From the NCBI RefSeq assembly GCF_023952475.1, contig NZ_JALHRX010000004.1, positions 1 to 64,000 of the forward strand: a stretch of DNA of 64,000 nt. The letters are read 5' to 3'. The notes under the pieces are model-generated. The model worked only from the letters and a program-made list of their open reading frames with translations. It made no database searches and was not told the origin of the DNA. Positions 1 through 64,000 of this stretch are shown here, piece after piece. The stretch comes from Cupriavidus sp. WGlv3. GTDB lineage: Bacteria; Pseudomonadota; Gammaproteobacteria; Burkholderiales; Burkholderiaceae. Made by a program: the position numbers and the translations under genes. Every line of letters starts with the position of its first letter. The stretch's first letter is position 1.

Positions 1-609
1 GAAGCGGCAAAGGAGGATGCGGCTAGCGGCAATACCAGCACGCCGGGAAAGGTGCCGCACCAAGGCGAGCCGATGGTCCACCTCAACGGCCGGGCTGGCG
101 TGGCGATCGTGGCGGGACAGGATTTGCAAATCGCCAGTGGGGAAAGCGTCGTGATGGCCAGCGGCCAGGACAACAATGTCGCCGTCGCTGGGCAGGCGCG
201 CGTGCATGCCGGTCAGGCGATCGGCGTGGCGGCGGGATTGTCTTCGGCCGGCGACGGAAACGCCTGTCTGCAACTGACGGCAGGTCAGGGCGATATCGAT
301 CTCCAGTCGCAGCATGATCTGCTGAAGCTGGCGGCGCGGGAGGACCTGACCATTGTGTCGGCCAACATGAATGTGGACTTTGCCGCGGCCAAGCGGATTC
401 GCATTGCCACGGCTGGCAGAGCTGCCATCACGATTGAGGGCGGCAATATTACCTTCGAATGTCCGGGACCGATTACCTATAAGGCGGCGCAGAGAATCTT
501 TGAGGGGAACACCAATATTCCGTACCAGCTGCCAGCCTTCCCAACGAACTTCTGCCTCGACTGCATGCGCCAAGCCATGGCATCAGGGGCTGCCCTTGTG
601 CCGGCGTGA
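1..609 (+). CDS. vgrG: VgrG C-terminal part (T6SS spike), 5' end outside window
   Basis: The reading frame is open from base 1 and ends at 609, giving the last 202 residues of a longer protein. The sequence is rich in short repeated beta-strand units (IVAGQDLQIASGES, DIDLQSQHDLLKLAAREDL, IRIATAGRAAITIEGG), the pattern of the DUF2345 domain found at the C-terminus of many VgrG proteins. VgrG trimers form the puncture tip of the type VI secretion system, and the tail region often carries or docks an effector. The next genes (DUF4123 adaptor, lipoproteins, Tle1 lipase) follow closely on the same strand, which is the usual order vgrG-adaptor-immunity-effector. The gp27/gp5-like N-terminal part lies outside the window, so the call rests on the tail and the neighbours. 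Confidence 0.85.
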   Translation, partial: EAAKEDAASGNTSTPGKVPHQGEPMVHLNGRAGVAIVAGQDLQIASGESVVMASGQDNNVAVAGQARVHAGQAIGVAAGLSSAGDGNACLQLTAGQGDIDLQSQHDLLKLAAREDLTIVSANMNVDFAAAKRIRIATAGRAAITIEGGNITFECPGPITYKAAQRIFEGNTNIPYQLPAFPTNFCLDCMRQAMASGAALVPA

Positions 610-663
610 ATGCACGAAGCCAATGCGCTATCGACCGACTAGTTGCTGCTCATGGAGCAATCA

Positions 664-1638
664 ATGGCAAGAAATCGCAGCGTAACGAGCCCTTCGGTTT
701 ATTTCGCGGTCGCACCTACCTCGCCCCGGTTGGCCGACCAAGTGCTGGAAGAATGGCAGCGCCGGCTGGCACAGGAGCCACGGCTACACCTGTATGCACT
801 CGTTGATTGCCTGATCGCGCCGGATTTCGTCGATTTCTGCGTGCGCGAGGGATGGCAGGCTCCCACATCCATCTATGCCGATCAGATCGGCCTGGACAGT
901 GGCCGGATGTGGTCACCTTCGCTTTTGGCATTGTCGGCAGAAATGGCGTCCCTGCATCAGCAGGTCACCAGCATAGGACAGCACTGCAGCAGCAAGCCCG
1001 CCCTCGGCTTTATTGCCAGCCGCTATCCCATTGAAGTGGTAAAGGCCCAACTGCTGCGCCTGGCTTGCGTTGCAGATGGTGACGGCAGCCGCTGGTTGGT
1101 CCGGTTCGGCGATACGCGAGTGTGGCCTCCGGCGGAAAAATGGCTAACGCCGGAACAGCACGCCCACGCGTTCGCTGGACTCGATACGTGGATGATCGTA
1201 AATCGTTACGGCCAACTACAAACGTTCGACGGCAGTCCGGACACTGATCCAGCCTGCCCGAACGTACTCGTCACGGATTTCCGCATTTCCCCTTCTCAGT
1301 TCAGCCGCATGTGCATGTGGGGCGAGGCAGATGCCCATCTTGCCAGGTTGGCCGGCACATGGGCCAGTGTGCAATCGTTACGGAGGCCTATCGAGCAATA
1401 CGATATTGCCAGCCAATGCCTTGCCACGCTCGATCAGCTAGGGGTCACGGACGAACAGCACCGATATCAATGCATTCGCCGCGCCCTACTGCAGAGAGAG
1501 CCTTGCGACAACGCCGTGCAGAGTGAACCCTTGGTCGGGTGTCGGCACGAGCCAGGCGTCTCAGCGGCAGCCACACAGCCGATAATCCGGGAAAATCATA
1601 GTCAAGTAGACACTCTCTCAAAAGGCATATGCCCATGA
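664..1638 (+). CDS. DUF4123 domain protein, T6SS effector adaptor
   Basis: A 324-residue soluble protein with the DUF4123 pattern: an N-terminal segment on reading a 'capacity' domain (LYALVDCLIAPDFVDF), a central WLVRFGDTRVWPP stretch and a Trp-rich middle. DUF4123 proteins (also called Tap or TEC) are chaperone-adaptors that load a specific cargo effector onto its cognate VgrG. Position between vgrG and a Tle1 lipase gene fits this role, so the 660-residue lipase is the predicted cargo. I chose ATG 664 because GGAG at 654-657 lies six bases upstream; ATG 652 and TTG 643 are in-frame alternatives. The end overlaps the start of the next gene. Confidence 0.8.
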   Translation: MARNRSVTSPSVYFAVAPTSPRLADQVLEEWQRRLAQEPRLHLYALVDCLIAPDFVDFCVREGWQAPTSIYADQIGLDSGRMWSPSLLALSAEMASLHQQVTSIGQHCSSKPALGFIASRYPIEVVKAQLLRLACVADGDGSRWLVRFGDTRVWPPAEKWLTPEQHAHAFAGLDTWMIVNRYGQLQTFDGSPDTDPACPNVLVTDFRISPSQFSRMCMWGEADAHLARLAGTWASVQSLRRPIEQYDIASQCLATLDQLGVTDEQHRYQCIRRALLQREPCDNAVQSEPLVGCRHEPGVSAAATQPIIRENHSQVDTLSKGICP

Positions 1639-1901
1639 TGCGACGACTTGCCGTGCTTGCCGCCAGCCTGGTGATTGCAACCTTGACCGCTTGCGCTTCC
1701 ACTGGCCTGTCTACCAAAGACAAGAACAAGGACTATTTCAATGCATCGATCGGTCCAGTGAATCACACCGATCAGTTCCTATACATGTTCTTCATCGAGA
1801 ATGCGACAAGCGCTGGGGCGAGGGCATATGGATGGCGCAACGCTGGCAGTTGTTGCGTGCGTTTGCCAAAGGTATATCGCCCCGGCCTGAGCGTCGATTG
1901 A
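1629..1901 (+). CDS. Truncated DUF3304-like lipoprotein, first tandem copy (putative Tle1 immunity)
   Basis: A 90-residue protein with a type II signal peptide (MRRLAVLAASLVIATLTAC, lipobox LTAC) followed by the segment STKDKNKDYFNASIGPVNHT, which is nearly identical in the next gene. It overlaps the end of the DUF4123 gene by 10 bases. The protein stops at a TGA (1899-1901) immediately after PGLSVD, exactly where the second copy goes on for about 85 more residues, so this copy has lost its C-terminal half. Lipoprotein immunity proteins (Tli) next to Tle lipases protect the periplasm from self-intoxication; that function is inferred from position. Whether the short product is folded or active is unknown. 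Confidence 0.7.
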   Translation: MPMMRRLAVLAASLVIATLTACASTGLSTKDKNKDYFNASIGPVNHTDQFLYMFFIENATSAGARAYGWRNAGSCCVRLPKVYRPGLSVD

Positions 1902-1924
1902 CCGCAACCGAAGGGCATATCCCC

Positions 1925-2407
1925 ATGATGCGACTTACCGTGATTATTACCAACCTGGCGATGGCCGCGCTGACAGCTTGCGCTTCCAGCGACCTGTCTA
2001 CCAAAGACAAGAACAAGGACTACTTCAATGCATCAATCGGCCCGGTCAACCACACAAGCCAGTATCTTTATGGATTCCAGGTAAATGGTGCGTTTGGCGC
2101 AAACGCCGGTGCCTACGGCGGAGATATCGCTGGCACCTGTTGTGTTCGCCTACCCAGGCTATACCGTCCCGGCCTGACTGTCGATATCGATTACGACCTG
2201 ACCCTCGACGACGGCAGCAAGCACAACTGGAAAACCAGGAAAGCCGTGCCGGTCGATCCTTACACCGAGCCGGGTGATGTCTATGTGCACTTCTTCCCGA
2301 ACGATCAGATTAGGGTGGTGGTGTCCCGGGCGGGGCCGGGAAGCAGCCAACACCCCATCCCGCGCCCGGTAGATCCTGGTGAACGACGTGGAGGCGTGCG
2401 TCAATGA
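1925..2407 (+). CDS. DUF3304-like lipoprotein, second copy (putative Tle1 immunity)
   Basis: A 160-residue lipoprotein: signal peptide ending in the lipobox LTAC, then the repeat segment shared with the upstream copy, then VDIDYDLTLDDGSKHNW and a YTEPGDVYVHFFPNDQIRVVV beta-rich end. This resembles the DUF3304 family, which is commonly found beside DUF2235/Tle1 lipases in Burkholderiales. It most likely sits in the periplasmic face of a membrane and neutralises the lipase encoded next, whose ATG overlaps this stop codon (ATGA, 2404-2407), so the two are translationally coupled. ATG 1925 was chosen because AAGGG lies about ten bases upstream and because it aligns with the second methionine of copy one. 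Confidence 0.75.
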   Translation: MMRLTVIITNLAMAALTACASSDLSTKDKNKDYFNASIGPVNHTSQYLYGFQVNGAFGANAGAYGGDIAGTCCVRLPRLYRPGLTVDIDYDLTLDDGSKHNWKTRKAVPVDPYTEPGDVYVHFFPNDQIRVVVSRAGPGSSQHPIPRPVDPGERRGGVRQ

Positions 2408-4386
2408 AACAGCCTGTCAAAACTCCGCGCTTGGATACCAGCTATTCGCCAGCAACGGAGCACTGCCAGTTGACATCAGAGGAGGAGACCTACCTGGACG
2501 ATCATCGCCCGTCCTGCCTACATTTCAAATACGGCGCTCCTCCGAACTGCCACAACGTTGTGAATGTCGGATTGTTTTTCGATGGGACCAATAACAACAT
2601 GGAGAGGGACTATCACTTGAATCGTCGCTGGAGACCCCCGCCGGTCCGCTCGCACAGCAACGTTGTTAGGTTGTATTTGGCTTATCCTCCCGCACTTGAT
2701 AACCGTCCGGAGACTAGCAATCAGTACTTCCGATACTACATGCCGGGCGTGGGTACACCTTTTCCCGAAGTCGGCGAAGAACAGGAGACGGAGGATGGCA
2801 AGGCATTCGCCAAGGGTGGCCAGGCGCGCATCTTGTGGGCGGTGCTGCAGGTCTATAACGCAGTGCACCGTGCTGTCTACGATGATTTTCCTCTGTACTC
2901 CAACGAAGAGATGTCCGGTTTGATTCGTGACTACGAACAAAAGGTCAACTTCAACCGCAGGCCGGATCCAGAAGATCCCCCCATCCTGCGACGCGACTGG
3001 TTCAAGCCCCTGACCGATCGCTTGTCGCAGACTTTGCGTGAGCGCCTGATTGCAAAGCGGCTACCCACCGTCCCGCTGGTCACCTTGTCGGTATTCGGGT
3101 TCTCTCGCGGCGCAGTGGAAGCGCGGGCCTTCTGCTACTGGTATCAGGACGCATTGCGGAACGGGAAGTTTGCCGGCATCGACACCGAAATCAAATTCCT
3201 TGGTCTGTTTGACTCGGTGGCATCCGTGGGGCCACCTGCATCCCTGCACGAGCAATTCGGTATATGGATGGCTAGCGGTCATGCAAGCTGGGCGGCCGAG
3301 ATTCTCAAACCGCTGCCGGATTTGGTAAAGAAGACCGTGCACATCATCGCAGCACATGAGGTGCGAATGAACTTCCCCGTGACACGGGTCGTGGGCGGCA
3401 ATGTCGAGGAGTGGATGTTTCCGGGGGTGCATTCCGATGTCGGTGGCGGCTACGCGCCCGGTAATCAAGGCCGTTCGCGCAATGGCTACGCTGCGCTGCT
3501 GTCGCAAGTTCCACTCCTGCATATGTATCGCGCCGCTCTCGTTGCCGGAGTCCCGCTAGCTCGCCTAGATAAGATGAAGCAAGTGGTGCGCGACGACTTT
3601 GAGGTCGACCCCGCCCTGATGTCCGCCTTCACCAACTACTTGCGGACCTTGCAGGCCGGAGACTGCACCGACTATGAGGCTCTGGTGCGCAAGCATATGG
3701 GCCTCTACTACGGATGGCGTTCGCGGATAGCCTATCGAGGCGATAAGGCGATTTCAGCTGCAGCGACGGATCAACAGGAAAAGCAGGATCTGGAAGAGTC
3801 CGAATCGAGCATGAAATGGGATGTGCATCTTCTAGAGTTGCGCGACTCGCCCAATGCGATGCGAACCGACCGCGGCGGACTGGCACTTTCGCCCCAGGAG
3901 CGGGCGGGTGGCAACCAGCTCCCGGTAATCTACGCCGAAGCTGGGCTGCCTTTGAACCCTTGGGAACGTTGGGCCCTGGACATATTCCGTAGCCAGTCGC
4001 ACTCGGGAGCGTTGTCGCAACAGGGTGAAGACGTGCTGCTGGAAGACTATGTGCACGATTCCTTTGCCGGGTTCTATCTTGCGGGGGCCATTACGAGGTT
4101 CGATCAGGAAGAAGCCTTTCAGCAGATGTGCAGGAAACTGGCGCAGGGCCGGTCGCTGGATAGCTTCGAGCAACGGATGTATCAGCTGAATCCCGCCCGC
4201 GCGGACCAAGAGGTCGAGGCGATCAAAGCCGGCGCGCCAGTCGCCGACGCCGACGATCCGTTTATTTTTCCGGTAATGACCGATGACGACGCTGCAGCTC
4301 TACGCGTTGCCGGTGTCCGGCTCGCAACAAGCACCCGACGCGAAGGCGGCGGGTATTTTCGCCAGCGTTGGGTGTACGGGAAATGA
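2404..4386 (+). CDS. tle1: Tle1-type T6SS phospholipase effector (DUF2235)
   Basis: A 660-residue alpha/beta hydrolase without signal peptide. It has the DUF2235 hallmarks: NVGLFFDGTNNN near residue 55, the nucleophile elbow GFSRGA (Ser234), and PGVHSDVGGGY (Asp345); His551 in VHDSFAGF is a reasonable third catalytic residue. Tle1 enzymes are delivered into rival cells by T6SS and cleave membrane phospholipids, with phospholipase A activity known for characterised members. Genetic context (vgrG, DUF4123 adaptor, lipoprotein immunity genes) agrees. The start overlaps the lipoprotein stop. Substrate specificity (A1 or A2) cannot be read from the sequence. Confidence 0.88.
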   Translation: MKQPVKTPRLDTSYSPATEHCQLTSEEETYLDDHRPSCLHFKYGAPPNCHNVVNVGLFFDGTNNNMERDYHLNRRWRPPPVRSHSNVVRLYLAYPPALDNRPETSNQYFRYYMPGVGTPFPEVGEEQETEDGKAFAKGGQARILWAVLQVYNAVHRAVYDDFPLYSNEEMSGLIRDYEQKVNFNRRPDPEDPPILRRDWFKPLTDRLSQTLRERLIAKRLPTVPLVTLSVFGFSRGAVEARAFCYWYQDALRNGKFAGIDTEIKFLGLFDSVASVGPPASLHEQFGIWMASGHASWAAEILKPLPDLVKKTVHIIAAHEVRMNFPVTRVVGGNVEEWMFPGVHSDVGGGYAPGNQGRSRNGYAALLSQVPLLHMYRAALVAGVPLARLDKMKQVVRDDFEVDPALMSAFTNYLRTLQAGDCTDYEALVRKHMGLYYGWRSRIAYRGDKAISAAATDQQEKQDLEESESSMKWDVHLLELRDSPNAMRTDRGGLALSPQERAGGNQLPVIYAEAGLPLNPWERWALDIFRSQSHSGALSQQGEDVLLEDYVHDSFAGFYLAGAITRFDQEEAFQQMCRKLAQGRSLDSFEQRMYQLNPARADQEVEAIKAGAPVADADDPFIFPVMTDDDAAALRVAGVRLATSTRREGGGYFRQRWVYGK

Positions 4387-4501
4387 CAAGAATCTCATCG
4401 CAGAATTCCCGGAAGCGGCAGCCAAGCAAGCTGTAAGAGTAGTGGGCGCGAGCGCTCCATGCGGAGAGAATCTATTGTGTCATTGGCGATGAGGTGAATG
4501 A

Positions 4502-5089
4502 ATGAGGAGGATGGTTGCTCTGACGCTATTGCTGACGATGGGGCTCGGCAATGCTAGCGCGTTACCAGATGTAGTCATGTTCACTGGAGACTCGATCCAA
4601 ATAGAGGTGCCAACTCGGGACTATACGAGGGTTGCCGAAAGCATATCGGCTGCTGGGTCCGATGCCGAGCATAGTGGCGCGTTGTTCGATATCGTGCTGA
4701 CAAGACGGCGCGCGCTAGGAGGCAACGAATCAGACACCGGGACCGTTTGCCGCAAAACCATTGCGGTTTGCCAATCGATCGGCCGAGGAGTGGTGCCTTA
4801 CTGGCTTGATGTCAATGGCATTCTGCGGATTGGGGGCGCCACCGAGACTGTGCGTGAGATTTCGCTCTCGGGACGGCGTGCCTTCGAAGCATTTCACCTA
4901 TGTGCCTGGAATCCAAACGGCGTGAACATGCCGGTTGGGGGGCAATGTTATACATTGGTCCTGCCGCTCGAGAACAAAGTGGTGAGCCTTGGTTTTTTGT
5001 TGGGGCGGAATGTGGGTTGCCAGAAGTATGAAAGGTGCTGGCGCCAAGAACTGAAGAAGGCCCGGTGGATTGCCGGCAGGGTCAACTAA
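4502..5089 (+). CDS. Hypothetical secreted protein after the Tle1 effector
   Basis: A 195-residue protein with a clear signal peptide (MRRMVALTLLLTMGLGNASA) and no further membrane segment. The mature part holds several cysteines (VCRKTIAVC, LCAW, QCYT, GCQKYERC), suggesting periplasmic disulfides. I do not recognise a family. ATG 4502 is supported by GAGGTG at 4491-4496. It lies 115 bases after the lipase on the same strand, so it may be a second immunity or accessory protein of the T6SS block, but its length and composition differ from the DUF3304-like lipoproteins. Codon use is somewhat less GC-rich than the genes after 5.1 kb, as in the rest of this block. Confidence 0.6.
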   Translation: MRRMVALTLLLTMGLGNASALPDVVMFTGDSIQIEVPTRDYTRVAESISAAGSDAEHSGALFDIVLTRRRALGGNESDTGTVCRKTIAVCQSIGRGVVPYWLDVNGILRIGGATETVREISLSGRRAFEAFHLCAWNPNGVNMPVGGQCYTLVLPLENKVVSLGFLLGRNVGCQKYERCWRQELKKARWIAGRVN

Positions 5090-5123
5090 AAGAGAAGCCT
5101 CTGTAAGCGTCAGCACATCCCCC

Positions 5124-6011
5124 CTACCCCCGCAACACCTGCACCACCAACGCAAACGCCGGCGACGGCTGCCGCCTGCTCGGGTAGTAAAGGTGATAGC
5201 CATCGAACTTCGGACACCAGTCCTCCAGCACGCGCACCAGCCGGCCGGCTTCGATATGCTGCATCAGCTCATCCTCGGGCAGCAGCGTGATCCCCAACCC
5301 GGCAAGTGCTGCATCGACCTGCGGCTGCGTGGTATTGAAGATCAGCGGCCCGTCCACACGCACGTTCACCTGGCGGCCGCGCCGCTCGAAGTCCCAGACG
5401 TAGAGCCCGCCGGAGGTGGGCATGCGCTGGTTGATGCAGCGGTGCGCCATCAGGTCTTGCGGGGTCTTGGGCGGCGGATTGGCCGCGAAGTAGGCGGGCG
5501 ACGCCACCACCGCCATGCGTAGCGGCGGGCCGATGGGCACGGCGATCATGTCCTTGTCGATGGTGTTGCCCAGGCGCACGCCGGCGTCGAAGCGGTCCGC
5601 CACGATGTCGCGGAAGCCGTAGTTGACGTCGAACTCCAGCTTGATGTCCGGGTATTCGTGCAGCAGCGGCGTGAGCCGTGGCAGCAGGATGGTGTGCAGC
5701 ACGTTGTCGCCGCAGGTGATGCGGACCGTGCCGGCGGGCTTGTCGCGCAAGGCGGTCAGGGCATCGAGCTCGGCCTCGATTTCGTCGAAGCGGTGGCCGA
5801 TGGCCTGCATCAGCCGTTCGCCCGCCGCGGTGGGCGAGACGCTGCGCGTGGTGCGCGTCAGCAGCCGGATCCGCAGCCGTTCCTCGAGGCCGCGCACGGC
5901 CTGGCTCAGCGCTGACTGTGTTACCCCCAGCGACGCGGCGGCCCGCGTAAAGCTGCCTTCGCGCGCGACCGTCACGAAAGCCAGCAGGTCGTTGAGATTG
6001 CGTCGGACCAT
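5124..6011 (-). CDS. LysR-family transcriptional regulator
   Basis: A 295-residue LysR regulator: winged helix at residues 4-63 (LLAFVTVAREGSFTRAAASL..TQSALSQAVRGLEERL) and a type 2 periplasmic-binding-protein effector domain from about residue 88. It belongs by pattern to the CrgA-like/YafC branch. Its start lies 235 bases from the divergent NepI-like efflux gene, so it most likely controls that gene through the shared intergenic region. The effector is unknown. Confidence 0.9.
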   Translation of the reverse strand: MVRRNLNDLLAFVTVAREGSFTRAAASLGVTQSALSQAVRGLEERLRIRLLTRTTRSVSPTAAGERLMQAIGHRFDEIEAELDALTALRDKPAGTVRITCGDNVLHTILLPRLTPLLHEYPDIKLEFDVNYGFRDIVADRFDAGVRLGNTIDKDMIAVPIGPPLRMAVVASPAYFAANPPPKTPQDLMAHRCINQRMPTSGGLYVWDFERRGRQVNVRVDGPLIFNTTQPQVDAALAGLGITLLPEDELMQHIEAGRLVRVLEDWCPKFDGYHLYYPSRRQPSPAFALVVQVLRG

Positions 6012-6246
6012 GCGTCGGTCTCCATCGGCATATTGATTAGTGTTACTTATAACCTCTTTAAGTACTCATTAGCTAGTCATTGGCCCCTCCACGCGCGAAG
6101 ATGGGTGGGAAGCTGAGGCCGGGCACCCGGCCTCGCCATTGCTGCTTCCGGCACTTTTTTCCACACACCGCGCTCAGGCCACGCCGCTCCGGACGATAAC
6201 GGAGCTGCGGGGGCGTCGTGCGCGCCTCCAGAGCTCCCTGAACTGC
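6012..6246. promoter_or_regulatory. Divergent promoter region between LysR and nepI-like genes
   Basis: This 235-base interval separates two divergent genes. AT-rich sequence sits next to the LysR start (about 6025-6080), where promoters and a LysR-type T-N11-A site would be expected. No single operator could be assigned by eye. Confidence 0.35.
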
Positions 6247-7494
6247 ATGACAACCCCACTCTGTGACGCCCCCGTGGGCGCGACACTCCCCGCGCACGAT
6301 GCCGACCGCCAACCCGCCCACTGGAGCGGCGTCTTTGCGATGACACTGTGCGTGTTTGCGCTGATCGCCTCGGAATTCATGCCGGTCAGCCTGCTGACGC
6401 CCATGGCCGCCGACCTGCATGTCACCGAAGGCCTGGCGGGCAAGGGGATCGCGATCTCCGGCGCCTTTGCCGTGGTGACCAGCCTGTTTATCTCCGCGCT
6501 GGCCGGCAGCATGGACCGCAAGACGCTGCTGCTGGGGCTGACAGCGCTGATGGCGGTTTCCGGCGCGGTGATTGCGCTCGCGCCCAACTACCTTGCCTAC
6601 ATGGCGGGCCGTGCGCTGATCGGCATAGTGGTGGGCGGCTTCTGGTCGATGTCGGCGGCAACGGCGATGCGGCTGGTTCCGCCCGGCCAGGTGCCGCGCG
6701 CGCTGGCGATCTTCAACGGCGGCAACGCGCTGGCCACGGTGGTGGCGGCGCCGCTGGGCAGCTACCTGGGCGCGGTGATCGGCTGGCGCGGCGCGTTCTT
6801 CTGCCTGGTGCCGGTGGCGCTGGTCGCTTTTGCGTGGCAGTGGATCAGCCTGCAGGCGATGCCGGTGGCAGCGCGCGGCAGCGGCTCCCCCAACGGCTCC
6901 CTCGACGGCTCGTCCAACGGCTTGCGACTGTTGCGCCAGCCACTGGTGGTGCTGGGCATGCTCGGTGCCAGCGTGTTCTTCATGGGGCAGTTCACGCTGT
7001 TCACCTACGTGCGGCCGTTTCTCGAGACGGTGACGCGGGTCAATGTGTCGTCGCTGTCGCTGATCCTGCTGGTGATCGGGGTTACGGGTTTCATCGGCAC
7101 CATGGCCATCGGCGCGGTGTTCAGGCGCGGCTTCTACGCGACGATGATTGCCATACCGGTAGTGATGGCGGCGATTGCGCTGGCACTGGTCGCATTCGGC
7201 GCCAAGACTGCCGCTGCGGTTGCGTTGCTGGGGCTGTGGGGCTTCGTTGCCACGGCGGCGCCGGTAGGCTGGTGGGCCTGGATCGCCAGGACCTTCCCGA
7301 ATAATGCCGAAGCCGGCGGTGGCCTATTGGTGGCGGTGGTCCAGCTTGCCATCGCGCTGGGCTCCACCGTGGGTGGCCTGCTGTTTGACCGCAGCGGTTA
7401 TCAAAGCACCTTCGTCGCCAGTGCTGCGCTGCTGGGGATCGCTGCGTTGCTGACCTGGCTGACCGCGCGCGCCGAAGCCGCGCGGGCTGCCTGA
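6247..7494 (+). CDS. nepI: NepI-like MFS efflux pump (purine ribonucleoside exporter family)
   Basis: A 415-residue major facilitator protein with 12 predicted membrane helices. The N-terminal half (SEFMPVSLLTPMAADL, GRALIGIVVGGFWSMSAATAMRLVPP) and the second half (PVGWWAWIARTFP) match the NepI/YdhP arrangement closely. E. coli NepI exports purine ribonucleosides such as inosine by proton antiport; substrate transfer to this protein is an inference and sugars or antibiotics are possible. I chose ATG 6247 since the longer frame upstream lacks membrane character and the helix begins right after this start. A hydrophilic, Gly/Ser-rich loop (SGSPNGSLDGSSNG) sits between helices 6 and 7. It converges with the molybdenum hydroxylase operon at a strong hairpin. 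Confidence 0.8.
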   Translation: MTTPLCDAPVGATLPAHDADRQPAHWSGVFAMTLCVFALIASEFMPVSLLTPMAADLHVTEGLAGKGIAISGAFAVVTSLFISALAGSMDRKTLLLGLTALMAVSGAVIALAPNYLAYMAGRALIGIVVGGFWSMSAATAMRLVPPGQVPRALAIFNGGNALATVVAAPLGSYLGAVIGWRGAFFCLVPVALVAFAWQWISLQAMPVAARGSGSPNGSLDGSSNGLRLLRQPLVVLGMLGASVFFMGQFTLFTYVRPFLETVTRVNVSSLSLILLVIGVTGFIGTMAIGAVFRRGFYATMIAIPVVMAAIALALVAFGAKTAAAVALLGLWGFVATAAPVGWWAWIARTFPNNAEAGGGLLVAVVQLAIALGSTVGGLLFDRSGYQSTFVASAALLGIAALLTWLTARAEAARAA

Positions 7495-7510
7495 CGCGCT
7501 TGCTTGAAAG

Positions 7511-7534
7511 GCGCCGCGACCACGGTCGCGGCGC
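7511..7534. terminator. Bidirectional hairpin between convergent nepI-like and hydroxylase genes
   Basis: An 11-bp perfect inverted repeat, GCGCCGCGACC (7511-7521) and GGTCGCGGCGC (7524-7534), stands between the two stop codons. The stem is flanked by AAAGG on the left and CCTTG on the right, so either strand ends in a short T-rich stretch. It probably ends transcription from both sides. Confidence 0.6.
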
Positions 7535-7541
7535 GCCTTGC

Positions 7542-9833
7542 CTATGCCACCTTGCGCACCGGCAGGCTGCGCACGCGCTTGCCGGTGGCGGCGAAAATCG
7601 CATTGCACAGCGCGGGCGCGACCGGCGGCACCGGCGGCTCGCCCACGCCGCCCGGTGGCAGGTCGTGGTTGTCGTTGACCAGGTGGGTGCGGATCACGCG
7701 CGGTGACGCATGATGGCGCAGCACTTCGTAGTCGTGGAAGTTGCTCTGCATCACGCGGCCCTTGTCGAAGGTGATCTCGCTGGCCAGCGCCAGGCTCAGG
7801 CCCATGATGGCGCCACCTTCCATCTGCGCGCGGATGCGGTCGGGATGGATCTGCGGGCCGCAGTCCATCGCCATGTCGACTGACACCACGCGCACCTCGC
7901 CCTTCGCGTCGACCGCCACCTCGACCACGGTGGCGGTGTAGCTCATGAAGCTGTAGCAAAAAGCCATGCCCAGCCCGTGGCCCCTGGGCAGCTTGCGGCC
8001 CCAGCCCGCGCCGCGGGTGGCGGCCTCGATCACGCCGCGCAGGCGCCCCGTGTCATACGGATAGCGTTCGGGCGATTCGGTGTAGTTCCAGGTATCGGCC
8101 AGCGTGCCGGGGTCGATCTTGCGCGCGGGCCCGATCAGGTCGAGCGCAAACTGCCGGTGGTCCTTGCCGGCGCGGTGCGCCAGCTCGGCGATAAAGCACT
8201 GCGCCGCGAACGCATGCGGAATATTGGCCACCGAGCGGAACCAGCCGATGCGCGCATGCGCCGGCACTTCGGCGGTTTCCACGCGCACGTTGTCGATGCG
8301 GTAGGGCATGTTGATCGCCGACATGGCCGACTCGAACATCTGCTGGCCTTTCGCGCCCTCGGTGAAGAGCGAGGCGATGGTCGGCGCGGCGCTGCGGTGC
8401 AGCCAGGACTTTACCTGGCCCTGCCTGTCGATGACGGCCTCCAGCCGCTCGGCCGAGACGGTGTGCAGGTAGTCGTGGTGGATGTCGTCGTCGCGGGTCC
8501 ATACCAGCTTGACCGGCGTGCCCTCGGGCATCGCCTGCGCGACGATGGCGGCCTCGTCGACAAAGTCGGGCTTGGACTTGCGGCCAAAGCCGCCGCCCAG
8601 CAGCAGCACGTTGACCCTGACATTGCCGGGCTTGAGCTCGAGGCGCTTGGCCACGGCAGTCTGTGCGGCAACCGGGTTCTGGATCGAGGTCCAGACCTCG
8701 GCGCTGCCGCCGCGAATGCGCACGGTGGCCACGGGCGGTTCCATCGACGCATGGGCCAGGTGCGGCACGTAGTAGTCGGCGGCAAGGCGCTCGGCGGGCG
8801 GCGCCTTGTTCCAAACCTGCTGCGCATCGCCCTGGTTGCGCATCGCCTTGCCCGGCGCGCGCGAAGCCGCCTCGAGCGTGCGGCGATACACGGTGGAGTC
8901 ATAGCTGCCGTTGGGGCCGTCGTCCCATTCGATCTCCAGCGCGGCGCGGCCCTGCATGGCCGACCAGGTGTTGCGCGCGACCACCGCCACGCCGCCCAGC
9001 GGCTGGAACGCCGGCGCGCCCTGGAAGGCCGGAATCTCCACCACCTTCAATACGCCTGGCAACGCCAGCGCCTTGCGGCTGTCCAGCCGGCGCAGCTTGC
9101 CGCCCACCACGGGCGGGCGTGCCACCACCGCGTACACCATGCCGGGCAGGCGCAGGTCCATGCCATAGACGGCGCGGCCCGAGCCGATGGCTTCCTGGTC
9201 GACCGGCCGTACCGCGTTCTTGCCGATATAGCGGAATTCGGTGCGGGGCTTGAGCCGGAGCGCATCGCCCTTCGGCACCGGCTGGCGCGCTGCGTCGGCC
9301 GCCAGCTCGCCAAAGCCCAGGCGGCGTCCGCTGGGCTGGTGCACGACTTCATGCTGCACGGCGCGGACCTCGGACACCGGCACCGACCAGCGCGCCGCCG
9401 CAGCGGCCTCCAGCATCTGGCGCGCCGCGGCACCGACACGCCGCATCGGCATCAGGAAATGCCGCACGCTGCGCGAGCCGTCGACGTTCTGGTTGCCGTA
9501 GCGGGTCTCGTCGGCCTCGGCCTGGACCACCTTGACGCGATCCCAGCGCGCCTCCATCTCGTCGGCCACCACCATCGGCAGGCTGGTGCGCACGCCGGTG
9601 CCCATCTCGGCGCGATGGGCCACGATCGTGACGGTACCGTCGGCGGCGATCGAGACGAACGCCAGCGGATTGTCGACGGTGCTGCCGGGCATGGAGTCGG
9701 CGCCGAACTTCTTTGGCGCTGGATCCGCGGCGCGGGCGACGGTGACCAGGCCACCGGTGGTCACGGCCAGCGTCATCAGGCCGAGGCTGCCGCGCAGGAA
9801 TCCGCGGCGGGACAGTCGGGCGATGTTGTCCAT
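7542..9833 (-). CDS. Molybdopterin-binding large subunit, xanthine dehydrogenase/IorB family
   Basis: A 763-residue molybdenum hydroxylase large subunit of the isoquinoline 1-oxidoreductase beta (IorB) type. It begins with a twin-arginine signal (LSRRGFLRGSLGLMTLAV), so it is folded in the cytoplasm and exported. Molybdenum-cofactor motifs are visible (LLLGGGFGRKSK, GHGLGMAFCYSF), and the catalytic Glu sits in GVGEPPVPP near the C-terminus. It forms a complex with the 2Fe-2S subunit encoded immediately upstream; stop and start are adjacent. Such two-subunit enzymes lack FAD and pass electrons to a cytochrome; no cytochrome gene is next to it here. Substrates of the family include N-heterocycles and aldehydes; which applies is open. 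Confidence 0.88.
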   Translation of the reverse strand: MDNIARLSRRGFLRGSLGLMTLAVTTGGLVTVARAADPAPKKFGADSMPGSTVDNPLAFVSIAADGTVTIVAHRAEMGTGVRTSLPMVVADEMEARWDRVKVVQAEADETRYGNQNVDGSRSVRHFLMPMRRVGAAARQMLEAAAAARWSVPVSEVRAVQHEVVHQPSGRRLGFGELAADAARQPVPKGDALRLKPRTEFRYIGKNAVRPVDQEAIGSGRAVYGMDLRLPGMVYAVVARPPVVGGKLRRLDSRKALALPGVLKVVEIPAFQGAPAFQPLGGVAVVARNTWSAMQGRAALEIEWDDGPNGSYDSTVYRRTLEAASRAPGKAMRNQGDAQQVWNKAPPAERLAADYYVPHLAHASMEPPVATVRIRGGSAEVWTSIQNPVAAQTAVAKRLELKPGNVRVNVLLLGGGFGRKSKPDFVDEAAIVAQAMPEGTPVKLVWTRDDDIHHDYLHTVSAERLEAVIDRQGQVKSWLHRSAAPTIASLFTEGAKGQQMFESAMSAINMPYRIDNVRVETAEVPAHARIGWFRSVANIPHAFAAQCFIAELAHRAGKDHRQFALDLIGPARKIDPGTLADTWNYTESPERYPYDTGRLRGVIEAATRGAGWGRKLPRGHGLGMAFCYSFMSYTATVVEVAVDAKGEVRVVSVDMAMDCGPQIHPDRIRAQMEGGAIMGLSLALASEITFDKGRVMQSNFHDYEVLRHHASPRVIRTHLVNDNHDLPPGGVGEPPVPPVAPALCNAIFAATGKRVRSLPVRKVA

Positions 9834-10304
9834 TTACTTGCCCCCCTGTGCCAGGCGGCTGGCCGCCTGCCGGATCGCGGCGCGAATGCGCGGATAGGTG
9901 CCGCAGCGGCAGATATTGCCGCTCATGGCCTCGTCGATCTGCCGGTCGGTCGGCGCCGGGGTGGTCTTGAGCAGGCTCACCGCGGTCATGATCTGCCCGG
10001 CCTGGCAGTAGCCGCATTGGGCTACGTTATGCTGGATCCACGCCTGCTGCACCGCCTGGCCCACGCGGTCGCCTTCCATGCCTTCGATGGTCGCGACGGC
10101 TCGTCCCGCCACGGCGGAGACCGGCGTCACGCAGGCCCGGATCGCGGTGCCGTCCACATGCACGGTGCAGGCGCCGCACAGCGCCATGCCGCAGCCGAAC
10201 TTGGTGCCGGTCATGCCAAGCTCATCGCGCAATGCCCACAGCAGCGGCATCTCGTCGGGTACGTCGACGTCCCGGGGCTGGCCATTGACCTGGAATCTTG
10301 TCAT
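9834..10304 (-). CDS. (2Fe-2S)-binding small subunit of molybdenum hydroxylase, IorA family
   Basis: A 156-residue electron-transfer subunit with two iron-sulfur domains. The N-terminal plant-ferredoxin-type motif is [15 protein letters not shown] plus a distal Cys; the C-terminal helical domain has QCGYCQAGQ and NICRCGTY. It takes electrons from the molybdenum subunit that follows directly. ATG 10304 has a clear AGGAG seven bases upstream; the in-frame longer start lacks one. Together the two genes make an operon with no separate FAD subunit or XdhC-type maturation gene in view. Confidence 0.9.
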
Positions 10305-10480
10305 GGGGGAACTCCTTGTGAAGACCATGGCGTCATGCCAATAAGCCTGGATTCTCGGCTTGTTGATAAAGCCATCATTGTCGTCAAGTTTGACGTGCCG
10401 AACTGATTAGCGCAGCTTATAAGCTCATTAAGCTTGCGTGAATCGTCAACGATGATTGCGTGTCCCCGCGCGCAGGCGCT

Positions 10481-12130
10481 TCAGCCCTCGCCGCGCTGAT
10501 GTGTGGCCGGCGTGGCGGGGGGCGCATGCCATTGCTCGGTCGGCACCATCACCGGTTCCTTCGGCTGCAGCACGAAATGCGGCGACATGATCTGCACGTT
10601 GTGGCGATTGAACTCGTCCTGGATCGCGGCATGCAGCGTGGACAGGGCGAAGAAGCGGCGGCGCGGGTCTTCGATGGCGAAGAACAGCTCGTACTCGACG
10701 TAGAAGTCCGACAGCCCGCGCTGCAGCACGAAGGGTGCCGTTGCCGGGTCCAGCCCGGGCACCTGGCGCGCGGCATTGAGCAGCATCGCATGGACCTGGC
10801 GCCAGGGCGTGTCATAGCCGATCGTCACCGCCGACGACAACAGCGCGGCGCTGCCCTGGTTGATGTCCCCGGAGCGCGAATAGTTGTGCACGGCGCTGCC
10901 GACCACCACCGCGTTCGGCAGCGTGACCTGTTCCTGCCGCAGGTTGACCAGTCTGACGGAAAGCGGACCCAGGTTCTCGACCCATCCCACCGTATCGCCG
11001 ATGCTGACCATGTCGCCCACGCGCAGCGCGCGGGCATACACCAGCACCATGCCGCTCATCAGCTGGTTCACGACATTGGCCGAGCCCAGCGTCAGCATAA
11101 AACCGAGCAGCACGGACACGCCCTTGAACACATCGCTCTGCGATCCCGGAATGTACGGGTAGGCAAAGGTGAAGCCAAGCGCCCACACCAGTACCGCGGC
11201 CAGGCGGCGTGTCGCCGGCACCGTCTCCGGATGCAGGCCCGGCACCGTGAGGTTGCCACGCTCGGTGGCCGTGAACACGCTCGAGACCACGACCTGCACG
11301 CCACGCGTGATGAACAGGATGATGGCGACCACCAGCAGGCCTGGGATGGCGCCGACCACGGCGCCGCCGATGCCTTCCAGCAGCCGCCACAGGTATGCAC
11401 CCATGCGCGCGCCGAGCGGGTGGGTCAGCGGAAACTGCAGCAGCGAGAATTCCAGCCAGACAAAGGCGACCAGCGCGAACAGCGCCACCGCCAGGATGCG
11501 CACGATGCGGTCGGTCAGCTGGTAGAGCGCGGCGGTCCAGTCGAAGCCGTTGGCGGTGCGCGCCTTCAGGTGCCGCTGCAGCGAGGCGTCCACCACGCGC
11601 CCCAGCAAGCGCCGGGTTTTGGTCAACCCCCAGACCAGCAAGACCGCGACCGCCAGCGCGCCGCCCGTGCGCAAGGCGCCGCGAATCAGCGTGGGCCAGT
11701 GCTGTTGCTGGCGGCGCGCAGCGACGGCCTGGCCGACATTGTCGACCGTCTGGCGGACCAGCGTCTCGAGCGAGGCGGCCTTGTCCTCGGGATCGAGGTC
11801 GCCTTCGACCACGGCCAGCAGCAGCCGCTCGCCGATATAGATGGCTTCGCCACGCTGGCCGGCAAGCTCGCCAGGGCTGGTGCGCACGGGCTGGCGCAGG
11901 TCCGACGGGGTCATGGCTTCGAAGCGGTCGCGCGCGCGCCGGGCGCGCACTTCAGGCGTGACACCGGCCAGCGTTGCACGCAGCACCATGATCGGGCGGT
12001 TCATCAGGCGGACTTCGACCGGCGCGACCTCGGCGTCGGCGACGGGATCCGGCGCTGCCCGGGCCGCGGCGATGCCAAGCCACAGCAGGATGGCCAGCAC
12101 GGGAAGCCGCCGCATCAGCAAGAACACCAT
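10481..12130 (-). CDS. MscS-family mechanosensitive channel with long N-terminal extension
   Basis: A 549-residue membrane protein. A signal-like first helix (MRRLPVLAILLWLGIAAARA) is followed by a periplasmic segment of about 120 residues, several membrane helices, and the MscS core: pore helix region VLLGFMLTLGSANVVNQLMSGMVL followed by the beta domain motif RALRVGDMVSIGDTVGWVENLG and LPNAVVVGSAVHNYSR. MscS channels open under membrane tension and release solutes during hypo-osmotic shock. ATG 12130 puts the signal helix near the start; ATG 12190 is an alternative that would add a charged leader. It is a monocistronic gene, divergent from the Bug receptor at 12507. Confidence 0.85.
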   Translation of the reverse strand: MVFLLMRRLPVLAILLWLGIAAARAAPDPVADAEVAPVEVRLMNRPIMVLRATLAGVTPEVRARRARDRFEAMTPSDLRQPVRTSPGELAGQRGEAIYIGERLLLAVVEGDLDPEDKAASLETLVRQTVDNVGQAVAARRQQQHWPTLIRGALRTGGALAVAVLLVWGLTKTRRLLGRVVDASLQRHLKARTANGFDWTAALYQLTDRIVRILAVALFALVAFVWLEFSLLQFPLTHPLGARMGAYLWRLLEGIGGAVVGAIPGLLVVAIILFITRGVQVVVSSVFTATERGNLTVPGLHPETVPATRRLAAVLVWALGFTFAYPYIPGSQSDVFKGVSVLLGFMLTLGSANVVNQLMSGMVLVYARALRVGDMVSIGDTVGWVENLGPLSVRLVNLRQEQVTLPNAVVVGSAVHNYSRSGDINQGSAALLSSAVTIGYDTPWRQVHAMLLNAARQVPGLDPATAPFVLQRGLSDFYVEYELFFAIEDPRRRFFALSTLHAAIQDEFNRHNVQIMSPHFVLQPKEPVMVPTEQWHAPPATPATHQRGEG

Positions 12131-12506
12131 GTCATCCGTCGCTCGCGTGATTTGGGAAACGGCGATGCCACCGCCGCGCGCGTTCCCCATCCATGCGGGC
12201 CGGGGACAGAGTTGGGTGCATGGTTACAGCTTGCGATTTAGAGCGGAAGTGAAACTTTTTGGGCGGCGAGCTTAGAAAAATCGCTGCCTGCCGCTGCGGC
12301 GCGGGCGTCACCTCGGGCCGGCTGGATTCGCGGTGGAGCGCATCGGTGCCACCTCGACGCTTCGGTTCCGGATCGCGGATTTTCATTCAATGAAAATAAG
12401 CTGCAAAAGTTTGACGGCATTTTCGCCGGCTGCCTAACATCGCTCGCACAAGACCTTCATCAGGCGAAACTGCGCTGGCGCTGCGGCGCAGTGCGAGGAG
12501 ACAGCA
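12131..12506. promoter_or_regulatory. Intergenic region between MscS and Bug/AtuA operon
   Basis: A 376-base divergent interval. It is expected to hold promoters for both flanking genes. A T/A-richer patch at about 12385-12420 is the likeliest promoter zone for the Bug receptor. I saw no ORF with a believable start and no clear operator. Confidence 0.35.
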
Positions 12507-13487
12507 ATGCGGACCAAAGGACTGCGCCGGCTGGCGCTGGTGGTTGCGGTGTGTTGCCTGCCATGGGCGCCGGCGGCAGGCGCGGCGGAATATCCGGCGC
12601 GGCCATTGCGGCTGGTGGTGCCGTTCACGCCCGGCGGTACCACCGATATCCTGGCGCGGGTGGTCGGTGCCCGGCTCGGCGAGGTGCTCGGACAGGGTGT
12701 CGTGGTGGAGAACCGTCCCGGGGCGGGCGGCAACCTCGGTGCGGAAGCGGTGGCGCGCGCCGCGCCCGACGGCTATACGCTGCTGATGGGCACGCTTGGC
12801 ACGCAGGTAACCAACGCCTACCTGTATGCGCGCATGCCCTACGACGCCGCCAGGGACTTCGCGCCGGTGACGCTGGTCGCCAACTCGCCCAATGTGCTGC
12901 TGACCAATGCGGCGCAGCCGGTGCGATCGGTGGCGGACGTGATCGCGCTGGCCAGGAAGGAGCCCGGTCGCATCAACTACGCGTCGACCAGCGCTGGCGG
13001 CTCGCCGCACCTGTCAGGCGAACTGCTTGCCAGCATGGCCGGCATCAGGATTCAGCATGTGCCGTACAAGGGCGCGGCGCCCGCGATGACGGACCTGCTG
13101 GCCGGGCAGGTCGAGCTGATGTTCGACAACCTGCCTTCAGCGCTGGCGCAGATCCGGGCGGGCAAGGTCAGGGCCCTCGCCGTGACCAGCCCGCAGCGCT
13201 CGCCCGTGTTGCCTGACGTGCCGACGGTGCAGGAATCCGGCCTGCCGGGCTACGTGGTGAATTCCTGGTTTGGCCTGCTCGCGCCGGCCGGCACGCCACC
13301 GGAGATCGTCGCGCGGCTGCAGAAGGCGGCGGCCGGCGTGCTGGCCGAGCCGGCGGTGCGCCAGCGCATCGAGCAGCTCGGTGCCATGCCGGGCGGCGAC
13401 AACCCGGCTGCCTTCGCGGCCATTATCCGCGCGGACCACGACAAGTGGTCGCGCGTGATCCGCCAGGCCGGTATCCAGCCCCAGTAA
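12507..13487 (+). CDS. Bug-family (TctC) periplasmic solute receptor
   Basis: A 326-residue receptor with signal peptide (LALVVAVCCLPWAPAAGAAE). Typical Bug features follow: YPARPLRLVVPFTPGGTTD, VVVENRPGAGGNLGAEAVARAAPDGYTLL and HVPYKGAAPAMTDLLAGQV. Bug proteins bind small carboxylic or amide compounds in the periplasm and serve TctAB transporters or signalling. GAGGAG (12495-12500) precedes ATG 12507. The AtuA-family gene follows after 23 bases, so the ligand may be the substrate of that enzyme, such as a branched terpenoid or related carboxylic acid (inference). Confidence 0.92.
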   Translation: MRTKGLRRLALVVAVCCLPWAPAAGAAEYPARPLRLVVPFTPGGTTDILARVVGARLGEVLGQGVVVENRPGAGGNLGAEAVARAAPDGYTLLMGTLGTQVTNAYLYARMPYDAARDFAPVTLVANSPNVLLTNAAQPVRSVADVIALARKEPGRINYASTSAGGSPHLSGELLASMAGIRIQHVPYKGAAPAMTDLLAGQVELMFDNLPSALAQIRAGKVRALAVTSPQRSPVLPDVPTVQESGLPGYVVNSWFGLLAPAGTPPEIVARLQKAAAGVLAEPAVRQRIEQLGAMPGGDNPAAFAAIIRADHDKWSRVIRQAGIQPQ

Positions 13488-13510
13488 GGGTGTCCTCCGA
13501 CTTCCTGACA

Positions 13511-14872
13511 ATGCCAATGACCAAGACCACGCTGCGCGTCGGCTCCGGCTCCGGCTGGTGGGGCGACCGCGTCGAACCGGCCGCCCTCAGCGCGCGCCTG
13601 GGCCGGCTCGACTATCTGTGCTTCGAAACCATGGCCGAGGCGACAGTCTCGGCGGCGCAAGTGCGCAAGCGGCGCGATCCCACCTTCGCCGGCTACGACA
13701 CCTACCTGGACGAGCGCATGCGCGCGGTGCTGCCGCATTGCCTGGCCAATGGCACGCGCATCATCAGCAACCAGGGCTGGATCCATCCGCTTGGCGCGGC
13801 CCGCCGCATCGCAGAGATCTGCGAGGAACTGGGGCTGCCGAGGCCCCGCATCGCCGCCATCACCACCACTGACCTCACGCCGACGATCTGCGGCCAGGAC
13901 CTGGCGCTGCTCGAGAGCGGGGCGCCGGTCGCGTCGCTGCGCGGCACGCTGATTTCCGCCGAGCCCTACGAGGGCGCGCTGCCCATCGTCAGGGCGCTGG
14001 AGCAGGGCGCGCAGATCGTCGTGACGGGTCGCGTGGCAGACCCGTCGCTGTTCCTGGCGCCGATGATCCATGCCTTTGGCTGGGACTATGCGCGCGACGT
14101 GGACCTGCTGGCGCGCGGCAGCGCCATCGGCCATCTGCTGGAATGCGGTGCGCAGGCAACGGGCGGGTACTTCGGCGATCCCGGCTACAAGGATGTGCCC
14201 GAGCCCTGGAACCTGGCGTTTCCCATCGCCGAGGTCGATGCGCGCGGCAATGCGGTGATCGGCAAGGTGGCCGGCACCGGTGGCCGCATCGACCTGCAGA
14301 CCATCAAGGAGCAGATGTTCTACGAGGTGCATGACCCGGCCCGCTATATCACGCCGGACGTGGTGGTGGATTTCACCACCGCCGTGCTCGAGCAGGTCGG
14401 GCCGGACCAGGTGCGCATCGGCGGCGTACGCGGCGCGCCGCGCACCGGCACGCTGAAGGTGTCGCTGGGCTGCACCGAGGGCTTTATCGGCGAGGACATG
14501 TTCTTCTATGCCGGGCCCGGCTGCCTGGCCAAGGCCGAGCTGGCGCGCGTCATCCTGGAGCAGCGCTTTGCGCTGGCGAACCTGCAGGCGGAAGAACTGC
14601 GCATCGACTTCCTCGGCGTCAACGCCATCCATGGCGCGGCGTCGCCGATGCCACCGTGCGAGCCGAACGAGATTGCCGTGCGCGTGGCCGCGCGCACCCG
14701 CACGCGCGAAGAGGCCGCCAAGGTCGGCCGCGAGATCGACAGCATGGCGGTCTGCGGACTGGCGTCGACCGGCAAGCGCGTGCCGCACCAGGACCGCACG
14801 CGCGAGATCATCGGCGTGTGGTCGGCCCTGGTGCCGCGCGCGCAGGTCGAGTCCCGCATCCACTTTCTCTGA
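13511..14872 (+). CDS. AtuA-family (DUF1446) acyclic terpene utilisation protein
   Basis: A 453-residue cytoplasmic protein with the DUF1446/AtuA signature: RVGSGSGWWGDR at the N-terminus, YLCFETMAEATVS, VTGRVADPSLFLAP, ECGAQATGGYFG and GCTEGFIGEDMFFYAGPG. AtuA of Pseudomonas belongs to the citronellol/geraniol degradation cluster, but its exact reaction is not settled. Here the C-terminal ferredoxin-fold domain that is fused in many homologues is encoded as a separate small gene directly downstream. MPMTK gives two possible starts (13511 and 13517) with no strong ribosome site. It is linked to a Bug receptor rather than to a full atu cluster, so a different substrate is quite possible. Confidence 0.85.
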   Translation: MPMTKTTLRVGSGSGWWGDRVEPAALSARLGRLDYLCFETMAEATVSAAQVRKRRDPTFAGYDTYLDERMRAVLPHCLANGTRIISNQGWIHPLGAARRIAEICEELGLPRPRIAAITTTDLTPTICGQDLALLESGAPVASLRGTLISAEPYEGALPIVRALEQGAQIVVTGRVADPSLFLAPMIHAFGWDYARDVDLLARGSAIGHLLECGAQATGGYFGDPGYKDVPEPWNLAFPIAEVDARGNAVIGKVAGTGGRIDLQTIKEQMFYEVHDPARYITPDVVVDFTTAVLEQVGPDQVRIGGVRGAPRTGTLKVSLGCTEGFIGEDMFFYAGPGCLAKAELARVILEQRFALANLQAEELRIDFLGVNAIHGAASPMPPCEPNEIAVRVAARTRTREEAAKVGREIDSMAVCGLASTGKRVPHQDRTREIIGVWSALVPRAQVESRIHFL

Positions 14873-14881
14873 GGGCCAGCC

Positions 14882-15232
14882 ATGATCGTTTGCTTGCGGC
14901 GCGTCGCGCATACCCGGTCGGGCGACAAGGGCAACACCTCGAATACGGCCGTGATCGCCTATGACCCGGCGTTCTATCCCTACCTGAAAGCGCAGCTCAC
15001 CGCGTCGGCGTTCAAGGCACTGTTCGGCGGCGTGATTACGGGAGAGGTGGAGCGCTATGCCGTCGACGGCCTGCAGGTGCTGAACTTTGTCGCGCACGGC
15101 GCGCTGGGCGGCGGCGTATCGCGCAGCCTGGCGCTCGACAATTACGGCAAGGCGCTGGCCAGCGCGGTGCTGCGCTTCGAACTGGACCTTCCCGATGCGC
15201 TCGCCGGCCTGCTGCGCGGGCCGGCGGCCTGA
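14882..15232 (+). CDS. AtuA-like ferredoxin-fold domain protein
   Basis: A 116-residue protein beginning with CLRRVAHTRSGDKGNTSN, the segment normally found at the C-terminal domain of one-piece AtuA proteins. It follows the AtuA-family gene after nine bases, with GAGG overlapping that stop, so both are co-translated and very likely form one complex. No catalytic residues can be assigned. Confidence 0.8.
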   Translation: MIVCLRRVAHTRSGDKGNTSNTAVIAYDPAFYPYLKAQLTASAFKALFGGVITGEVERYAVDGLQVLNFVAHGALGGGVSRSLALDNYGKALASAVLRFELDLPDALAGLLRGPAA

Positions 15233-15236
15233 AGCG

Positions 15237-16007
15237 CTAGCGCGGTCCGGCGCGCCGGGTCCAGGCGCTGCTGATGCGGCGCGCTTCATCCTTCAGGCGC
15301 CTGGCAAGACGGGCTTCGCGCGCGCGCAGCCGCTCGCTCAGCGCGGCAATGCTGAGCGCGCCGAGCGGCTGGCCTTCGTAGTCGAGAATCGGCACCGCGA
15401 TGCCACCCATGTGCTCGACCACCCAGTCGAGGAACATCACATGGCCGCGCTCGCGCGCGGCTTCCGCCTCCCTGGCGATCAGTTCCGGCGTCAGCCGCGG
15501 ATAGGCCGCGAGCCGGCGCGAGGTCTGCTGCAACCGCCTGGCCCGCTCTGTCGGCGGCAACCAGGCCAGGACCGCCATGCTGCCCGCGCCCACGCCCAGC
15601 GGCCGGCGCGTACCGACCTCGACATAGTTGGCGCGGATCGCGAAGGTGCCGAGCTCGATCTGCGTGCAGACCGATTCGCCGCGGCTGGCTTCCGTCAGCA
15701 CGGCGGTGTCCTCGAATTCCTCCACCAGCCGTTCCAGGCTATGCCGGGCCAGCGCGCGCAGGTCAACGCGGCGCTGGGCCACGTCGGCAAGCTGGAAGAC
15801 TTCGGCGCCGATGCCGAAGCGCCGCTGGGCATCGCGCGTGGCGAACCCTTCCGCGACCAGCATTTCCAGCAGGCGCGATGTCGTTGCCGGGTCGAGTCCG
15901 GTGGCGCGCGCGACATCGGAAAGGCGCCGCACCTGTGGATCGGAAAGCGCGCGCAGGATGGAGAGCGCGCGTTGCACCGGGGACGAGCGGGGAATGCGGT
16001 CGGGCAT
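15237..16007 (-). CDS. IclR-family transcriptional regulator
   Basis: A 256-residue IclR regulator: winged helix at residues 8-70 (VQRALSILRALSDPQVRRLSDVARATGL..TTSRLLEMLVAEGF) and a GAF-like effector domain (AGSMAVLAWLPP, GGIAVPILDYEG). The stop lies four bases from the end of the convergent AtuA-like gene, so it presumably controls the Bug-AtuA operon, although it could also act on the divergent patatin gene at 16298. Confidence 0.88.
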   Translation of the reverse strand: MPDRIPRSSPVQRALSILRALSDPQVRRLSDVARATGLDPATTSRLLEMLVAEGFATRDAQRRFGIGAEVFQLADVAQRRVDLRALARHSLERLVEEFEDTAVLTEASRGESVCTQIELGTFAIRANYVEVGTRRPLGVGAGSMAVLAWLPPTERARRLQQTSRRLAAYPRLTPELIAREAEAARERGHVMFLDWVVEHMGGIAVPILDYEGQPLGALSIAALSERLRAREARLARRLKDEARRISSAWTRRAGPR

Positions 16008-16297
16008 GGGGGGCTAGGCTGGCCGGGACCTGCCCATCATCGCATGGATGGTCTCGCATGCCAGGCCTGGCGTTCGCGGCGCGACGCGGCCGGAGCGGAC
16101 CCGATGGCGCATGACAGTGCCGTCGTGCAAATCAGAATGAAATGCCATCTAAATGCCTGCATGATGGGGCTACATCGCCCACGGCGTTTCTGTAAAAACA
16201 CGCTGCCGTCGCCTAGTATGGATGCTGCATTGCCACGCGACCTCACAAAGGTTTGCGGCCGTGCGGCGACAGTTCATACGGCAGCGGGGGGGAATCC

Positions 16298-17362
16298 TTG
16301 GACGAGTCGGCTCCGGACCGGTTTCAGATTCTCGCGCTCTCGGGCGGCGGCTTTCGCGGGCTGTACACGGCCAGGCTGCTTGCCGATTTCGAGGAGGAGA
16401 TCGGGGCCCCGATTGCGACCCGGTTCGACCTGATCGCCGGGACTTCGATCGGCGGGGTCATCGCACTGGCCCTGGCGCTGGAGCTGCCGGCAAGCCGCAT
16501 CGTCGACCTGCTGACGCGGCATGGCGAGCAGATCTTCCAGCGGCGCTGGTCGCTTGCCGGCATCTGGCGCGCGCCGTTCGGGTCGCGCCGGCTGCTGGAA
16601 CTGCTCTGCGCCGAGCATCTGTTCGGCGAACGCCTGCTCGGCGCCTGCGCGCACCGGGTAGTCATTCCCGCGATCAATTATTCCACCGGGCGGCCGCAGA
16701 TATTCAAGACGCCGCACCACGTCAATTTCAAGCGCGACCACAAGTTCCGCATCGCGGATATCGCAATGGCGACCAGTGCCGCGCCGGCCTACTTCGCGCG
16801 CTACACGTTCAACCACAACCAGTTCGTCGATGGCGGCCTTTACGCCAATGCGCCGGGTTTGCTGGCTGTGCACGAGGCGCAGTATTCCCTGCTGCGCTCG
16901 CTCGCCGATGTGCACGTCATGGCGATCGGAACGATGTCGTCGAAATTCACCGTGAACCCGCGCCGCAACCGCGACGGCGGCACCTATGACTGGGGCGGCA
17001 TCAATCCCGCCAACATGCCCCGGCGCCTGTTCGGCCTGTCGATATCGGTCCAGGAAGCGCTGAGCGATTTCATGCTGTCGCACCTGCTGCCGGGGCGCTA
17101 TGTGCTGGTCGACGATGACCTGACCGACCAGCGCGCACGCGCCGTGGGCATGGACCGGGCCGACCACGCGGCACGCGAGGTGCTGCTGGGCGCGGCCTCG
17201 GAACGGTCCAAGATCTGCATCGGCAGCCGCGAGTTCCAGCCGTTCCTGAGGCATCTCGCTCCCGCTCCGACCTTCTTTTACGGCGAGAACGAGAACGCCG
17301 GCACGTTCGCGCGCCGCGGCGGTGCCACGGCGCAGGTGCACAGGATCTCGCCGGCGCGATAG
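16298..17362 (+). CDS. Patatin-like phospholipase resembling CBASS effector CapV
   Basis: A 354-residue soluble patatin. The oxyanion motif SGGGFRG (residues 15-21), the nucleophile elbow GTSIGG (Ser50) and the DGG catalytic aspartate (Asp178) are intact, so it should be an active Ser-Asp lipase. The order and wording (ILALSGGGFRGLYTARLL, FDLIAGTSIGGVIALALA) resemble CapV, the phospholipase of CBASS anti-phage systems that degrades membranes on sensing cyclic GMP-AMP. No cGAS/DncV-like synthase lies within the window on either side, so it is an orphan here. I chose TTG 16298 because a GGGGGGG-AA Shine-Dalgarno-like run lies at 16286-16294; no ATG exists upstream in frame, and TTG 16253 is the alternative. 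Confidence 0.75.
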   Translation: MDESAPDRFQILALSGGGFRGLYTARLLADFEEEIGAPIATRFDLIAGTSIGGVIALALALELPASRIVDLLTRHGEQIFQRRWSLAGIWRAPFGSRRLLELLCAEHLFGERLLGACAHRVVIPAINYSTGRPQIFKTPHHVNFKRDHKFRIADIAMATSAAPAYFARYTFNHNQFVDGGLYANAPGLLAVHEAQYSLLRSLADVHVMAIGTMSSKFTVNPRRNRDGGTYDWGGINPANMPRRLFGLSISVQEALSDFMLSHLLPGRYVLVDDDLTDQRARAVGMDRADHAAREVLLGAASERSKICIGSREFQPFLRHLAPAPTFFYGENENAGTFARRGGATAQVHRISPAR

Positions 17363-17379
17363 GTCCGACTAGCGCCGGC

Positions 17380-17874
17380 TTATGCGAACGCGTGAAAGGG
17401 ACGCCGGAAGCCGGCGGGCACCGCGTCCGGCTCCGGCCGGGCTGGCGCGGCGAGCGGCAGGTCCAGCAGCGCGCGCACGTCCCGTTCGATCGTTGCCGAC
17501 GATGCCGAGCGGCACAGGGTGCGGGCAAAGCGCGGGTCCAGGCCGGGCGGCAGGCGCAGCCACATATTGTCCGAGATCAGCAGCAGGCGCCGCGGCCGCA
17601 GCACCCGGCTGGCCAGCCGCAGCTGGTTCCAGCCCTCGGCCAGGTCCGGCGGCATGCCGAACACCAGCAGCGCCGGCGCCGGCAAGCGCAGGTTGCGCGC
17701 CGCCAGGGCCTCGGTCTCCACCGGTTCCACCCGGCCGATGCCTGGCATCTCGCCAAGCAGGCGCGTGATGCCGTGCCGGTACATCGGCATGTCGTCGATG
17801 ACCACGGCATGTGCCTCGCCGCCGTACTCCAGCACCTGCGTCGAGGCCGGCGTTCCACGGTTAGTCCAGCTCAT
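17380..17874 (-). CDS. Degenerate response-regulator receiver protein, no output domain
   Basis: A 164-residue protein. AHAVVIDDMPMYRHGITRLLG matches the start of CheY-like receivers of the NarL type, including the acidic pair. The strand that should hold the phosphorylated aspartate reads PALLVFGMPPDLAEG, so Asp is missing, and the conserved Lys is replaced in the FARTLCRSASS segment. No HTH follows. It is thus a pseudo-receiver that cannot be phosphorylated in the normal way. ATG 17874 has GGAGC six bases upstream; ATG 17898 is an alternative. It lies downstream of the Sfp/AacS-like genes on the same strand, but 250 bases away. Confidence 0.6.
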   Translation of the reverse strand: MSWTNRGTPASTQVLEYGGEAHAVVIDDMPMYRHGITRLLGEMPGIGRVEPVETEALAARNLRLPAPALLVFGMPPDLAEGWNQLRLASRVLRPRRLLLISDNMWLRLPPGLDPRFARTLCRSASSATIERDVRALLDLPLAAPARPEPDAVPAGFRRPFHAFA

Positions 17875-18067
17875 TCCTTGCTCCGGTTGGTCCGGCATTG
17901 GCTTCGTGGCCAACGCCTTTCACCGGAATCAGCAAAGGGGATGCCAACTCCGGCGGGCCCCGGGCGTGCGCTCCCGGTCAGCGCCGCGACCCAGGCGGGC
18001 CGCGGGTTTGCGGCAGGACGGCCCATGCGGACCGGCCCGCGCGCATGGCTGGCATCAGGGCGGCAGG

Positions 18068-18094
18068 CGTTACGTGTAACGTAACGCGTTACGT
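18068..18094. promoter_or_regulatory. Cluster of overlapping CGTTAC/GTAACG palindromes
   Basis: Bases 18068-18081 read CGTTAC-GT-GTAACG (6-2-6 palindrome) and 18079-18094 form the perfect 16-base palindrome ACGTAACGCGTTACGT. The half-site GTAACG or its complement thus occurs four times in 27 bases. The cluster lies between the pseudo-receiver gene and the phosphopantetheinyl transferase gene, about 195 bases before the former. It looks like a multi-site operator; the binding protein is unknown. Confidence 0.5.
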
Positions 18095-18124
18095 GGCCCG
18101 ACCCTTGCCGAGCCGCAGGACTGG

Positions 18125-18898
18125 TCAGCAGCGGTGCCACGTGACACTTGCGTCCGGCAGCGATACGGCCAGCGCCGCCCGGAACCCGGCACCGGCATCC
18201 AGGTCCAGGCAGGTCCAGCCGGATATGGGGGTGCCGAGGTGCGAAGCCAGCCAATGGCCCGCGCCGCGCCGCCAGTCGTCTTCCGTCGTGTACGCGGTGG
18301 GATCGGCCGAGAGGCCGGTGCCGAGCGCTTTCAGCAGCGCTTCCTTGCGCGTCCAGATGCCCAGCAGCGCGTCGGCCGACGCGGGCCGCGCGCGCGCGAG
18401 GAGCTGCGCTTCCTGCGCGGAAAATATGCCGCGTCCAAATCCCGGGATCTCTGCAATGTCCAGGCCACCGGCACGCCGCTCCACGTCCACGCCGACGCGG
18501 CAATCCCGGGCGAAGGCCAGCAGCGCCAGGCCGTCGGTGTGGGACACGCTGAAAGCGAGCCTTGCCTGCGGCCATTGCAGCACCGGCTTGCCGAAGGCCG
18601 ACACCGTGAAGCGCAGCGCCTCGGGCCGGCAGTGCAGATAGCCGCCGACCAGCCAGCGCAGCAGCCCGCGCCGGGCGATATAGCCATTGCAATGCCTGGC
18701 GTGCCGGTAGGCCAGGGCGCGTGCGCGCTCGTCCGGCGCAAGCGTCTGGGCCAGCCGCGTGCATGCCGGATCGACCTGCGCGTCATCCAGCCTCCATACC
18801 TGTACCGCGCCGGCCGGCAACGCGAGGCGCTCCGGTTGCGGCAGCACGAGCGGCGCGGTAGCTCCCGCGCCCTGTGCTGCAAGGCCATCATGCTGCAT
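18125..18898 (-). CDS. 4'-phosphopantetheinyl transferase, Sfp/EntD superfamily
   Basis: A 257-residue Sfp-type enzyme. The Mg/CoA motif is FSVSHTDGLALLAF..VGVDVER, followed by IFSAQEAQLL and the WTRKEALLKALG motif with its conserved Glu and Lys. It transfers the phosphopantetheine arm of CoA to a serine of carrier domains. The gene directly upstream encodes a protein with one carrier domain (Ser719), which is the obvious client. ATG 18898 is given; a GTG at 18922 overlaps the stop of that gene (GTGA) and may be the true, translationally coupled start. Confidence 0.85.
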   Translation of the reverse strand: MQHDGLAAQGAGATAPLVLPQPERLALPAGAVQVWRLDDAQVDPACTRLAQTLAPDERARALAYRHARHCNGYIARRGLLRWLVGGYLHCRPEALRFTVSAFGKPVLQWPQARLAFSVSHTDGLALLAFARDCRVGVDVERRAGGLDIAEIPGFGRGIFSAQEAQLLARARPASADALLGIWTRKEALLKALGTGLSADPTAYTTEDDWRRGAGHWLASHLGTPISGWTCLDLDAGAGFRAALAVSLPDASVTWHRC

Positions 18899-18918
18899 GC
18901 CGTGCCATGTCCGCGGCG

Positions 18919-21900
18919 TCACGCGCCCGCCAGCCCTTCGTCCAGGATCGCCGCCACCGCTTGCAGGTTGGGTTCGACGACCAGGTCGAAATGGCTGCAG
19001 GGCACCTCGGCGATGGTCAGGCCGCCCAGCGCGACGCGCCGCCACAACGACAGCGGATCGCCGCGCTGTTGCTGCCTGACCGCGGCGCGCAGATAGAGCA
19101 CCGGGCCCGCGTGGTACGGCCGCGGTCGATACGTCGTCATGGCGCGCACCATGGTCTCGCGCACCAGCCGCAGTGCGGGCGGCAGCGAGTCGGTAAACGC
19201 GTCGGGCTTGCAGGTGATGCCGCCGCGGCGCATGCCGACACCTTCTGCGGCCCGGCGCAGCGCGTACTTCAGATAGCGCACGCGCTGTGCCGCCGGCACC
19301 GCGCGCAGCTTGCGCAGCTGCCAGCCGGGATAGTTCCAGCAGTAGCGCATCCAGGTGCGCCATGGCAGGAAATGCTCGCAGACATAGGTGTCGAGCAGGC
19401 ACAGCAGCTCCACCTGCTCGCCGGCGCGAGTCAGTTGTTGCGCCATCTCGAACACGACCAGCCCGCCGAACGAATAGCCGGCCAGCGCGTATGGACCGCT
19501 CGGCTGCAAGGTGCGGATCTGCTCGATGTAGCTCGCCGCCATGTCCTCGACGCGCCGCTGCGTCGGCTGTTCGCCATCGAGGCCGCGCGCCTGCAGCCCA
19601 TAGACCGGGCGCGAGGTGCGCAGCGCGTTGACCATGGCCCAGCACTCCATTACCGAGCCGCTCGCGCCGTGCACCAGGAACAGCGGCGAGCCGGTGCCGC
19701 TGCGCACGGGCACCAGGTTGGGCGAAGGCCGCGGGGACGCGGCTTCGTCGATCGCCGCGGCCAGGCCGGCAATGGTGGGCGCAAACAGCAGCGTCGCCAG
19801 CGGAATCGTGCGGCCGGTCGACTGGTGAACGTCCGCCAGCAACCGCGCGGCCAGCAGCGAATGGCCGCCGAGGTCGAAGAAGTTGTCGTCGCGGCCGATC
19901 GGGGCGAAGTCGAACAAGCGCTCCCACAGGGCCTGCAAATGGCGTTCGAGCTGCTCGCGCGACGTGCCGGGGGTGGGCAATTCGCGCGAGGCCAGGTTCA
20001 GGCCCGGATGACTGCGGATGGCGTCGAGGCAGTCCGGATTGCGCAACGCCGCGGTATTGCCCACCGGCAGTCCGTTGACCGCATTGCGCGCCGCCGCTTC
20101 GGAGAACTTGCCGTTGTGCGTGACCGGCAGCGCCGGCACGGCCAGGATGCGGTCGGGCACATGGGTTGGCGAGGCGCGGCGCGCCAGGTCGCGGCGCACG
20201 CGCGCGGCCAGCGCGCCGGTCAGCGCGACGCCGTCCTGCAACACCAGCAGCAGCACCATGCGCTGGTCGTACCGCTCCGCATGGGTGCGGTCCGGTGGTG
20301 CCGTGCGCGCGCGCTGCTCGACCACCATCGCCTCGCGGATCTCGGGGATATCGCGCAGCACCCGGTAGATCTCGCCCGGCCCGACATTGACGCCGCGCAC
20401 ATTGAGCACGCCGTCGGACCGGCCATGCAGCCGCGCCGTGCCTTCGGGCGGAAACTCGATCCGGTCGCCGTGGGTCCAGACCCCGGCATTGGCCGAAAAG
20501 TAGGCCTTGTGGAAGCCCTGGCCGTCCGCGTCGCCATAGAAGCCCAGCGGGCGGGACGGGAACGGGTTGGCGCACACCAGCTCGCCGATGCCGCTGGTGG
20601 GCGCGCCGTGTTCCCACGCCTGCACATCGAGCGCCAGGCTCTTGCACTGGGCTTCGCCCGCATAGACCGGCAGGTTTGGATTGCCCAGCACGAAGCAGCC
20701 GAGGATGTCGGTCCCGCCGGAGATCGACTGCAGCGGCAGCGCCTTGACGTGATCGCGCACCCATTCGAACTGCGCATCGAACAGCACCGATCCGGTCGAC
20801 ATCAGCGCGCGCAGTGCGCCCAGGTCGAACTGCTGGCCGGGCACCAGGCCGGCGTCCTCGCACATCTTCAGGTAGGCGGGACTGGTGCCGAACACCGTGA
20901 CGCGCTCGTCCGCGACCAGGCGCCACAGCGCGTCGACCGTGGCGATCGGGCCGTCATAGGTCACGATCTCGACCCCGGACGCCAGCGCCGACAGTTGCCA
21001 GTTCCACATCATCCACGCGCAGGTGGTGTGGAAGTACATGCGGTCGCCGGGCCGCAGGTCGGAGTGCAGCCGGTGCTCCTTCACGTGCTCCAGCAGGCTG
21101 CCGCCGGCGCCGTGCACGATGCACTTGGGCTTGCCGGTGGTGCCCGACGAAAACATGATGAAGAGCGGATGGTTGAACGGAAAGCGCTGGAAGGAAAACT
21201 GCTCCGCATCGCCACGGCCGATCAGGTCCGCCAGCGCATGGACCGGCAGGCTGACGGTGTCCGGCAAGGTGCCGTCGTCGAGCTGGACGATGCCCTGCAG
21301 CGAAGGCAGCGCGGCAGCCACGCCGGCGACGTTGTCCGCCAGCGGGACGCCGGTGTCGAAGGCGCGCTGCGCGGTGTGCGCGAGCAGCAGCCGCGGCGCC
21401 AGCGGCGCGAAGCGATCGAGCAGGGTCTCGATGCTCATCTCGGCCGCGGCCGTGGACAGCGTGGCGCCGAGCGCGGTCACCGCCAGCGCGGCGACGATGG
21501 CCTCGGCGTCGTTGCGCATCACGCCGACCACGCGGTCGCCTTCGCGTAGCCCCAGCTGCGACAAGGCATGTGCCGCGCGCGCGACACGCTCGCGCAGTTC
21601 GCCGCGGGTCAGGCGTTCACGCCGGCCATCGGCGTGGCAGGCGGTCAGCGCCGGTGCGTCCGGGCCCGCGACTTCCAGCCCTAGCAGGTTGTCCGCATAG
21701 TTCAGCAGCAGGTTCGGGAAGAAGCGGGCATGCTCGCAATCGTCGCCGACGCAGACCGGCTCGGGGCTGCCGGACCACGCCAGCCCCTGTGACCACTGCA
21801 GGAAGCAGCGCCAGAAGGTCTGGTATTCCCGTACCGAGTAATCGTGCAGCGCGCCGTAACGATGGAACGACTGGCCGGTACACGCTTGCAGCGCCGCGGT

Positions 21901-22014
21901 GAATGCGGTCATCTGCGACGCCACGGCGCGCTCGGGCGAGCTGACGTAAATGGGAGTGCGACCCTGGTCGACGCTCGGGCAGAACGAGGCGTCCAACAAG
22001 TAAAATCGATCCAT
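18919..22014 (-). CDS. AacS-type adenylating domain / carrier / thioesterase protein (A-T-TE)
   Basis: A 1031-residue three-part enzyme. Residues 1-655 are a complete acetoacetyl-CoA-synthetase-like ANL ligase: an ACAS_N-type leader (DYSVREYQTFWRCFLQW), the AMP loop FSSGTTGKPKCIVHG, the AacS-type SGGTDILGCFVLGNPNLPVYAGE and the catalytic Lys in THNGKFSEAA. Then follow a carrier domain (DNFFDLGGHSLLAARLL, Ser719) and a type I thioesterase (AGYSFGG, Ser848; late His in CSHFDLV). No condensation or ketosynthase domain is present. It probably activates a small keto or hydroxy acid as AMP ester, loads it on its own carrier and releases or couples it with the thioesterase. Overall order equals the A-T-TE furanone/quinone synthetases (RalA, AtrA), but with an AacS-like domain. 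AGGAG precedes ATG 22014. Confidence 0.82.
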   Translation of the reverse strand: MDRFYLLDASFCPSVDQGRTPIYVSSPERAVASQMTAFTAALQACTGQSFHRYGALHDYSVREYQTFWRCFLQWSQGLAWSGSPEPVCVGDDCEHARFFPNLLLNYADNLLGLEVAGPDAPALTACHADGRRERLTRGELRERVARAAHALSQLGLREGDRVVGVMRNDAEAIVAALAVTALGATLSTAAAEMSIETLLDRFAPLAPRLLLAHTAQRAFDTGVPLADNVAGVAAALPSLQGIVQLDDGTLPDTVSLPVHALADLIGRGDAEQFSFQRFPFNHPLFIMFSSGTTGKPKCIVHGAGGSLLEHVKEHRLHSDLRPGDRMYFHTTCAWMMWNWQLSALASGVEIVTYDGPIATVDALWRLVADERVTVFGTSPAYLKMCEDAGLVPGQQFDLGALRALMSTGSVLFDAQFEWVRDHVKALPLQSISGGTDILGCFVLGNPNLPVYAGEAQCKSLALDVQAWEHGAPTSGIGELVCANPFPSRPLGFYGDADGQGFHKAYFSANAGVWTHGDRIEFPPEGTARLHGRSDGVLNVRGVNVGPGEIYRVLRDIPEIREAMVVEQRARTAPPDRTHAERYDQRMVLLLVLQDGVALTGALAARVRRDLARRASPTHVPDRILAVPALPVTHNGKFSEAAARNAVNGLPVGNTAALRNPDCLDAIRSHPGLNLASRELPTPGTSREQLERHLQALWERLFDFAPIGRDDNFFDLGGHSLLAARLLADVHQSTGRTIPLATLLFAPTIAGLAAAIDEAASPRPSPNLVPVRSGTGSPLFLVHGASGSVMECWAMVNALRTSRPVYGLQARGLDGEQPTQRRVEDMAASYIEQIRTLQPSGPYALAGYSFGGLVVFEMAQQLTRAGEQVELLCLLDTYVCEHFLPWRTWMRYCWNYPGWQLRKLRAVPAAQRVRYLKYALRRAAEGVGMRRGGITCKPDAFTDSLPPALRLVRETMVRAMTTYRPRPYHAGPVLYLRAAVRQQQRGDPLSLWRRVALGGLTIAEVPCSHFDLVVEPNLQAVAAILDEGLAGA

Positions 22015-22217
22015 CCGATGCTCCTGAGAGACCGGTGCACGCCATTCGAAGTGATGGCGTGTTCATGGCATCGAGATTAATGGCTGGCAGATTCTGGTCT
22101 GTGCGTCATCGCACGCATGTCCGGTGGAGCGCCGTGGGCCGGACGCGACGCGGCGTGATGAAACCGGCGCAAGCAAGGTCCGCACGCCGCGCCACGGTTG
22201 GCCTCGTGGTTGGCTGC

Positions 22218-23294
22218 CTAGCGGGCCCCGGCCTCATACCAGCGCTGCGACCGGTTGACGATGGCCACCACCAGCAGCATGACCGGCACCTCGATCAGCA
22301 CACCCACCACCGTGGCAAGCGCCGCGCCGGACTGGAAGCCGAACAGGCTGATGGCGGTGGCTACGGCCAGCTCGAAGAAGTTGCTGGCGCCGATCAGGCT
22401 GGACGGACCGGCAACGCAATGCGCAACGCCGAGCTTGCGGTTGAGCAGGTAGGCCAGCCCCGAGTTGAAAAAGACCTGGATCAGGATCGGCACCGCCAGC
22501 AGTGCAATGACCAGCGGCTGCTCGAGGATGGCCTTGCCCTGGAACGCAAACAGCAGGACCAGCGTCAGCAGCAGCGCGGTGATCGAGTACGGCCCCAGGC
22601 TCCGGACCACGCGCTGGAAATGCGCCACGCCGCGGCGCAGCAACAGCTTGCGCAGCGCCTGCGAGAGGATCACCGGCACGACGATGTACAGGGCCACCGA
22701 GGTGAGCAGCGTATCCCACGGCACCGTGATCGCGGACAGGCCGAGCAGCAGCGCCACCACCGGCGCGAACGCCACCACCATGATGGCGTCGTTCAGCGCC
22801 ACCTGCGACAGTGTGAAGTACGGGTCGCCCTTGCACAGCTGGCTCCAGACGAACACCATCGCCGTGCATGGCGCGGCGGCGAGCAGGATCAGGCCGGCCA
22901 CATAGCTGTCGATCTGGTCGGCCGGCAACAGCGGCGCGAACAGGTGGCGCACGAAGACCCAGCCGAGCAGCGCCATCGAGAACGGCTTGACCGCCCAGTT
23001 GATGAACAGCGTCACGCCGATGCCGCGCCAGTGCGATTTCACCTGCGCCAGCGCGCCGAAATCGATCTTGACCAGCATCGGGATGATCATCACCCAGATC
23101 AGCAGGCCGACCGGCAGGTTGACCTGCGCGTATTCCATCCGCCCGATCGCCTGGAATACGCCGGGCAGCATCTGCCCAAGCGCGATGCCGGCGACGATGC
23201 ACAGTGCCACCCAGATGGTCAGGTAGCGCTCGAAGAAACCGATGGCCGGCGCGGCGGCGGCCGGGGTCGATGCGGCGACTTGCTGGCTGGCCAT
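22218..23294 (-). CDS. acr3: Acr3-family arsenite efflux transporter
   Basis: A 358-residue inner-membrane protein with ten predicted helices. Acr3 hallmarks are visible: GLLIWVMIIPMLVKIDF, LLAAAPCTAMVFVWSQL (with the essential Cys) and LNDAIMVVAF. It exports arsenite using the proton motive force. It is the last gene of arsR-arsC-acr3; only three bases separate it from arsC. A gap of 203 bases with no ORF separates it from the AacS-like gene. Confidence 0.93.
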   Translation of the reverse strand: MASQQVAASTPAAAAPAIGFFERYLTIWVALCIVAGIALGQMLPGVFQAIGRMEYAQVNLPVGLLIWVMIIPMLVKIDFGALAQVKSHWRGIGVTLFINWAVKPFSMALLGWVFVRHLFAPLLPADQIDSYVAGLILLAAAPCTAMVFVWSQLCKGDPYFTLSQVALNDAIMVVAFAPVVALLLGLSAITVPWDTLLTSVALYIVVPVILSQALRKLLLRRGVAHFQRVVRSLGPYSITALLLTLVLLFAFQGKAILEQPLVIALLAVPILIQVFFNSGLAYLLNRKLGVAHCVAGPSSLIGASNFFELAVATAISLFGFQSGAALATVVGVLIEVPVMLLVVAIVNRSQRWYEAGAR

Positions 23295-23297
23295 GGT

Positions 23298-23792
23298 TCA
23301 GCTCCGCGCCAGGCGCTGCAGCGCCTGTTCCAGCTCGGCGTTGCTCATGTCGTCGAGCGGCAGCAGCAAGAGCTGCAGCATGCGGTAGGCGATGGCCTGC
23401 CGGGTCAGCTCGAAGGCCTGGCGCTTGTTGTCGTCACTGCCTTCCGTGCGGGAGGGGTCGGGGTAGCCCCAATGCACTTTTACGGGACTGCCGGGCCAGT
23501 ACGGGCAGGCTTCTTCCGCCGCGCTGTCGCACACCGTGATCACGATACGCATGGGCGGGGCGTTGTCGCCGGCGAATTCGTCCCAGCTTTTGCTGCGCAG
23601 GTGGCCCACCTCGACGCCGGCGTTGCCAAGTGCTCCGATGGCGAACGGGTTGATGCGGCCGCTGGGCGCGCTGCCCGCGCTATAGGCGCGGACATCGCGG
23701 CCGGCGTGTCGCGCCAGGTGGTTCAGCATCCCTTCGCCCAGCACGCTGCGCGCCGAGTTGTGGGTACAAAGGATCAATACGTTGGTAGTCAT
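23298..23792 (-). CDS. arsC: Arsenate reductase, low-molecular-weight phosphatase type
   Basis: A 164-residue cytoplasmic enzyme with the phosphatase loop CTHNSARS (Cys9) and further cysteines in VCDSAAEEACPYW. It reduces arsenate to arsenite, which Acr3 then exports. ATG 23792 starts directly with MTTNVLILCTHN, the usual N-terminus of the family; a longer in-frame extension upstream overlaps arsR and is not plausible. It lies 19 bases after arsR in the same operon. Confidence 0.93.
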   Translation of the reverse strand: MTTNVLILCTHNSARSVLGEGMLNHLARHAGRDVRAYSAGSAPSGRINPFAIGALGNAGVEVGHLRSKSWDEFAGDNAPPMRIVITVCDSAAEEACPYWPGSPVKVHWGYPDPSRTEGSDDNKRQAFELTRQAIAYRMLQLLLLPLDDMSNAELEQALQRLARS

Positions 23793-23811
23793 GAGGCCGG
23801 GTCGGGAAGTA

Positions 23812-24141
23812 TCAGGACGGTGAAGCGACCGAGCAGGGCGACACCGGCGAGCAAGGATTGCCACCGCAGCAGTTCTGCGTCAGGTAGGCCAGCAGGCCGT
23901 TCATGGTGTCGAAATGCGCCATGTAGATGATCGAACGACCGTCCTGGCGGCTGCTCAGCAAGCCGGCGCGGTGCAGTTCTTTCAGGTGGAACGACAACGA
24001 GGACGCCGGGATCTCCATCCGTTCGGCGATCCGGCCGGCGGGCAAGCCGGCCGGGCCCGCCTGCACCAGCAGCCTGAACACGGCCAGGCGGATCGAATGG
24101 GCGAGCGCGGCAAGGGCGGTGAGGGCGTCATCGGTTTCCAT
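23812..24141 (-). CDS. arsR: ArsR-family arsenic-responsive repressor
   Basis: A 109-residue SmtB/ArsR winged-helix repressor: recognition region ERMEIPASSLSFHLKELHRAGLL and a C-terminal Cys cluster (Cys91, Cys92, Cys97, Cys103 in NCCGGNPCSPVSPC), the placing of As(III)-binding cysteines seen in one ArsR subgroup. It should repress its own operon and release DNA when arsenite binds. The start codon is inside a 40-base perfect palindrome and has no Shine-Dalgarno sequence upstream; a promoter match in the palindrome predicts an mRNA that begins at the A of the ATG. Confidence 0.92.
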   Translation of the reverse strand: METDDALTALAALAHSIRLAVFRLLVQAGPAGLPAGRIAERMEIPASSLSFHLKELHRAGLLSSRQDGRSIIYMAHFDTMNGLLAYLTQNCCGGNPCSPVSPCSVASPS

Positions 24142-24171
24142 GTTTCGAATATATTCGAAACATGGAAACCG
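24132..24171. promoter_or_regulatory. 40-bp perfect palindrome: ArsR operator overlapping arsR promoter and start codon
   Basis: Both 20-base arms (24132-24151 and 24152-24171) are exact reverse complements; the core is TTCGAATATATTCGAA. On the minus strand, TTGCCC (24176-24171), a 17-base spacer and TATATT (24153-24148) make a good sigma-70 promoter, and the seventh base after the -10 box is the A of the arsR ATG (24141). Repressor binding here would cover the -10 box and start site. Confidence 0.75.
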
Positions 24172-24275
24172 GGCAAGCGCGTTTTGTCGCTGTGGTAAGG
24201 TTGGTGATTAGTTTCAACGACATCCAGGGACGAGACGCAGGCGGCACCCGTGTGGTGCCAGGAGAGTCATGCAGC

Positions 24276-24707
24276 GTGAGTAAAGCGAAGGAAGAGCCGC
24301 CGCGCGCACGGCGGACCGACCAGGTCTCCCTTAGCCGTGCCTTGCGCCTGAGCGTGCCGGCCGAAGCCAGGCCCGCGCCGGTAAACCGCAGGGACTGGCT
24401 ACGGCAGCGCAAGGAAGAGTTGCAGGCGGCCCGTGCCGCCGCCAGGCAAAGGCGCAACCTGCTTAGGGCCGAAATCATGTCGGCCGCGCAGGATATCGCG
24501 CGCGAGGAACGCAGCGCCGCGCGGCTGGAAGCGGAACGGCTGAAGGCCGAAGCCAGGTCCGCGCGCACCTATGCGCGCGAAGACGAACGCGCCGCCGCCA
24601 AATTCGAGCGCGGCCAGCCGAAGCGCCCCGCTGCCAAGACCAAAACGCTGGCCAAGGAGAAAAGCAAGCTGGTCTCTTACGCCGAGCTGTTGCGGCTGCG
24701 CAAGTAA
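24276..24707 (+). CDS. Hypothetical charged coiled-coil protein
   Basis: A 143-residue protein, strongly basic and alanine/arginine/glutamate-rich, with a long predicted helix (RQRKEELQAARAAARQRRNLLRAE .. EERSAARLEAERLKAEARSA) likely to form a coiled coil. No known domain is recognised. GTG 24276 with AGGAGA at 24260-24265 is preferred; a longer frame could begin at ATG 24162 inside the arsR palindrome but its first residues look non-coding. It is divergent from arsR; a role in arsenic resistance is not indicated. Confidence 0.55.
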   Translation: MSKAKEEPPRARRTDQVSLSRALRLSVPAEARPAPVNRRDWLRQRKEELQAARAAARQRRNLLRAEIMSAAQDIAREERSAARLEAERLKAEARSARTYAREDERAAAKFERGQPKRPAAKTKTLAKEKSKLVSYAELLRLRK

Positions 24708-24716
24708 CCGCGCTGG

Positions 24717-25214
24717 CTAGCGAATCTTGTCGAAGCCGCTGGCGGCCCAGCGCTCGGCGCTGTCGCGCGTCAGCCGGAAGTCTGGCCGCACCTTGATGGT
24801 GGCGACAACCTCGCCGAAGGCGTCCTCGGCGGTCAGCGTGCCGAAGGGCTCGAACTCATCGGGCGTGATCGCCAGCTTCACGGTCACGCTGCCGGCTTCG
24901 GCTTCGATGCTGACCTGCTTGTTCAGCTGCGCGTGCAGCTGCTGCTCGTGGCGCCGGATCACTTCCGACGCGGTCTTGACCAGGGTCTGGTGCGCGGTGG
25001 CATCGAGCGGCTTGGGATCGACCTTGTTGCGCCCCATGGTCCAGGGGCCGACCAGCGCCGGCTCGGCGCTGCCGTCGCGGATCATCTCGACCGCCCAGCC
25101 TTCGCCATCCTCGTTCTTGATCACGCGGGCGGTCCAGCCCTTGTCGCGCCACAGGCGCGGTTCATGAATGGCTGAGGCTTCGTGCTCGGGCAGCGCGTCT
25201 TCGGTGTGTGGCAT
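24717..25214 (-). CDS. Hypothetical protein of about 165 residues
   Basis: A 165-residue soluble protein starting MPHTEDALPEHEAS, with a Trp-containing middle (GWTARVIKNEDGEGWAVEMI, VGPWTMGRNKVDPKPLD) and a charged beta-rich C-terminal part. I do not recognise the family; similar conserved hypothetical proteins occur in Ralstonia/Cupriavidus genomes from memory, which is a weak statement. The stop is nine bases from the end of the convergent coiled-coil gene. ATG 25214 begins the first stretch with normal composition. Confidence 0.6.
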   Translation of the reverse strand: MPHTEDALPEHEASAIHEPRLWRDKGWTARVIKNEDGEGWAVEMIRDGSAEPALVGPWTMGRNKVDPKPLDATAHQTLVKTASEVIRRHEQQLHAQLNKQVSIEAEAGSVTVKLAITPDEFEPFGTLTAEDAFGEVVATIKVRPDFRLTRDSAERWAASGFDKIR

Positions 25215-25296
25215 CAATCTCGTGGTACGGGTCGGGGAACCCGCGAGAATACTATAGGGCCCGGCAGCAGGCCCGGGTGCCCTCCGCCGCAGACCC

Positions 25297-27660
25297 TCAC
25301 GACCGCACAAACAACGCCTTCCGGATGATGGCGTGCACGCCCCAGTTGCCGTTGACCACCTGCGTGATGCCAAAATCCACCGCCACCGAGATCAGCGTCA
25401 CCGCCTCGTCCTCGCTCAGCCCCTTGACCGTCATCAGGAAGCGGCGCGTCTTGCGGAACGCATCGCGCATGGCGTCGTCCAGCGTGGACTTGAGGTAGAT
25501 GTGGCTCTGCGCCATCTGGCCCAGCTCGGTCAGGTGATTGGGCGAGCTGAAGCCATGCAGGATCCATTCGTCGGCGGTTTCCACCAGCGGGTAGCTCAGG
25601 TCGGCGAAGGGCGCGCCGCGTTCGATCATGGTGCTCTTGTGCAGGATCAGCTGGAAGTCACCGGTCAGCGAGCATTCGATGGCGGTGCCGCACAGCTCGG
25701 AATCGCCTTGCGACGCATGCGGGTCGCCGATCGACAGCAGTGCGCCCGGCACCGCTACCTTCAGGTAGACGCTGGCGCCGCGCGTGACGCGCCAGTTGTC
25801 GAGGTTGCCGGCGAAGCTGGAGGGCGGGATCGAGTCGATCAGCCCGTCCTGCGCGGGCGCGACGGCGATCACGCCGAAGTGCGGGCGGATCGGGATCTCG
25901 ATATCGCGCAGCACGTCGTGGTTCTTGACGATGGTGTCGTGGTCGACCGGAACCCCGGGATAGTCGATGGTGGGATGCAGCACGCCGAACGGATCGCGCT
26001 GCGGTGTCCAGCGGAAGCTGTAGACGGCGCGGGCGCAGCCGTCGGCGCGCTCGCAATCGATCTCGAACACCGTCACCACTTCGCGCTCGCGCGGCTCGGT
26101 CAGCATGTCGCGGTAGTGGAAGCCCCACCACGTGGCGGCGTTGCTGCCGAAGGCGCGGCCGGCAAAGCGCGGGTTGGCGCACGGGCGCGGGCGCACGTCG
26201 AGGATGCGCACCTCGAGCACGTCGCCCGGCATGGCGCCGCGCACCGCGACCGGGCCCGTGCAGATATGCACGCCGAAACCCTCGCCGGCACCGCGCCCGT
26301 AGACCGAGGCGTCGATCGGGCCGGCGCCGCGGCGGTCGACGTTCTTCTGCTCGGCGGTCCAGTGGAATACGCTTTCGGCGCCGGGATCGCCGTCGATCAT
26401 GCGCTCGCGGTCGTCGGAGGCGTGCTGGGTCAGCGTTTCGATGGTGACGGTGTCGCCCGACATCACTTCCAGCACGGGCGGCAGTTCGTGACTCAGGTAG
26501 CCCCAGTGCACGGTCTTGTCGGTGGCCTGCAGCCAGTGGTGCCGGCCTTCCGGACGCGCCGCGTGCGAGCGGGCCTGGGTGATGGGCACCACCGACGGCG
26601 CGGGCAGCGCGCGTGCGCGCGCACCGTCGTCGGCCGGGACGCGCTGTGGCGCGGGACCACGCCTGGCATCGGCCGGCAGCCCGCGCGACACGTTCAGCGG
26701 CGGGCGCTGCGCGGTCGTGCCCGCGGCCTGCTCGCGGTACGCGCGCGGCGAGATCCCGAACTGCTCGCGAAACGCGTGGCTGAAGTGCGAAGGATCGTTG
26801 AAGCCCCAGCGATAGCAGATGTCGGAGACCGACAGCTTGTCGTACTGCGCATTGGCCAGGTCGGCGCGGCACCGCTCCAGCCGGCTGGTGCGCAGGTAGG
26901 CGGAAAAGCTGCTGCCGGACTTCTCGAACAGCTTCTGCAGGTAGCGGGCCGACATGTGTTCGTCGGCGGCGATGGCGGCGAGGCTCAGCTCGGGCTCGGC
27001 CAGGCGCGCGTCGATGCGGCTGCAGACCCGCGCGAACACCGCCGCGCGCGACGGCGTCATGTCCGCCGGCGCGCTCGGTTGGTTGTCCGCCAGGGCCGCC
27101 CCCAGGCAGGCGACGATGGTGCTGTCGAAGGGCTGCACCGCCCGGTCGTCGGCGGACACCAGGGTGTCGATGCTGGCCGCCATGGACTGCAGCAGGCGCG
27201 CGAACAGTTCCGCCGCGTCGCCGCCCAGCACCAGCGCGGAGCGCGGCAACGGCGCGGTGATGCGCGCGTTCAGCAGGGCCTGGCCGATATGCACGATCAG
27301 CAGGCGGAAACCGGTGATCAGCGCCACCTTGCGCGCCGCGTGCTCGGGCACGCAGACCACCTGGCCGGGATGCAGCGGCTCGCGCAGGTCGGGGCTGGCG
27401 AGGTGCGCTTCGCCCTCGGTCAGCATCAGCAGCATCAGGCCGCGGCCGTCGCCGGCGGTGATCGCCAGCGTCTGCGGCACCGACGCGATGCAGGTCAGCC
27501 CGATGCCGGCGGGCGTGATGCGCGACTGGATCGTGCCGTGCAGGGTGTGGTCGGCGCACAGGCTTTCGCACTGCAGGCGCGCGGCCCTGAGCTCGTCGCG
27601 CCATGCGGCGCCGCGACGGTTGCGCGGATACGCTTCGGTGGAAAAACGCTGCAGATGCAA
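25297..27660 (-). CDS. AraC-type regulator fused to acetamidase/formamidase
   Basis: A 787-residue protein in one uninterrupted frame joining two normally separate proteins. Residues 1-200 are an AraC_binding_2-type sensor domain (FRLLIVHIGQALL); residues 210-311 are a double HTH AraC DNA-binding domain (LSLAAIAADEHMSARYLQKLFEKSGSSF and YRWGFNDPSHFSHAFREQFG). A Pro/Arg-rich linker (312-372) leads to a full-length FmdA/AmdA amide hydrolase domain (373-787) with VHWGYLSHELPPVL, GFGVHICTGPV, LSIGDPHASQGDSELCGTA and ITQVVNGNWGVHA. Such hydrolases turn formamide or acetamide into the acid plus ammonia. The start is TTG 27660, strongly supported by AGGGAGG five bases upstream. An internal GTG in the linker could also yield a free amidase. 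Confidence 0.85.
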   Translation of the reverse strand: MHLQRFSTEAYPRNRRGAAWRDELRAARLQCESLCADHTLHGTIQSRITPAGIGLTCIASVPQTLAITAGDGRGLMLLMLTEGEAHLASPDLREPLHPGQVVCVPEHAARKVALITGFRLLIVHIGQALLNARITAPLPRSALVLGGDAAELFARLLQSMAASIDTLVSADDRAVQPFDSTIVACLGAALADNQPSAPADMTPSRAAVFARVCSRIDARLAEPELSLAAIAADEHMSARYLQKLFEKSGSSFSAYLRTSRLERCRADLANAQYDKLSVSDICYRWGFNDPSHFSHAFREQFGISPRAYREQAAGTTAQRPPLNVSRGLPADARRGPAPQRVPADDGARARALPAPSVVPITQARSHAARPEGRHHWLQATDKTVHWGYLSHELPPVLEVMSGDTVTIETLTQHASDDRERMIDGDPGAESVFHWTAEQKNVDRRGAGPIDASVYGRGAGEGFGVHICTGPVAVRGAMPGDVLEVRILDVRPRPCANPRFAGRAFGSNAATWWGFHYRDMLTEPREREVVTVFEIDCERADGCARAVYSFRWTPQRDPFGVLHPTIDYPGVPVDHDTIVKNHDVLRDIEIPIRPHFGVIAVAPAQDGLIDSIPPSSFAGNLDNWRVTRGASVYLKVAVPGALLSIGDPHASQGDSELCGTAIECSLTGDFQLILHKSTMIERGAPFADLSYPLVETADEWILHGFSSPNHLTELGQMAQSHIYLKSTLDDAMRDAFRKTRRFLMTVKGLSEDEAVTLISVAVDFGITQVVNGNWGVHAIIRKALFVRS

Positions 27661-27694
27661 TTGAGCCTCCCTGGTTCAGGCTGCCACAGCGCAG

Positions 27695-27722
27695 GCGCGG
27701 CGGACACGGCGGTCCGCCGCGC
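27695..27722. other. Strong 11-bp hairpin before the regulator-amidase fusion gene
   Basis: GCGCGGCGGAC (27695-27705) and GTCCGCCGCGC (27712-27722) form a perfect stem with a six-base loop, between the XapX gene stop and the fusion gene start. No T-run follows on the minus strand, so it is not a standard intrinsic terminator; it may limit read-through or protect the upstream transcript. Confidence 0.5.
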
Positions 27723-27756
27723 TGCGCAACGTTGCTGGCGCAGGCCGGCGCTTGCC

Positions 27757-27948
27757 TTAGCCGATCAGCAGCTGCCCCCGCATCGCGGCTACCAGGACAA
27801 AGCCGGCGAAGGTGCCGAAGATGGCGAAGATGCCGCCCAGCACGTTCGGGGCCGGTATCGGCGCCCGTACCGCAGTGTAAAGAAGACCGGTCACCAGGCC
27901 AACGGCCGCGGCCTGCAGTTCGGTACTGCCCAATGCGATTTCCACCAT
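27757..27948 (-). CDS. XapX/DUF1427 small membrane protein, second copy
   Basis: A 63-residue protein with two predicted membrane helices around the motif VRAPIPAPNVLGGIFAI, matching the XapX (DUF1427) family of unknown function. ATG 27948 was selected because GGGGGAA lies just upstream; ATG 27966 is in frame but lacks one. It follows the first XapX gene closely and precedes the regulator-amidase fusion gene. Confidence 0.8.
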   Translation of the reverse strand: MVEIALGSTELQAAAVGLVTGLLYTAVRAPIPAPNVLGGIFAIFGTFAGFVLVAAMRGQLLIG

Positions 27949-27979
27949 GTCATTCCCCCAACGCATGAGTTGCGATGAT

Positions 27980-28189
27980 TCAGTGGCTGGCCGGCGGTCG
28001 CCCGAAAGCGATGGTCCGGCGCCATGCGTGCACGATCAGGTAGCCGATGTATGTGAACAGGATCGCGCAGATCCCGCCGGTGACATTCGGCGCGGGAATC
28101 GGCAGGTTGAGCCAGGAATACAGGGTGCCGGTGACCAGCCCGACCACCAGCGCCACCAGTTCGTTGCGGCCTATGTAGACGTATTGCAT
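27980..28189 (-). CDS. XapX/DUF1427 small membrane protein, first copy
   Basis: A 69-residue protein with two predicted helices and the motif LNLPIPAPNVTGGICAI, paralogous to the next gene (PIPAPNV-GGI-AI shared). GGAGAA lies eight bases upstream of ATG 28189. It begins 26 bases after the amidase stop, so amidase, XapX and XapX are one operon. Two slightly different copies suggest a hetero-oligomeric membrane assembly, perhaps for passage of amide substrate or of the ammonium/acid products (inference). Confidence 0.82.
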   Translation of the reverse strand: MQYVYIGRNELVALVVGLVTGTLYSWLNLPIPAPNVTGGICAILFTYIGYLIVHAWRRTIAFGRPPASH

Positions 28190-28215
28190 GCGCGTTCTCC
28201 GTGGCAGCCGCGGGC

Positions 28216-29241
28216 TCAGCCCTTGGCCTTGGGCGGGAAGATGGTGCGGGGCATGGTGCAGTGGATGCCCTGGGTGCCATCGACCACCTGGGTCACGCCG
28301 AAGTCCGCCGACACGCTCATCAGCGAGTAGGCATCGTCGCGCGACAGCCCTTGTTGCTCGGTCAGCAGGTGGATCATGTCGCGGGCCGCGTTCCTGCCGG
28401 CTTCATCGAGGTCTTCGTGGAAGCCGTGCACCACCCAGCAGTCCGGCGTTTCCAGCAGCGGCGAGGGGAAATGGAAGTCCTTGCGCAGCACGATCTGGAA
28501 CAGCACGTTGAGCGAGGCCTCGATCGCGGTGCCGCTGACTTCGCCGTCGCCTTGCGAAATATGCGGGTCGCCGATCGAGAACAGCGCGCCGTCGACCTGC
28601 ACCGGGTAGTACATGGTGGCGCCCGCGCCGATGCGCCAGTTGTCGATATTGCCGCCATGCAGCCCCGGCTCGACCGTGGTGACGCGGCCGCGCGCGTCGG
28701 GCGCGACGCCGGCGGTGCCAAGGTGCGGGCGCACCGGAACCCGCACGCCGGCCAGCGCAGGCTGGCGACAGCATTCGCGCTCGTCGACCACCTTGCCGGG
28801 GATGGTCAGCTTGCCGGGATAGTCATAGGCGTAGAGCGCATGCGCGGTGTTGGAGGCCTGGTCCAGCTCGTAGATGGTGACGCGTTCCTTCTCGAACTCC
28901 TTGTACAGCTGGCCCCAGTTGGCGGCGACATTGGCGCCGAAGCGGAAGCGCGGAATCATCTGGAGGTAGCGCACCTCGAGCACGTCGCCCGGCTTGGCGT
29001 CTTCGACATAGATCGGCCCGGTCATGATGTGCACGCCCGGGTGGCGGTCGTCGTGCGGAATCTTGCGGTAGATCTCGCGGATGGCGTCGTCCATCATCAG
29101 GTCGGGGGCGTCGCCGGCGTGGTGGGTCACCGCTTCGGCGCGGATCAGGTCGCCGCTTTTCACGGTCAGCGCGGGCGCCTGGGTGGCATCGAAGTAGCCC
29201 CAGTGGATGGTCTCGGGGCGGGCGGGCAGGTCGTGCAGCAT
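28216..29241 (-). CDS. Acetamidase/formamidase family hydrolase
   Basis: A 341-residue single-domain enzyme of the FmdA/AmdA family: IHWGYFDATQAPALTVKSGD at the start, GVHIMTGPIYVEDAKPGDVLEV, GGNIDNWRIGAGATMYYPV, FSIGDPHISQGDGEVSGTAIEA and GVTQVVDGTQGIHC at the end. It hydrolyses short aliphatic amides. It is shorter than the formamidase domain of the fusion protein (about 415 residues) and lacks its internal insert, so the two probably differ in substrate. AAGGAGA precedes ATG 29241. It is the first gene of the operon. Confidence 0.88.
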   Translation of the reverse strand: MLHDLPARPETIHWGYFDATQAPALTVKSGDLIRAEAVTHHAGDAPDLMMDDAIREIYRKIPHDDRHPGVHIMTGPIYVEDAKPGDVLEVRYLQMIPRFRFGANVAANWGQLYKEFEKERVTIYELDQASNTAHALYAYDYPGKLTIPGKVVDERECCRQPALAGVRVPVRPHLGTAGVAPDARGRVTTVEPGLHGGNIDNWRIGAGATMYYPVQVDGALFSIGDPHISQGDGEVSGTAIEASLNVLFQIVLRKDFHFPSPLLETPDCWVVHGFHEDLDEAGRNAARDMIHLLTEQQGLSRDDAYSLMSVSADFGVTQVVDGTQGIHCTMPRTIFPPKAKG

Positions 29242-29648
29242 GGTTGTCTCCTTGGTTTTTTGCCGCCGTATCCACGACCGCATCCGCAGCCGCTAAGCGT
29301 ATGAGCGGCTGGCTTGGTGGAGGTGGTCCGGGATACTGGCGATGCGTGGCAGGCGTTTGTGGCCTGTACCGCTGGCGAGGCTTCGTTGCCGCGCGGTGAG
29401 TCAATACTAGGGATGGCGCGGGCCCGGACAGTAGGGCGATTCCCCCCAAACTCTTGTGTAGCCGCGCACTAAGGTAAACCCGCTGTCGTTCCCGGCCATC
29501 AGTCCAGGATCGGCGCAGTGTTAATTTTTGATTGACACCGTGTCAACGATCCATGGAATTGTCGATCACGCCTTGACAGTGCAAAATCCGGGCGAAGCCC
29601 GGGCCGATCCATCGCAGGCCCGAGAGACACACACAAGGAGATCGCCGC
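29242..29648. promoter_or_regulatory. Divergent control region between amidase operon and CoA-transferase
   Basis: A 407-base interval without a believable ORF. Near the amidase side an inverted repeat AGCCGCT (29288-29294) / AGCGGCT (29304-29310) lies about 47 bases before the start and could be a regulator site. Near the CoA-transferase side the 15-base palindrome TTGACAC-C-GTGTCAA occupies 29532-29546, and its left arm resembles a -35 box. The remainder shows nothing clear. Confidence 0.4.
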
Positions 29649-30863
29649 ATGGCTGACACCACTAATTCCCCGCGCCTGCCGCTGGCCGGCGTGCGCGTGC
29701 TGGACCTGTCCCGCGTGCTGGCCGGACCGATGTGCACGCAGGCGCTGGGCGACCTGGGCGCGGAGGTGATCAAGGTCGAACACCCCGGCCGCGGCGACGA
29801 TACGCGCGACTGGGGCCTGCGCGTGGGCACGCGCAACACGGCTTACTTCAACAGCGCCAACCGCAACAAGCAGTCCATCGGCATCGACCTGCAGCAGCCA
29901 GAAGGCCAGCGCATCGTGCGCGAGCTGGCGGCGAAGTGCGACGTGCTGGTGCAGAACTTCAAGTTCGGCGGCATCGACAAGATGGGGCTGGGCTACGAGG
30001 CGCTGAAGGCGATCAACCCGGGGCTGGTCTATTGCTCCATCACCGGCTACCGCAGCAACGGCCCCGAGGCGACCCGTCCCGGCTACGACCTGGTGGTGCA
30101 GGGCGAGGCCGGCCTGATGGCGCTGAATGGCGAGGAAGGGCAGGGGCCGCTGAAGTTCGGCACGGCGGTGGTGGACATGTTCACCGGCATGTATTCGGCG
30201 CAGGCCGTACTGGCCGCGCTGTACGACCGCCAACGCACCGGCCAGGGCCGCCACGTGGAAATGGCGCTGTACGACTGTGGCCTGATGGTCACGGCCTACT
30301 ATGGCCTGGAGGCGCTGCTGATGGGCGAGGACCCGCCCAAGTACGGCAACGCCCATCCGTCGATCGTGCCCTACGGCGTGTTCGACGCGGCCGATGGTCC
30401 GCTGGTGATCACGGTCGGCAACAACGCGCAGTTCCAGCGCTTCTGCACCGAGGTGATCGAGCGCCCGGACCTGGCCGCCGACGAGCGCTTCGCCACCAAC
30501 ACCGGCCGCTCGGCCAACCGCCAGGCCTTGTTGCCCGAACTGCGCGCCGAGCTGTCACGCCGTCCGCGCGAGCTGCTGCTGGCACGCCTTAGCGCCGCGG
30601 GCATTCCGTGCGGCGAGGTGCTGGGGCTGCTCGAGGCGCTGCGCTCGCGGCGCTCGGCCGAAGCCGGCCTGCTGGCCGAACTGCCCAATCCGGAAACCGG
30701 CCGCGTCGAAGTGCTGGCGCCGCCGTACCGGCTCGACGGCGAGCGCGTGCCGGTGCGCGCCGCGCCGCCGCTGCTGTCGCAGGATACGGAGCGCGTGCTG
30801 GGCGATCTGCTCGGCATGGATGCCGGGCAGGTGGCCGCGCTGAAGGCTGCGGGGGTGGTGTAA
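29649..30863 (+). CDS. Class III CoA-transferase (CaiB/BaiF family)
   Basis: A 404-residue full-length family III CoA-transferase: PLAGVRVLDLSRVLAGPMCTQ, GDLGAEVIKVEHPGRGDDTR, NFKFGGIDKMGLGYEAL, and TAVVDMFTGMYSAQAV that carries the catalytic Asp. These enzymes move CoA between carboxylic acids (often from succinyl-CoA or formyl-CoA). AAGGAGA (29635-29641) precedes ATG 29649. It stands alone and is convergent with the kinase gene, so its acid substrate is not indicated; the promoter is shared with the divergent amidase operon. Confidence 0.9.
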   Translation: MADTTNSPRLPLAGVRVLDLSRVLAGPMCTQALGDLGAEVIKVEHPGRGDDTRDWGLRVGTRNTAYFNSANRNKQSIGIDLQQPEGQRIVRELAAKCDVLVQNFKFGGIDKMGLGYEALKAINPGLVYCSITGYRSNGPEATRPGYDLVVQGEAGLMALNGEEGQGPLKFGTAVVDMFTGMYSAQAVLAALYDRQRTGQGRHVEMALYDCGLMVTAYYGLEALLMGEDPPKYGNAHPSIVPYGVFDAADGPLVITVGNNAQFQRFCTEVIERPDLAADERFATNTGRSANRQALLPELRAELSRRPRELLLARLSAAGIPCGEVLGLLEALRSRRSAEAGLLAELPNPETGRVEVLAPPYRLDGERVPVRAAPPLLSQDTERVLGDLLGMDAGQVAALKAAGVV

Positions 30864-30876
30864 GGGCCGGCGCGGG

Positions 30877-32214
30877 CTACGGCGCGTCAGGCTGCTGCGG
30901 CTCCGGCCACTTGCCCTTGCGCGGGAAGCGCATGTCGAACTCGGTAAACACGTGTTCCTCGGAGCGGCAGCTGATGCCCGCGCCCCAGCTGCCCAGCACC
31001 TTCTGGCAGAACGCCAGCCCGATGCCGGTGCCGCGGTGCGCGGGGTAGGAGAAGAAGGGCTGGAACATCCGCGCCAGCACCTGCGGCGGCACGCCGGTGG
31101 CGGTGTCGCGGAACACCACGTGGACCGCGTCGGACTCGACCTCGCAGCGGATATGGATGGTGCCCTTGCCGGCGCGCCGGATCGCTTCCAGCGCGTTCTT
31201 CAGCAGGTTGGTCGTGACCAGGCCGAACAGCTGCGCGTTGCCCATCACGTAGGCGCGGCCGGGCAGGTCCACCGTGACCCGCTCCAGGTCGCCGGGCTCG
31301 AACGGAAAGCGGCCGACCGCGTCGCGGATCACCTCGCCCACTTCGAACAGTGCCTGCGTGGCGTTTTCCGGGTTCTTGGAGTTGGCCACCAGCAGCTCGA
31401 TGCTGTTGCTGATATGGGCCAGGTCTGATTCCATCCGGGCCACGGCCTGCATCAGGCCGTCGCGCTGCGGCGTGTCCTGGTCCAGCGCCGCCGGCAGCCG
31501 GGCCTTCAGGCCGCGCGCGGTCATGGCCAGGCTGGTCAGCGGCGTGCGCAGCTCATGCGCGACGGTCGCCAGCGCGGCGGCCATGCCGCGCCGCTTCTGC
31601 TCGGCCAGCAGCTGGCGGTCCATCTTGATCACCACCAGCACCGCGATCACGAAGCCGATCACCGGCAACTGCAGCAGCACCGGCTCCCACGGGATGCCGC
31701 CCATGGAATTGCCCGCCAGCACGAACAGCGCAATCGCCGCCGCGGCGCCCGAAAACAGGGCGATAGTGGCGAAGGCGGTGTTGAAGTGATACAGGATCAC
31801 CACCGCGATGATGACCGATTCGGCCCACACCATCGAGCCGCCGTTCTCCAGGTAGAAGAAGATAAAGGCGAACGGCAGGCCTACCGTAATGGCGAAGAGC
31901 GCATACGGCGGCAGCCAGCGCCGGCCCGAGAACGCCGAGGCGAACAGCAGCGGCACGAACAGCGCGGTGCAGGCCAGCCGCAGCCACAGGTTTTCATAGG
32001 GCTGCGGGAACACATAGGACCAGATCACGAAGTACAGCGGATGGCCCACCACGCCCAGCGCCCCCACCATCTGGATCCGGCGCAGGCGGATGACGCTCTC
32101 TTCGTCCAGCAGCGTGGCCCGCGCGGCGGTCTCGAACACGGCCTGCCATGCCTGGCGGGCCAGCCCGGCAAGGGTGGGGCGGCCGTCCTCCGCTTGCGCT
32201 ACCTTTGCATCCAT
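30877..32214 (-). CDS. LqsS/CqsS-type membrane sensor histidine kinase
   Basis: A 445-residue kinase with six predicted N-terminal helices (residues 50-197) instead of a periplasmic sensor, then HisKA with ATVAHELRTPLTSL (His220), the N-box LLKNALEAI and G-box GTGIGLAF. It lacks the C-terminal receiver of Vibrio CqsS and so looks like Legionella LqsS. Located 51 bases downstream of a CqsA/LqsA synthase gene on the same strand, it is the predicted receptor for the alpha-hydroxyketone signal made by that enzyme. No response regulator of the LqsR type is adjacent. Confidence 0.85.
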   Translation of the reverse strand: MDAKVAQAEDGRPTLAGLARQAWQAVFETAARATLLDEESVIRLRRIQMVGALGVVGHPLYFVIWSYVFPQPYENLWLRLACTALFVPLLFASAFSGRRWLPPYALFAITVGLPFAFIFFYLENGGSMVWAESVIIAVVILYHFNTAFATIALFSGAAAAIALFVLAGNSMGGIPWEPVLLQLPVIGFVIAVLVVIKMDRQLLAEQKRRGMAAALATVAHELRTPLTSLAMTARGLKARLPAALDQDTPQRDGLMQAVARMESDLAHISNSIELLVANSKNPENATQALFEVGEVIRDAVGRFPFEPGDLERVTVDLPGRAYVMGNAQLFGLVTTNLLKNALEAIRRAGKGTIHIRCEVESDAVHVVFRDTATGVPPQVLARMFQPFFSYPAHRGTGIGLAFCQKVLGSWGAGISCRSEEHVFTEFDMRFPRKGKWPEPQQPDAP

Positions 32215-32265
32215 CTCCAGGACTACTCCTCGCGGATGCCTGCGATCGGCCCGCTTGTGGGATTT

Positions 32266-33516
32266 TCAGGACTTGCGCCGGGCCCGGCGCGTCGAGGACC
32301 ACTCTTCCAGCCGGACTTCATCGCGGATGCTGGCGAGCACGCCGACCAGGCGGTCGATTTCGGTGGCGCCAAGTTTCGCATGCAGCGTAAGTCGCATCAA
32401 TGCCCGGTTCTTTGGCGTCGCCGGCGCACAGAATACCGCGCCGAAGATGCCGCGCCGCTGCAGCGCGTCGCGCAGCACCTTCACCTGCGGCTCGGAGCCC
32501 GCCTCCAGCCCGATGATCTGCTCCGAGCCCTCGCTGATGTTGTAGCCCAGGGCGGCGATCGCGCCCCGGGTCTCGCGGGTGATCGCATGCAGGCGCGCGC
32601 GGCGCTGGTCCGCGGCGGCAATGAAGTCCGTGACCGCGTCGAACCACGCGATCTCGTGGCGCAGCAGGCCGGAGCTGAAGATCGCCGGCCGCGATTCCAC
32701 CGCGAAGAAATCCTTGAAGGCGGTGGAGCAGGCCACGTAGCCGGCGCGCCCGGCAAAGGCCTTGGCCAGCGACGCGGTGCGGAAATGCACGCGCTCAGCC
32801 AGCCCCAGCGCCGGCACCAGGCCGCCGCCGCGCGGGCCATGCGTGCCCAGCGAGTGCGATTCGTCCACCACCAGCACGCAGCCGGACGCTTCGGCCAGTT
32901 CGACATAGTCCACCAGCGGCGCCACGCTGCCGGTGGTGCTGTAGACCGAATCCACCATGATCACGCCCGGGCCGAAGCGCTCCAGCTGGCGGCGCACGTG
33001 CTCGCAATCGTTATGGCGCACCGGCACCGCCTGCGCGCCCGCGGCGATGATGCCTTCCCACAGCGAGGCATGCCCGTTCATGTCGATGTAGACCGGAATG
33101 CCGGGGCCGGCGATGCACTGCACCAGGCCCACGTTGGCGGCCCAGCCGGACTGCGCGATCAGGCCGTCCTCGGCCTGCATCAGGTCGGCGATCTTGCGTT
33201 CGACCCGGCGCTGGGGCGTATCGCCGTGCATGAACACGGACGACATCAGCAACTCCGGCGCGTCATCGACAAAGGCCCGCGCCTGCGCCTGCACCAGCGA
33301 GGCCTCGCCCAGCAGGCACAGGTAGTCGTTGCTGCTCAGGTGCAGCGCGTCGGGTCCGGGAGTAAGTCCGTGCAGCAGGTGGTCTCCGCCCCAGAGCTTG
33401 CCCATCCGTTCTTCGAAATGTTGTGCCATGCGCGTGGTGATCCAGGACGGCAGCGTGGGCGCCTTGGGGCGGGAGGCATGGTGTCGGAATTGCGCAGGCT
33501 GGGCTTCGGAGAACAT
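32266..33516 (-). CDS. Alpha-hydroxyketone autoinducer synthase (CqsA/LqsA family)
   Basis: A 416-residue PLP-dependent aminotransferase of the alpha-oxoamine-synthase fold with CqsA-type wording: HLSSNDYLCLLG, FMHGDTPQRRVERKIADLM, VDESHSLGTHGP (Asp218) and FRTASLAKAFAGRAGY (Schiff-base Lys252). CqsA/LqsA enzymes condense an acyl-CoA with S-adenosylmethionine or an amino acid to give CAI-1 or LAI-1-like signals. ATG 33516 is supported by GAAGGA eight bases upstream; the 52-residue longer frame is Arg/Pro-rich and unlikely. The kinase following it fits a synthase-sensor pair. Confidence 0.88.
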   Translation of the reverse strand: MFSEAQPAQFRHHASRPKAPTLPSWITTRMAQHFEERMGKLWGGDHLLHGLTPGPDALHLSSNDYLCLLGEASLVQAQARAFVDDAPELLMSSVFMHGDTPQRRVERKIADLMQAEDGLIAQSGWAANVGLVQCIAGPGIPVYIDMNGHASLWEGIIAAGAQAVPVRHNDCEHVRRQLERFGPGVIMVDSVYSTTGSVAPLVDYVELAEASGCVLVVDESHSLGTHGPRGGGLVPALGLAERVHFRTASLAKAFAGRAGYVACSTAFKDFFAVESRPAIFSSGLLRHEIAWFDAVTDFIAAADQRRARLHAITRETRGAIAALGYNISEGSEQIIGLEAGSEPQVKVLRDALQRRGIFGAVFCAPATPKNRALMRLTLHAKLGATEIDRLVGVLASIRDEVRLEEWSSTRRARRKS

Positions 33517-33989
33517 CGGTAGTCCTTCAACAGGTCGGATGAGAATCGGAGGGAATCGGCAAGGCTTGCATGGCGCCTGCGCCAAAGCCAGCCGCCCATG
33601 CGTGGGGGGTGCCGCGCGCAACGTCTCCCCATGGCGCGCCGTGTGCCGGCATGCCATAGGGGCCCGGTTCATGTAGCGACCACTGTGCCAGTCTTAGCCA
33701 AGGATTGTGACGGGACTTCCACCAATCCCAACGTCTGCTTGCAGACTAGGTTGGCCAGATAAAACGGTCACGCGGCAGCGCAAGGCTGCGGGTATTCAGG
33801 GAGGATTTTTTGCACAGAATATGCTCTATTGAGCACTTGTGCGGGGTTTGCGAAGCCGGGCGCGGGACGGCCCGGTGCGCTGTGATGGAAGGTAAGGTGT
33901 GCCGCGGCGCGGCACTGGCGGCCGCGCATCGGGTGGGGGGGCGGCTGTGCGCACGCACCGCCGCCCCGCCGTAGTGCATCGATCCGGCA
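33517..33989. promoter_or_regulatory. Control region upstream of the autoinducer synthase
   Basis: A 473-base gap without a credible ORF. Two compact inverted repeats are visible: GTCTGC-TT-GCAGAC at 33733-33746 and TGCTC-TATT-GAGCA at 33822-33835, the latter in AT-rich DNA suitable for a promoter. At 33938-33967 an 8-bp GC-rich hairpin (GGGGCGGC/GCCGCCCC) follows the acyl-CoA dehydrogenase stop. These may serve cell-density control of the synthase gene. Confidence 0.4.
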
Positions 33990-35168
33990 TCAGCCCGCGC
34001 CGGCGACCTCCAGCGCAGCGCCGCGCGCTTCCAGGGTGCGGCGCGCAATATTGAGCTGGTGGATCTGCGTGGTGCCTTCATACAGCCGGAACAGCCGCAC
34101 ATCGCGATAGAAGCGCTCGGCGACGGTGCGCGCCATGTAACCACTGCCGCCGAACACCTGCACCGCCCGGTCCGCCACGCGGCCGGCCATTTCCGAGGCG
34201 AACAGCTTGCACATCGACGCCTCCATGGTCACGTCCTCGCCGGCATCGCGCTGGCGCGCGGTTTCGAGCACCAGCGCGCGGGCCGCGTGCAGTTCCGTGT
34301 TGCTGTCGGCAATCATTTGCTGCACCAGCTGGTAGTCGGCAATCGGCTTGCCGAACTGGCGCCGCTGCGCCGCGTAGCGGACCATCTCGTCGACCAGCCG
34401 GATCGCCGGGCCCACGCACAGGCCGGCCAGGTTGATGCGCTGCTTGTTCAGCGCCTTCATCGCGGTCTTGAAGCCGACATTGGGTTTGCCGCCGACGATG
34501 GCGCTGGCCGGCACGCGGCAATCCTTCAGGTAGACGTCGCCCACGGGCGAGCCGTGCTGGCCCATCTTGCGTTCCGGCTCGCTGGTGCTCAGGCCCGGCG
34601 TGCCGCGCTCGATCAGGAAGGCGCTGATGCCGTGCGCGCCCGGCGTGCCGGGGTCGGTGCGGGCGAACACGGTGAACAGGTCGGCGATCGGCGCATTGGT
34701 GATAAAGCACTTGCTGCCGTTCAGCACGTAGTGATCGCCGTCCTGCCTGGCCGTGGTCTGCAGCGCGGTGGCATCGGAGCCGGCTTCCGGTTCGGTCAGC
34801 GCAAAACAGCCGGTGACCTGGCCGGAAGCCAGTTGCGGCAGGTAGCGCTGGCGCTGCGCCTCGGTGCCGTCGGCCACCAGCGATTCGGAGGCGATGCCGG
34901 TGTTGCCGCCGAAGCGGGCGCGGAACACCGTGGCCGCCTGCGACACCTCGATGTTCACCTGCGCCAGCTCTTCGGTGGTCAGCCCGGCGCCGCCATAGGC
35001 TTCCGGAATGCTGTGGCCGAACAGGCCGAGGCGGCGCATCTGCTCGACCACGGGCTCGGGGATGACATCGGTGCGGTCGATCTGCGCCTCGAGCGGGATG
35101 CAGGTTTCCAGCACGAAGCGGCGGAGTTCGGCAAGCAGCGCTTGCTGGCGGGCGGAGTCGCGGATCAT
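33990..35168 (-). CDS. Acyl-CoA dehydrogenase
   Basis: A 392-residue FAD enzyme of usual family length. CFALTEPEAGSDATALQTTA binds FAD/substrate, RRQFGKPIADYQLVQQMIAD and QVFGGSGYM are typical, and the catalytic Glu lies in LYEGTTQIHQLNIARR. It introduces a trans-2 double bond into an acyl-CoA and passes electrons to ETF. It follows a Bug receptor gene by 40 bases in an operon below an IclR regulator; with the divergent CoA-transferase at 37315 this suggests uptake, CoA activation and oxidation of a carboxylic acid. Confidence 0.92.
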   Translation of the reverse strand: MIRDSARQQALLAELRRFVLETCIPLEAQIDRTDVIPEPVVEQMRRLGLFGHSIPEAYGGAGLTTEELAQVNIEVSQAATVFRARFGGNTGIASESLVADGTEAQRQRYLPQLASGQVTGCFALTEPEAGSDATALQTTARQDGDHYVLNGSKCFITNAPIADLFTVFARTDPGTPGAHGISAFLIERGTPGLSTSEPERKMGQHGSPVGDVYLKDCRVPASAIVGGKPNVGFKTAMKALNKQRINLAGLCVGPAIRLVDEMVRYAAQRRQFGKPIADYQLVQQMIADSNTELHAARALVLETARQRDAGEDVTMEASMCKLFASEMAGRVADRAVQVFGGSGYMARTVAERFYRDVRLFRLYEGTTQIHQLNIARRTLEARGAALEVAGAG

Positions 35169-35208
35169 GAAGGGTTCCGGTGGTGGGTTGACGGTGGTGG
35201 GGGCGCGG

Positions 35209-36204
35209 CTACTGTGCCGTGATGCCGGCGGTCTTCAGCACGCCGGTCCATTTCTTGGTTTCGGCATCGAGGAAGCGGTCGAACGCGGCCGCGGATTGCG
35301 GGGCCAGGTCCATGCCGAGTTCGGCCAGGCGGCGCGCCGTGGCCGGGTCGGCGGTGGCGCGCGCGGCGGCGTCGGCGAGCTTGCGCACCACCGCGTCCGG
35401 CGTGCCCTGCGGCGCCACCAGCCCGAACCATGCGCCCACTTCATAGCCCGGCAGCTGCGCCGCCTCGGCCACGGTCGGCACGTCCGGCAGCACCGCGGTG
35501 CGCTTGGCCGAGGTCACCGCCAGCGCGCGCAGTTTGCCGCTTTGCACCTGCTGGCGCGCAATGGCGGAGGTCAGCGCCATCATCGAAACGCGCGCGCCGA
35601 GCAGGTCGCTCAGGGCCTCGGGCTGGCCCTTGTAGGGCACGTGGGTCAGCTTGACGTGCGTCATCTGCGCCAGCAATTCCGCCGACAGGTGGTTCGACGT
35701 GCCGATGCCCGCGCTGGCATAGGTCAGCGTGCCCGGCTGCTTGCGCGCGGCGTCGAGCAGCTGCGGCAAAGTGCGCAGCGGCGACGACGCCGGCACCACG
35801 ATCACGTTGGGCACCGCGCCGATGCCGGCCACGGCGCGGAAATCCTTGCCGCCCTTGCCCTGGATCGACGGATTGAGCAGCGGCCCGACCACGAAGCTGG
35901 GGCTGACCGCCAGCAGCGTATAGCCGTCGGCGGGCGCCTTGGCGACGAGGTCGGCGCCAATGGCACCGCCGGCGCCGGTCTTGTTCTCGACGATCACCGG
36001 TTGCTGCAGCACCTTGGCCATGTTCTCGGCGGTGATGCGGGTGACCGAATCGACCACGCCGCCCGCCGAGAACGGCACGATGATCCGCACCGGGCGGTCC
36101 GGGAAGCGCGCCGCATCGGCGGCGGCCAGCGTTGCCGCAGGCGCCAGCGCGGCGCAGGCCAGCATGCCGGCAGCGAGCCGGCGCCATGGGTAAAAGGCAT
36201 CCAT
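35209..36204 (-). CDS. Bug-family (TctC) periplasmic solute receptor
   Basis: A 331-residue receptor with signal peptide (RRLAAGMLACAALAPAATLAAA). Bug motifs: FPDRPVRIIVPFSAGGVVDSV, VIVENKTGAGGAIGADLVAKAPADGYTLL is split over the ligand-binding loops, and HVPYKGQPEALSDLLG. AAGGAGA precedes ATG 36204. Co-transcription with the acyl-CoA dehydrogenase suggests a carboxylate ligand that is afterwards oxidised as a CoA ester (inference). Confidence 0.92.
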   Translation of the reverse strand: MDAFYPWRRLAAGMLACAALAPAATLAAADAARFPDRPVRIIVPFSAGGVVDSVTRITAENMAKVLQQPVIVENKTGAGGAIGADLVAKAPADGYTLLAVSPSFVVGPLLNPSIQGKGGKDFRAVAGIGAVPNVIVVPASSPLRTLPQLLDAARKQPGTLTYASAGIGTSNHLSAELLAQMTHVKLTHVPYKGQPEALSDLLGARVSMMALTSAIARQQVQSGKLRALAVTSAKRTAVLPDVPTVAEAAQLPGYEVGAWFGLVAPQGTPDAVVRKLADAAARATADPATARRLAELGMDLAPQSAAAFDRFLDAETKKWTGVLKTAGITAQ

Positions 36205-36344
36205 CTTGTCTCCTTGGTTGCCTACGCCCGGGACGTTGCCAGGCGCGAGGTCGGTCTCATGCAGGCCTCTGTCGGGCCGCTGTCATGGCCCTGCCGGCGA
36301 CATTGCCGGCAGGCTGCGCTGGCACGCCACTGTCCCCTAGCGGG

Positions 36345-37190
36345 TCAGCGCGCGCAGCTCAGTTCGATCTGCCGCACCGCTTCGCGCAACCGGGGCGCCA
36401 CCTCGCGCTCCAGCAGGTTGTCGCGATTGCGCGATGCCGCGATGGTGCAGTTCAGCGCGAACGGGTCCTCGTGCAGCGACTGGCGCAACGGCGCCGCGAT
36501 CGCATGGATCTCCGGCCGCCACTCGCCGCGGCTCAGGCAATAGCCGTGCGCGCGGAAATGCTTCTGGTCTTCCGTCCACATCTGGCGCTCCTGGCCGAAG
36601 CGCTGCGGGTCTTCGACCCGCAGCCGGTTCAGCAGCGCGGTGCGCTCGTCGGCGCTGCACGCCAGCAGCACCGCACGGCCGATCGCGCTTGCCAGCAGCG
36701 GGCGCGTGCTGCCGATGTCCGGCTGGTAGAAGTTGCCGGGGTCCAGCCGGCAACTGTCGACGTAGACCACCGACAACCGCTCGCGCATGCCCAGGTTCAC
36801 GGTGCAGCCGGTTTCGCGCGCGATGGCCTCCATATAGGGCCGGGCTACCTGGCGGATCGCCAGCCCGGCCAGCATCGGATAGGCCAGCGCCAGCACGCCG
36901 GCGCCGAGCCGGTACTTCTGGTTGCCGGGCACGCGGCTGAGGAAGCCCAGCAGCCCCAGCGTGTACGTCAGCCGCGACACCGTCGCCTTGGGCAGCCCGG
37001 TGCGCGCCACGATGTCCTGGTTGCCCAGCACCGGGCTGGACGGCGTAAAGGCGCGCAGCACCTCCAGCCCGCGCGCCAGGTTGGTGGCGAACTGGCGGTC
37101 GGTGGCGAGAGCGTCTTCGCTGGCCAGGCCGGGCAGGGGCAGGGCTTCCGGGTTGCGGTCCATGCTGTGCGGTGGTTGCTTGGGTTCCAT
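36345..37190 (-). CDS. IclR-family transcriptional regulator (PcaR-like)
   Basis: A 281-residue IclR regulator: HTH at residues 36-95 (LARGLEVLRAFTPSSPVLGNQDIVARTGLPKATVSR in wording, with VSRLTYTLGLLGFL) and an effector domain with NLGMRERLSVVYVDSCR and GRAVLLACS. It lies between the Bug/ACAD operon (same strand, downstream) and the divergent CoA-transferase, and probably regulates both. MEPKQ at 37190 is given as start; MDRNP at 37163 is possible. Confidence 0.88.
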   Translation of the reverse strand: MEPKQPPHSMDRNPEALPLPGLASEDALATDRQFATNLARGLEVLRAFTPSSPVLGNQDIVARTGLPKATVSRLTYTLGLLGFLSRVPGNQKYRLGAGVLALAYPMLAGLAIRQVARPYMEAIARETGCTVNLGMRERLSVVYVDSCRLDPGNFYQPDIGSTRPLLASAIGRAVLLACSADERTALLNRLRVEDPQRFGQERQMWTEDQKHFRAHGYCLSRGEWRPEIHAIAAPLRQSLHEDPFALNCTIAASRNRDNLLEREVAPRLREAVRQIELSCAR

Positions 37191-37314
37191 GCTGGGATCC
37201 GGAAAAGGGGGCGTCAATGTTGTAGCACGACCGTTCCGCACAGCGAAACCGTACTTGCGCCCGGGCCGGCCGCCTGCCACCTTGCAGCGGACCAACCTGC
37301 CGCCGGAGACCCGC

Positions 37315-38550
37315 ATGCCAGACACCAACGCCAAGCCTGTATCGCCCGAAGCACCGGGCAACGGCCCGCTCGCCGGGTTGCGCATCCTCGACATGGCCAC
37401 CGTGGTGGCGGCACCGTTTTCCGCCACGTTGTGCGCCGACATGGGCGCCGAGGTAGTCAAGCTGGAACTGCCCGACGGCAGCGATCCGCTGCGCGGACTC
37501 GAGCCGGTCACCGAAGAGCACGCGCTGTACTGGAAGGTCACCAACCGCGGCAAGCGCGGCATCTCGCTGGACGTGCGCACGCCGCGCGGCCGCGAGATCT
37601 TCCTGCGCCTGCTGCCGCGCTTCGACGTGCTGGTGGAGAATTTCCGCACCGGCACGCTGGCGCGCTGGGGGCTCGATCTTGAAACGCTGCACGCGGCCAA
37701 CCCCAGGCTGATCGTGCTGCGGCTGACCGGCTTCGGCCAGACCGGGCCCGATGCGACGCGCCCGGGGTTTGCCCGCATCTTCGAAGCCCGCAGTGGCTTC
37801 ACCAACCTGGCCGGCACGGCGCAGAGCGGGCCGATGCACATGAACTACCCGGTGGGCGACATGATCGCCGGCCTGTTCGGCGCCTTCGCCATCGCCACCG
37901 CGGTGGCGGAGCAGCGCGCCAGACCCGCCCAGCCCGGCCGCGAGATCGACCTGGCCGCCACCGAGGCACTGTTCCGCCTGCTGGACCCGCTCGCCATCGA
38001 ATACGAACAGCTCGGCCATGTGCGCCAGCGCGCCGGCAACCGCACCACCTACGCCGCGCCCTCCAACATGTACCGCACCGCGGACGATACCTGGGTCACC
38101 GTGGTGGCCTCGTCCGACGCCACCTTCCGCCGCCTGGCCGAGGCCATGGGCGCGCCGCAACTGGCCCAGGCACCGGAGTACGCCACCAACGCCGGCCGCG
38201 TGCGCCATATCGACGCCCTCGACGGCTGCATCGCCGAGTGGTTCGCCGCGCAACCCTATGCCGCCGCGGCGGCGCGGCTGGAACAATGCCAGGTGCCGTT
38301 CAGCAAGGTGTTCAGCATCGCCGATATCGTTGAGGACCCGCAGATGGTGGCGCGCCAGGCCATCGTCCGGCTGCCCGATGCGGACCTGGGCACGGTGCCG
38401 GCGCCTTGCGTGGTGCCGCGGTTTTCGGGCTATGCGCCGCCGTTACCGCGTACCGGGCCGGATGTGGGGGAACACAATGGGGAGGTTTATGGGGAGTTGG
38501 GGATCGGGGAGGAAGAGTTGGCGCGGTTGCGGGGGGAGGGGGTGGTTTGA
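37315..38550 (+). CDS. Class III CoA-transferase (CaiB/BaiF family)
   Basis: A 411-residue CoA-transferase: PLAGLRILDMATVVAAPFSATLCADMG, NRGKRGISLDVRTPRGREI, NFRTGTLARWGLD, LRLTGFGQTGPDATRPGF, and YPVGDMIAGLFGAF with the catalytic Asp. GGAGA (37305-37309) precedes ATG 37315. It is divergent from the IclR gene with 124 bases between. With the Bug/acyl-CoA dehydrogenase operon it forms a likely carboxylic acid degradation set. The C-terminus is Gly/Glu-rich (GELGIGEEELARLRGEG), a common ending in this family. Confidence 0.9.
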   Translation: MPDTNAKPVSPEAPGNGPLAGLRILDMATVVAAPFSATLCADMGAEVVKLELPDGSDPLRGLEPVTEEHALYWKVTNRGKRGISLDVRTPRGREIFLRLLPRFDVLVENFRTGTLARWGLDLETLHAANPRLIVLRLTGFGQTGPDATRPGFARIFEARSGFTNLAGTAQSGPMHMNYPVGDMIAGLFGAFAIATAVAEQRARPAQPGREIDLAATEALFRLLDPLAIEYEQLGHVRQRAGNRTTYAAPSNMYRTADDTWVTVVASSDATFRRLAEAMGAPQLAQAPEYATNAGRVRHIDALDGCIAEWFAAQPYAAAAARLEQCQVPFSKVFSIADIVEDPQMVARQAIVRLPDADLGTVPAPCVVPRFSGYAPPLPRTGPDVGEHNGEVYGELGIGEEELARLRGEGVV

Positions 38551-38643
38551 GGGGTTGGGCGAGTCGCCCGCCGTGACAGGAATCTGAACGTATCAAAGGG
38601 CCAGCCTGCCAGCCCGAAGCGAAGCTGTCTTACTTTCCGCGCC

Positions 38644-39544
38644 TTGTGGGCACGTGCCCTTTACTGGGAGATCGGAAATGAGATTCTCGACCGGCAGGCG
38701 AGGCAAGGGTGGGGCGCCAAAGTCATCGAACGGCTGGCGCAAGACCTGCGGAAAGCGTTCCCCGACATGAGCGGGCTGTCGCGCTCCAACCTGATGGCGA
38801 TGCGGTCCTTTGCCGAGGCATGGCCGGATGGGGCAATTGTCCAACAGCTTGTTGGACAATTGCCCTGGGGGCACAACCAAGTGCTGTTGCAGAAACTAAA
38901 GTCGGTCGAGCAGCGTGAATGGTATGCACGGCAGGCGCTAACACATGGCTGGTCCCGAGCAGTACTGCTCGCGCAGATTGAGACGAAGCTGATCGACCGC
39001 GCCGCGCAAGCACCGAATAACTTTGCTGCTCAGTTGCCTTCCCCGCAGTCGGACCTGGCGCGCGCCACGCTCAAGGACCCTTACGTTTTCGATTTTTTGA
39101 GTTTGCGTGCTGACACGAGCGAACGAGACCTGGAAGCGGCCCTCGTCGATCATATAACTCGCCTCCTTCTCGAACTGGGAGCCGGCTTTGCTTATGTCGG
39201 CAGGCAAGTTCACCTCGAAGTTGGAGGCGATGATTTCTATCTAGATCTGCTGTTCTATCATCTCAAGCTACGCTGCTATATCGTCATTGAGCTGAAGACG
39301 GGCGCTTTTAGGCCTGAGTATGCTGGTCAAATCAGCTTCTATCTATCGGCAGTCGACGCGCAAATGAGAACCGACGACGACCATCCAACCATTGGTCTTC
39401 TGCTGTGCCAAGAGCACAATCGGCTGGTGGTGGAATATGCACTGCGCGGCATGGGCTGAGTTGCAGGAAAGTCTGCCAAGCGTCGAAACATTGACACAGG
39501 AACTGGCGTCGGACATCAGGCCGGGGGAAAGCGATTCAGATTGA
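38644..39544 (+). pseudogene. Decayed DUF1016/YhcG-type PD-(D/E)XK nuclease gene
   Basis: The frame 38644-39459 encodes 271 residues with YWEIGNEILDRQARQGWGAKVI, LSRSNLMAMRSFAEAWPD, QLPWGHNQVLLQKLK and the nuclease part DFYLDLLFYHLKLRCYIVIELK (conserved Asp and Glu-x-Lys), then VVEYALRGMG and a stop. The N-terminal 40 or so residues usual for the family are missing and only a TTG start is present. After the stop, the +1 frame (39455-39544) still encodes AELQESLPSVETLTQEL, the normal C-terminal end of this family. A deletion of about 20 codons plus a frameshift at 39451-39457 thus explains the break. YhcG-like proteins are often found near restriction or mobile genes; no such genes flank it here. 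Confidence 0.7.
38831..38865. repeat. 35-base perfect hairpin inside the DUF1016 remnant
   Basis: The arms 38831-38846 and 38850-38865 are exact 16-base reverse complements around the loop GCT; the inner part reads TTGTCCAACA-GCT-TGTTGGACAA. It falls in the segment encoding IVQQLVGQLPWG. Both halves encode similar residues on the coding strand only by chance, so the repeat is either neutral or a nucleic-acid element. Confidence 0.6.
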
Positions 39545-39638
39545 AATTGAGCGCCCGCTTACAACAGGGTTTTTGCGGGTGCCCGAGCCGCACGTGGCAC
39601 GGGCGCCCAGCGCGGCAGCAGCGCACCCCCACACACCC

Positions 39639-40607
39639 TCAGTCAATACCCGCCCCCGACTCCCGCACCAGCTTCGCCCACTTGTCCGTATCGCGGCGGA
39701 TCAGCACCGAGAACTGCTCCGGGGTCGCGGTCAGCGGCGCGGCCCCGGCCTGCACCAGCTTGTCCCGCATCGCCTTGTCCTGCGCGATACGCGTGATTTC
39801 CTGCGACAAGCGACTGGTGACCTCGGGCGGCAATCCGCGCGGACCCACCACGCCGAACCAGACATCCGCCTCATAGCCGGCAATGCCAGCCTCGGCCATG
39901 GTCGGCACGTCGGGCAATGCCGGCGAGCGCGTGGCGCTGGTCACGGCCAGTGCGCGCAGCCGGCCGGCCTTCACATGCGGCAGCGAGCCCGGCAGGTTGT
40001 CGAACATCAGTTGCACCTGGTTGGCAAGCAGGTCGGCCATCGCCGGGCCGCTGCCCTTGTAAGGGACGTGCACGATCTCGACGCCCGCCATCGACTTGAA
40101 CAACTCGCCGGACAGGTGATTGGTGGTGCCGTTGCCGGCCGAGCCCATATTGAGCTTGCCGGGATTGGCCCTGGCATAGCTGACCAGCTCGCGCACGTTC
40201 TTCGGCGGCACGTTCGGATTGACAACCAGGATGTTGGGCACGCCGGCGAACAAGGCCACCGCCGAGAAATCCTTCTGCGGATCGAACGGCAGCCTCTTGT
40301 AGAGGGTGGCGTTGATCGATTGCGTCCCCACCGTGCCGAACATCAGCGTGTAGCCGTCGGCCGGCGCCTTGGCCACAAGGTCGGAGCCGATGGTGCCGCC
40401 GGCGCCCGGCCGGTTGTCCACCACCACCTGCTGGCCGAGGGTTTCGGACAAGCGGGTGGCCAGTACGCGGCCGAGCAGGTCGGTGGTGCCGCCGGGCGGG
40501 AAGGGCACCACCATGCGGATGGGTTTGTCGGGGTAGGGGCCGGCCATGGCGAGACTCGTCGCCAGCGTCAGACATGTGGCAGCCAGGGCATGTGCAATGG
40601 TTTTCAT
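39639..40607 (-). CDS. Bug-family (TctC) periplasmic solute receptor
   Basis: A 322-residue receptor: signal peptide MKTIAHALAATCLTLATSLAMA, then YPDKPIRMVVPFPPGGTTDLL, NRPGAGGTIGSDLVAK and HVPYKGSGPAMADLLANQV. It follows the ArgH-like lyase by 61 bases on the same strand, so it should capture the substrate of that lyase. ATG 40607 is preferred because the signal peptide starts there; no strong ribosome site is visible. Confidence 0.92.
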   Translation of the reverse strand: MKTIAHALAATCLTLATSLAMAGPYPDKPIRMVVPFPPGGTTDLLGRVLATRLSETLGQQVVVDNRPGAGGTIGSDLVAKAPADGYTLMFGTVGTQSINATLYKRLPFDPQKDFSAVALFAGVPNILVVNPNVPPKNVRELVSYARANPGKLNMGSAGNGTTNHLSGELFKSMAGVEIVHVPYKGSGPAMADLLANQVQLMFDNLPGSLPHVKAGRLRALAVTSATRSPALPDVPTMAEAGIAGYEADVWFGVVGPRGLPPEVTSRLSQEITRIAQDKAMRDKLVQAGAAPLTATPEQFSVLIRRDTDKWAKLVRESGAGID

Positions 40608-40668
40608 GGGGGCAGGGTCTCCGTGGGACAAGGATAAGGGCAATGCCGGCTGCGATGCGCGGCACGGC

Positions 40669-42174
40669 TCAGCTTTGTGATGCAAGGTGGTTGAGCGAGC
40701 GCTTCAGGGCCGCGCGCGCGGCGTCGAGGCGGGCCCGGGTGGCGTCGAGGTGTTCGCGCGCGTGGCGGGTGGCGGCGCGCTGCGCGGCGACGTTGTCGCG
40801 CACCAGTACCGGCGCGGGTCCGCCGGCGGCCATGCGCGCGGCGACGCCTTGTTCGGGATCGAGGCAGCGGGCGACCGCGGCGGCATCCAGCCCGGCCGCG
40901 CGGCCGGCGACGCGCATCGCGGCGGCATCGACCATGTCGGCGCTGATCTCGTCGGCGGGCAAGTGCTGGTCGAGTGCGTCGCGCACCAGGGCACCGACGA
41001 TGTGATGCGCCTGGCGAAACGACATGTCGGCCTCGCGCACCAGCGCATCGGCCAGGTCGGTCGCGGTGGAGAAATCGCGGCGCGCGCGCGCCAGCATGCC
41101 GGCGCGTTGCGGCGTGGCGTTGGCGATCACCAGCCGCAGCAGCGACAGGCAGCGCAGGCATTCGTCGCCGGCCTCCCAGAAGCCGCGCATGCTCTCGCGG
41201 TTGCCGTCGCCCGAGTGCGTGAAATGGCTGCCCTTTAGCGCCGCCAGCGCGCCGGTCAGCAGGCCGATCATATGGCCGCCCTTGCCCTTGAGGTATTCCA
41301 GCACGACCGGGTTCTTCTTCTGCGGCATGATGCTGGAGGTGCCCGCGATGCTGTCCGGGAAGTCGATCAGGCCGAACTCGGGCGTGGCCCAGACGTACAG
41401 GTCCTGCGCCACGCGGCCCCAGCTCACCGCGCCGATGGTGATCGCCGCCAGCATCTCCCAGGCAAAGTCGCGCGAGGCCACCGCGTCGAGCGAGTTCGGC
41501 GCGTGGGTGGAAAACCCCAGCCAGCGTGCCGTGGCCGCGCGGTCGATCGCGAAGGCGGTGCCGGCCAGTGCGCCGGCGCCGAGCGGGCAGGCATCCAGAC
41601 GCGCCAGCGCTTGTTCCATGCGCGCGATATCGCGGCCGAGCGACTCGGCAAAGCCGGCGAGGTAATAGCCATAAGTGATCGGCTGCGCGGCCTGCAGGTG
41701 CGTATAACCGGGCATCACCAACGCGGCATGGGCGTCGGCCTGCTCCAGCGCCACGTTGCGCACCGCCAGCATCGCTTCCAGGATATCCAGCGCCAGGTCG
41801 CGTGCACGCAGCCGGTCATGCGTGGCGAGGATGTCGTTGCGGCTGCGCGCGACATGCAACCTGCCGCCGGCGTCGGCGCCGGCCATCTGCATCAGGTGCG
41901 CTTCGTAGTTGAAGTAGGCGTCCTCGCGCGCGGGATCCAGCGGTACGTTGGCAGGACCCTCGGCTTCGATGCGCAGCAGTGACTGCGCCAGCACCGCGGC
42001 CACGTCCGCCGGGACCAGCCCGGTGCCATGCAGCATCAGCAGGTGGGCCTGATTGACATCGGTCAGGTAGCGAAAGCCGCTGCCGAATTCGCGCATCAGG
42101 CGTGGCAGGTAGATGTGCTCGCATACCTCGGCGGCGGTGGGCTGGGTCAGGCGTCGGCTGACTTTGGATTCCAT
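40669..42174 (-). CDS. ArgH-like lyase (argininosuccinate lyase family), catabolic paralogue
   Basis: A 501-residue member of the fumarase/aspartase superfamily, longer than typical housekeeping ArgH (about 460-470). Conserved regions: LHVARSRNDILAT, MPGYTHLQAAQP with the catalytic His, and the signature loop AGTSSIMPQKKNPVVLEY carrying the catalytic Ser. The family splits C-N bonds by anti elimination, usually giving fumarate. Because it is paired with a Bug receptor and a divergent LysR regulator and no arginine genes are nearby, I infer a catabolic role on an N-substituted aspartate-like compound, as known for EDDS lyase, which is also ArgH-like. Confidence 0.82.
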   Translation of the reverse strand: MESKVSRRLTQPTAAEVCEHIYLPRLMREFGSGFRYLTDVNQAHLLMLHGTGLVPADVAAVLAQSLLRIEAEGPANVPLDPAREDAYFNYEAHLMQMAGADAGGRLHVARSRNDILATHDRLRARDLALDILEAMLAVRNVALEQADAHAALVMPGYTHLQAAQPITYGYYLAGFAESLGRDIARMEQALARLDACPLGAGALAGTAFAIDRAATARWLGFSTHAPNSLDAVASRDFAWEMLAAITIGAVSWGRVAQDLYVWATPEFGLIDFPDSIAGTSSIMPQKKNPVVLEYLKGKGGHMIGLLTGALAALKGSHFTHSGDGNRESMRGFWEAGDECLRCLSLLRLVIANATPQRAGMLARARRDFSTATDLADALVREADMSFRQAHHIVGALVRDALDQHLPADEISADMVDAAAMRVAGRAAGLDAAAVARCLDPEQGVAARMAAGGPAPVLVRDNVAAQRAATRHAREHLDATRARLDAARAALKRSLNHLASQS

Positions 42175-42305
42175 GCTGTGTGATCTCCGAAACGATGGAG
42201 CAAGTATGGAAATCCGCTGTCTATATCGTCAAATCAGCATTCTTACCATGTCTATACGGATTTGATATGCTGCGTGCAAGCCGCTGACCCCAACCGTCGC
42301 CAGCC
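42175..42305. promoter_or_regulatory. Divergent LysR/ArgH-like promoter with repeated TGTCTATA
   Basis: The octamer TGTCTATA occurs at 42218-42225 and 42249-42256, 31 bases apart, in AT-rich DNA between the two divergent starts. Spacing of about three helical turns would suit a LysR tetramer. Confidence 0.35.
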
Positions 42306-43181
42306 ATGAACTACAAGCAGATCGAAGCGTTCCGTGCCGTCATGCTGACGCGCTCGATGACCGAAGCCGCCGCGCAGCTCCATACCTCGCAGCCCAACAT
42401 CAGCCGCGTGATCGGGCAACTGGAACGCGAGGCGGGCTTCCGGCTGTTCGAGCGCGTCGGCAACCGGCTCGCGCCAACCGACGAAGCCGAGGCCTTGTTT
42501 TTCGATGTGGAGCGCTCTTTCGTCGGCCTCGACAGCCTGCGCGCGTCGGCACGGTCGATCCGTGAGTCGGGCGTGGGCACGCTGCGCATCGGCACCGTGC
42601 CGTCGATCGCAATGAGCGTGATGCCTCAGGCCATCCTGGCCTTCCGCGAGCGCTATCCGGACGTGCCGATCGCCGTGCATACGAACGATTCGCCCACGGT
42701 GGCCAAATGGACCGCGGCGCGCTTCTGCGATATCGGGCTGGTGTCGTACCTGGCCGATACCACCGGCATCCGCAGCAAGTTGCTGCGCCGCGAGGACGGC
42801 GTGTGCATCGTGCCGGCGACGCACCGGCTGGCGCGCAAGCGCCGCCTTCACGCCAGCGACCTCGATGGCGAGCGCTTTATCTCGCTGACGCATGGCGACG
42901 GCACCCGCGCCACCGTCGACGCCGCATTCGTGCCGGGTGACCGGCGCGTGCTGACGCTGGAGACGCCTTATGCGGCCACCATCTGCACGATGGTGGGCAT
43001 GGGGTTGGGCGTCAGCGTGGTCAACCCGCTGGTGGTGCGCAGCCTGAAGCCGGCGGGCGTCAAGGCGATTCCGTTCGAGCCGGTCATCGCTTTCGAGAGC
43101 CACATCCTGTTCAATCCGCAGCGGCCGGTGCCGGCGCTGGCGCAGTGGTTTCTGGAATGCCTGCGGAAGGTTACCGGATAA
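42306..43181 (+). CDS. LysR-family transcriptional regulator
   Basis: A 291-residue LysR regulator: winged helix MNYKQIEAFRAVMLTRSMTEAA..HTSQPNISRVIGQLE and an effector domain from residue 90. The wording resembles regulators of amino acid or opine catabolism (LysR/OccR-like). Divergent from the ArgH-like/Bug operon and almost certainly its regulator. ATG 42306 is the only fitting start. Confidence 0.9.
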   Translation: MNYKQIEAFRAVMLTRSMTEAAAQLHTSQPNISRVIGQLEREAGFRLFERVGNRLAPTDEAEALFFDVERSFVGLDSLRASARSIRESGVGTLRIGTVPSIAMSVMPQAILAFRERYPDVPIAVHTNDSPTVAKWTAARFCDIGLVSYLADTTGIRSKLLRREDGVCIVPATHRLARKRRLHASDLDGERFISLTHGDGTRATVDAAFVPGDRRVLTLETPYAATICTMVGMGLGVSVVNPLVVRSLKPAGVKAIPFEPVIAFESHILFNPQRPVPALAQWFLECLRKVTG

Positions 43182-43362
43182 GTGGCAAGCAGCGGGCGTC
43201 TGAACCTGATTGGAAATTCACGGATCGGCTGCTTGCGACCCATCTGAGTCATAGCGACTTGCGCACTGTCCGTCTGGCATGAGCCTTGTTGCGGACGGTT
43301 TCCTTGGGCGTCCGATCCCTGCACAATGCTCCGCCAGACTATCCGACGCTGGGTGCCCAGCG

Positions 43363-43677
43363 TCATGAACACACTGCGCGCCGTTCGAGTTGCGGTATTG
43401 TCCTTTCATGAGACCATGTCGAGCCGATGGACGCCGAAACGACGATAGCGGGAACGTTGATATGGCACTGATCGGCCCGCAGGGCTGTCTCAAGAAGGTG
43501 TAGCCTGGTGCACTGTTCCTGTCGGCAATGGTGTCGCTGTTCAGCAATGAGAGCCTGCATGCGAACCTGCATCGCATCGTTGGCCTCGCCCGCCACGCGG
43601 AATATGTCAGGCGAGGCCAATGCAATGATGCCGAACAGACCCAGACTGAGCAGAAGGGGACTGGTCGCGCTTTGCAT
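43363..43677 (-). CDS. Small putative membrane or secreted protein
   Basis: A 104-residue ORF starting MQSATSPLLLSLGLFGIIALASPDIFRVAG, which gives one hydrophobic helix or signal peptide. GGGAGA lies seven bases upstream of ATG 43677 and the start is 18 bases after the reductase stop, so it could be the last gene of the Rieske operon. The second half has no recognisable pattern, and the gene may be spurious or shortened. The stretch 43182-43362 after it shows nothing. Confidence 0.4.
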   Translation of the reverse strand: MQSATSPLLLSLGLFGIIALASPDIFRVAGEANDAMQVRMQALIAEQRHHCRQEQCTRLHLLETALRADQCHINVPAIVVSASIGSTWSHERTIPQLERRAVCS

Positions 43678-43695
43678 GCCGGTCTCCCGTTCGGT

Positions 43696-44688
43696 TCAGA
43701 GATCAAGCACCAGCGTCCCACCGCATCCCCCAGACACACACGGGGTCATGTAGTTCTCGCGCTCGCTTTCATCGAGGATGAAATCCTGATGGTCGATGGC
43801 GCCTCCCAGATGCCGCACCTTGCACGTCCCGCATAGTCCCGAATTGCACGACGTTTCAAGCGGTGCGCCGGCTGCCTGCAGTGCTTCGGCGAGATTTTCG
43901 CCCGACGCGACCGTCAGCGTTGTTCCCGTGCGTACGAGTTTCACGCTATACCCTACGGCGGGTGTCTCGCCTTCTGGCGACGCGGGCTTGGCCGGGGCCT
44001 TGAAGTGCTCGCAGTGGACAAGTTCCGACGGCCAATGAGCGGCAGCATCCGCGCAGGCCTGCATGAATCCAGCCGGGCCGCAGTAGTAGATATGCGTATC
44101 CGGCTCGGGGTGCTTCAGGAGCTTGGCGATGTTCAGCCCCTTCTTCGGATCTCCACCATCAAAGTGACAGTGGATCTTGCCGATGCACGCGATGTTTCGC
44201 AGTTCAGCCTCGAAGGCAGCGTATTGAGGGCCCTTCGCGCAGTAGTGCAATTCGTAGGCCACCGATTTTGCTTCCAGCCTATGCACCATCGCCTTGAGGG
44301 GTGTCACGCCGATCCCACCGGCGAGCATGATGATCTTTTCCGCGCCTTCGGCCAGTGGGAAGTTGTTGCGCGGAACGCTGACCTTGACGCGGTTGGGAAC
44401 GCGCAACGCTTCGTGCATACCCCGTGATCCGCCGCGCCCGGCTTCGTCCCGAAGCACTGCCACCACGTAGCGGTGGCGTTCTTCAGGACTGTTGCAAAGG
44501 GAATACTGGCGAATCACGCCCGGTGCGATATGGACATCGATATGAGCGCCTGCGGTAAAGGCGGGCAGGTCGTTGCCATCGGCATCCACAAACTCATAGG
44601 AATTGATGCCTGTGGCTTCCATGCGGACTTGCCGCAGGACGAGTTCAAGATGCGTGAGCGCATCGCGCTCGGCGAGGGGGGCGTTCAT
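43696..44688 (-). CDS. PDR/VanB-type oxygenase reductase (FMN, NAD, 2Fe-2S)
   Basis: A 330-residue electron-transfer protein of the phthalate-dioxygenase-reductase type. The flavin domain has RQYSLCNSPEER, the NAD domain IIMLAGGIGVTPLKAM and YYCGPAGFM, and the C-terminal plant-type ferredoxin has CNSGLCGTCKVRHLGG plus the distal Cys in YMTPCVSGG. It takes electrons from NAD(P)H and feeds the Rieske oxygenase encoded 63 bases upstream on the same strand. Confidence 0.92.
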   Translation of the reverse strand: MNAPLAERDALTHLELVLRQVRMEATGINSYEFVDADGNDLPAFTAGAHIDVHIAPGVIRQYSLCNSPEERHRYVVAVLRDEAGRGGSRGMHEALRVPNRVKVSVPRNNFPLAEGAEKIIMLAGGIGVTPLKAMVHRLEAKSVAYELHYCAKGPQYAAFEAELRNIACIGKIHCHFDGGDPKKGLNIAKLLKHPEPDTHIYYCGPAGFMQACADAAAHWPSELVHCEHFKAPAKPASPEGETPAVGYSVKLVRTGTTLTVASGENLAEALQAAGAPLETSCNSGLCGTCKVRHLGGAIDHQDFILDESERENYMTPCVSGGCGGTLVLDL

Positions 44689-44751
44689 GATGTGGTCTCC
44701 AGGGACATCGGCCGGGCGATGCAGTGCCGCCCGGCATTGTCTTCCGCGGCT

Positions 44752-46305
44752 TCAGGCCTTGAGGCTTTGCTCCAGTTCCTCGAACCTGGCTTTCACGAAG
44801 GCCGCACGTTCCGCACCCTTGAGGCCATCGGCTTCTGTGATGATGGCCACCGCCTTGCGGGCCAACAGGCGGCGGTTTGCGACCTCCTGCTCCATGGAGT
44901 CCGCCTGCGGCAGCTCGAAGACGTTTCCAGCGCAGTAGCTGTTCGGCGCACCGCCCACATCGCGCAGCCATTGCGCGAAGCCGTGGGCGGCAGCCGCGGC
45001 GTTGGAGCCACGCACTGCTTCGCGCAGCATCTTGCGAAAGGCGTAGAGGCCGGCGTCGAACTTGGTGGGATTCTCCAGCGCGTGCACGGCGATCGGACGC
45101 TGGCTGATAATGGCTTCGTAGTCGCCCGGGGCGTACTGCGCATCCTTGTAGTTGGCGCGCTCGCGGTGGTTCGGCGGGATCGGCGGCATGTCCTCTAGCT
45201 TGTACTTGCCAAAACGTTCAGGGCGACGCATTGCCACCTGGCCGTCCAGGAAGTCGATGGATTCGTATCCGACCAGTTCCTTGTTGCCCACGCCGCGCGT
45301 GTCGATACCGGGACCCATCACGCGCCAGCCGATCATCTTGCTGTTCTCGTCGTCGACGGGCACCGTCCACCGGATGATATGGAAGCGGCTGAACAGCTTC
45401 TTTGTCGAGCCATCTTCCGAGGTGTAGGCGTGCAGGCTCAGATTCGGCAGCACTTGATGCTGGATGCGCAGGAACATCTTGTCCTTGTCCACGCGACGCG
45501 CTCCCGCACAGGCCAGACCGCGTCCCTGGTGGACGGGAATGAATTGCATGTCGGGCGCCACTTCCATGGAGGCCGCGCCAACTTCGTCGAATGTTGTGCT
45601 CTGGAAGTGCCCGCCAACGACATTCTTGGCCGCGTGCAGTGCGGTTGGGTGGAAGTTGTCCGCCGCGTTGTCCTGTACCTGAAGCCAATTGCAGTGTTGG
45701 AAGTTGCTATAGGGCACGAGTTCGTCGCCCGGCATGACCGTGAAGTCCTGTTCCCACTCGGGAAAGGGCGGCTCCTCCTCGGGCGGGCCCATGTACGCGA
45801 ATACAAGGCCATTGCGCTCGATGGCCTTGTAGGCGCCCTGGCGAATGGAGCAGGAGTACTTCTCCGCCTCTTTCTCCTCCCCGGCAGGAAAGGGGACATG
45901 GAGGCAAGCGCCATCCACGTCGAACACCATCCCGTGATAGCAGCACTTGATGCCGCGCTCCTGGATGGCGCCGTATTCGAGCGAAGCACCGCGATGCACG
46001 CAATGGGCGTGAAGCACGCCCACACGGCCGCTGCCGTCGCGGAACGCAACCAGTTCCTCGCTCAGGATCTTGAGGAAGCGCGGCGTGTCGGTCAGTTCCA
46101 TCGACATGCACACGGGATGCCAGAAGCGGCGCATGTATTCGCCGGTGGGCGTGCCCGGCCCGGTTTCGGTGAGCTCCGGGTCGTGACCCGGCACGCGGCT
46201 GGTGTAGTAGCCGCCATAGGGAATCAGCTTTTTTGCCGTGGGCGTAGCGGTGTTGCCGCCGGCGGTTTGTCCTGCGTCGTGCTTGTCGAAAGGCGTTGCC
46301 ATCAT
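44752..46305 (-). CDS. Rieske non-heme iron oxygenase, phthalate-dioxygenase type
   Basis: A 517-residue terminal oxygenase. The Rieske cluster ligands are Cys102/His104 (HCVHRGAS) and Cys121/His124 (CCYHG); the mononuclear iron ligands are His219 and His224 in DNAADNFHPTALH with bridging Asp216. It is longer than most homologues of this class because of an extra C-terminal helical region (MLREAVRGSNAAAAAHGFAQWL). It hydroxylates or demethylates an aromatic acid; the substrate is unknown. AGGAGA precedes ATG 46305. A GntR-type operator lies 37-58 bases upstream, identical in 15 bases to one at the reductoisomerase gene. Confidence 0.88.
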   Translation of the reverse strand: MMATPFDKHDAGQTAGGNTATPTAKKLIPYGGYYTSRVPGHDPELTETGPGTPTGEYMRRFWHPVCMSMELTDTPRFLKILSEELVAFRDGSGRVGVLHAHCVHRGASLEYGAIQERGIKCCYHGMVFDVDGACLHVPFPAGEEKEAEKYSCSIRQGAYKAIERNGLVFAYMGPPEEEPPFPEWEQDFTVMPGDELVPYSNFQHCNWLQVQDNAADNFHPTALHAAKNVVGGHFQSTTFDEVGAASMEVAPDMQFIPVHQGRGLACAGARRVDKDKMFLRIQHQVLPNLSLHAYTSEDGSTKKLFSRFHIIRWTVPVDDENSKMIGWRVMGPGIDTRGVGNKELVGYESIDFLDGQVAMRRPERFGKYKLEDMPPIPPNHRERANYKDAQYAPGDYEAIISQRPIAVHALENPTKFDAGLYAFRKMLREAVRGSNAAAAAHGFAQWLRDVGGAPNSYCAGNVFELPQADSMEQEVANRRLLARKAVAIITEADGLKGAERAAFVKARFEELEQSLKA

Positions 46306-46341
46306 AAGTCTCCTGGGGGTCGTAGTTTTCTGGTTACTGGA

Positions 46342-46356
46342 TTCTGAACTCTGTAT
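46342..46356. promoter_or_regulatory. GntR operator copy upstream of the Rieske operon
   Basis: TTCTGAACTCTGTAT here equals, base for base, 47470-47484 before the reductoisomerase gene; the right half (CCAAAGTATA) is degenerate. It lies 37 bases from the Rieske start codon, so the same repressor probably controls both transcripts. Confidence 0.6.
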
Positions 46357-46425
46357 CCAAAGTATAGGCGCGGACCAGGGCGTTGCAAGTACGGGTTAAC
46401 GCCTGTGAGCCGCGCTCGGAATCAG

Positions 46426-47496
<1,071 letters not shown>

Positions 47497-47579
47497 TTGT
47501 TGGCGTGACCGTTCCCAAAGTCAAGGGGAAATCCATTTCGCCGCCGAGATTGCAATGGGCGCGCCGCTCGACCACAATG

Positions 47580-47593
47580 CTCTGAATACAGAG
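47580..47593. promoter_or_regulatory. GntR operator core before the GntR gene
   Basis: CTCTGAATACAGAG is the exact reverse complement of the palindrome core CTCTGTATTCAGAG at 47477-47490, placed 17 bases before the regulator start. It suggests autoregulation. Confidence 0.65.
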
Positions 47594-47609
47594 TGCAAAG
47601 GCAGTCACC

Positions 47610-48296
47610 ATGGCAACCACCCTTCCGAAAATTCAGACCCGTCCTGACTATGTCGATGAGGTCTACAAGATGCTTCTCGATGCGATCAGCGATGGCACGC
47701 TTGCGCCTGGCACACGCCTCACCCAGGAAGAGATCGCTGACCAGATGCAGGTATCTCGCTCGCCCGTGATTCAGGCTCTGCGCATGCTGAAGAAGGACGG
47801 CTTCGTCCAAGACGCGCCGGGGCGGGGAGTTCTCGTCACGCCTCTCGATGCCGAGGCAGTGGGCCAACTCTACGAAATCCGCGGTTCTCTGGATGCACTG
47901 GCTGCCCGGCTGGCAGCCAAGCGCCACTTCCGGGTCGATCCCAAGATCATCGCCAATGGCCGTCGCGCCGCTCGCGGCAAGGACGTCAAGGCGATGATGG
48001 ATGCAGACATGGAGTTCCACAATGCGATCTACCGTGCGGCGGGGAATCCGTTCCTGGAGCAGAGCGCTCAGAACTACTGGATGCATCTGCGCCGTGCCAT
48101 GGGTGCGGTGTTGCAGTCGTCCGCTCAACAGCGTCAGACCATCTGGGACGAACATGAAGCCATTGCCGAGGCCATTGCCGCTGGTGACGCTGCGCGCGCA
48201 GCCGAACTGACCGATGTGCACACGACCCAGGCCCGGGAAAATCTGACGCGCCGGCTGGACGAGTATTTCTCGGATACTCGCCAGACGGCCGCGTAA
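47610..48296 (+). CDS. GntR-family regulator, FadR/FCD subfamily
   Basis: A 228-residue regulator: winged helix at residues 10-75 (LAPGTRLTQEEIADQMQVSRSPVIQALRML) and an FCD effector domain (LYEIRGSLDALAARLAA, DMEFHNAIYRAAGNPFLEQ, HEAIAEAIAAGDAARAAEL) with conserved metal-binding residues. Divergent from the reductoisomerase gene. Three related CTCTGTAT-type sites in front of this gene, ilvC-like and the Rieske operon define a small regulon. Confidence 0.9.
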   Translation: MATTLPKIQTRPDYVDEVYKMLLDAISDGTLAPGTRLTQEEIADQMQVSRSPVIQALRMLKKDGFVQDAPGRGVLVTPLDAEAVGQLYEIRGSLDALAARLAAKRHFRVDPKIIANGRRAARGKDVKAMMDADMEFHNAIYRAAGNPFLEQSAQNYWMHLRRAMGAVLQSSAQQRQTIWDEHEAIAEAIAAGDAARAAELTDVHTTQARENLTRRLDEYFSDTRQTAA

Positions 48297-48306
48297 GTGC
48301 CTCGGC

Positions 48307-49626
48307 TTATCGACGGCTGGCCTTGTCAGGGTTGACAAGCTTGGCTGGCACGGCAAACACCAGCGCCCCGCCGATGACCAGGCTTGCAGCAAGCACCAGC
48401 ACGCCATTGCCCGTGGTACCTGTGGAGGTCTGCACCCAGCCGATCAGGTATGGGCTGATCACCCCCGAAATGCTGCCGACCGAGTTCGCCAGCGCGATGC
48501 CGGCCGCTGCGGCAGCGCCCCCGAGAATGGCGGGCGGCAGTGTCCAGAACTGGGAAATCGTCGTCATGATGCCCATCGTGCCAATCGTCAGTGCCAGCAT
48601 CGCGACGGCCGTGTTGTTGGCATAGGCGACACTCACGCAGAGGCCCACCGCGCCGAGTACGCCTGGCACGGTCAAATGCCAACGCCGTTCGCCGCGACTG
48701 TCCGAGCTCTGGCCTACCAGGATCATTGAGACCGTAGCGGCCGCATAGGGAATGGCAGATAGCAAGCCAATGTCGAGCGGGTTAGATACGCCACTGGCTT
48801 TGACGATCGTCGGCAGCCAGAAGCTGACGCCGTAAAGTCCCATGGTGAAGAAAAAGTAGATCACGCTGAGCAGCAGGATTTTCGGATTGGTCAGGCCATC
48901 GCGCACGGAGTGCAGTGCGTGTCCCTTGTTCTCCGCTGCCAGATTCGCCTCGATCATCGATCGCTGCGAACTGCTGAGCCATTTGGCATCGGCGACTTTG
49001 TCGTCGAGATAGAAGTAGGCCACGATGCCAATCAGCACGGTGGGAATGCCTTCCAGCAGGAACAGCCACTGCCAGCCCGCCCAACCGTGTGAGCCGTGCA
49101 TCGAACTCATGATCCAGCCCGATAGCGGGCCACCGATGACGCCGGACATCGGGATACCCGTCAGGAACAGGGCGGTGACCTTGCTGCGGCGCGAGGCAGG
49201 GAACCAGTACGTCAGGTAGAGCAGGATGGCCGGAATGAAACCGGCTTCAGCCACGCCGAGCAGGAAGCGCATGATGTAGAAGCTCGTCGGTGTCGTGACG
49301 AACATCATCGCGGCAGAGATAAGCCCCCATGTCACCATGATCCGTGCGATCCATCGCCGTGCGCCCACGCGCAGCAAGATCAGATTGCTGGGCACCTCAA
49401 AAAGCAGGTAGCCCACGAAGAAGATGCCGGCGCCCAGGCCGTAGACGGCGTCGCTCAAGCCAAGGTCCTGCATCATCTGCAGCTTCGCATACCCGACGTT
49501 GATCCGGTCGAGGTACGCGCACATGTAGCAGAGGAAGAGGAACGGCAAGAGCCGCCACATGACCTTTGAATAGGTTTCGGATTCGGTGGGGACGAAGGGC
49601 GTCACCACGCTCGCTGGTGTTTGCAT
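48307..49626 (-). CDS. MFS transporter, anion:cation symporter (ACS) family
   Basis: A 439-residue transporter with 12 predicted helices, starting WRLLPFLFLCYMCAYLDRINVGYAKL and with LLFEVPSNLILLRVGARRWIARIMVTWG and FLLGVAEAGFIPAILLYLTYWFP, the pattern of phthalate/4-hydroxyphenylacetate/glucarate permeases. AGGAGA precedes ATG 49626. It should import the acid degraded by the Rieske/aldolase genes. It is followed convergently by GntR and preceded by the aldolase gene on the same strand. Confidence 0.9.
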   Translation of the reverse strand: MQTPASVVTPFVPTESETYSKVMWRLLPFLFLCYMCAYLDRINVGYAKLQMMQDLGLSDAVYGLGAGIFFVGYLLFEVPSNLILLRVGARRWIARIMVTWGLISAAMMFVTTPTSFYIMRFLLGVAEAGFIPAILLYLTYWFPASRRSKVTALFLTGIPMSGVIGGPLSGWIMSSMHGSHGWAGWQWLFLLEGIPTVLIGIVAYFYLDDKVADAKWLSSSQRSMIEANLAAENKGHALHSVRDGLTNPKILLLSVIYFFFTMGLYGVSFWLPTIVKASGVSNPLDIGLLSAIPYAAATVSMILVGQSSDSRGERRWHLTVPGVLGAVGLCVSVAYANNTAVAMLALTIGTMGIMTTISQFWTLPPAILGGAAAAAGIALANSVGSISGVISPYLIGWVQTSTGTTGNGVLVLAASLVIGGALVFAVPAKLVNPDKASRR

Positions 49627-49744
49627 GGGGGGTCTCCTAGGGCTTAGTTATGGATATGGGAGAGCGGACCGCTGGTGGCTGTCGCCGTCGACGATGGCGG
49701 CCCGCTTCGAGACCGCGAGGGCGCGGCCTGTGCAACGGTGAAGG

Positions 49745-50587
49745 TCAGTCGAACATGTCGGGCTGGGTGAGACGAAGGTGGTCCCAGATGGGCTGGAAAT
49801 GCAGCCAGCCGATGTAGTCGCTGCCCACGTGCTCGCGGCTGTATCGCGCGCGTTCAGGCGTCACCAGGTGCGGCTTGATGCCGGTCGCCTCGATCATCAG
49901 TTGCTGCTTGCAGCAGCGTTCCAGCGCGATGAACCAGAAGGCGGCTGCCTCGATGCTGTGACGACTGGCGGTCAGCAGGCCATGGTTCTGGTGGATGGCC
50001 GCCTTGACGCCGGCGAACGCGTTGGCCACCTTGTGCCCACCCTTGACCTCGACGGCTACCTTGCCGGCTTCCTCGCCAATCACCACATGGTCCTCGAAGA
50101 ATGCGCACGCGTCCTGGGTGATCGGTTCGATGGGCTTGCCGAGCGCGGCAAATGCGGTGCCATATTCCGTGTGGGCGTGACACATGGCCACGATGTCCTG
50201 GTGCATCTCGTGCACAGCAGCGTGCAACACAAAGCCGGCGCGGTTGATCGCGTACTCGCCTTCGACCACACGACCTTCGTGGTCGGCGCAAATCAGGTTC
50301 GAGACGTTGACTTGCGCGAAATGCACAGCCATGGGATTGGTCCAGTAAAGCTCGGGGTGCTCCGGGTCACGCACGGTCAGGTGACCGGCAAAGCCATAGT
50401 CGAGACGTTCAAGTGCGAACGCGCGGCAGGCGGCCACCAGCCGTTCCTTGCGATGCTGCCGCTCCTCCGCGAACGTTGCAAAGGTCTGGACCGACGGGTA
50501 GATCAGCCCCATCTGTTCAGGCTGGTAAATGGACGTGCGCTCCTGGGTATTGAAAACCTGCGGGGCGCGTTCGAGTACGGCTGCCAT
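49745..50587 (-). CDS. Class II aldolase/adducin-family enzyme
   Basis: A 280-residue protein of the class II aldolase family. Zinc ligands are in MCHAHTEYG and NHGLLTASRHS, and the N-terminal LVAACRAFALERLDYGFAGHLTVRDPEHPELYW is typical. Members split or decarboxylate small hydroxy acids, but related proteins without aldolase activity exist. Its gene precedes the MFS gene by about 120 bases on the same strand and is divergent from a LysR gene, which likely regulates it. Confidence 0.85.
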   Translation of the reverse strand: MAAVLERAPQVFNTQERTSIYQPEQMGLIYPSVQTFATFAEERQHRKERLVAACRAFALERLDYGFAGHLTVRDPEHPELYWTNPMAVHFAQVNVSNLICADHEGRVVEGEYAINRAGFVLHAAVHEMHQDIVAMCHAHTEYGTAFAALGKPIEPITQDACAFFEDHVVIGEEAGKVAVEVKGGHKVANAFAGVKAAIHQNHGLLTASRHSIEAAAFWFIALERCCKQQLMIEATGIKPHLVTPERARYSREHVGSDYIGWLHFQPIWDHLRLTQPDMFD

Positions 50588-50702
50588 GTCAACTCCACGG
50601 TGAGAATCAGGTTAGGGACTATTGGTATTCGCGGGACGCTTCCTGCCGTCTGCGGTACGGCTTTATAGTCGGCGCAGGGAAGTGTGTTGACAAACGATGG
50701 GT

Positions 50703-50720
50703 GTTCATGAAAGCATGAAC
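50703..50720. promoter_or_regulatory. Inverted repeat GTTCATG-N4-CATGAAC between aldolase and LysR genes
   Basis: The 7-4-7 perfect palindrome lies eight bases before ATG 50728 of the LysR gene; a further GGTTCATG follows at 50723-50730. Position suits autoregulation by the LysR protein and control of the divergent aldolase. Confidence 0.45.
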
Positions 50721-50727
50721 TGGGTTC

Positions 50728-51645
50728 ATGCATAAGTTCACCCGTATGAGACGTGTCCCGAACTTTGTGTTGTTGCGTGCGTTCGAGGCGGCCGCTCGCC
50801 TGGAGAGCTTCACGCTGGCCGGCAAGGAATTGCACCTTACGCAATCCGCCATCAGCCATCAGGTCAAGGAACTGGAGGAGTACTTCGGCCGCAAGCTGTT
50901 CGACCGCCGCACCCGGCGCGTGGAATTGACATCGGAAGGCAAGCGCCTGCAGGAAAGCCTGTCCCGCGTTTTCGATGTCATTGAGGCTGCCTGCAATGAG
51001 GTTGCACTGGCACCGCAATCCCAGGTGCTGGCGGTCTACTGTGCGCCAAGCTTTGCCGTGAAATGGCTTGGCCCAAGGCTGCCGCAGTTCATGCAGGCGC
51101 ACGGCGACATCACGATCCGCCTGTCGTCAGGTGCCGACGCGATCGACCTGACCCAGGCGCGCGAGGTAGACGTTGCCATCACCTATGGCTCTGCCCCCCC
51201 TAGGGCGGGTCTTATCGTGAGAGCGTTGGGCAAGGAGCGCATTGTTCCGTTGTGTTCGCCTTCGCTGATCCGGACTGGTGAGTCGCTGCGGGATCAGATG
51301 GAAAAGCTTCCCCTGATCGATTCGCAACTCAGCCGCGTAAGCTGGCCAGACTGGTTCAGCGCCAACGGCATGATCTGCCCGAACCGACCGCGCGCTTCGT
51401 TCGACCGCGGTGCGTTAGCGATCTCCGCGGCAGTGGATGGCATGGGCATTGCCCTCGAAAGCATTCGTCTCGCTGAGCGCGAACTGACGCGCGGTGACCT
51501 GATGGCCATTGGTGAGGATCAGTTCACTCACATAGCTCGCGAAACGCATTTCTTGTCATACCGGCAAAACGAAAAGCACCTTCCCAAGGTTGGGACATTC
51601 GTGCAATGGCTGATTGAGCAGCTCGAATTAGGACCTGATACGTAA
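50728..51645 (+). CDS. LysR-family regulator, GcvA-like
   Basis: A 305-residue LysR protein. The N-terminal NFVLLRAFEAAARLESFTLAGKEL..TQSAISHQVKELE and RVELTSEGKRL match the GcvA branch. It is divergent from the class II aldolase gene. ATG 50728 is given; ATG 50746 is an in-frame alternative. The 216-base interval after it (51646-51861) shows no gene. Confidence 0.9.
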   Translation: MHKFTRMRRVPNFVLLRAFEAAARLESFTLAGKELHLTQSAISHQVKELEEYFGRKLFDRRTRRVELTSEGKRLQESLSRVFDVIEAACNEVALAPQSQVLAVYCAPSFAVKWLGPRLPQFMQAHGDITIRLSSGADAIDLTQAREVDVAITYGSAPPRAGLIVRALGKERIVPLCSPSLIRTGESLRDQMEKLPLIDSQLSRVSWPDWFSANGMICPNRPRASFDRGALAISAAVDGMGIALESIRLAERELTRGDLMAIGEDQFTHIARETHFLSYRQNEKHLPKVGTFVQWLIEQLELGPDT

Positions 51646-51861
51646 AACAGGCGTGGGCGCTTACCGCTCCTAATGGCCGGTGTACTCCGCAAATGAGTCA
51701 TTCATTCGTTGACCGACGATTGTCGCAGAATGGCCGCCAAGCGCCAGCCGTCATTCCAAGCCCCGGCGCATGCGCATTTCGGATGGCTGAACGTCGCATG
51801 CCGGTTCGTAGCCCGCCCGACACGTTCGTAGACTCCATGCATTCCAACAAGCGGAGTGCAC

Positions 51862-52845
51862 ATGTCCATCCTGTCCATTTCAACGCGCAAGGCCAGCTGC
51901 GCCGTTCTTGCGGCCGCGGCCGCAGCAAGTTGCGTCGCCGCGTATGCGGAGACCTGGCCATCAAAGCCGATTACCGTGGTCGTGCCATTTCCGGCTGGCG
52001 GCGGTACCGATCTGGTGGTTCGCTCCATCCAGCCGCGGTTGCAGCGTGAGCTCGGTCGCCCCGTCGTGGTCGACAATCGCAGCGGCGCGGGCGGCACGCT
52101 TGGGTCTGCCTATGTCGCGCGGGCTGCGGCCGATGGCTATACGGCCGGGGTGGTCACGACGAGCACGCACGCGGTAAGCGTCGCGCTGTATCCAAAGCTG
52201 ACGTACAACCCGACAAAGGACTTCGCCTATGCCGGATTCATTGGCACGTCGCCTTATGTGCTGGCCGTCAACAACACCTTGCAGGTGGCGGATGCCAAGG
52301 CGCTTGTCAGCAGACTGAAGGCCGACAAGGCGCAGCACAGCTTCGGTTCGGTTGGTGTTGGCACCGTGTCGCACCTGATGGGCGAGCAGTTTCAGAAGCT
52401 CGTCGCCGTGCCGATGGTTCACGTCCCGTATCGCGGTGCGGCGCCGGCATACACTGATCTGATTGGTGGACAGGTGCAAATCATGTTCGACAATCCGGTG
52501 GGACTGGCGCCATACATCAAGGCACACAAGATTGCCGCCATTGCCGTAACGGCTCCGACACCGCTGCTGCCCGATGTACCGACGTTCGCCAGTCAGGGCA
52601 TACCAGGCTTTCAGCAGCAGCTGTGGTATGGCATCGCCTTTCCCAAGGGAACGCCCGCTGCGATCGTCGATCGCTTCAATGCAGCACTGAACAAGGTGCT
52701 CTCTGACAATGCGGTCGTGGCCGATCTGTCGAGCAAAGGTGTAACGGCGCGCGCTGGTACACCCGCCGCACTGCAGGCCGCGGTTCAAGCAGACATCCCG
52801 TACTGGGGCAAGATTGCCGGTTCCGTGGGAGCTACAGGTGAGTAA
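51862..52845 (+). CDS. Bug-family (TctC) periplasmic solute receptor
   Basis: A 327-residue receptor with signal peptide (STRKASCAVLAAAAAASCVAAYAE), then WPSKPITVVVPFPAGGGTDLV, DNRSGAGGTLGSAYVAR and HVPYRGAAPAYTDLIGG. GGAG (51853-51856) sets ATG 51862. Its stop overlaps the GTG of the PhzF gene, so import and isomerisation are translationally coupled. Confidence 0.92.
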   Translation: MSILSISTRKASCAVLAAAAAASCVAAYAETWPSKPITVVVPFPAGGGTDLVVRSIQPRLQRELGRPVVVDNRSGAGGTLGSAYVARAAADGYTAGVVTTSTHAVSVALYPKLTYNPTKDFAYAGFIGTSPYVLAVNNTLQVADAKALVSRLKADKAQHSFGSVGVGTVSHLMGEQFQKLVAVPMVHVPYRGAAPAYTDLIGGQVQIMFDNPVGLAPYIKAHKIAAIAVTAPTPLLPDVPTFASQGIPGFQQQLWYGIAFPKGTPAAIVDRFNAALNKVLSDNAVVADLSSKGVTARAGTPAALQAAVQADIPYWGKIAGSVGATGE

Positions 52846-53704
52846 TGTCAGTCTGATCCGGGTCTTTGTACGCGATGGGCGAGGCGGCAATCCGGTGCCG
52901 CTGGTCGCCGATGCCCGCGGCATGAGCGCGGCGGAAATGCGAAGGGTTGCTGCCGCATATGGGCACGAGTCCGCCTTTGTATTGCCGAGTGATATCGGTT
53001 GCGACTGGCGTTTCCGATTCTTCGTTCCGCAGCACGAGATGGAGATGTGCGGCCATGCCACCGTGGGCACGCTGTGGGCGTTGCGCCAATGGGGCCGCTG
53101 GACGACCCCGGCGGTGCGCATCGAGACGCCGAGTGGCATCGTGCTGGCGTACTGGGACGATGCACAGCAATCCGTTTGGGTCTCGCAGCCGGCGGTGCGT
53201 ACCCACGCGCTGGACGCCGGGGCATCGGGCCGAGTGGCGGCGCAACTTGGTCTTCCGGCCGGTACGTATGCGGCCACCAATGCCGCGACGAGTCGCGTCA
53301 AGACGCTCATCGCCTTGCCTTCCGTGGCGGTGCTCGACAGCTTGCAACCGGACTTCTCGACGATGGAGTCGCTCTGCGCATCGATCGGCTCGACCGGGCT
53401 CTATCCCTATGCATTTGGCGTATCGAAAGCGGACGGCCGACCCGTAATCCATGCGCGGCAATTTCCAAAGTCGTCCGGCTATCCAGAGGATGCCGCCACC
53501 GGCATAGCGGCGGCTGCCTTATGGGGCTTTCTGAACCAGGCGGGTGAACTGGCTGGCCCTGATGGAAAGGTGTCTTCCATCGCGGTCTGGCAAGGCGATG
53601 CCATGGGCAGCCCCTCGGAAATTCTCGTGGCGCCGCGCCATACGGATTCGGGCGAGCCTGACGGATGCTGGCTCAGCGGCAGCGTGACTTGGAGCAATGC
53701 ATGA
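52838..53704 (+). CDS. PhzF-family isomerase
   Basis: A 288-residue protein of the PhzF/diaminopimelate-epimerase fold. YGHESAFVLP carries the general-acid/base Glu, RFFVPQHEMEMCGHATVGTLWAL and YPEDAATGIAAAALWGFL are the two halves of the active site. The GTG start at 52838 has GGGAGC upstream and overlaps the Bug stop by eight bases. PhzF members isomerise or hydrate small cyclic or amino acids; the substrate here is presumably the ligand of the coupled Bug receptor. Confidence 0.85.
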   Translation: MSNVSLIRVFVRDGRGGNPVPLVADARGMSAAEMRRVAAAYGHESAFVLPSDIGCDWRFRFFVPQHEMEMCGHATVGTLWALRQWGRWTTPAVRIETPSGIVLAYWDDAQQSVWVSQPAVRTHALDAGASGRVAAQLGLPAGTYAATNAATSRVKTLIALPSVAVLDSLQPDFSTMESLCASIGSTGLYPYAFGVSKADGRPVIHARQFPKSSGYPEDAATGIAAAALWGFLNQAGELAGPDGKVSSIAVWQGDAMGSPSEILVAPRHTDSGEPDGCWLSGSVTWSNA

Positions 53705-54186
53705 CGGACAGCTCCCCCGAGGCGCGGCTTGCCGCAGCCGGATTCACGTTGCCCGAAGTGTCAAGTCCACGTGGCAGCTATGCGCCGTATTGCGCGATCC
53801 AGGTCGGCACATCGCAATGGGTGTCGATTGCCGGTCAGGTATGCCGGCGTAACGGCGTGGCCATGGCCGGCCAATGCCGGACCGACGCTGATCTGGAACT
53901 CGCCCGCCATGCCGCCGAAGTATCGGTGCTGAATGCACTGGCCATATTGCGGCAGGCTTGCGATGGCGAGTTGTCGCGCGTGGTCCAGATCGTTCGTTTG
54001 CGTGGCTTCATCCGCGCGGCCCCGGACTTTACACGACATGCGGCAGTGCTCGATGCGGCCTCGGCGGTCATGCGCGCAGCATTCCCCGGTCAGCCGCTGC
54101 CGGCACGCAGCGCGCTTGGCGTGGCGAGCTTACCGGACCGGGCTTGGACGGAGATCGAGGTCGACGCCATTGTGATGACGGCCTGA
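53701..54186 (+). CDS. RidA/YjgF-family deaminase
   Basis: A 161-residue RidA-type protein: GTSQWVSIAGQVCRRNGV, ARHAAEVSVLNALAILRQACDG and SALGVASLPDRAWTEIEVDAIV. RidA hydrolyses reactive enamines/imines. ATG overlaps the PhzF stop (ATGA at 53701-53704), so it belongs to the Bug-PhzF-RidA operon and implies that an enamine or imine intermediate arises in the pathway. Confidence 0.88.
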   Translation: MTDSSPEARLAAAGFTLPEVSSPRGSYAPYCAIQVGTSQWVSIAGQVCRRNGVAMAGQCRTDADLELARHAAEVSVLNALAILRQACDGELSRVVQIVRLRGFIRAAPDFTRHAAVLDAASAVMRAAFPGQPLPARSALGVASLPDRAWTEIEVDAIVMTA

Positions 54187-54203
54187 AGGCGTCGGCCGCC
54201 AGG

Positions 54204-54974
54204 CTACGACGGCGCCGGCACCTCGCGCAGCAGCCGGTGCAGATGCCCGCTGGAGGCAAAGCCGAGGTCCATGCTGACGCAGGCGGCGGACCGGCCTCCT
54301 GCAATCAGCTTGCGTGCGTGCTCGGCCAGAATACGACGCCGTATCGTCACGGGCGTCGCGCCGAACTCGATCTGACAGGCGCGCTGCAAATGTCGGATCG
54401 AGATACCCAGTTCGCCGGCCACAGTATCGATCGATGGCAAGGGCATGTCGCGTTCGAGCGCCGCATGGAAGCGCTGGACCATGCGCAGTGCGACGGACGC
54501 CGGCTCTTCGGGCATCGCCAGCGGCCGGCTCGTCATGATCTGCGCCACGATGGCGCGCACGAGCCAGGACGCGCTGTTGCATGAGATCGTAGGGGCGAGC
54601 AGTGCCTCAAGCATCGCGATCGTCGCGGCGTCCAGGTGCATGGCGCCGAACCGTAGGCACACGGGTAGTCGATCGGGCGGCAGATAGAGTTCCCCGTGCT
54701 GCTGAAGGCCGTGCTCGGATGCCGTCAGGTGGGACGTCGATGCATCCAGCAATACAGCAGTACCGCGCACCAGCGAAGCGGTATGCAGTGCGTCTGGCTC
54801 CCCGGACGAATCGTTCCAAACCGTCTTGAGCCTGCCCATGCGCGGCCACAACAGCATGCCGCAGTCGTGGAGGTGCCACGCTCGGCGAAAAGCAGGCTGT
54901 CGGCTGTCATGCAGGGCGAATCCATGCTCGGCGGTCAAGTGAAGCTTGGGAGACAGGTGAGGATCGTTGGTCAT
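54204..54974 (-). CDS. AraC-family transcriptional regulator
   Basis: A 256-residue regulator with an N-terminal cupin-like sensor (HLHDCGMLLWPRMG, RGTAVLLDASTSHL) and C-terminal AraC HTH (IDTVAGELGISIRHLQRACQIEFG, ACVSMDLGFASSGHLHRLLRE). It is convergent with the RidA gene and therefore a candidate regulator of the Bug-PhzF-RidA operon. ATG 54974 is used; a GTG at 54995 is in frame. Confidence 0.85.
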   Translation of the reverse strand: MTNDPHLSPKLHLTAEHGFALHDSRQPAFRRAWHLHDCGMLLWPRMGRLKTVWNDSSGEPDALHTASLVRGTAVLLDASTSHLTASEHGLQQHGELYLPPDRLPVCLRFGAMHLDAATIAMLEALLAPTISCNSASWLVRAIVAQIMTSRPLAMPEEPASVALRMVQRFHAALERDMPLPSIDTVAGELGISIRHLQRACQIEFGATPVTIRRRILAEHARKLIAGGRSAACVSMDLGFASSGHLHRLLREVPAPS

Positions 54975-55043
54975 CGCAGGCGTTCCGGCAGTCACAGGCG
55001 GAATGCCACCGATAATACGCCGTTCCTCTCGGCAATGCGGGAT

Positions 55044-56000
55044 TCAGTCCAGCGAAATCCTGGCGTAGTCGATCACTTCACCCCAGCGCTTCCCTTCCTT
55101 CTGAATAAGCTGAATCATGTCCGCACTGGACCCGGGGTACGGTCGGGCGCCTTGCTCCGCTAGTTGTGAAATGAAGCGCTTGTCTCTGGTCATACTCAGC
55201 AGCGCATCCTGCAGTGTCTTCACGACATCCGGCTTGGTACCGGCAGGTGCCATGAGGCCGTACCATGATTCGACGACCGCGTCCTTTACACCTGCTTCAG
55301 CGAAGGTCGGTACGTCGGGAATAGCTGGGTCCCGCTTTTCGCTAGCGACAGCTAACAGACGGACTTTGCCCGCCTTCGCAAAAGTCAGCACGTTCGGCAG
55401 ATTCGCGAACATCAGTTGTACCTGGCCAGAGAGCAAGTCGACACCTGCAGGGCCAGCGCCCTTGTATGGTACGTGGACGAAGTTGACTCCCGTGCGGGCC
55501 ATGAATAACTCACCGATGAGGTGATTGATGGAACCCGTCCCAGCCGAGGCCATATTCAGTTGTCCAGGATTCGCCTTCGCATAGCTGATCAACTCCGAGA
55601 CGCTCTTGGCGGGCGCTTTGCTGGACACCGCAAGCACATTCGACACTGTCGAGAACGTGGCAATGGGGATGAGCTTTTTAGGATCGTACGACAGCCTCTT
55701 GGTAAGCAGAGGTTGAACCGCTTGTCCCATCGAGCCCAGCAACAAGGTATAGCCGTCGGGGGAAGCCTTGGCCACGAACCCGGCACCAATCGCACCACCG
55801 GCTCCGGCCTTGTTGTCCACGACAACTGGCTGGCCCAGCTTTTGGCTCATATGCTCGGCGACCAGGCGGCCCATCATGTTCACCGTACCGCCCGCCGCGA
55901 AGGGCACAACGAGCATGATTGGCTTCGAAGGGTAGGTCTCGGCGCGTACGCACACGGAAAGTGCTGCGACGGATATGAACACTGCGACGGACTTCAACAT
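55044..56000 (-). CDS. Bug-family (TctC) periplasmic solute receptor
   Basis: A 318-residue receptor: signal peptide MLKSVAVFISVAALSVCVRAE, YPSKPIMLVVPFAAGGTVNMMG, DNKAGAGGAIGAGFVAK and HVPYKGAGPAGVDLLSGQV. It lies 40 bases downstream of the second ArgH-like lyase in the same operon. Confidence 0.92.
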   Translation of the reverse strand: MLKSVAVFISVAALSVCVRAETYPSKPIMLVVPFAAGGTVNMMGRLVAEHMSQKLGQPVVVDNKAGAGGAIGAGFVAKASPDGYTLLLGSMGQAVQPLLTKRLSYDPKKLIPIATFSTVSNVLAVSSKAPAKSVSELISYAKANPGQLNMASAGTGSINHLIGELFMARTGVNFVHVPYKGAGPAGVDLLSGQVQLMFANLPNVLTFAKAGKVRLLAVASEKRDPAIPDVPTFAEAGVKDAVVESWYGLMAPAGTKPDVVKTLQDALLSMTRDKRFISQLAEQGARPYPGSSADMIQLIQKEGKRWGEVIDYARISLD

Positions 56001-56040
56001 AGCCTGTTCTCCTTAGGCATATTATCTTTGGCGAAACGCC

Positions 56041-57546
56041 TTAAGCAACCAGCTTGACGACGGCTTCGGTGAGCATCTGCTGCGAACGATCCAGTCGGGT
56101 TCGCGCCATACTTATCCATTGTTGGTCTGCAGCGCGCTCCTGGGCAGCCCGCTCGAGCAATCGCGCGACTTGATGCGGCCCGACGCTTCCTTCGGTAATC
56201 CGGGTTTCGACAAAGCGACGCGGATCGAGCGCTTCTTGTACGGTGGCGTCGCCCAAAACCAGGGCGATACCCGCCGTTTCGAGCGCAGCCTCGTCAAGAC
56301 GAGCACTGGTCAATTGGTCTGGGCGCAGTCCGCGGGTCACGCAGTTGCGGACGGCCCGGGCGACGATGTGGTGCACCTGGCGGAAGGAAAGGCCCCGCTC
56401 GCGCACGATGACGTCCGCAAGATTGCTAGCCGTGCACCAGCTACCCTTCAGCGATTCCGCCATGCGGTCTTGGTGCACGATCAGCGTCTCGATTACCCCC
56501 GTAAACAAATCGAGCATGCTCTCGGTCGTTGACAATGCTTCATCGATGTGAGAGACGATGCGCATTGCCTGGTCGCCGGTGCCCTCGGCACGGAACGTGG
56601 CAAGCGCGGCGCCCAGCCACGTTACTGCAGGGCCGGCGGCCTTTCTGATGGTCTCGAGGGCTACGGGGTTCTTCTTTTGCGGGAAGATGCTGCTCGTGCC
56701 ACAGTAGCTGTCATCGCATTCAACCAATCCGAATTCGGTGCTGGACCAGATATGCAGATCGGTAGCGAGATCGTTCAGGTCGGCCATGATGAAGGACAGT
56801 GCACCAATGGCATCCGCCGCGTCAAAGGCTTCGCGACCAAGCTTGGAGTTTTCGATCAGGCCATCAAATCCAAGCAGTTCCGTGGTCCGCGCGCGGTTAA
56901 GTGGCCACGACGTGCCGGCCAGACCAACTGTGCCCAACGGATTGCGGTTGACGCGCCGGTAGGCCTGAGCCAGACGCTCAAAGCTGTCATGCAGACGAGA
57001 GCTGAAGCTGAGGAGATAATGTCCGAAGACCCACGGCTGCGCCTGCTGCATATGGGTGTAGCCAGGCATGATTGTGTGAGCATGGCGGCGCGCCTGCTCG
57101 GCGACTGCAGCCTGGAACTCGTTGAGCCGGTCCATCACATCCAGAATGCGGTTGCGCTTGTACAGGCGGCGTACGGTAGCGCCTTGATCAATCCGGCTGC
57201 GGCCGGTGTGCATCTGTCCACCGACATCCTCCCCGATCGCGCTGAAGAGATACGACTCCACCTGTAACAGGAAGCTACCTTTGCGCACATCAACTGGAAA
57301 CTCCGAAGGCTCCATGTGCCGGATGGCCAGCAACTGCTCCAGGATTGCGCGCCCGGTGTCCGCCGAAACAATGCCTTCTTCCACAAGCATGGTGGTATGG
57401 GCAAGATCAACGGCGACGAACTCGTGAAATTGCCTGCGCTCACGCTCTAGTCCGGGCAGGGCATAGTGCTTGGTAAGGCGAGGGGCGGGGGGCGCGCTTA
57501 GCCGAGCCTCGGCAAGTAGTGTTTCGTGGGAAGTGGATGAGGTCAT
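56041..57546 (-). CDS. ArgH-like lyase, second catabolic paralogue
   Basis: A 501-residue fumarase/aspartase-superfamily lyase of the argininosuccinate lyase family. Motifs: MHTGRSRIDQGAT, MPGYTHMQQAQPWVFGHY (catalytic His), and CGTSSIFPQKKNPVALETI (catalytic Ser loop). It has the same length as the lyase at 40.7 kb but is only distantly similar outside the motifs. It is paired with a Bug receptor and a LysR gene on the same strand, and again no arginine-synthesis genes are near, so a catabolic C-N lyase role is inferred. Confidence 0.82.
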   Translation of the reverse strand: MTSSTSHETLLAEARLSAPPAPRLTKHYALPGLERERRQFHEFVAVDLAHTTMLVEEGIVSADTGRAILEQLLAIRHMEPSEFPVDVRKGSFLLQVESYLFSAIGEDVGGQMHTGRSRIDQGATVRRLYKRNRILDVMDRLNEFQAAVAEQARRHAHTIMPGYTHMQQAQPWVFGHYLLSFSSRLHDSFERLAQAYRRVNRNPLGTVGLAGTSWPLNRARTTELLGFDGLIENSKLGREAFDAADAIGALSFIMADLNDLATDLHIWSSTEFGLVECDDSYCGTSSIFPQKKNPVALETIRKAAGPAVTWLGAALATFRAEGTGDQAMRIVSHIDEALSTTESMLDLFTGVIETLIVHQDRMAESLKGSWCTASNLADVIVRERGLSFRQVHHIVARAVRNCVTRGLRPDQLTSARLDEAALETAGIALVLGDATVQEALDPRRFVETRITEGSVGPHQVARLLERAAQERAADQQWISMARTRLDRSQQMLTEAVVKLVA

Positions 57547-57851
57547 GGCATTAAGTGAGGCAGTAGGCGCGCGCCGTGAGGCGGAGCGTCTCTAGCCAGC
57601 TAAAGAACAAATCGGAAGGGACCTCAACGTGTGCGTGCAAGAACGTCGCACGGCTCAGTCCTGCCAGTCCGATTCCATGACGAGATGATGAATTTTTGGT
57701 CAGGCCATCACAACTACAGACGGGGTTGGACGCGCATAAGGAATTCTTGTGCTCGGACAAAGGCTTGGTGCGATTGCCGTCCAGTTCTTGGTGTGAAAGG
57801 CCCAGCCGTGGTCCGCTGTTGCGGACATGCGGAAGGTGCAGCGTGAGAGGG
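57547..57851. other. Intergenic region between LysR and ArgH-like genes
   Basis: A 305-base interval between two genes on the minus strand. It should contain the promoter of the lyase gene. A 69-codon frame inside it has no plausible start or domain. I saw no clear operator. Confidence 0.3.
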
Positions 57852-58757
57852 TTAGGGCAGAGCCGCGTTGGCTTTGAAGAGCGCCTTGACCACCTTGATG
57901 AAATCGTCGACCACCTTTGACCTCGGTTGATGGGAAGGCAGAACGATGGAAAACTGGAACTCCACAGGCGGCGACAAAGGGCGCCAAACCACGCCCGGTT
58001 CGCGCACCCTGCGAGCGGTGAAGGGGTCCACGACTGTCAGGCCAAGGCCCCCAGCAACCAGACTGCACGCCACGTGACCGAGCGAGGTGACCACCGCGGG
58101 TTTGCAGGTCACGCCGGCGGCTTCGAGTTCCATCTCCAAACGCATGCGTACCGGGCTATTGCGACTCAAAGAAATAAGCGGCTCGTCTTGCAGGTCAGTT
58201 ATCTTCAATGATCTTTTGCGGGCCAGAGCGTGCCCACGGGGAAGCACGCAGACCGCCGCGACGCTGGGCAAGGGGAAAACATCCACCCCCGGGTACTCGT
58301 TGCCGGACATCTGCACAAAGCCGATGTCGATTTGATGTGCGGCGGCAAGCTCCAGCACTGCCAGAGAGTTGCGCACGTCCAGCGATACGGCCACATCGGG
58401 GCGAGAAAGCGAAAATTCCTTGATTCCTTCGCTGAGCAAACTCAGGCCCAAGGTATGCATTGACGCGACCCGTAACGTACCGATGCGCGCAGACTTGAGA
58501 TCCATCGCCACGCGCTCGATCTGCTCCATGCCCTGATAGAACCGGTCCACCTCGCGGAACAGCCGCTGGGCTTCCGCTGCCGGAATGAGGCGATTGCCTT
58601 CCCTTCGAAACAAGCGAATTTCCAGCCTCTTCTCGAGGTCCCTGATGAGCGAGCTGACCGCGGGCTGACTGATCTTCAGCAGTTCCGCGGCAACGGTCAT
58701 GCTGCCGGAGACCATGACACTACGGAAGGCTTCGAGTTGGCGCGGGTTCAGTTGCAT
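57852..58757 (-). CDS. LysR-family transcriptional regulator
   Basis: A 301-residue LysR protein: MQLNPRQLEAFRSVMVSGSMTVAA..ISQPAVSSLIRDLEKRL as winged helix, and an effector domain from residue 90 with DIGFVQMSGNEYPG. It resembles regulators such as NocR/OccR of opine or amino acid use. Its ATG sits immediately at the break point of a truncated toxin gene, so it has no private upstream intergenic region in this window and may be read from the toxin-antitoxin promoter. Confidence 0.9.
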   Translation of the reverse strand: MQLNPRQLEAFRSVMVSGSMTVAAELLKISQPAVSSLIRDLEKRLEIRLFRREGNRLIPAAEAQRLFREVDRFYQGMEQIERVAMDLKSARIGTLRVASMHTLGLSLLSEGIKEFSLSRPDVAVSLDVRNSLAVLELAAAHQIDIGFVQMSGNEYPGVDVFPLPSVAAVCVLPRGHALARKRSLKITDLQDEPLISLSRNSPVRMRLEMELEAAGVTCKPAVVTSLGHVACSLVAGGLGLTVVDPFTARRVREPGVVWRPLSPPVEFQFSIVLPSHQPRSKVVDDFIKVVKALFKANAALP

Positions 58758-58918
58758 AGGTTAAGCGGGTATATGTCGGCCTCCGCGGACATCGTGAAAA
58801 CCGCCGGGGGATTAGGGATGAGCCCCAGGATGGATTGGCTGCCAACGACAACGAACTCATATTCGTTCGTGATCTCGGCAGCAGCTCGAATGATGTGCTC
58901 CAGATCTTCCCGCTTCAT
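58748..58918 (-). pseudogene. Truncated nucleotidyltransferase-like toxin (DUF6036-type)
   Basis: A 56-residue fragment, MKREDLEHIIRAAAEIT .. FVVVGSQSILGLIPNPP .. MSAEADIYPL, that equals the start of DUF6036/AbiEii-related nucleotidyltransferases (GSQSILG being the nucleotide-binding GS motif; EADIYP the first metal-binding acid). It ends in NLCN and a stop right where the LysR gene starts, so about three quarters of the gene is missing. Its ATG overlaps the stop of the XRE gene upstream (58915-58918), the usual antitoxin-toxin coupling. Confidence 0.65.
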
Positions 58919-59580
58919 TCCTGATCCCCAAGGACAACGCCTTTTTTCAGCGCCTGAATCTCTGCCAGCACTTGCTGCCGAAGGGCATCCGGTAACAGCG
59001 TGGGCAGGGGAGACGCTTGGCGCAGCTCCTGGGCACGCCGCGTTCGTCCAAGTGCTTTGCGCCACGACCGGTTCGCAAGAATCGTTTCCCACTCGGACCA
59101 GAGTGAATCAGACCGCGAGTCTCCCTGCGCGCGCCATCGCCTGAGTAGTTCCCGGGCCCGCTCCAGTAGCGCGGGGTCATCCTGAATCAGGCGGATCGCT
59201 TCCTTGTGCAGCGCCATGCTCTGCAAGTCTTGAGCTTCATGGCGGCCTGGATCAGTCCTGACCCGAATCTGAACCTGCGGAATGGCTCGCTTGGATGAGG
59301 CGGCCGCAGAGTTAGCCGGCGCCGGTTGGAACGTGTCGCTGACCAGCAGTGCAAGGTCACCGGCAACCCCCAGCACGGACATGACACGCAGATATGTGCC
59401 CATGGTTGGCGCGGGGTCGCCTGCCTCAACCGCAGCGAGAGTCGTGCGGGAGATGCCGACGCGCTTGGCCATCTCGACCGTGCCAAGGCCCTGGGCTTTC
59501 CGCAGGCGTTTGATGCGGTCGCCGAGTTGCAGGAGCAAGTGGCGCTCAAGGACTGAGGTGGTATCGGTAAAGGCAGGCAT
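58915..59580 (-). CDS. XRE-family HTH protein, antitoxin of a broken toxin-antitoxin pair
   Basis: A 221-residue protein. Residues 17-75 form a Cro/C1-type HTH (LGDRIKRLRKAQGLGTVEMAKRVGISRTTLAAVEAGDPAPTMGTYLRV in pattern); the C-terminal half is helical and Arg/Leu-rich (LLERARELLRRWRAQ). It is encoded in front of the nucleotidyltransferase fragment with an ATGA overlap, matching antitoxin-first pairs of this kind. The near-palindrome AAAAGTTCGAATTTT at about 59601-59615 upstream may be its operator. Since the toxin is broken, the protein may only survive as a free regulator. Confidence 0.7.
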   Translation of the reverse strand: MPAFTDTTSVLERHLLLQLGDRIKRLRKAQGLGTVEMAKRVGISRTTLAAVEAGDPAPTMGTYLRVMSVLGVAGDLALLVSDTFQPAPANSAAASSKRAIPQVQIRVRTDPGRHEAQDLQSMALHKEAIRLIQDDPALLERARELLRRWRAQGDSRSDSLWSEWETILANRSWRKALGRTRRAQELRQASPLPTLLPDALRQQVLAEIQALKKGVVLGDQE

Positions 59581-59707
59581 ATGTCCAGTATTCTAGGCAA
59601 AAGTTCGAATTTTGACTAGTTTAATGGACAGACTTCTGTCGTGCAGCGCTTCGCAGCGAAGCACGCCTGGCTGGAACGCTGAGCCGACGCCCGATTCGCT
59701 TAGAGTA

Positions 59708-60442
59708 TTAGCCCGCCGTGCGTTTCATGCGAGTCGTAACGGAGAATGTTTCCGCGGGATGAATGGTCACGGACACCTCGAATGTTTCGCCGGCCTCGTC
59801 GAAATAGCGGCGCACGATCTTCAGTACAGGCGATCCCAACTCCAGGCCCAGTGCATGGCCGATGCGCGAATCCTGCAGCGTCGAGGCTCGTACGTCCTGT
59901 TCGATCTCGGCTATCCGTCGGCCGTGGCGTGACTCGATCAAGGCGCTGACCAGGACGTCCGGTGTGTCGCGGACGATGGGCCCGATGTCGGCATAGCTTG
60001 CGTCGATATAGATGTCGGTCCAGGCCATTGGTGCAGCGCTGGCGTCCTCGTCAAGTCGTACGCTTGAAATGCGCAGCCACAACGTATCGGGCGCACCTCC
60101 AAGGTCCGCTGCTACTTCCGCCGGCGCGGTCGCCGTTTCCACCGACTGCACCACGCGGCGGTGCGTTTCACCAAACTGCATCAGGTCTTCCACGGACGCC
60201 AGCGTCGGCTTGAACACCGCCTTTGGCCGCATGGCTTCCACGCGGGTGCCGACGTTCTTGCGGCGCGATACCAACCCCAGGTCCTGCAGTTCTTGCAGCA
60301 CCGCACGGATCGTGTAGCGACTGGCCTGGTACTGCTCGCATAGCTCGAACTCTGTTGGCAGCAGCGTGCCCACCGCGAAGCGCCCTGAGGTGATCCCGTC
60401 CAGCAATTGGCCCTTGATCTCTGCGGAATTTGATTTGCTCAT
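59708..60442 (-). CDS. GntR-family regulator, HutC/UTRA subfamily
   Basis: A 244-residue regulator: winged helix at residues 5-70 (LLPTEFELCEQYQASRYTIRAVLQELQDLGLVSRRKNVGTRV) and UTRA ligand-binding domain (WLRISSVRLDEDASAAPMAWTDIYID, LELGSPVLKIVRRYFDEAGETFEVSV). It is divergent from the lyase-Bug-fumC operon. Twin palindromic sites in the gap are its likely operators. Confidence 0.9.
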   Translation of the reverse strand: MSKSNSAEIKGQLLDGITSGRFAVGTLLPTEFELCEQYQASRYTIRAVLQELQDLGLVSRRKNVGTRVEAMRPKAVFKPTLASVEDLMQFGETHRRVVQSVETATAPAEVAADLGGAPDTLWLRISSVRLDEDASAAPMAWTDIYIDASYADIGPIVRDTPDVLVSALIESRHGRRIAEIEQDVRASTLQDSRIGHALGLELGSPVLKIVRRYFDEAGETFEVSVTIHPAETFSVTTRMKRTAG

Positions 60443-60510
60443 TTGCCTTTTACAGCACTCTAACCGTCACCTAAAGCGTCCCTGGTTCAGGGTTAACGCG
60501 TATTTCCAAG

Positions 60511-60552
60511 ATATGTTCGAACATATTTAATGATGGATATGTTCGAACATAC
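60511..60552. promoter_or_regulatory. Twin GntR operators ATATGTTCGAACATAT
   Basis: A perfect 16-base palindrome ATATGTTCGAACATAT occupies 60511-60526; a second copy with one base changed (final C) occupies 60537-60552. They begin 26 bases apart and lie between the divergent GntR and lyase genes. Confidence 0.7.
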
Positions 60553-60587
60553 CCGAATTTCCGCCTGATTGCCATAAGGTCACATCC

Positions 60588-61961
60588 ATGCCCAACTACT
60601 CGATTCCTGCCGCCAGTACCGTCGTCGATTCCGCGCTGTTCCGCGATGCCTTCGGCACCAAGGCCATGCGCGAGATTTTCTCGGATGGTGCGCTGGTTCA
60701 ACGCTACATCGACGTCGAAGTTGCTCTGGCCAAGGCGGAGGCTCGCGTGGGCGTCATTCCCGCGGACGCCGCCGAGGCCATTGCCCGCGAATCCCGCATC
60801 GAGCGTATCGACTTCGACCATATGCGCGAGGAAACCGACATTGTCGGCTATCCGATCTTGCCGCTGGTACACCAATTGGTGGAAATGTGTGGCGAAGCCG
60901 GTCGGTATGTCCACTGGGGCGCCACCACGCAAGACATCATGGATACCGCCGTGGCCTTGCAGGTGCGCGACGCACTGGACAGCATCGATGCCGATATCCG
61001 CGAACTGCGGCGAATTCTCGCGGATCTCGCCGTCAAGCATCGCAACACCCCGATGGCCGGCCGCACTCACCTTCAACAAGCATTGCCGGTGACGTTCGGC
61101 TACAAGGTAGCGATCTGGCTGGCGATGTTCGACCGCCATCAGCAGCGCTTGGCCGAGTTGCGCCCGCGCGTGGCCGTCGTGGAATTTGCAGGCGCCGCCG
61201 GCACGCTTGCGTCGCTGGGCGACAAGGGGTTCGACGTGCAGCGCGCCCTGGCTCAGGAACTGGATCTCGGTGTGCCGGCCACTCCGTGGCATGTCGCGCG
61301 CGACGGCTTTGCTGAATCGGTGAACCTGTTGGCGTTGATCACCGGCTCGCTCGGCAAGATTGCGCTGGACATCATGATCATGGCCTCCACCGAGTTCGCC
61401 GAGGTCTACGAGCCCTTCGTCAAGGGGCGAGGCGCAAGCAGCACCATGCCGCAGAAGCGCAATCCGATCTCGAGCGAACTGATGCTCGCCGCTTCCAAGG
61501 CGGTGCGTCAACACGCCGGCCTGATGGTGGATGCGATGGTGCAGGACTTCGAACGCGCCACCGGCCCCTGGCATGCAGAGTGGATCGCCATCCCCGAGAG
61601 TTTCATCCTGACGGCCGGCGCACTCCACCAGGCGAAGTTCGCGCTGGGAGGGCTGATTGTCGATGCACCGCGCATGGCACAGAACCTCGGCATTTCGAAG
61701 GGCCTGATCGTGGCCGAGGCGGTGATGATGGGCATGGCTCCGCATATCGGCCGGCAGCAGGCCCATGACGTGGTCTACGACGCCTGCCGCACGGTGAACG
61801 AGAAGGGCGGCACGCTGGCAGAAGCGCTTCTGGCGTTGCCCGCGGTGACGCAGCACTTCGATCGCCCTGCCATCGAACACATGGTGGACCCGGTGAACTA
61901 CCTCGGCCTGGCTCCGCAAATGGTGGATCGCGCCGTTGCGCTGTCCGGCGAAGTGGCTTGA
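60588..61961 (+). CDS. PcaB/adenylosuccinate-lyase-like enzyme
   Basis: A 457-residue fumarase/aspartase-superfamily lyase. YVHWGATTQDIMDTA, MAGRTHLQQALPVTFGYKVA and GASSTMPQKRNPISSEL (catalytic Ser loop) match 3-carboxy-cis,cis-muconate cycloisomerase and class II adenylosuccinate lyase-like proteins. No protocatechuate genes accompany it; instead a Bug receptor and FumC follow, so a fumarate-releasing reaction on an imported succinyl compound is more likely than the beta-ketoadipate step (inference). Confidence 0.82.
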   Translation: MPNYSIPAASTVVDSALFRDAFGTKAMREIFSDGALVQRYIDVEVALAKAEARVGVIPADAAEAIARESRIERIDFDHMREETDIVGYPILPLVHQLVEMCGEAGRYVHWGATTQDIMDTAVALQVRDALDSIDADIRELRRILADLAVKHRNTPMAGRTHLQQALPVTFGYKVAIWLAMFDRHQQRLAELRPRVAVVEFAGAAGTLASLGDKGFDVQRALAQELDLGVPATPWHVARDGFAESVNLLALITGSLGKIALDIMIMASTEFAEVYEPFVKGRGASSTMPQKRNPISSELMLAASKAVRQHAGLMVDAMVQDFERATGPWHAEWIAIPESFILTAGALHQAKFALGGLIVDAPRMAQNLGISKGLIVAEAVMMGMAPHIGRQQAHDVVYDACRTVNEKGGTLAEALLALPAVTQHFDRPAIEHMVDPVNYLGLAPQMVDRAVALSGEVA

Positions 61962-62010
61962 ACGCAAGCGCCCAGCTCTTGCAGGACAAAACTCATACAG
62001 GAGACAAAGC

Positions 62011-62997
62011 ATGCAACCTTTCACCAACTTCGTGCGCGCTGCACTCGCCGTCGCTACGTTCGCCGCCACAGCCTCGGTCCATGCCCAGGCGTGGCCGACC
62101 AAGCCGATCACGTGGATCGTCCCGTTCGCAGCCGGTGGCCCCACGGATGCGTTGGCACGCAATATTGCCGAACGCGTGTCGCGCGAGGTGGGGCAGTCGA
62201 TCGTCATCGACAACTCGCCAGGCGCCGGCGGTACGGTAGGGACGGCCAAGGCGGCCCGCGCTCAGGCCGACGGTTACACGATGCTGGTCGGGCACATGGG
62301 CTACATGGGCGCCGCCCCCGCGCTGTACAAGAAGCTGCCCTACGATCCGGTGAAAGACTTTGCCCCAGTATTTCGCTTCCCGGATACGCCGATGGTGCTG
62401 ATGGTCCGCAAGGACCATCCGGCCAAGGACGTGAAAGCGCTGGTCGAGTACGGCAAGCAGAACCCGGGCAAGCTGTTTATCAGCAATGCGGGCATGGGCT
62501 CCACGTCACACCTCATCGCGGCGATGTTCGCGTCGGCGGCAGGTATCAAGGTTTCGCTGGTGCCGTACAAGGGCGCGGGACCCGCGCTGATCGATGTGAT
62601 CGGGGGACAGGTCGATGGCATGTTCGACCAGACCAACACGGCCTTGCCGCAAATCACGGAAGCCAAGGTCCGTCCCCTCGCCGTCACCTCGGCAACGCGG
62701 GTGGGGCAGTTAAAAGACGTGCCGACGTTGGCGGAAACGGTGGCCCCCGGGTTCGAGGCCGCCACGTGGTACGGCATTTACGCCCCGAAAGGAACGCCGC
62801 AACCGGTGATCGACAAGGTGCAGGCCGCCTACCTTAAGGTGATGAAAGACAAGGCTTTCACCGACCGCCTGTCGGCGCAGGCCATCCAGATGCTGCCGGC
62901 GGACAAGTACACGGCCAGTGCGCTCGGCAAACATACCGAGAGCGAGGTCGCGCGCTGGAAGGTTCTGGCGGCCAAGGCAAATATCTCGCTGGATTGA
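62011..62997 (+). CDS. Bug-family (TctC) periplasmic solute receptor
   Basis: A 328-residue receptor: signal peptide RAALAVATFAATASVHAQ, then WPTKPITWIVPFAAGGPTDAL, DNSPGAGGTVGTAKAAR and LVPYKGAGPALIDVIGGQV. AGGAGA precedes ATG 62011. Located between the lyase and fumC in one operon. Confidence 0.92.
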   Translation: MQPFTNFVRAALAVATFAATASVHAQAWPTKPITWIVPFAAGGPTDALARNIAERVSREVGQSIVIDNSPGAGGTVGTAKAARAQADGYTMLVGHMGYMGAAPALYKKLPYDPVKDFAPVFRFPDTPMVLMVRKDHPAKDVKALVEYGKQNPGKLFISNAGMGSTSHLIAAMFASAAGIKVSLVPYKGAGPALIDVIGGQVDGMFDQTNTALPQITEAKVRPLAVTSATRVGQLKDVPTLAETVAPGFEAATWYGIYAPKGTPQPVIDKVQAAYLKVMKDKAFTDRLSAQAIQMLPADKYTASALGKHTESEVARWKVLAAKANISLD

Positions 62998-63000
62998 GCG

Positions 63001-64000
63001 ATGACAAAGACCCGCGTAGAGCACGACGCATTTGGTCCGGTCAGCATTCCGGCTGACCGGTACTGGGGCGCCCAGACCCAGCGCGCATTGGCCGTGTTCG
63101 ATATTGGTACCGAGCGGTTTCCCGAGTGCCTGATTCATGGGTTCGGCCTGCACAAGATGTCGGCGGCGATGGCGAACCTGAAGTGCGGCCAACTCGAGCC
63201 GGTTATCGCTGAAGCAATTGTTGCCGCAGCGGCGGAGGTGCGCAGCGGTGCGTTCGACGCGCACTTCCCGTTGACGATCTGGCAAACCGGGTCGGGCACC
63301 CAGACCAACATGAATGCCAACGAGGTCATCGCCAATCGCGCCAACGAACGGCTTGGCAAGCCGCTGGGGACGAAGCGCCCGGTCCATCCCAATGACCACG
63401 TGAACCGCTCGCAGTCCTCCAATGACAGCTTCCCGACGGTGATGCACCTGAGCGCCGTGATCGAGCTCGAGGAGCGGCTGCTGCCTGCACTGTCAGCGCT
63501 GCGCGACAGCCTCCAGACCCGCGCGGTGGCCTTCGCGGACATCCTCAAGCTGGCCCGGACGCATCTGATGGATGCGGTGCCCACCACGCTGGGACGCAGC
63601 TTCGAGGGTTTCGCGGCACAGGTAGGGCACGGCATCGAGAGAGTCGAGGCTACGATGCCACGCTTGCTCACCTTGCCGCAGGGCGGCACGGCGGCAGGCA
63701 CGGGGCTCAACGCCCCCATGGGCTTCGCAGAGGCATTCTGCGGGGAGGCGAGGCGCCTCACCGGCCTGTCTTTTCGGCCCAATCCGTGCAAGGTCGAAGG
63801 CATGGCTGCGCACGATGCCTTGCTCGAACTTTCGGGCGCACTGAACGTGATCGCCGTGTCGTTCATCAAGATCGCCAACGACCTGCGCTGGATGAGCTCC
63901 GGGCCGCACTGTGGCATTGGCGAACTGGTGATGCCCGATGACGGTCTGACGTCGTCGATCATGCCAGGCAAACGCAACCCGACCATCGCGGAAGTGATGG
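63001..64000 (+). CDS. fumC: Class II fumarate hydratase, 3' end outside window
   Basis: The first 333 residues of a FumC-type enzyme, starting three bases after the Bug stop. Conserved parts: RYWGAQTQRAL, WQTGSGTQTNMNANEVIANRA, HPNDHVNRSQSSNDSFPTVMHL, LKLARTHLMDAVPTTLG (catalytic His) and SSIMPGKRNPT. The signature loop normally reads MPGKVNP; here Val is replaced by Arg. It would hydrate fumarate to malate, a logical step after a fumarate-releasing lyase in the same operon, although the change in the loop leaves room for another dicarboxylate. Confidence 0.85.
   Translation, partial: MTKTRVEHDAFGPVSIPADRYWGAQTQRALAVFDIGTERFPECLIHGFGLHKMSAAMANLKCGQLEPVIAEAIVAAAAEVRSGAFDAHFPLTIWQTGSGTQTNMNANEVIANRANERLGKPLGTKRPVHPNDHVNRSQSSNDSFPTVMHLSAVIELEERLLPALSALRDSLQTRAVAFADILKLARTHLMDAVPTTLGRSFEGFAAQVGHGIERVEATMPRLLTLPQGGTAAGTGLNAPMGFAEAFCGEARRLTGLSFRPNPCKVEGMAAHDALLELSGALNVIAVSFIKIANDLRWMSSGPHCGIGELVMPDDGLTSSIMPGKRNPTIAEVM

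What the first reader, a model, noticed from the sequence alone, without database searches (positions are those of the whole stretch)
25297..27660. AraC-type regulator and formamidase joined in one 787-residue protein
The frame is unbroken from a sensor domain and complete double HTH (residues 1-311) through a Pro/Arg-rich linker to a full-length FmdA/AmdA amidase (373-787). Such hydrolases and AraC regulators are normally separate proteins, so a regulator that carries the enzyme for the probable inducer could sense substrate turnover directly. The TTG start has an excellent AGGGAGG site, so the fusion is unlikely to be an annotation accident.
Basis: partly seen in the sequence, partly recalled or inferred. 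Interest (0 to 1): 0.8.

Follow-up and report, generated by a model that had tools for sequence, protein, structure and literature searches.

The report
Gene switch fused to amidase sensor
One bacterial protein joins an AraC-type gene switch to a domain of the acetamidase/formamidase enzyme family; the same joined protein occurs in scattered Proteobacteria, usually near a separate amidase gene, and its enzyme-like half likely serves to sense amides so that the switch would turn those neighbouring genes on.

Summary
The fusion is real and a conserved class: 43 of 299 genomes sampled from the window's family hold it full length in one open frame, and none there showed the halves as two separate intact genes (matches to E 1e-60). 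Three results shape the reading. (1) Residue 412 is Gln in 170 of 172 fused rows but His in 44 of 44 unfused rows of the loci and 103 of 111 database rows, while 14 of 17 inspected columns never vary in fused rows. (2) The amidase half is under stronger purifying selection than the cupin-like sensor domain. (3) A conserved two-part site lies upstream of partner amidase or transporter genes, in the window at 29455-29481, at fixed spacing to a -10-like box in 19 loci. I read the protein as an amide-responsive activator whose recruited amidase domain is the receptor. DNA binding, activation, amide binding and loss of catalysis are untested. New variant of a known kind (enzyme fold on a one-component regulator); my searches listed no paper on it.

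The parts
25297..27660 (-). AraC-amidase fusion gene, 787 aa, TTG start
27061..27660 (-). residues 1-200: cupin-like AraC sensor/dimerisation domain
26725..27060 (-). residues 201-312: double helix-turn-helix DNA-binding domain
26545..26724 (-). residues 313-372: variable Pro/Arg-rich linker; R326, G327 and P329 invariant in 40 aligned fused proteins
   Evidence: pLDDT under 50 for 316-370; invariant columns
25300..26544 (-). residues 373-787: FmdA/AmdA-family domain
26425..26427 (-). codon of residue 412: Gln in fused proteins, His in unfused relatives
   Evidence: codon CAG read
27757..27948 (-). small XapX-domain protein (63 aa) between the two amidase genes
   Evidence: TIGR03510 58.5 bits, cut-off 27.8; no Pfam match
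28216..29241 (-). unfused partner amidase ('short' lineage); likely start at 29241 (ORF listed to 29283)
   Evidence: PF03069 110.6 bits; start and ribosome site conserved
29455..29481 (-). predicted operator: GGGTTTACCTTAGTGCGCGGCTACACA (ACAAG continues to 29453)
   Evidence: only match in the window, none in 100 shuffles, with a pattern read off an alignment that includes the window; one match in the own genome
29404..29409 (-). predicted -10 box TAGTAT, 72 bases from the start of the operator block
   Evidence: TAnnAT at the same spacing in 19 of 19 aligned loci

Best explanation
The gene encodes one 787-residue chain that joins an AraC-type regulator to an acetamidase/formamidase-family domain, and it likely works as an amide-responsive activator of the neighbouring amidase operon, with the amidase domain predicted to be the amide receptor rather than the main enzyme. 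Shown: one open frame, a conserved fusion, an unfused amidase nearby in nearly all loci examined, a fused-specific His-to-Gln residue with the other motif residues kept, strong purifying selection on the amidase half, and a conserved two-part site upstream of amidase or transporter genes. Inferred: the protein binds that site as a dimer; an amide binds the amidase domain but is hydrolysed slowly or not at all because of the Gln; the signal passes through the linker to the double HTH; RNA polymerase is recruited to a promoter without a good -35 box; the operon, which in the window likely includes the regulator's own gene, is induced; and the partner amidase then removes the inducer.
For: Fusion. 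Unfused amidase nearby: 40 of 40 testable loci (many are close relatives, e.g. 9 Pandoraea) and 8 of 8 fetched plasmid loci (in L091 only at the edge of the stretch). The partner belongs to three lineages, with 4 changes of lineage on the tree of fused domains (24 labelled rows), so the regulator keeps its domain while the enzyme is exchanged. Residue 412; in the 8 plasmid loci, not seen before, Gln in 7 of 8 fused and His in 7 of 7 readable partners. Selection. Operator: 0.99 bits per column over a 105-base block against 0.24-0.27 in upstream blocks (13 representative loci), and TAnnAT at fixed spacing in 19 of 19 loci; in Cupriavidus one site per genome in 13 of 16 genomes with the full fusion, 2 of 4 with a remnant, 0 of 40 with neither; related site CAAGnnTTnGTGCGn7ACAAG with 2 or fewer mismatches outside the fusion gene in 24 of 33 other loci against 0 of 156 shuffles, 45-130 bases upstream of a plausible start in the 12 places checked. 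Amide context: SBP_bac_3 and permease-ATPase transporter genes, nitrile hydratase in L097, Nit6803-family nitrilase in L089.
Against: The other motif residues are intact (14 columns identical in 172 of 172 fused rows), so the domain may still hydrolyse amides. I could not place residue 412 in the active site: no coordinates were available. Two fused rows (P0054, L035) and L093 keep His. L086 and L089 hold no second FmdA gene in the stretches read, so there the fused domain may be the only local amidase of this family. The cupin-like domain could be the receptor instead. Nine of the 33 loci showed no good site (L066 only inside the coding region; some stretches are short), and of 8 plasmid loci only 2 had a site with 2 mismatches (1 of 160 shuffles does) and 2 more with 3 (18 of 160 shuffles have 3 as best). 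In the family scan the pattern also has 23 matches away from fusion loci, about as many as the reversed control, 18. The single origin of the fusion is weakly supported (45/65). No transporter gene was among the seven window genes scanned.
Confidence: 0.52

Rival explanations
1. Trigger enzyme: the fused amidase is active and destroys the inducer, so the regulator times its own switching-off by substrate turnover.
For: Fourteen motif columns are kept in all 172 fused rows; dN/dS of the amidase half is 0.034-0.060; in L086 and L089 no other FmdA gene lies in the stretches read.
Against: The fused-specific His-to-Gln change and a separate amidase in 40 of 40 testable loci make a second enzyme in the regulator look redundant.
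Confidence: 0.25
2. Plain bifunctional protein: regulator and amidase are fused for joint expression, the cupin-like domain senses, and the amidase half does not signal.
For: An AraC-type sensor fold is present (Pfam match below cut-off) and the linker is long and predicted disordered.
Against: The sensor domain changes about 3 to 8 times faster at amino-acid level (dN) than the amidase half in the ten pairs; fused and unfused amidases differ at one nearly fixed residue.
Confidence: 0.13
3. The amidase half is a structural or oligomerisation scaffold that neither binds nor cleaves amides.
For: One metagenomic protein, P0333 (474 aa), has an HTH half and an amidase half that lacks the His and QGDSE of the motif.
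Against: Fourteen motif columns are identical in 172 of 172 fused rows, which a scaffold would not need.
Confidence: 0.07
4. Artefact: a missed stop, frameshift or internal start joins two genes on paper only.
For: Four of 60 genus genomes hold only C-terminal remnants; P0121 and P0309 are a split version.
Against: Full-length open frames in 43 of 299 family genomes; 16 of 17 plasmid records with at least 80% of the query covered in one place; conserved TTG start; the split looks like a frameshift.
Confidence: 0.03

Closest known systems
MocR/GabR regulators (GntR-type HTH plus aminotransferase fold)
   Same: An enzyme fold joined through a linker to a DNA-binding domain; in GabR gamma-amino butyrate binds and changes the conformation (titles and starts of abstracts in the search listing only: PMC6917764, PMC5734734).
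   Different: Different HTH family (AraC, not GntR) and different enzyme fold (FmdA/AmdA, not PLP aminotransferase); here a cupin-like sensor fold is also present.
AraC/XylS regulators, nearest NCBIfam model FeaR (NF007243)
   Same: Double HTH and cupin-like N-terminal fold; FeaR model 113.1 bits.
   Different: Below the FeaR cut-off of 199; a 415-residue enzyme-family domain follows the HTH.
3b9t, predicted acetamidase/formamidase of Methylobacillus flagellatus, molecule named 'Twin-arginine translocation pathway signal protein'
   Different: Unfused; has His at the position of Gln 412 (alignment); its deposited name points to export, while the fused domain sits inside a regulator.
Classical formamidase FmdA (NCBIfam NF045496)
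   Same: Same Pfam family.
   Different: 56.5 bits against a cut-off of 500, too far to transfer a substrate.
Database entries named 'acetamidase/formamidase/AraC-like DNA-binding protein'
   Same: The same architecture, under a name given by a sequence source.
   Different: A label only; no functional description found in my searches.

Membership tests
AraC/XylS transcription regulators | AraC-type double HTH domain | tested here: met
AraC/XylS transcription regulators | N-terminal cupin-like effector domain | tested here: inconclusive
AraC/XylS transcription regulators | binds repeated half-sites near the target promoter | tested here: inconclusive
   conserved two-part site upstream of likely targets; no binding data
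FmdA_AmdA (PF03069) | profile match above curated cut-off | tested here: met
   94 bits, cut-off 27
FmdA_AmdA (PF03069) | amide hydrolysis | not testable with these tools
   14 of 17 inspected columns identical in 172 of 172 fused rows; residue 412 changed
Formamidase FmdA (NCBIfam equivalog NF045496) | score over 500 bits | tested here: not met
   56.5 bits
FeaR (NCBIfam NF007243) | score over 199 bits | tested here: not met
   113.1 bits
MocR/GabR | GntR HTH plus aminotransferase domain | tested here: not met
   neither domain in the Pfam scan
Trigger enzymes (active enzymes that also regulate) | measured catalysis by the regulator | not testable with these tools
   needs an enzyme assay

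The most novel reading that the evidence does not exclude
An amide-hydrolysing enzyme was captured by an AraC regulator and turned into its receptor largely by one residue, His to Gln at position 412, while its pocket stayed intact; this enzyme-turned-sensor then spread through Alpha-, Beta- and Gammaproteobacteria as the control module of exchangeable amide, nitrile and transporter operons, reading one kind of operator in most of them.
Probability: 0.4. Interest if true: 0.78.

Novelty: new variant of a known kind. Interest (0 to 1): 0.62.

Why it matters
If true, it gives an example, independent of MocR/GabR, of a metabolic enzyme turned into the receptor of a transcription regulator, with an unfused relative still nearby for direct comparison. 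One residue nearly separates the two classes, so how an enzyme becomes a sensor could be tested with a single change. It would also give an amide-controlled switch with a predicted operator, and a substrate clue for an amidase subfamily that has a solved structure (3b9t) but no assigned function that I found.

Tried and rejected
Rejected: annotation accident, missed stop or internal start. Rejected: classical formamidase. Not decided: enzyme or receptor; residue 412 could not be placed in the structure because no coordinates are handed out. Paper searches for active-site residues (5, 5 and 1 papers listed) gave nothing that describes this subfamily's site; of PMC10781810 I read 12 passages only, and they give no metal-site residues for FmdA. 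Paper searches for the fusion itself: 64 papers, 25 listed; 3; none; no listed title or start of abstract is about it. The library holds open-licence papers only.

How residue 412 was chosen: a comparison of all columns in 67 fused and 39 unfused long domains showed ten columns nearly fixed in the unfused long domains with another commonest residue in the fused ones; 412 was the only one nearly fixed in the fused too (98.5%; the others 43-70%). The count uses a larger set that overlaps this one, so it is not blind; the plasmid loci are. A first tally by regular expression mislabelled some fused proteins as unfused and misread L070; it is replaced by the alignment-based count and, for that genome, (it reads QH). 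Of the 8 unfused database rows with Gln, P0121, P0124 and P0198 show signs of being pieces of fusions, P0130 likely too; P0125, P0126 and P0127 are 77-79% identical on contigs of at most 2.6 kb; P0165 remains an exception.

The -10/-35 reading and the half-site reading are by eye on alignments; the promoter scan tool was not run. The 26-base pattern was written after seeing several of the loci it was scored on, so one search is not a blind test; its L066 match lies inside the fusion gene and was dropped from the count (25 to 24 of 33 loci; L070 and L086 are one genome). The family scan is closer to a test: 32 matches in 30 of 299 genomes; the 2 perfect ones and 7 of the 30 with one mismatch lie within 4.5 kb of a fusion gene (two of these genomes, G030 and G124, had been seen before); the other 23 lie elsewhere, and the reversed control gave 18. 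The plasmid test is blind and mixed. The fusion scans used E limits of 1e-60 or 1e-100, so a distant lone AraC half would not show. L001, L026 and L028, cut by contig ends, were left out of the 40-of-40 count. Structural matches beyond the best 50 were not seen.

Full report

The fusion is a conserved class. The 120 homologues listed, of 2646 scored, all carry both domains. In whole genomes: 16 of 60 in the genus hold it full length and 4 hold only a remnant; in the family sample 43 of 299 hold it full length in one frame, one (G145) in two matches within one frame, 2 as remnants; in the class sample only the window's own genome of 370; in the phylum sample 8 of 397, the window's own included. 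So it is scattered, not universal. Of 17 plasmid records with a match, 16 hold at least 80% of it in one place; the records come from Rhizobium, Sinorhizobium, Novosphingobium, Variovorax, Paraburkholderia, Caballeronia and others. At the E limits used, no genome in these scans showed the halves as two intact genes. A tree of 134 amidase domains puts the fused ones in one group nested among unfused 'long' amidases, together with two rows that are pieces of fusions (P0121, P0127); a smaller careful tree of 66 rows keeps them on one side of a branch, but with weak support, 45/65, so one origin is favoured, not shown.

An unfused amidase stands nearby. Of the 43 loci with the fusion (L001-L043), 3 are cut by contig ends; all other 40 have an unfused FmdA-family gene within about 3 kb. 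Many of these are close relatives, such as nine Pandoraea. All 8 fetched plasmid loci have one too, though in L091 only at the edge of the stretch. Exceptions are L086, beside TRAP transporter genes, and L089, beside an ABC transporter, a MocR-type regulator and a Nit6803-family nitrilase; both genomes have FmdA-family genes elsewhere. The partner is one of three lineages: 'short' (as in the window), 'long' with a twin-arginine-type N-terminus in many cases (recognised by eye), or a third long form without one. The tree of fused domains needs 4 changes of partner class over 24 labelled rows. Neighbouring transporter genes in some loci (SBP_bac_3 and permease-ATPase) and, in L097, nitrile hydratase genes point to amides or nitriles as substrates; none of the seven window genes scanned is a transporter.

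One residue nearly separates fused from unfused. Residue 412 (window numbering) is Gln in 170 of 172 fused rows and His in 12 of 12, 6 of 6 and 26 of 26 rows of the three partner lineages, and in 103 of 111 database rows; at least three of the eight exceptions show signs of being pieces of fusions. Fourteen of the 17 inspected columns are identical in all 172 fused rows. The column was found in a smaller, overlapping set, where it was the only one near-fixed to different residues in the two classes. In eight plasmid loci not used before, 7 of 8 fused proteins have Gln and 7 of 7 readable partners have His. The residue lies one position after the Thr that stands where classical members have Asp, as aligned; whether it is catalytic is not known. 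dN/dS in ten pairs is 0.034-0.060 for the amidase half, 0.022-0.126 for the HTH, 0.115-0.266 for the sensor domain and 0.149-0.603 for the linker: the amidase half is kept about as tightly as the DNA-binding part.

A predicted operator. Upstream of the partner amidase, 19 loci of Cupriavidus, Paraburkholderia, Pandoraea, Variovorax and one unnamed relative share a block that begins GGGTTwACsnTAGT with few deviations; in the 10 loci that are not Pandoraea it continues to CACAAG. A TAnnAT box follows 72 bases after its start in all 19, and by eye no -35 consensus is seen. The genus-averaged information over 13 representative loci is 0.99 bits per column against 0.24-0.27 in upstream blocks. In the window it is at 29455-29481. 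In the genus the Cupriavidus form occurs once per genome in 15 of 60 genomes: 13 of the 16 with the full fusion (in all 13 within 2 kb of the fusion gene), 2 of the 4 with a remnant (in G023 on another contig), 0 of the 40 with neither; the reversed control pattern has none. Shared descent of the locus explains part of this, but not the sharing across genera at fixed spacing. Loci with other partners carry a related site, CAAGnnTTnGTGCGn7ACAAG, in front of the partner amidase (Methylophaga, Nitrincola, Delftia and others) or of the transporter genes (L016, L021-L025, L087-L089) or of the fusion gene itself (L086): 24 of 33 such loci with 2 or fewer mismatches outside the fusion gene, against 0 of 156 shuffles, with plausible start codons 45-130 bases downstream in the 12 places checked. 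In the family scan both perfect matches and 7 of 30 one-mismatch matches lie at fusion loci; the other 23 compare with 18 for the reversed control. In the blind plasmid test 2 of 8 had 2 mismatches and 2 more had 3, all in front of partner or transporter genes; 1 and 18 of 160 shuffles had 2 and 3 as their best. The repeated ACAAG about 22 bases apart looks like the tandem half-sites of AraC-type regulators (a comparison from general knowledge).

Mechanism. I take the protein for an amide-responsive activator. An amide binds the amidase pocket, the linker passes the signal, the dimer on the tandem site recruits RNA polymerase to a promoter without a -35 box, and the partner amidase, a transporter where present and, in the window, the regulator itself are made; the partner then consumes the inducer. 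Each of these steps is inferred. The main rival is that the fused domain is still an active amidase that times the switch by turnover.

Novelty. Enzyme folds as receptor domains of one-component regulators are known (MocR/GabR, listing). I found no paper on an AraC-FmdA protein in the open-licence library (listings only), although a sequence source names the architecture. I file it as a new variant of a known kind.

Noticed in passing
window 32266-33672 (-) and 30877-32214 (-): A class I/II aminotransferase-family protein and a histidine kinase lie next to each other; from memory this resembles an alpha-hydroxyketone signalling pair, not tested.
   Followed up: no
window 18919-22014 (-): A 1031-aa protein with AMP-binding, carrier and thioesterase domains, NRPS-like.
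   Followed up: no
window 29649-30863 (+): A CoA-transferase family III gene starts divergently from the amidase operon; it was not among the neighbours shared across genera.
   Followed up: partly
L044-L047; G023, G029, G037, G038: Several Cupriavidus genomes keep only C-terminal remnants of the fusion; the operator pattern is still present in G023 and G038.
   Followed up: partly
P0333 (474 aa, metagenomic): A protein with an HTH half and an amidase half that lacks the His and QGDSE of the motif: either decay or a step further towards a pure sensor.
   Followed up: no
L089 3257-12962: ABC transporter, the fusion, a MocR/EhuR-like regulator, a Nit6803-family nitrilase and an MSMEG_0568-family radical SAM protein in one cluster.
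   Followed up: partly
L097 1-9358: Nitrile hydratase subunits and a GTP-binding protein next to the amidase-transporter genes and the fusion in a Caballeronia plasmid.
   Followed up: partly
L088 near 10185 and 10309: Two operator-like sites back to back between divergent genes, one facing the short amidase, one facing a transporter-type binding-protein gene.
   Followed up: partly
fused proteins, residues 326-329: R326, G327 and P329 just after the HTH are invariant in 40 of 40 aligned fused proteins although the rest of the linker is hypervariable.
   Followed up: no
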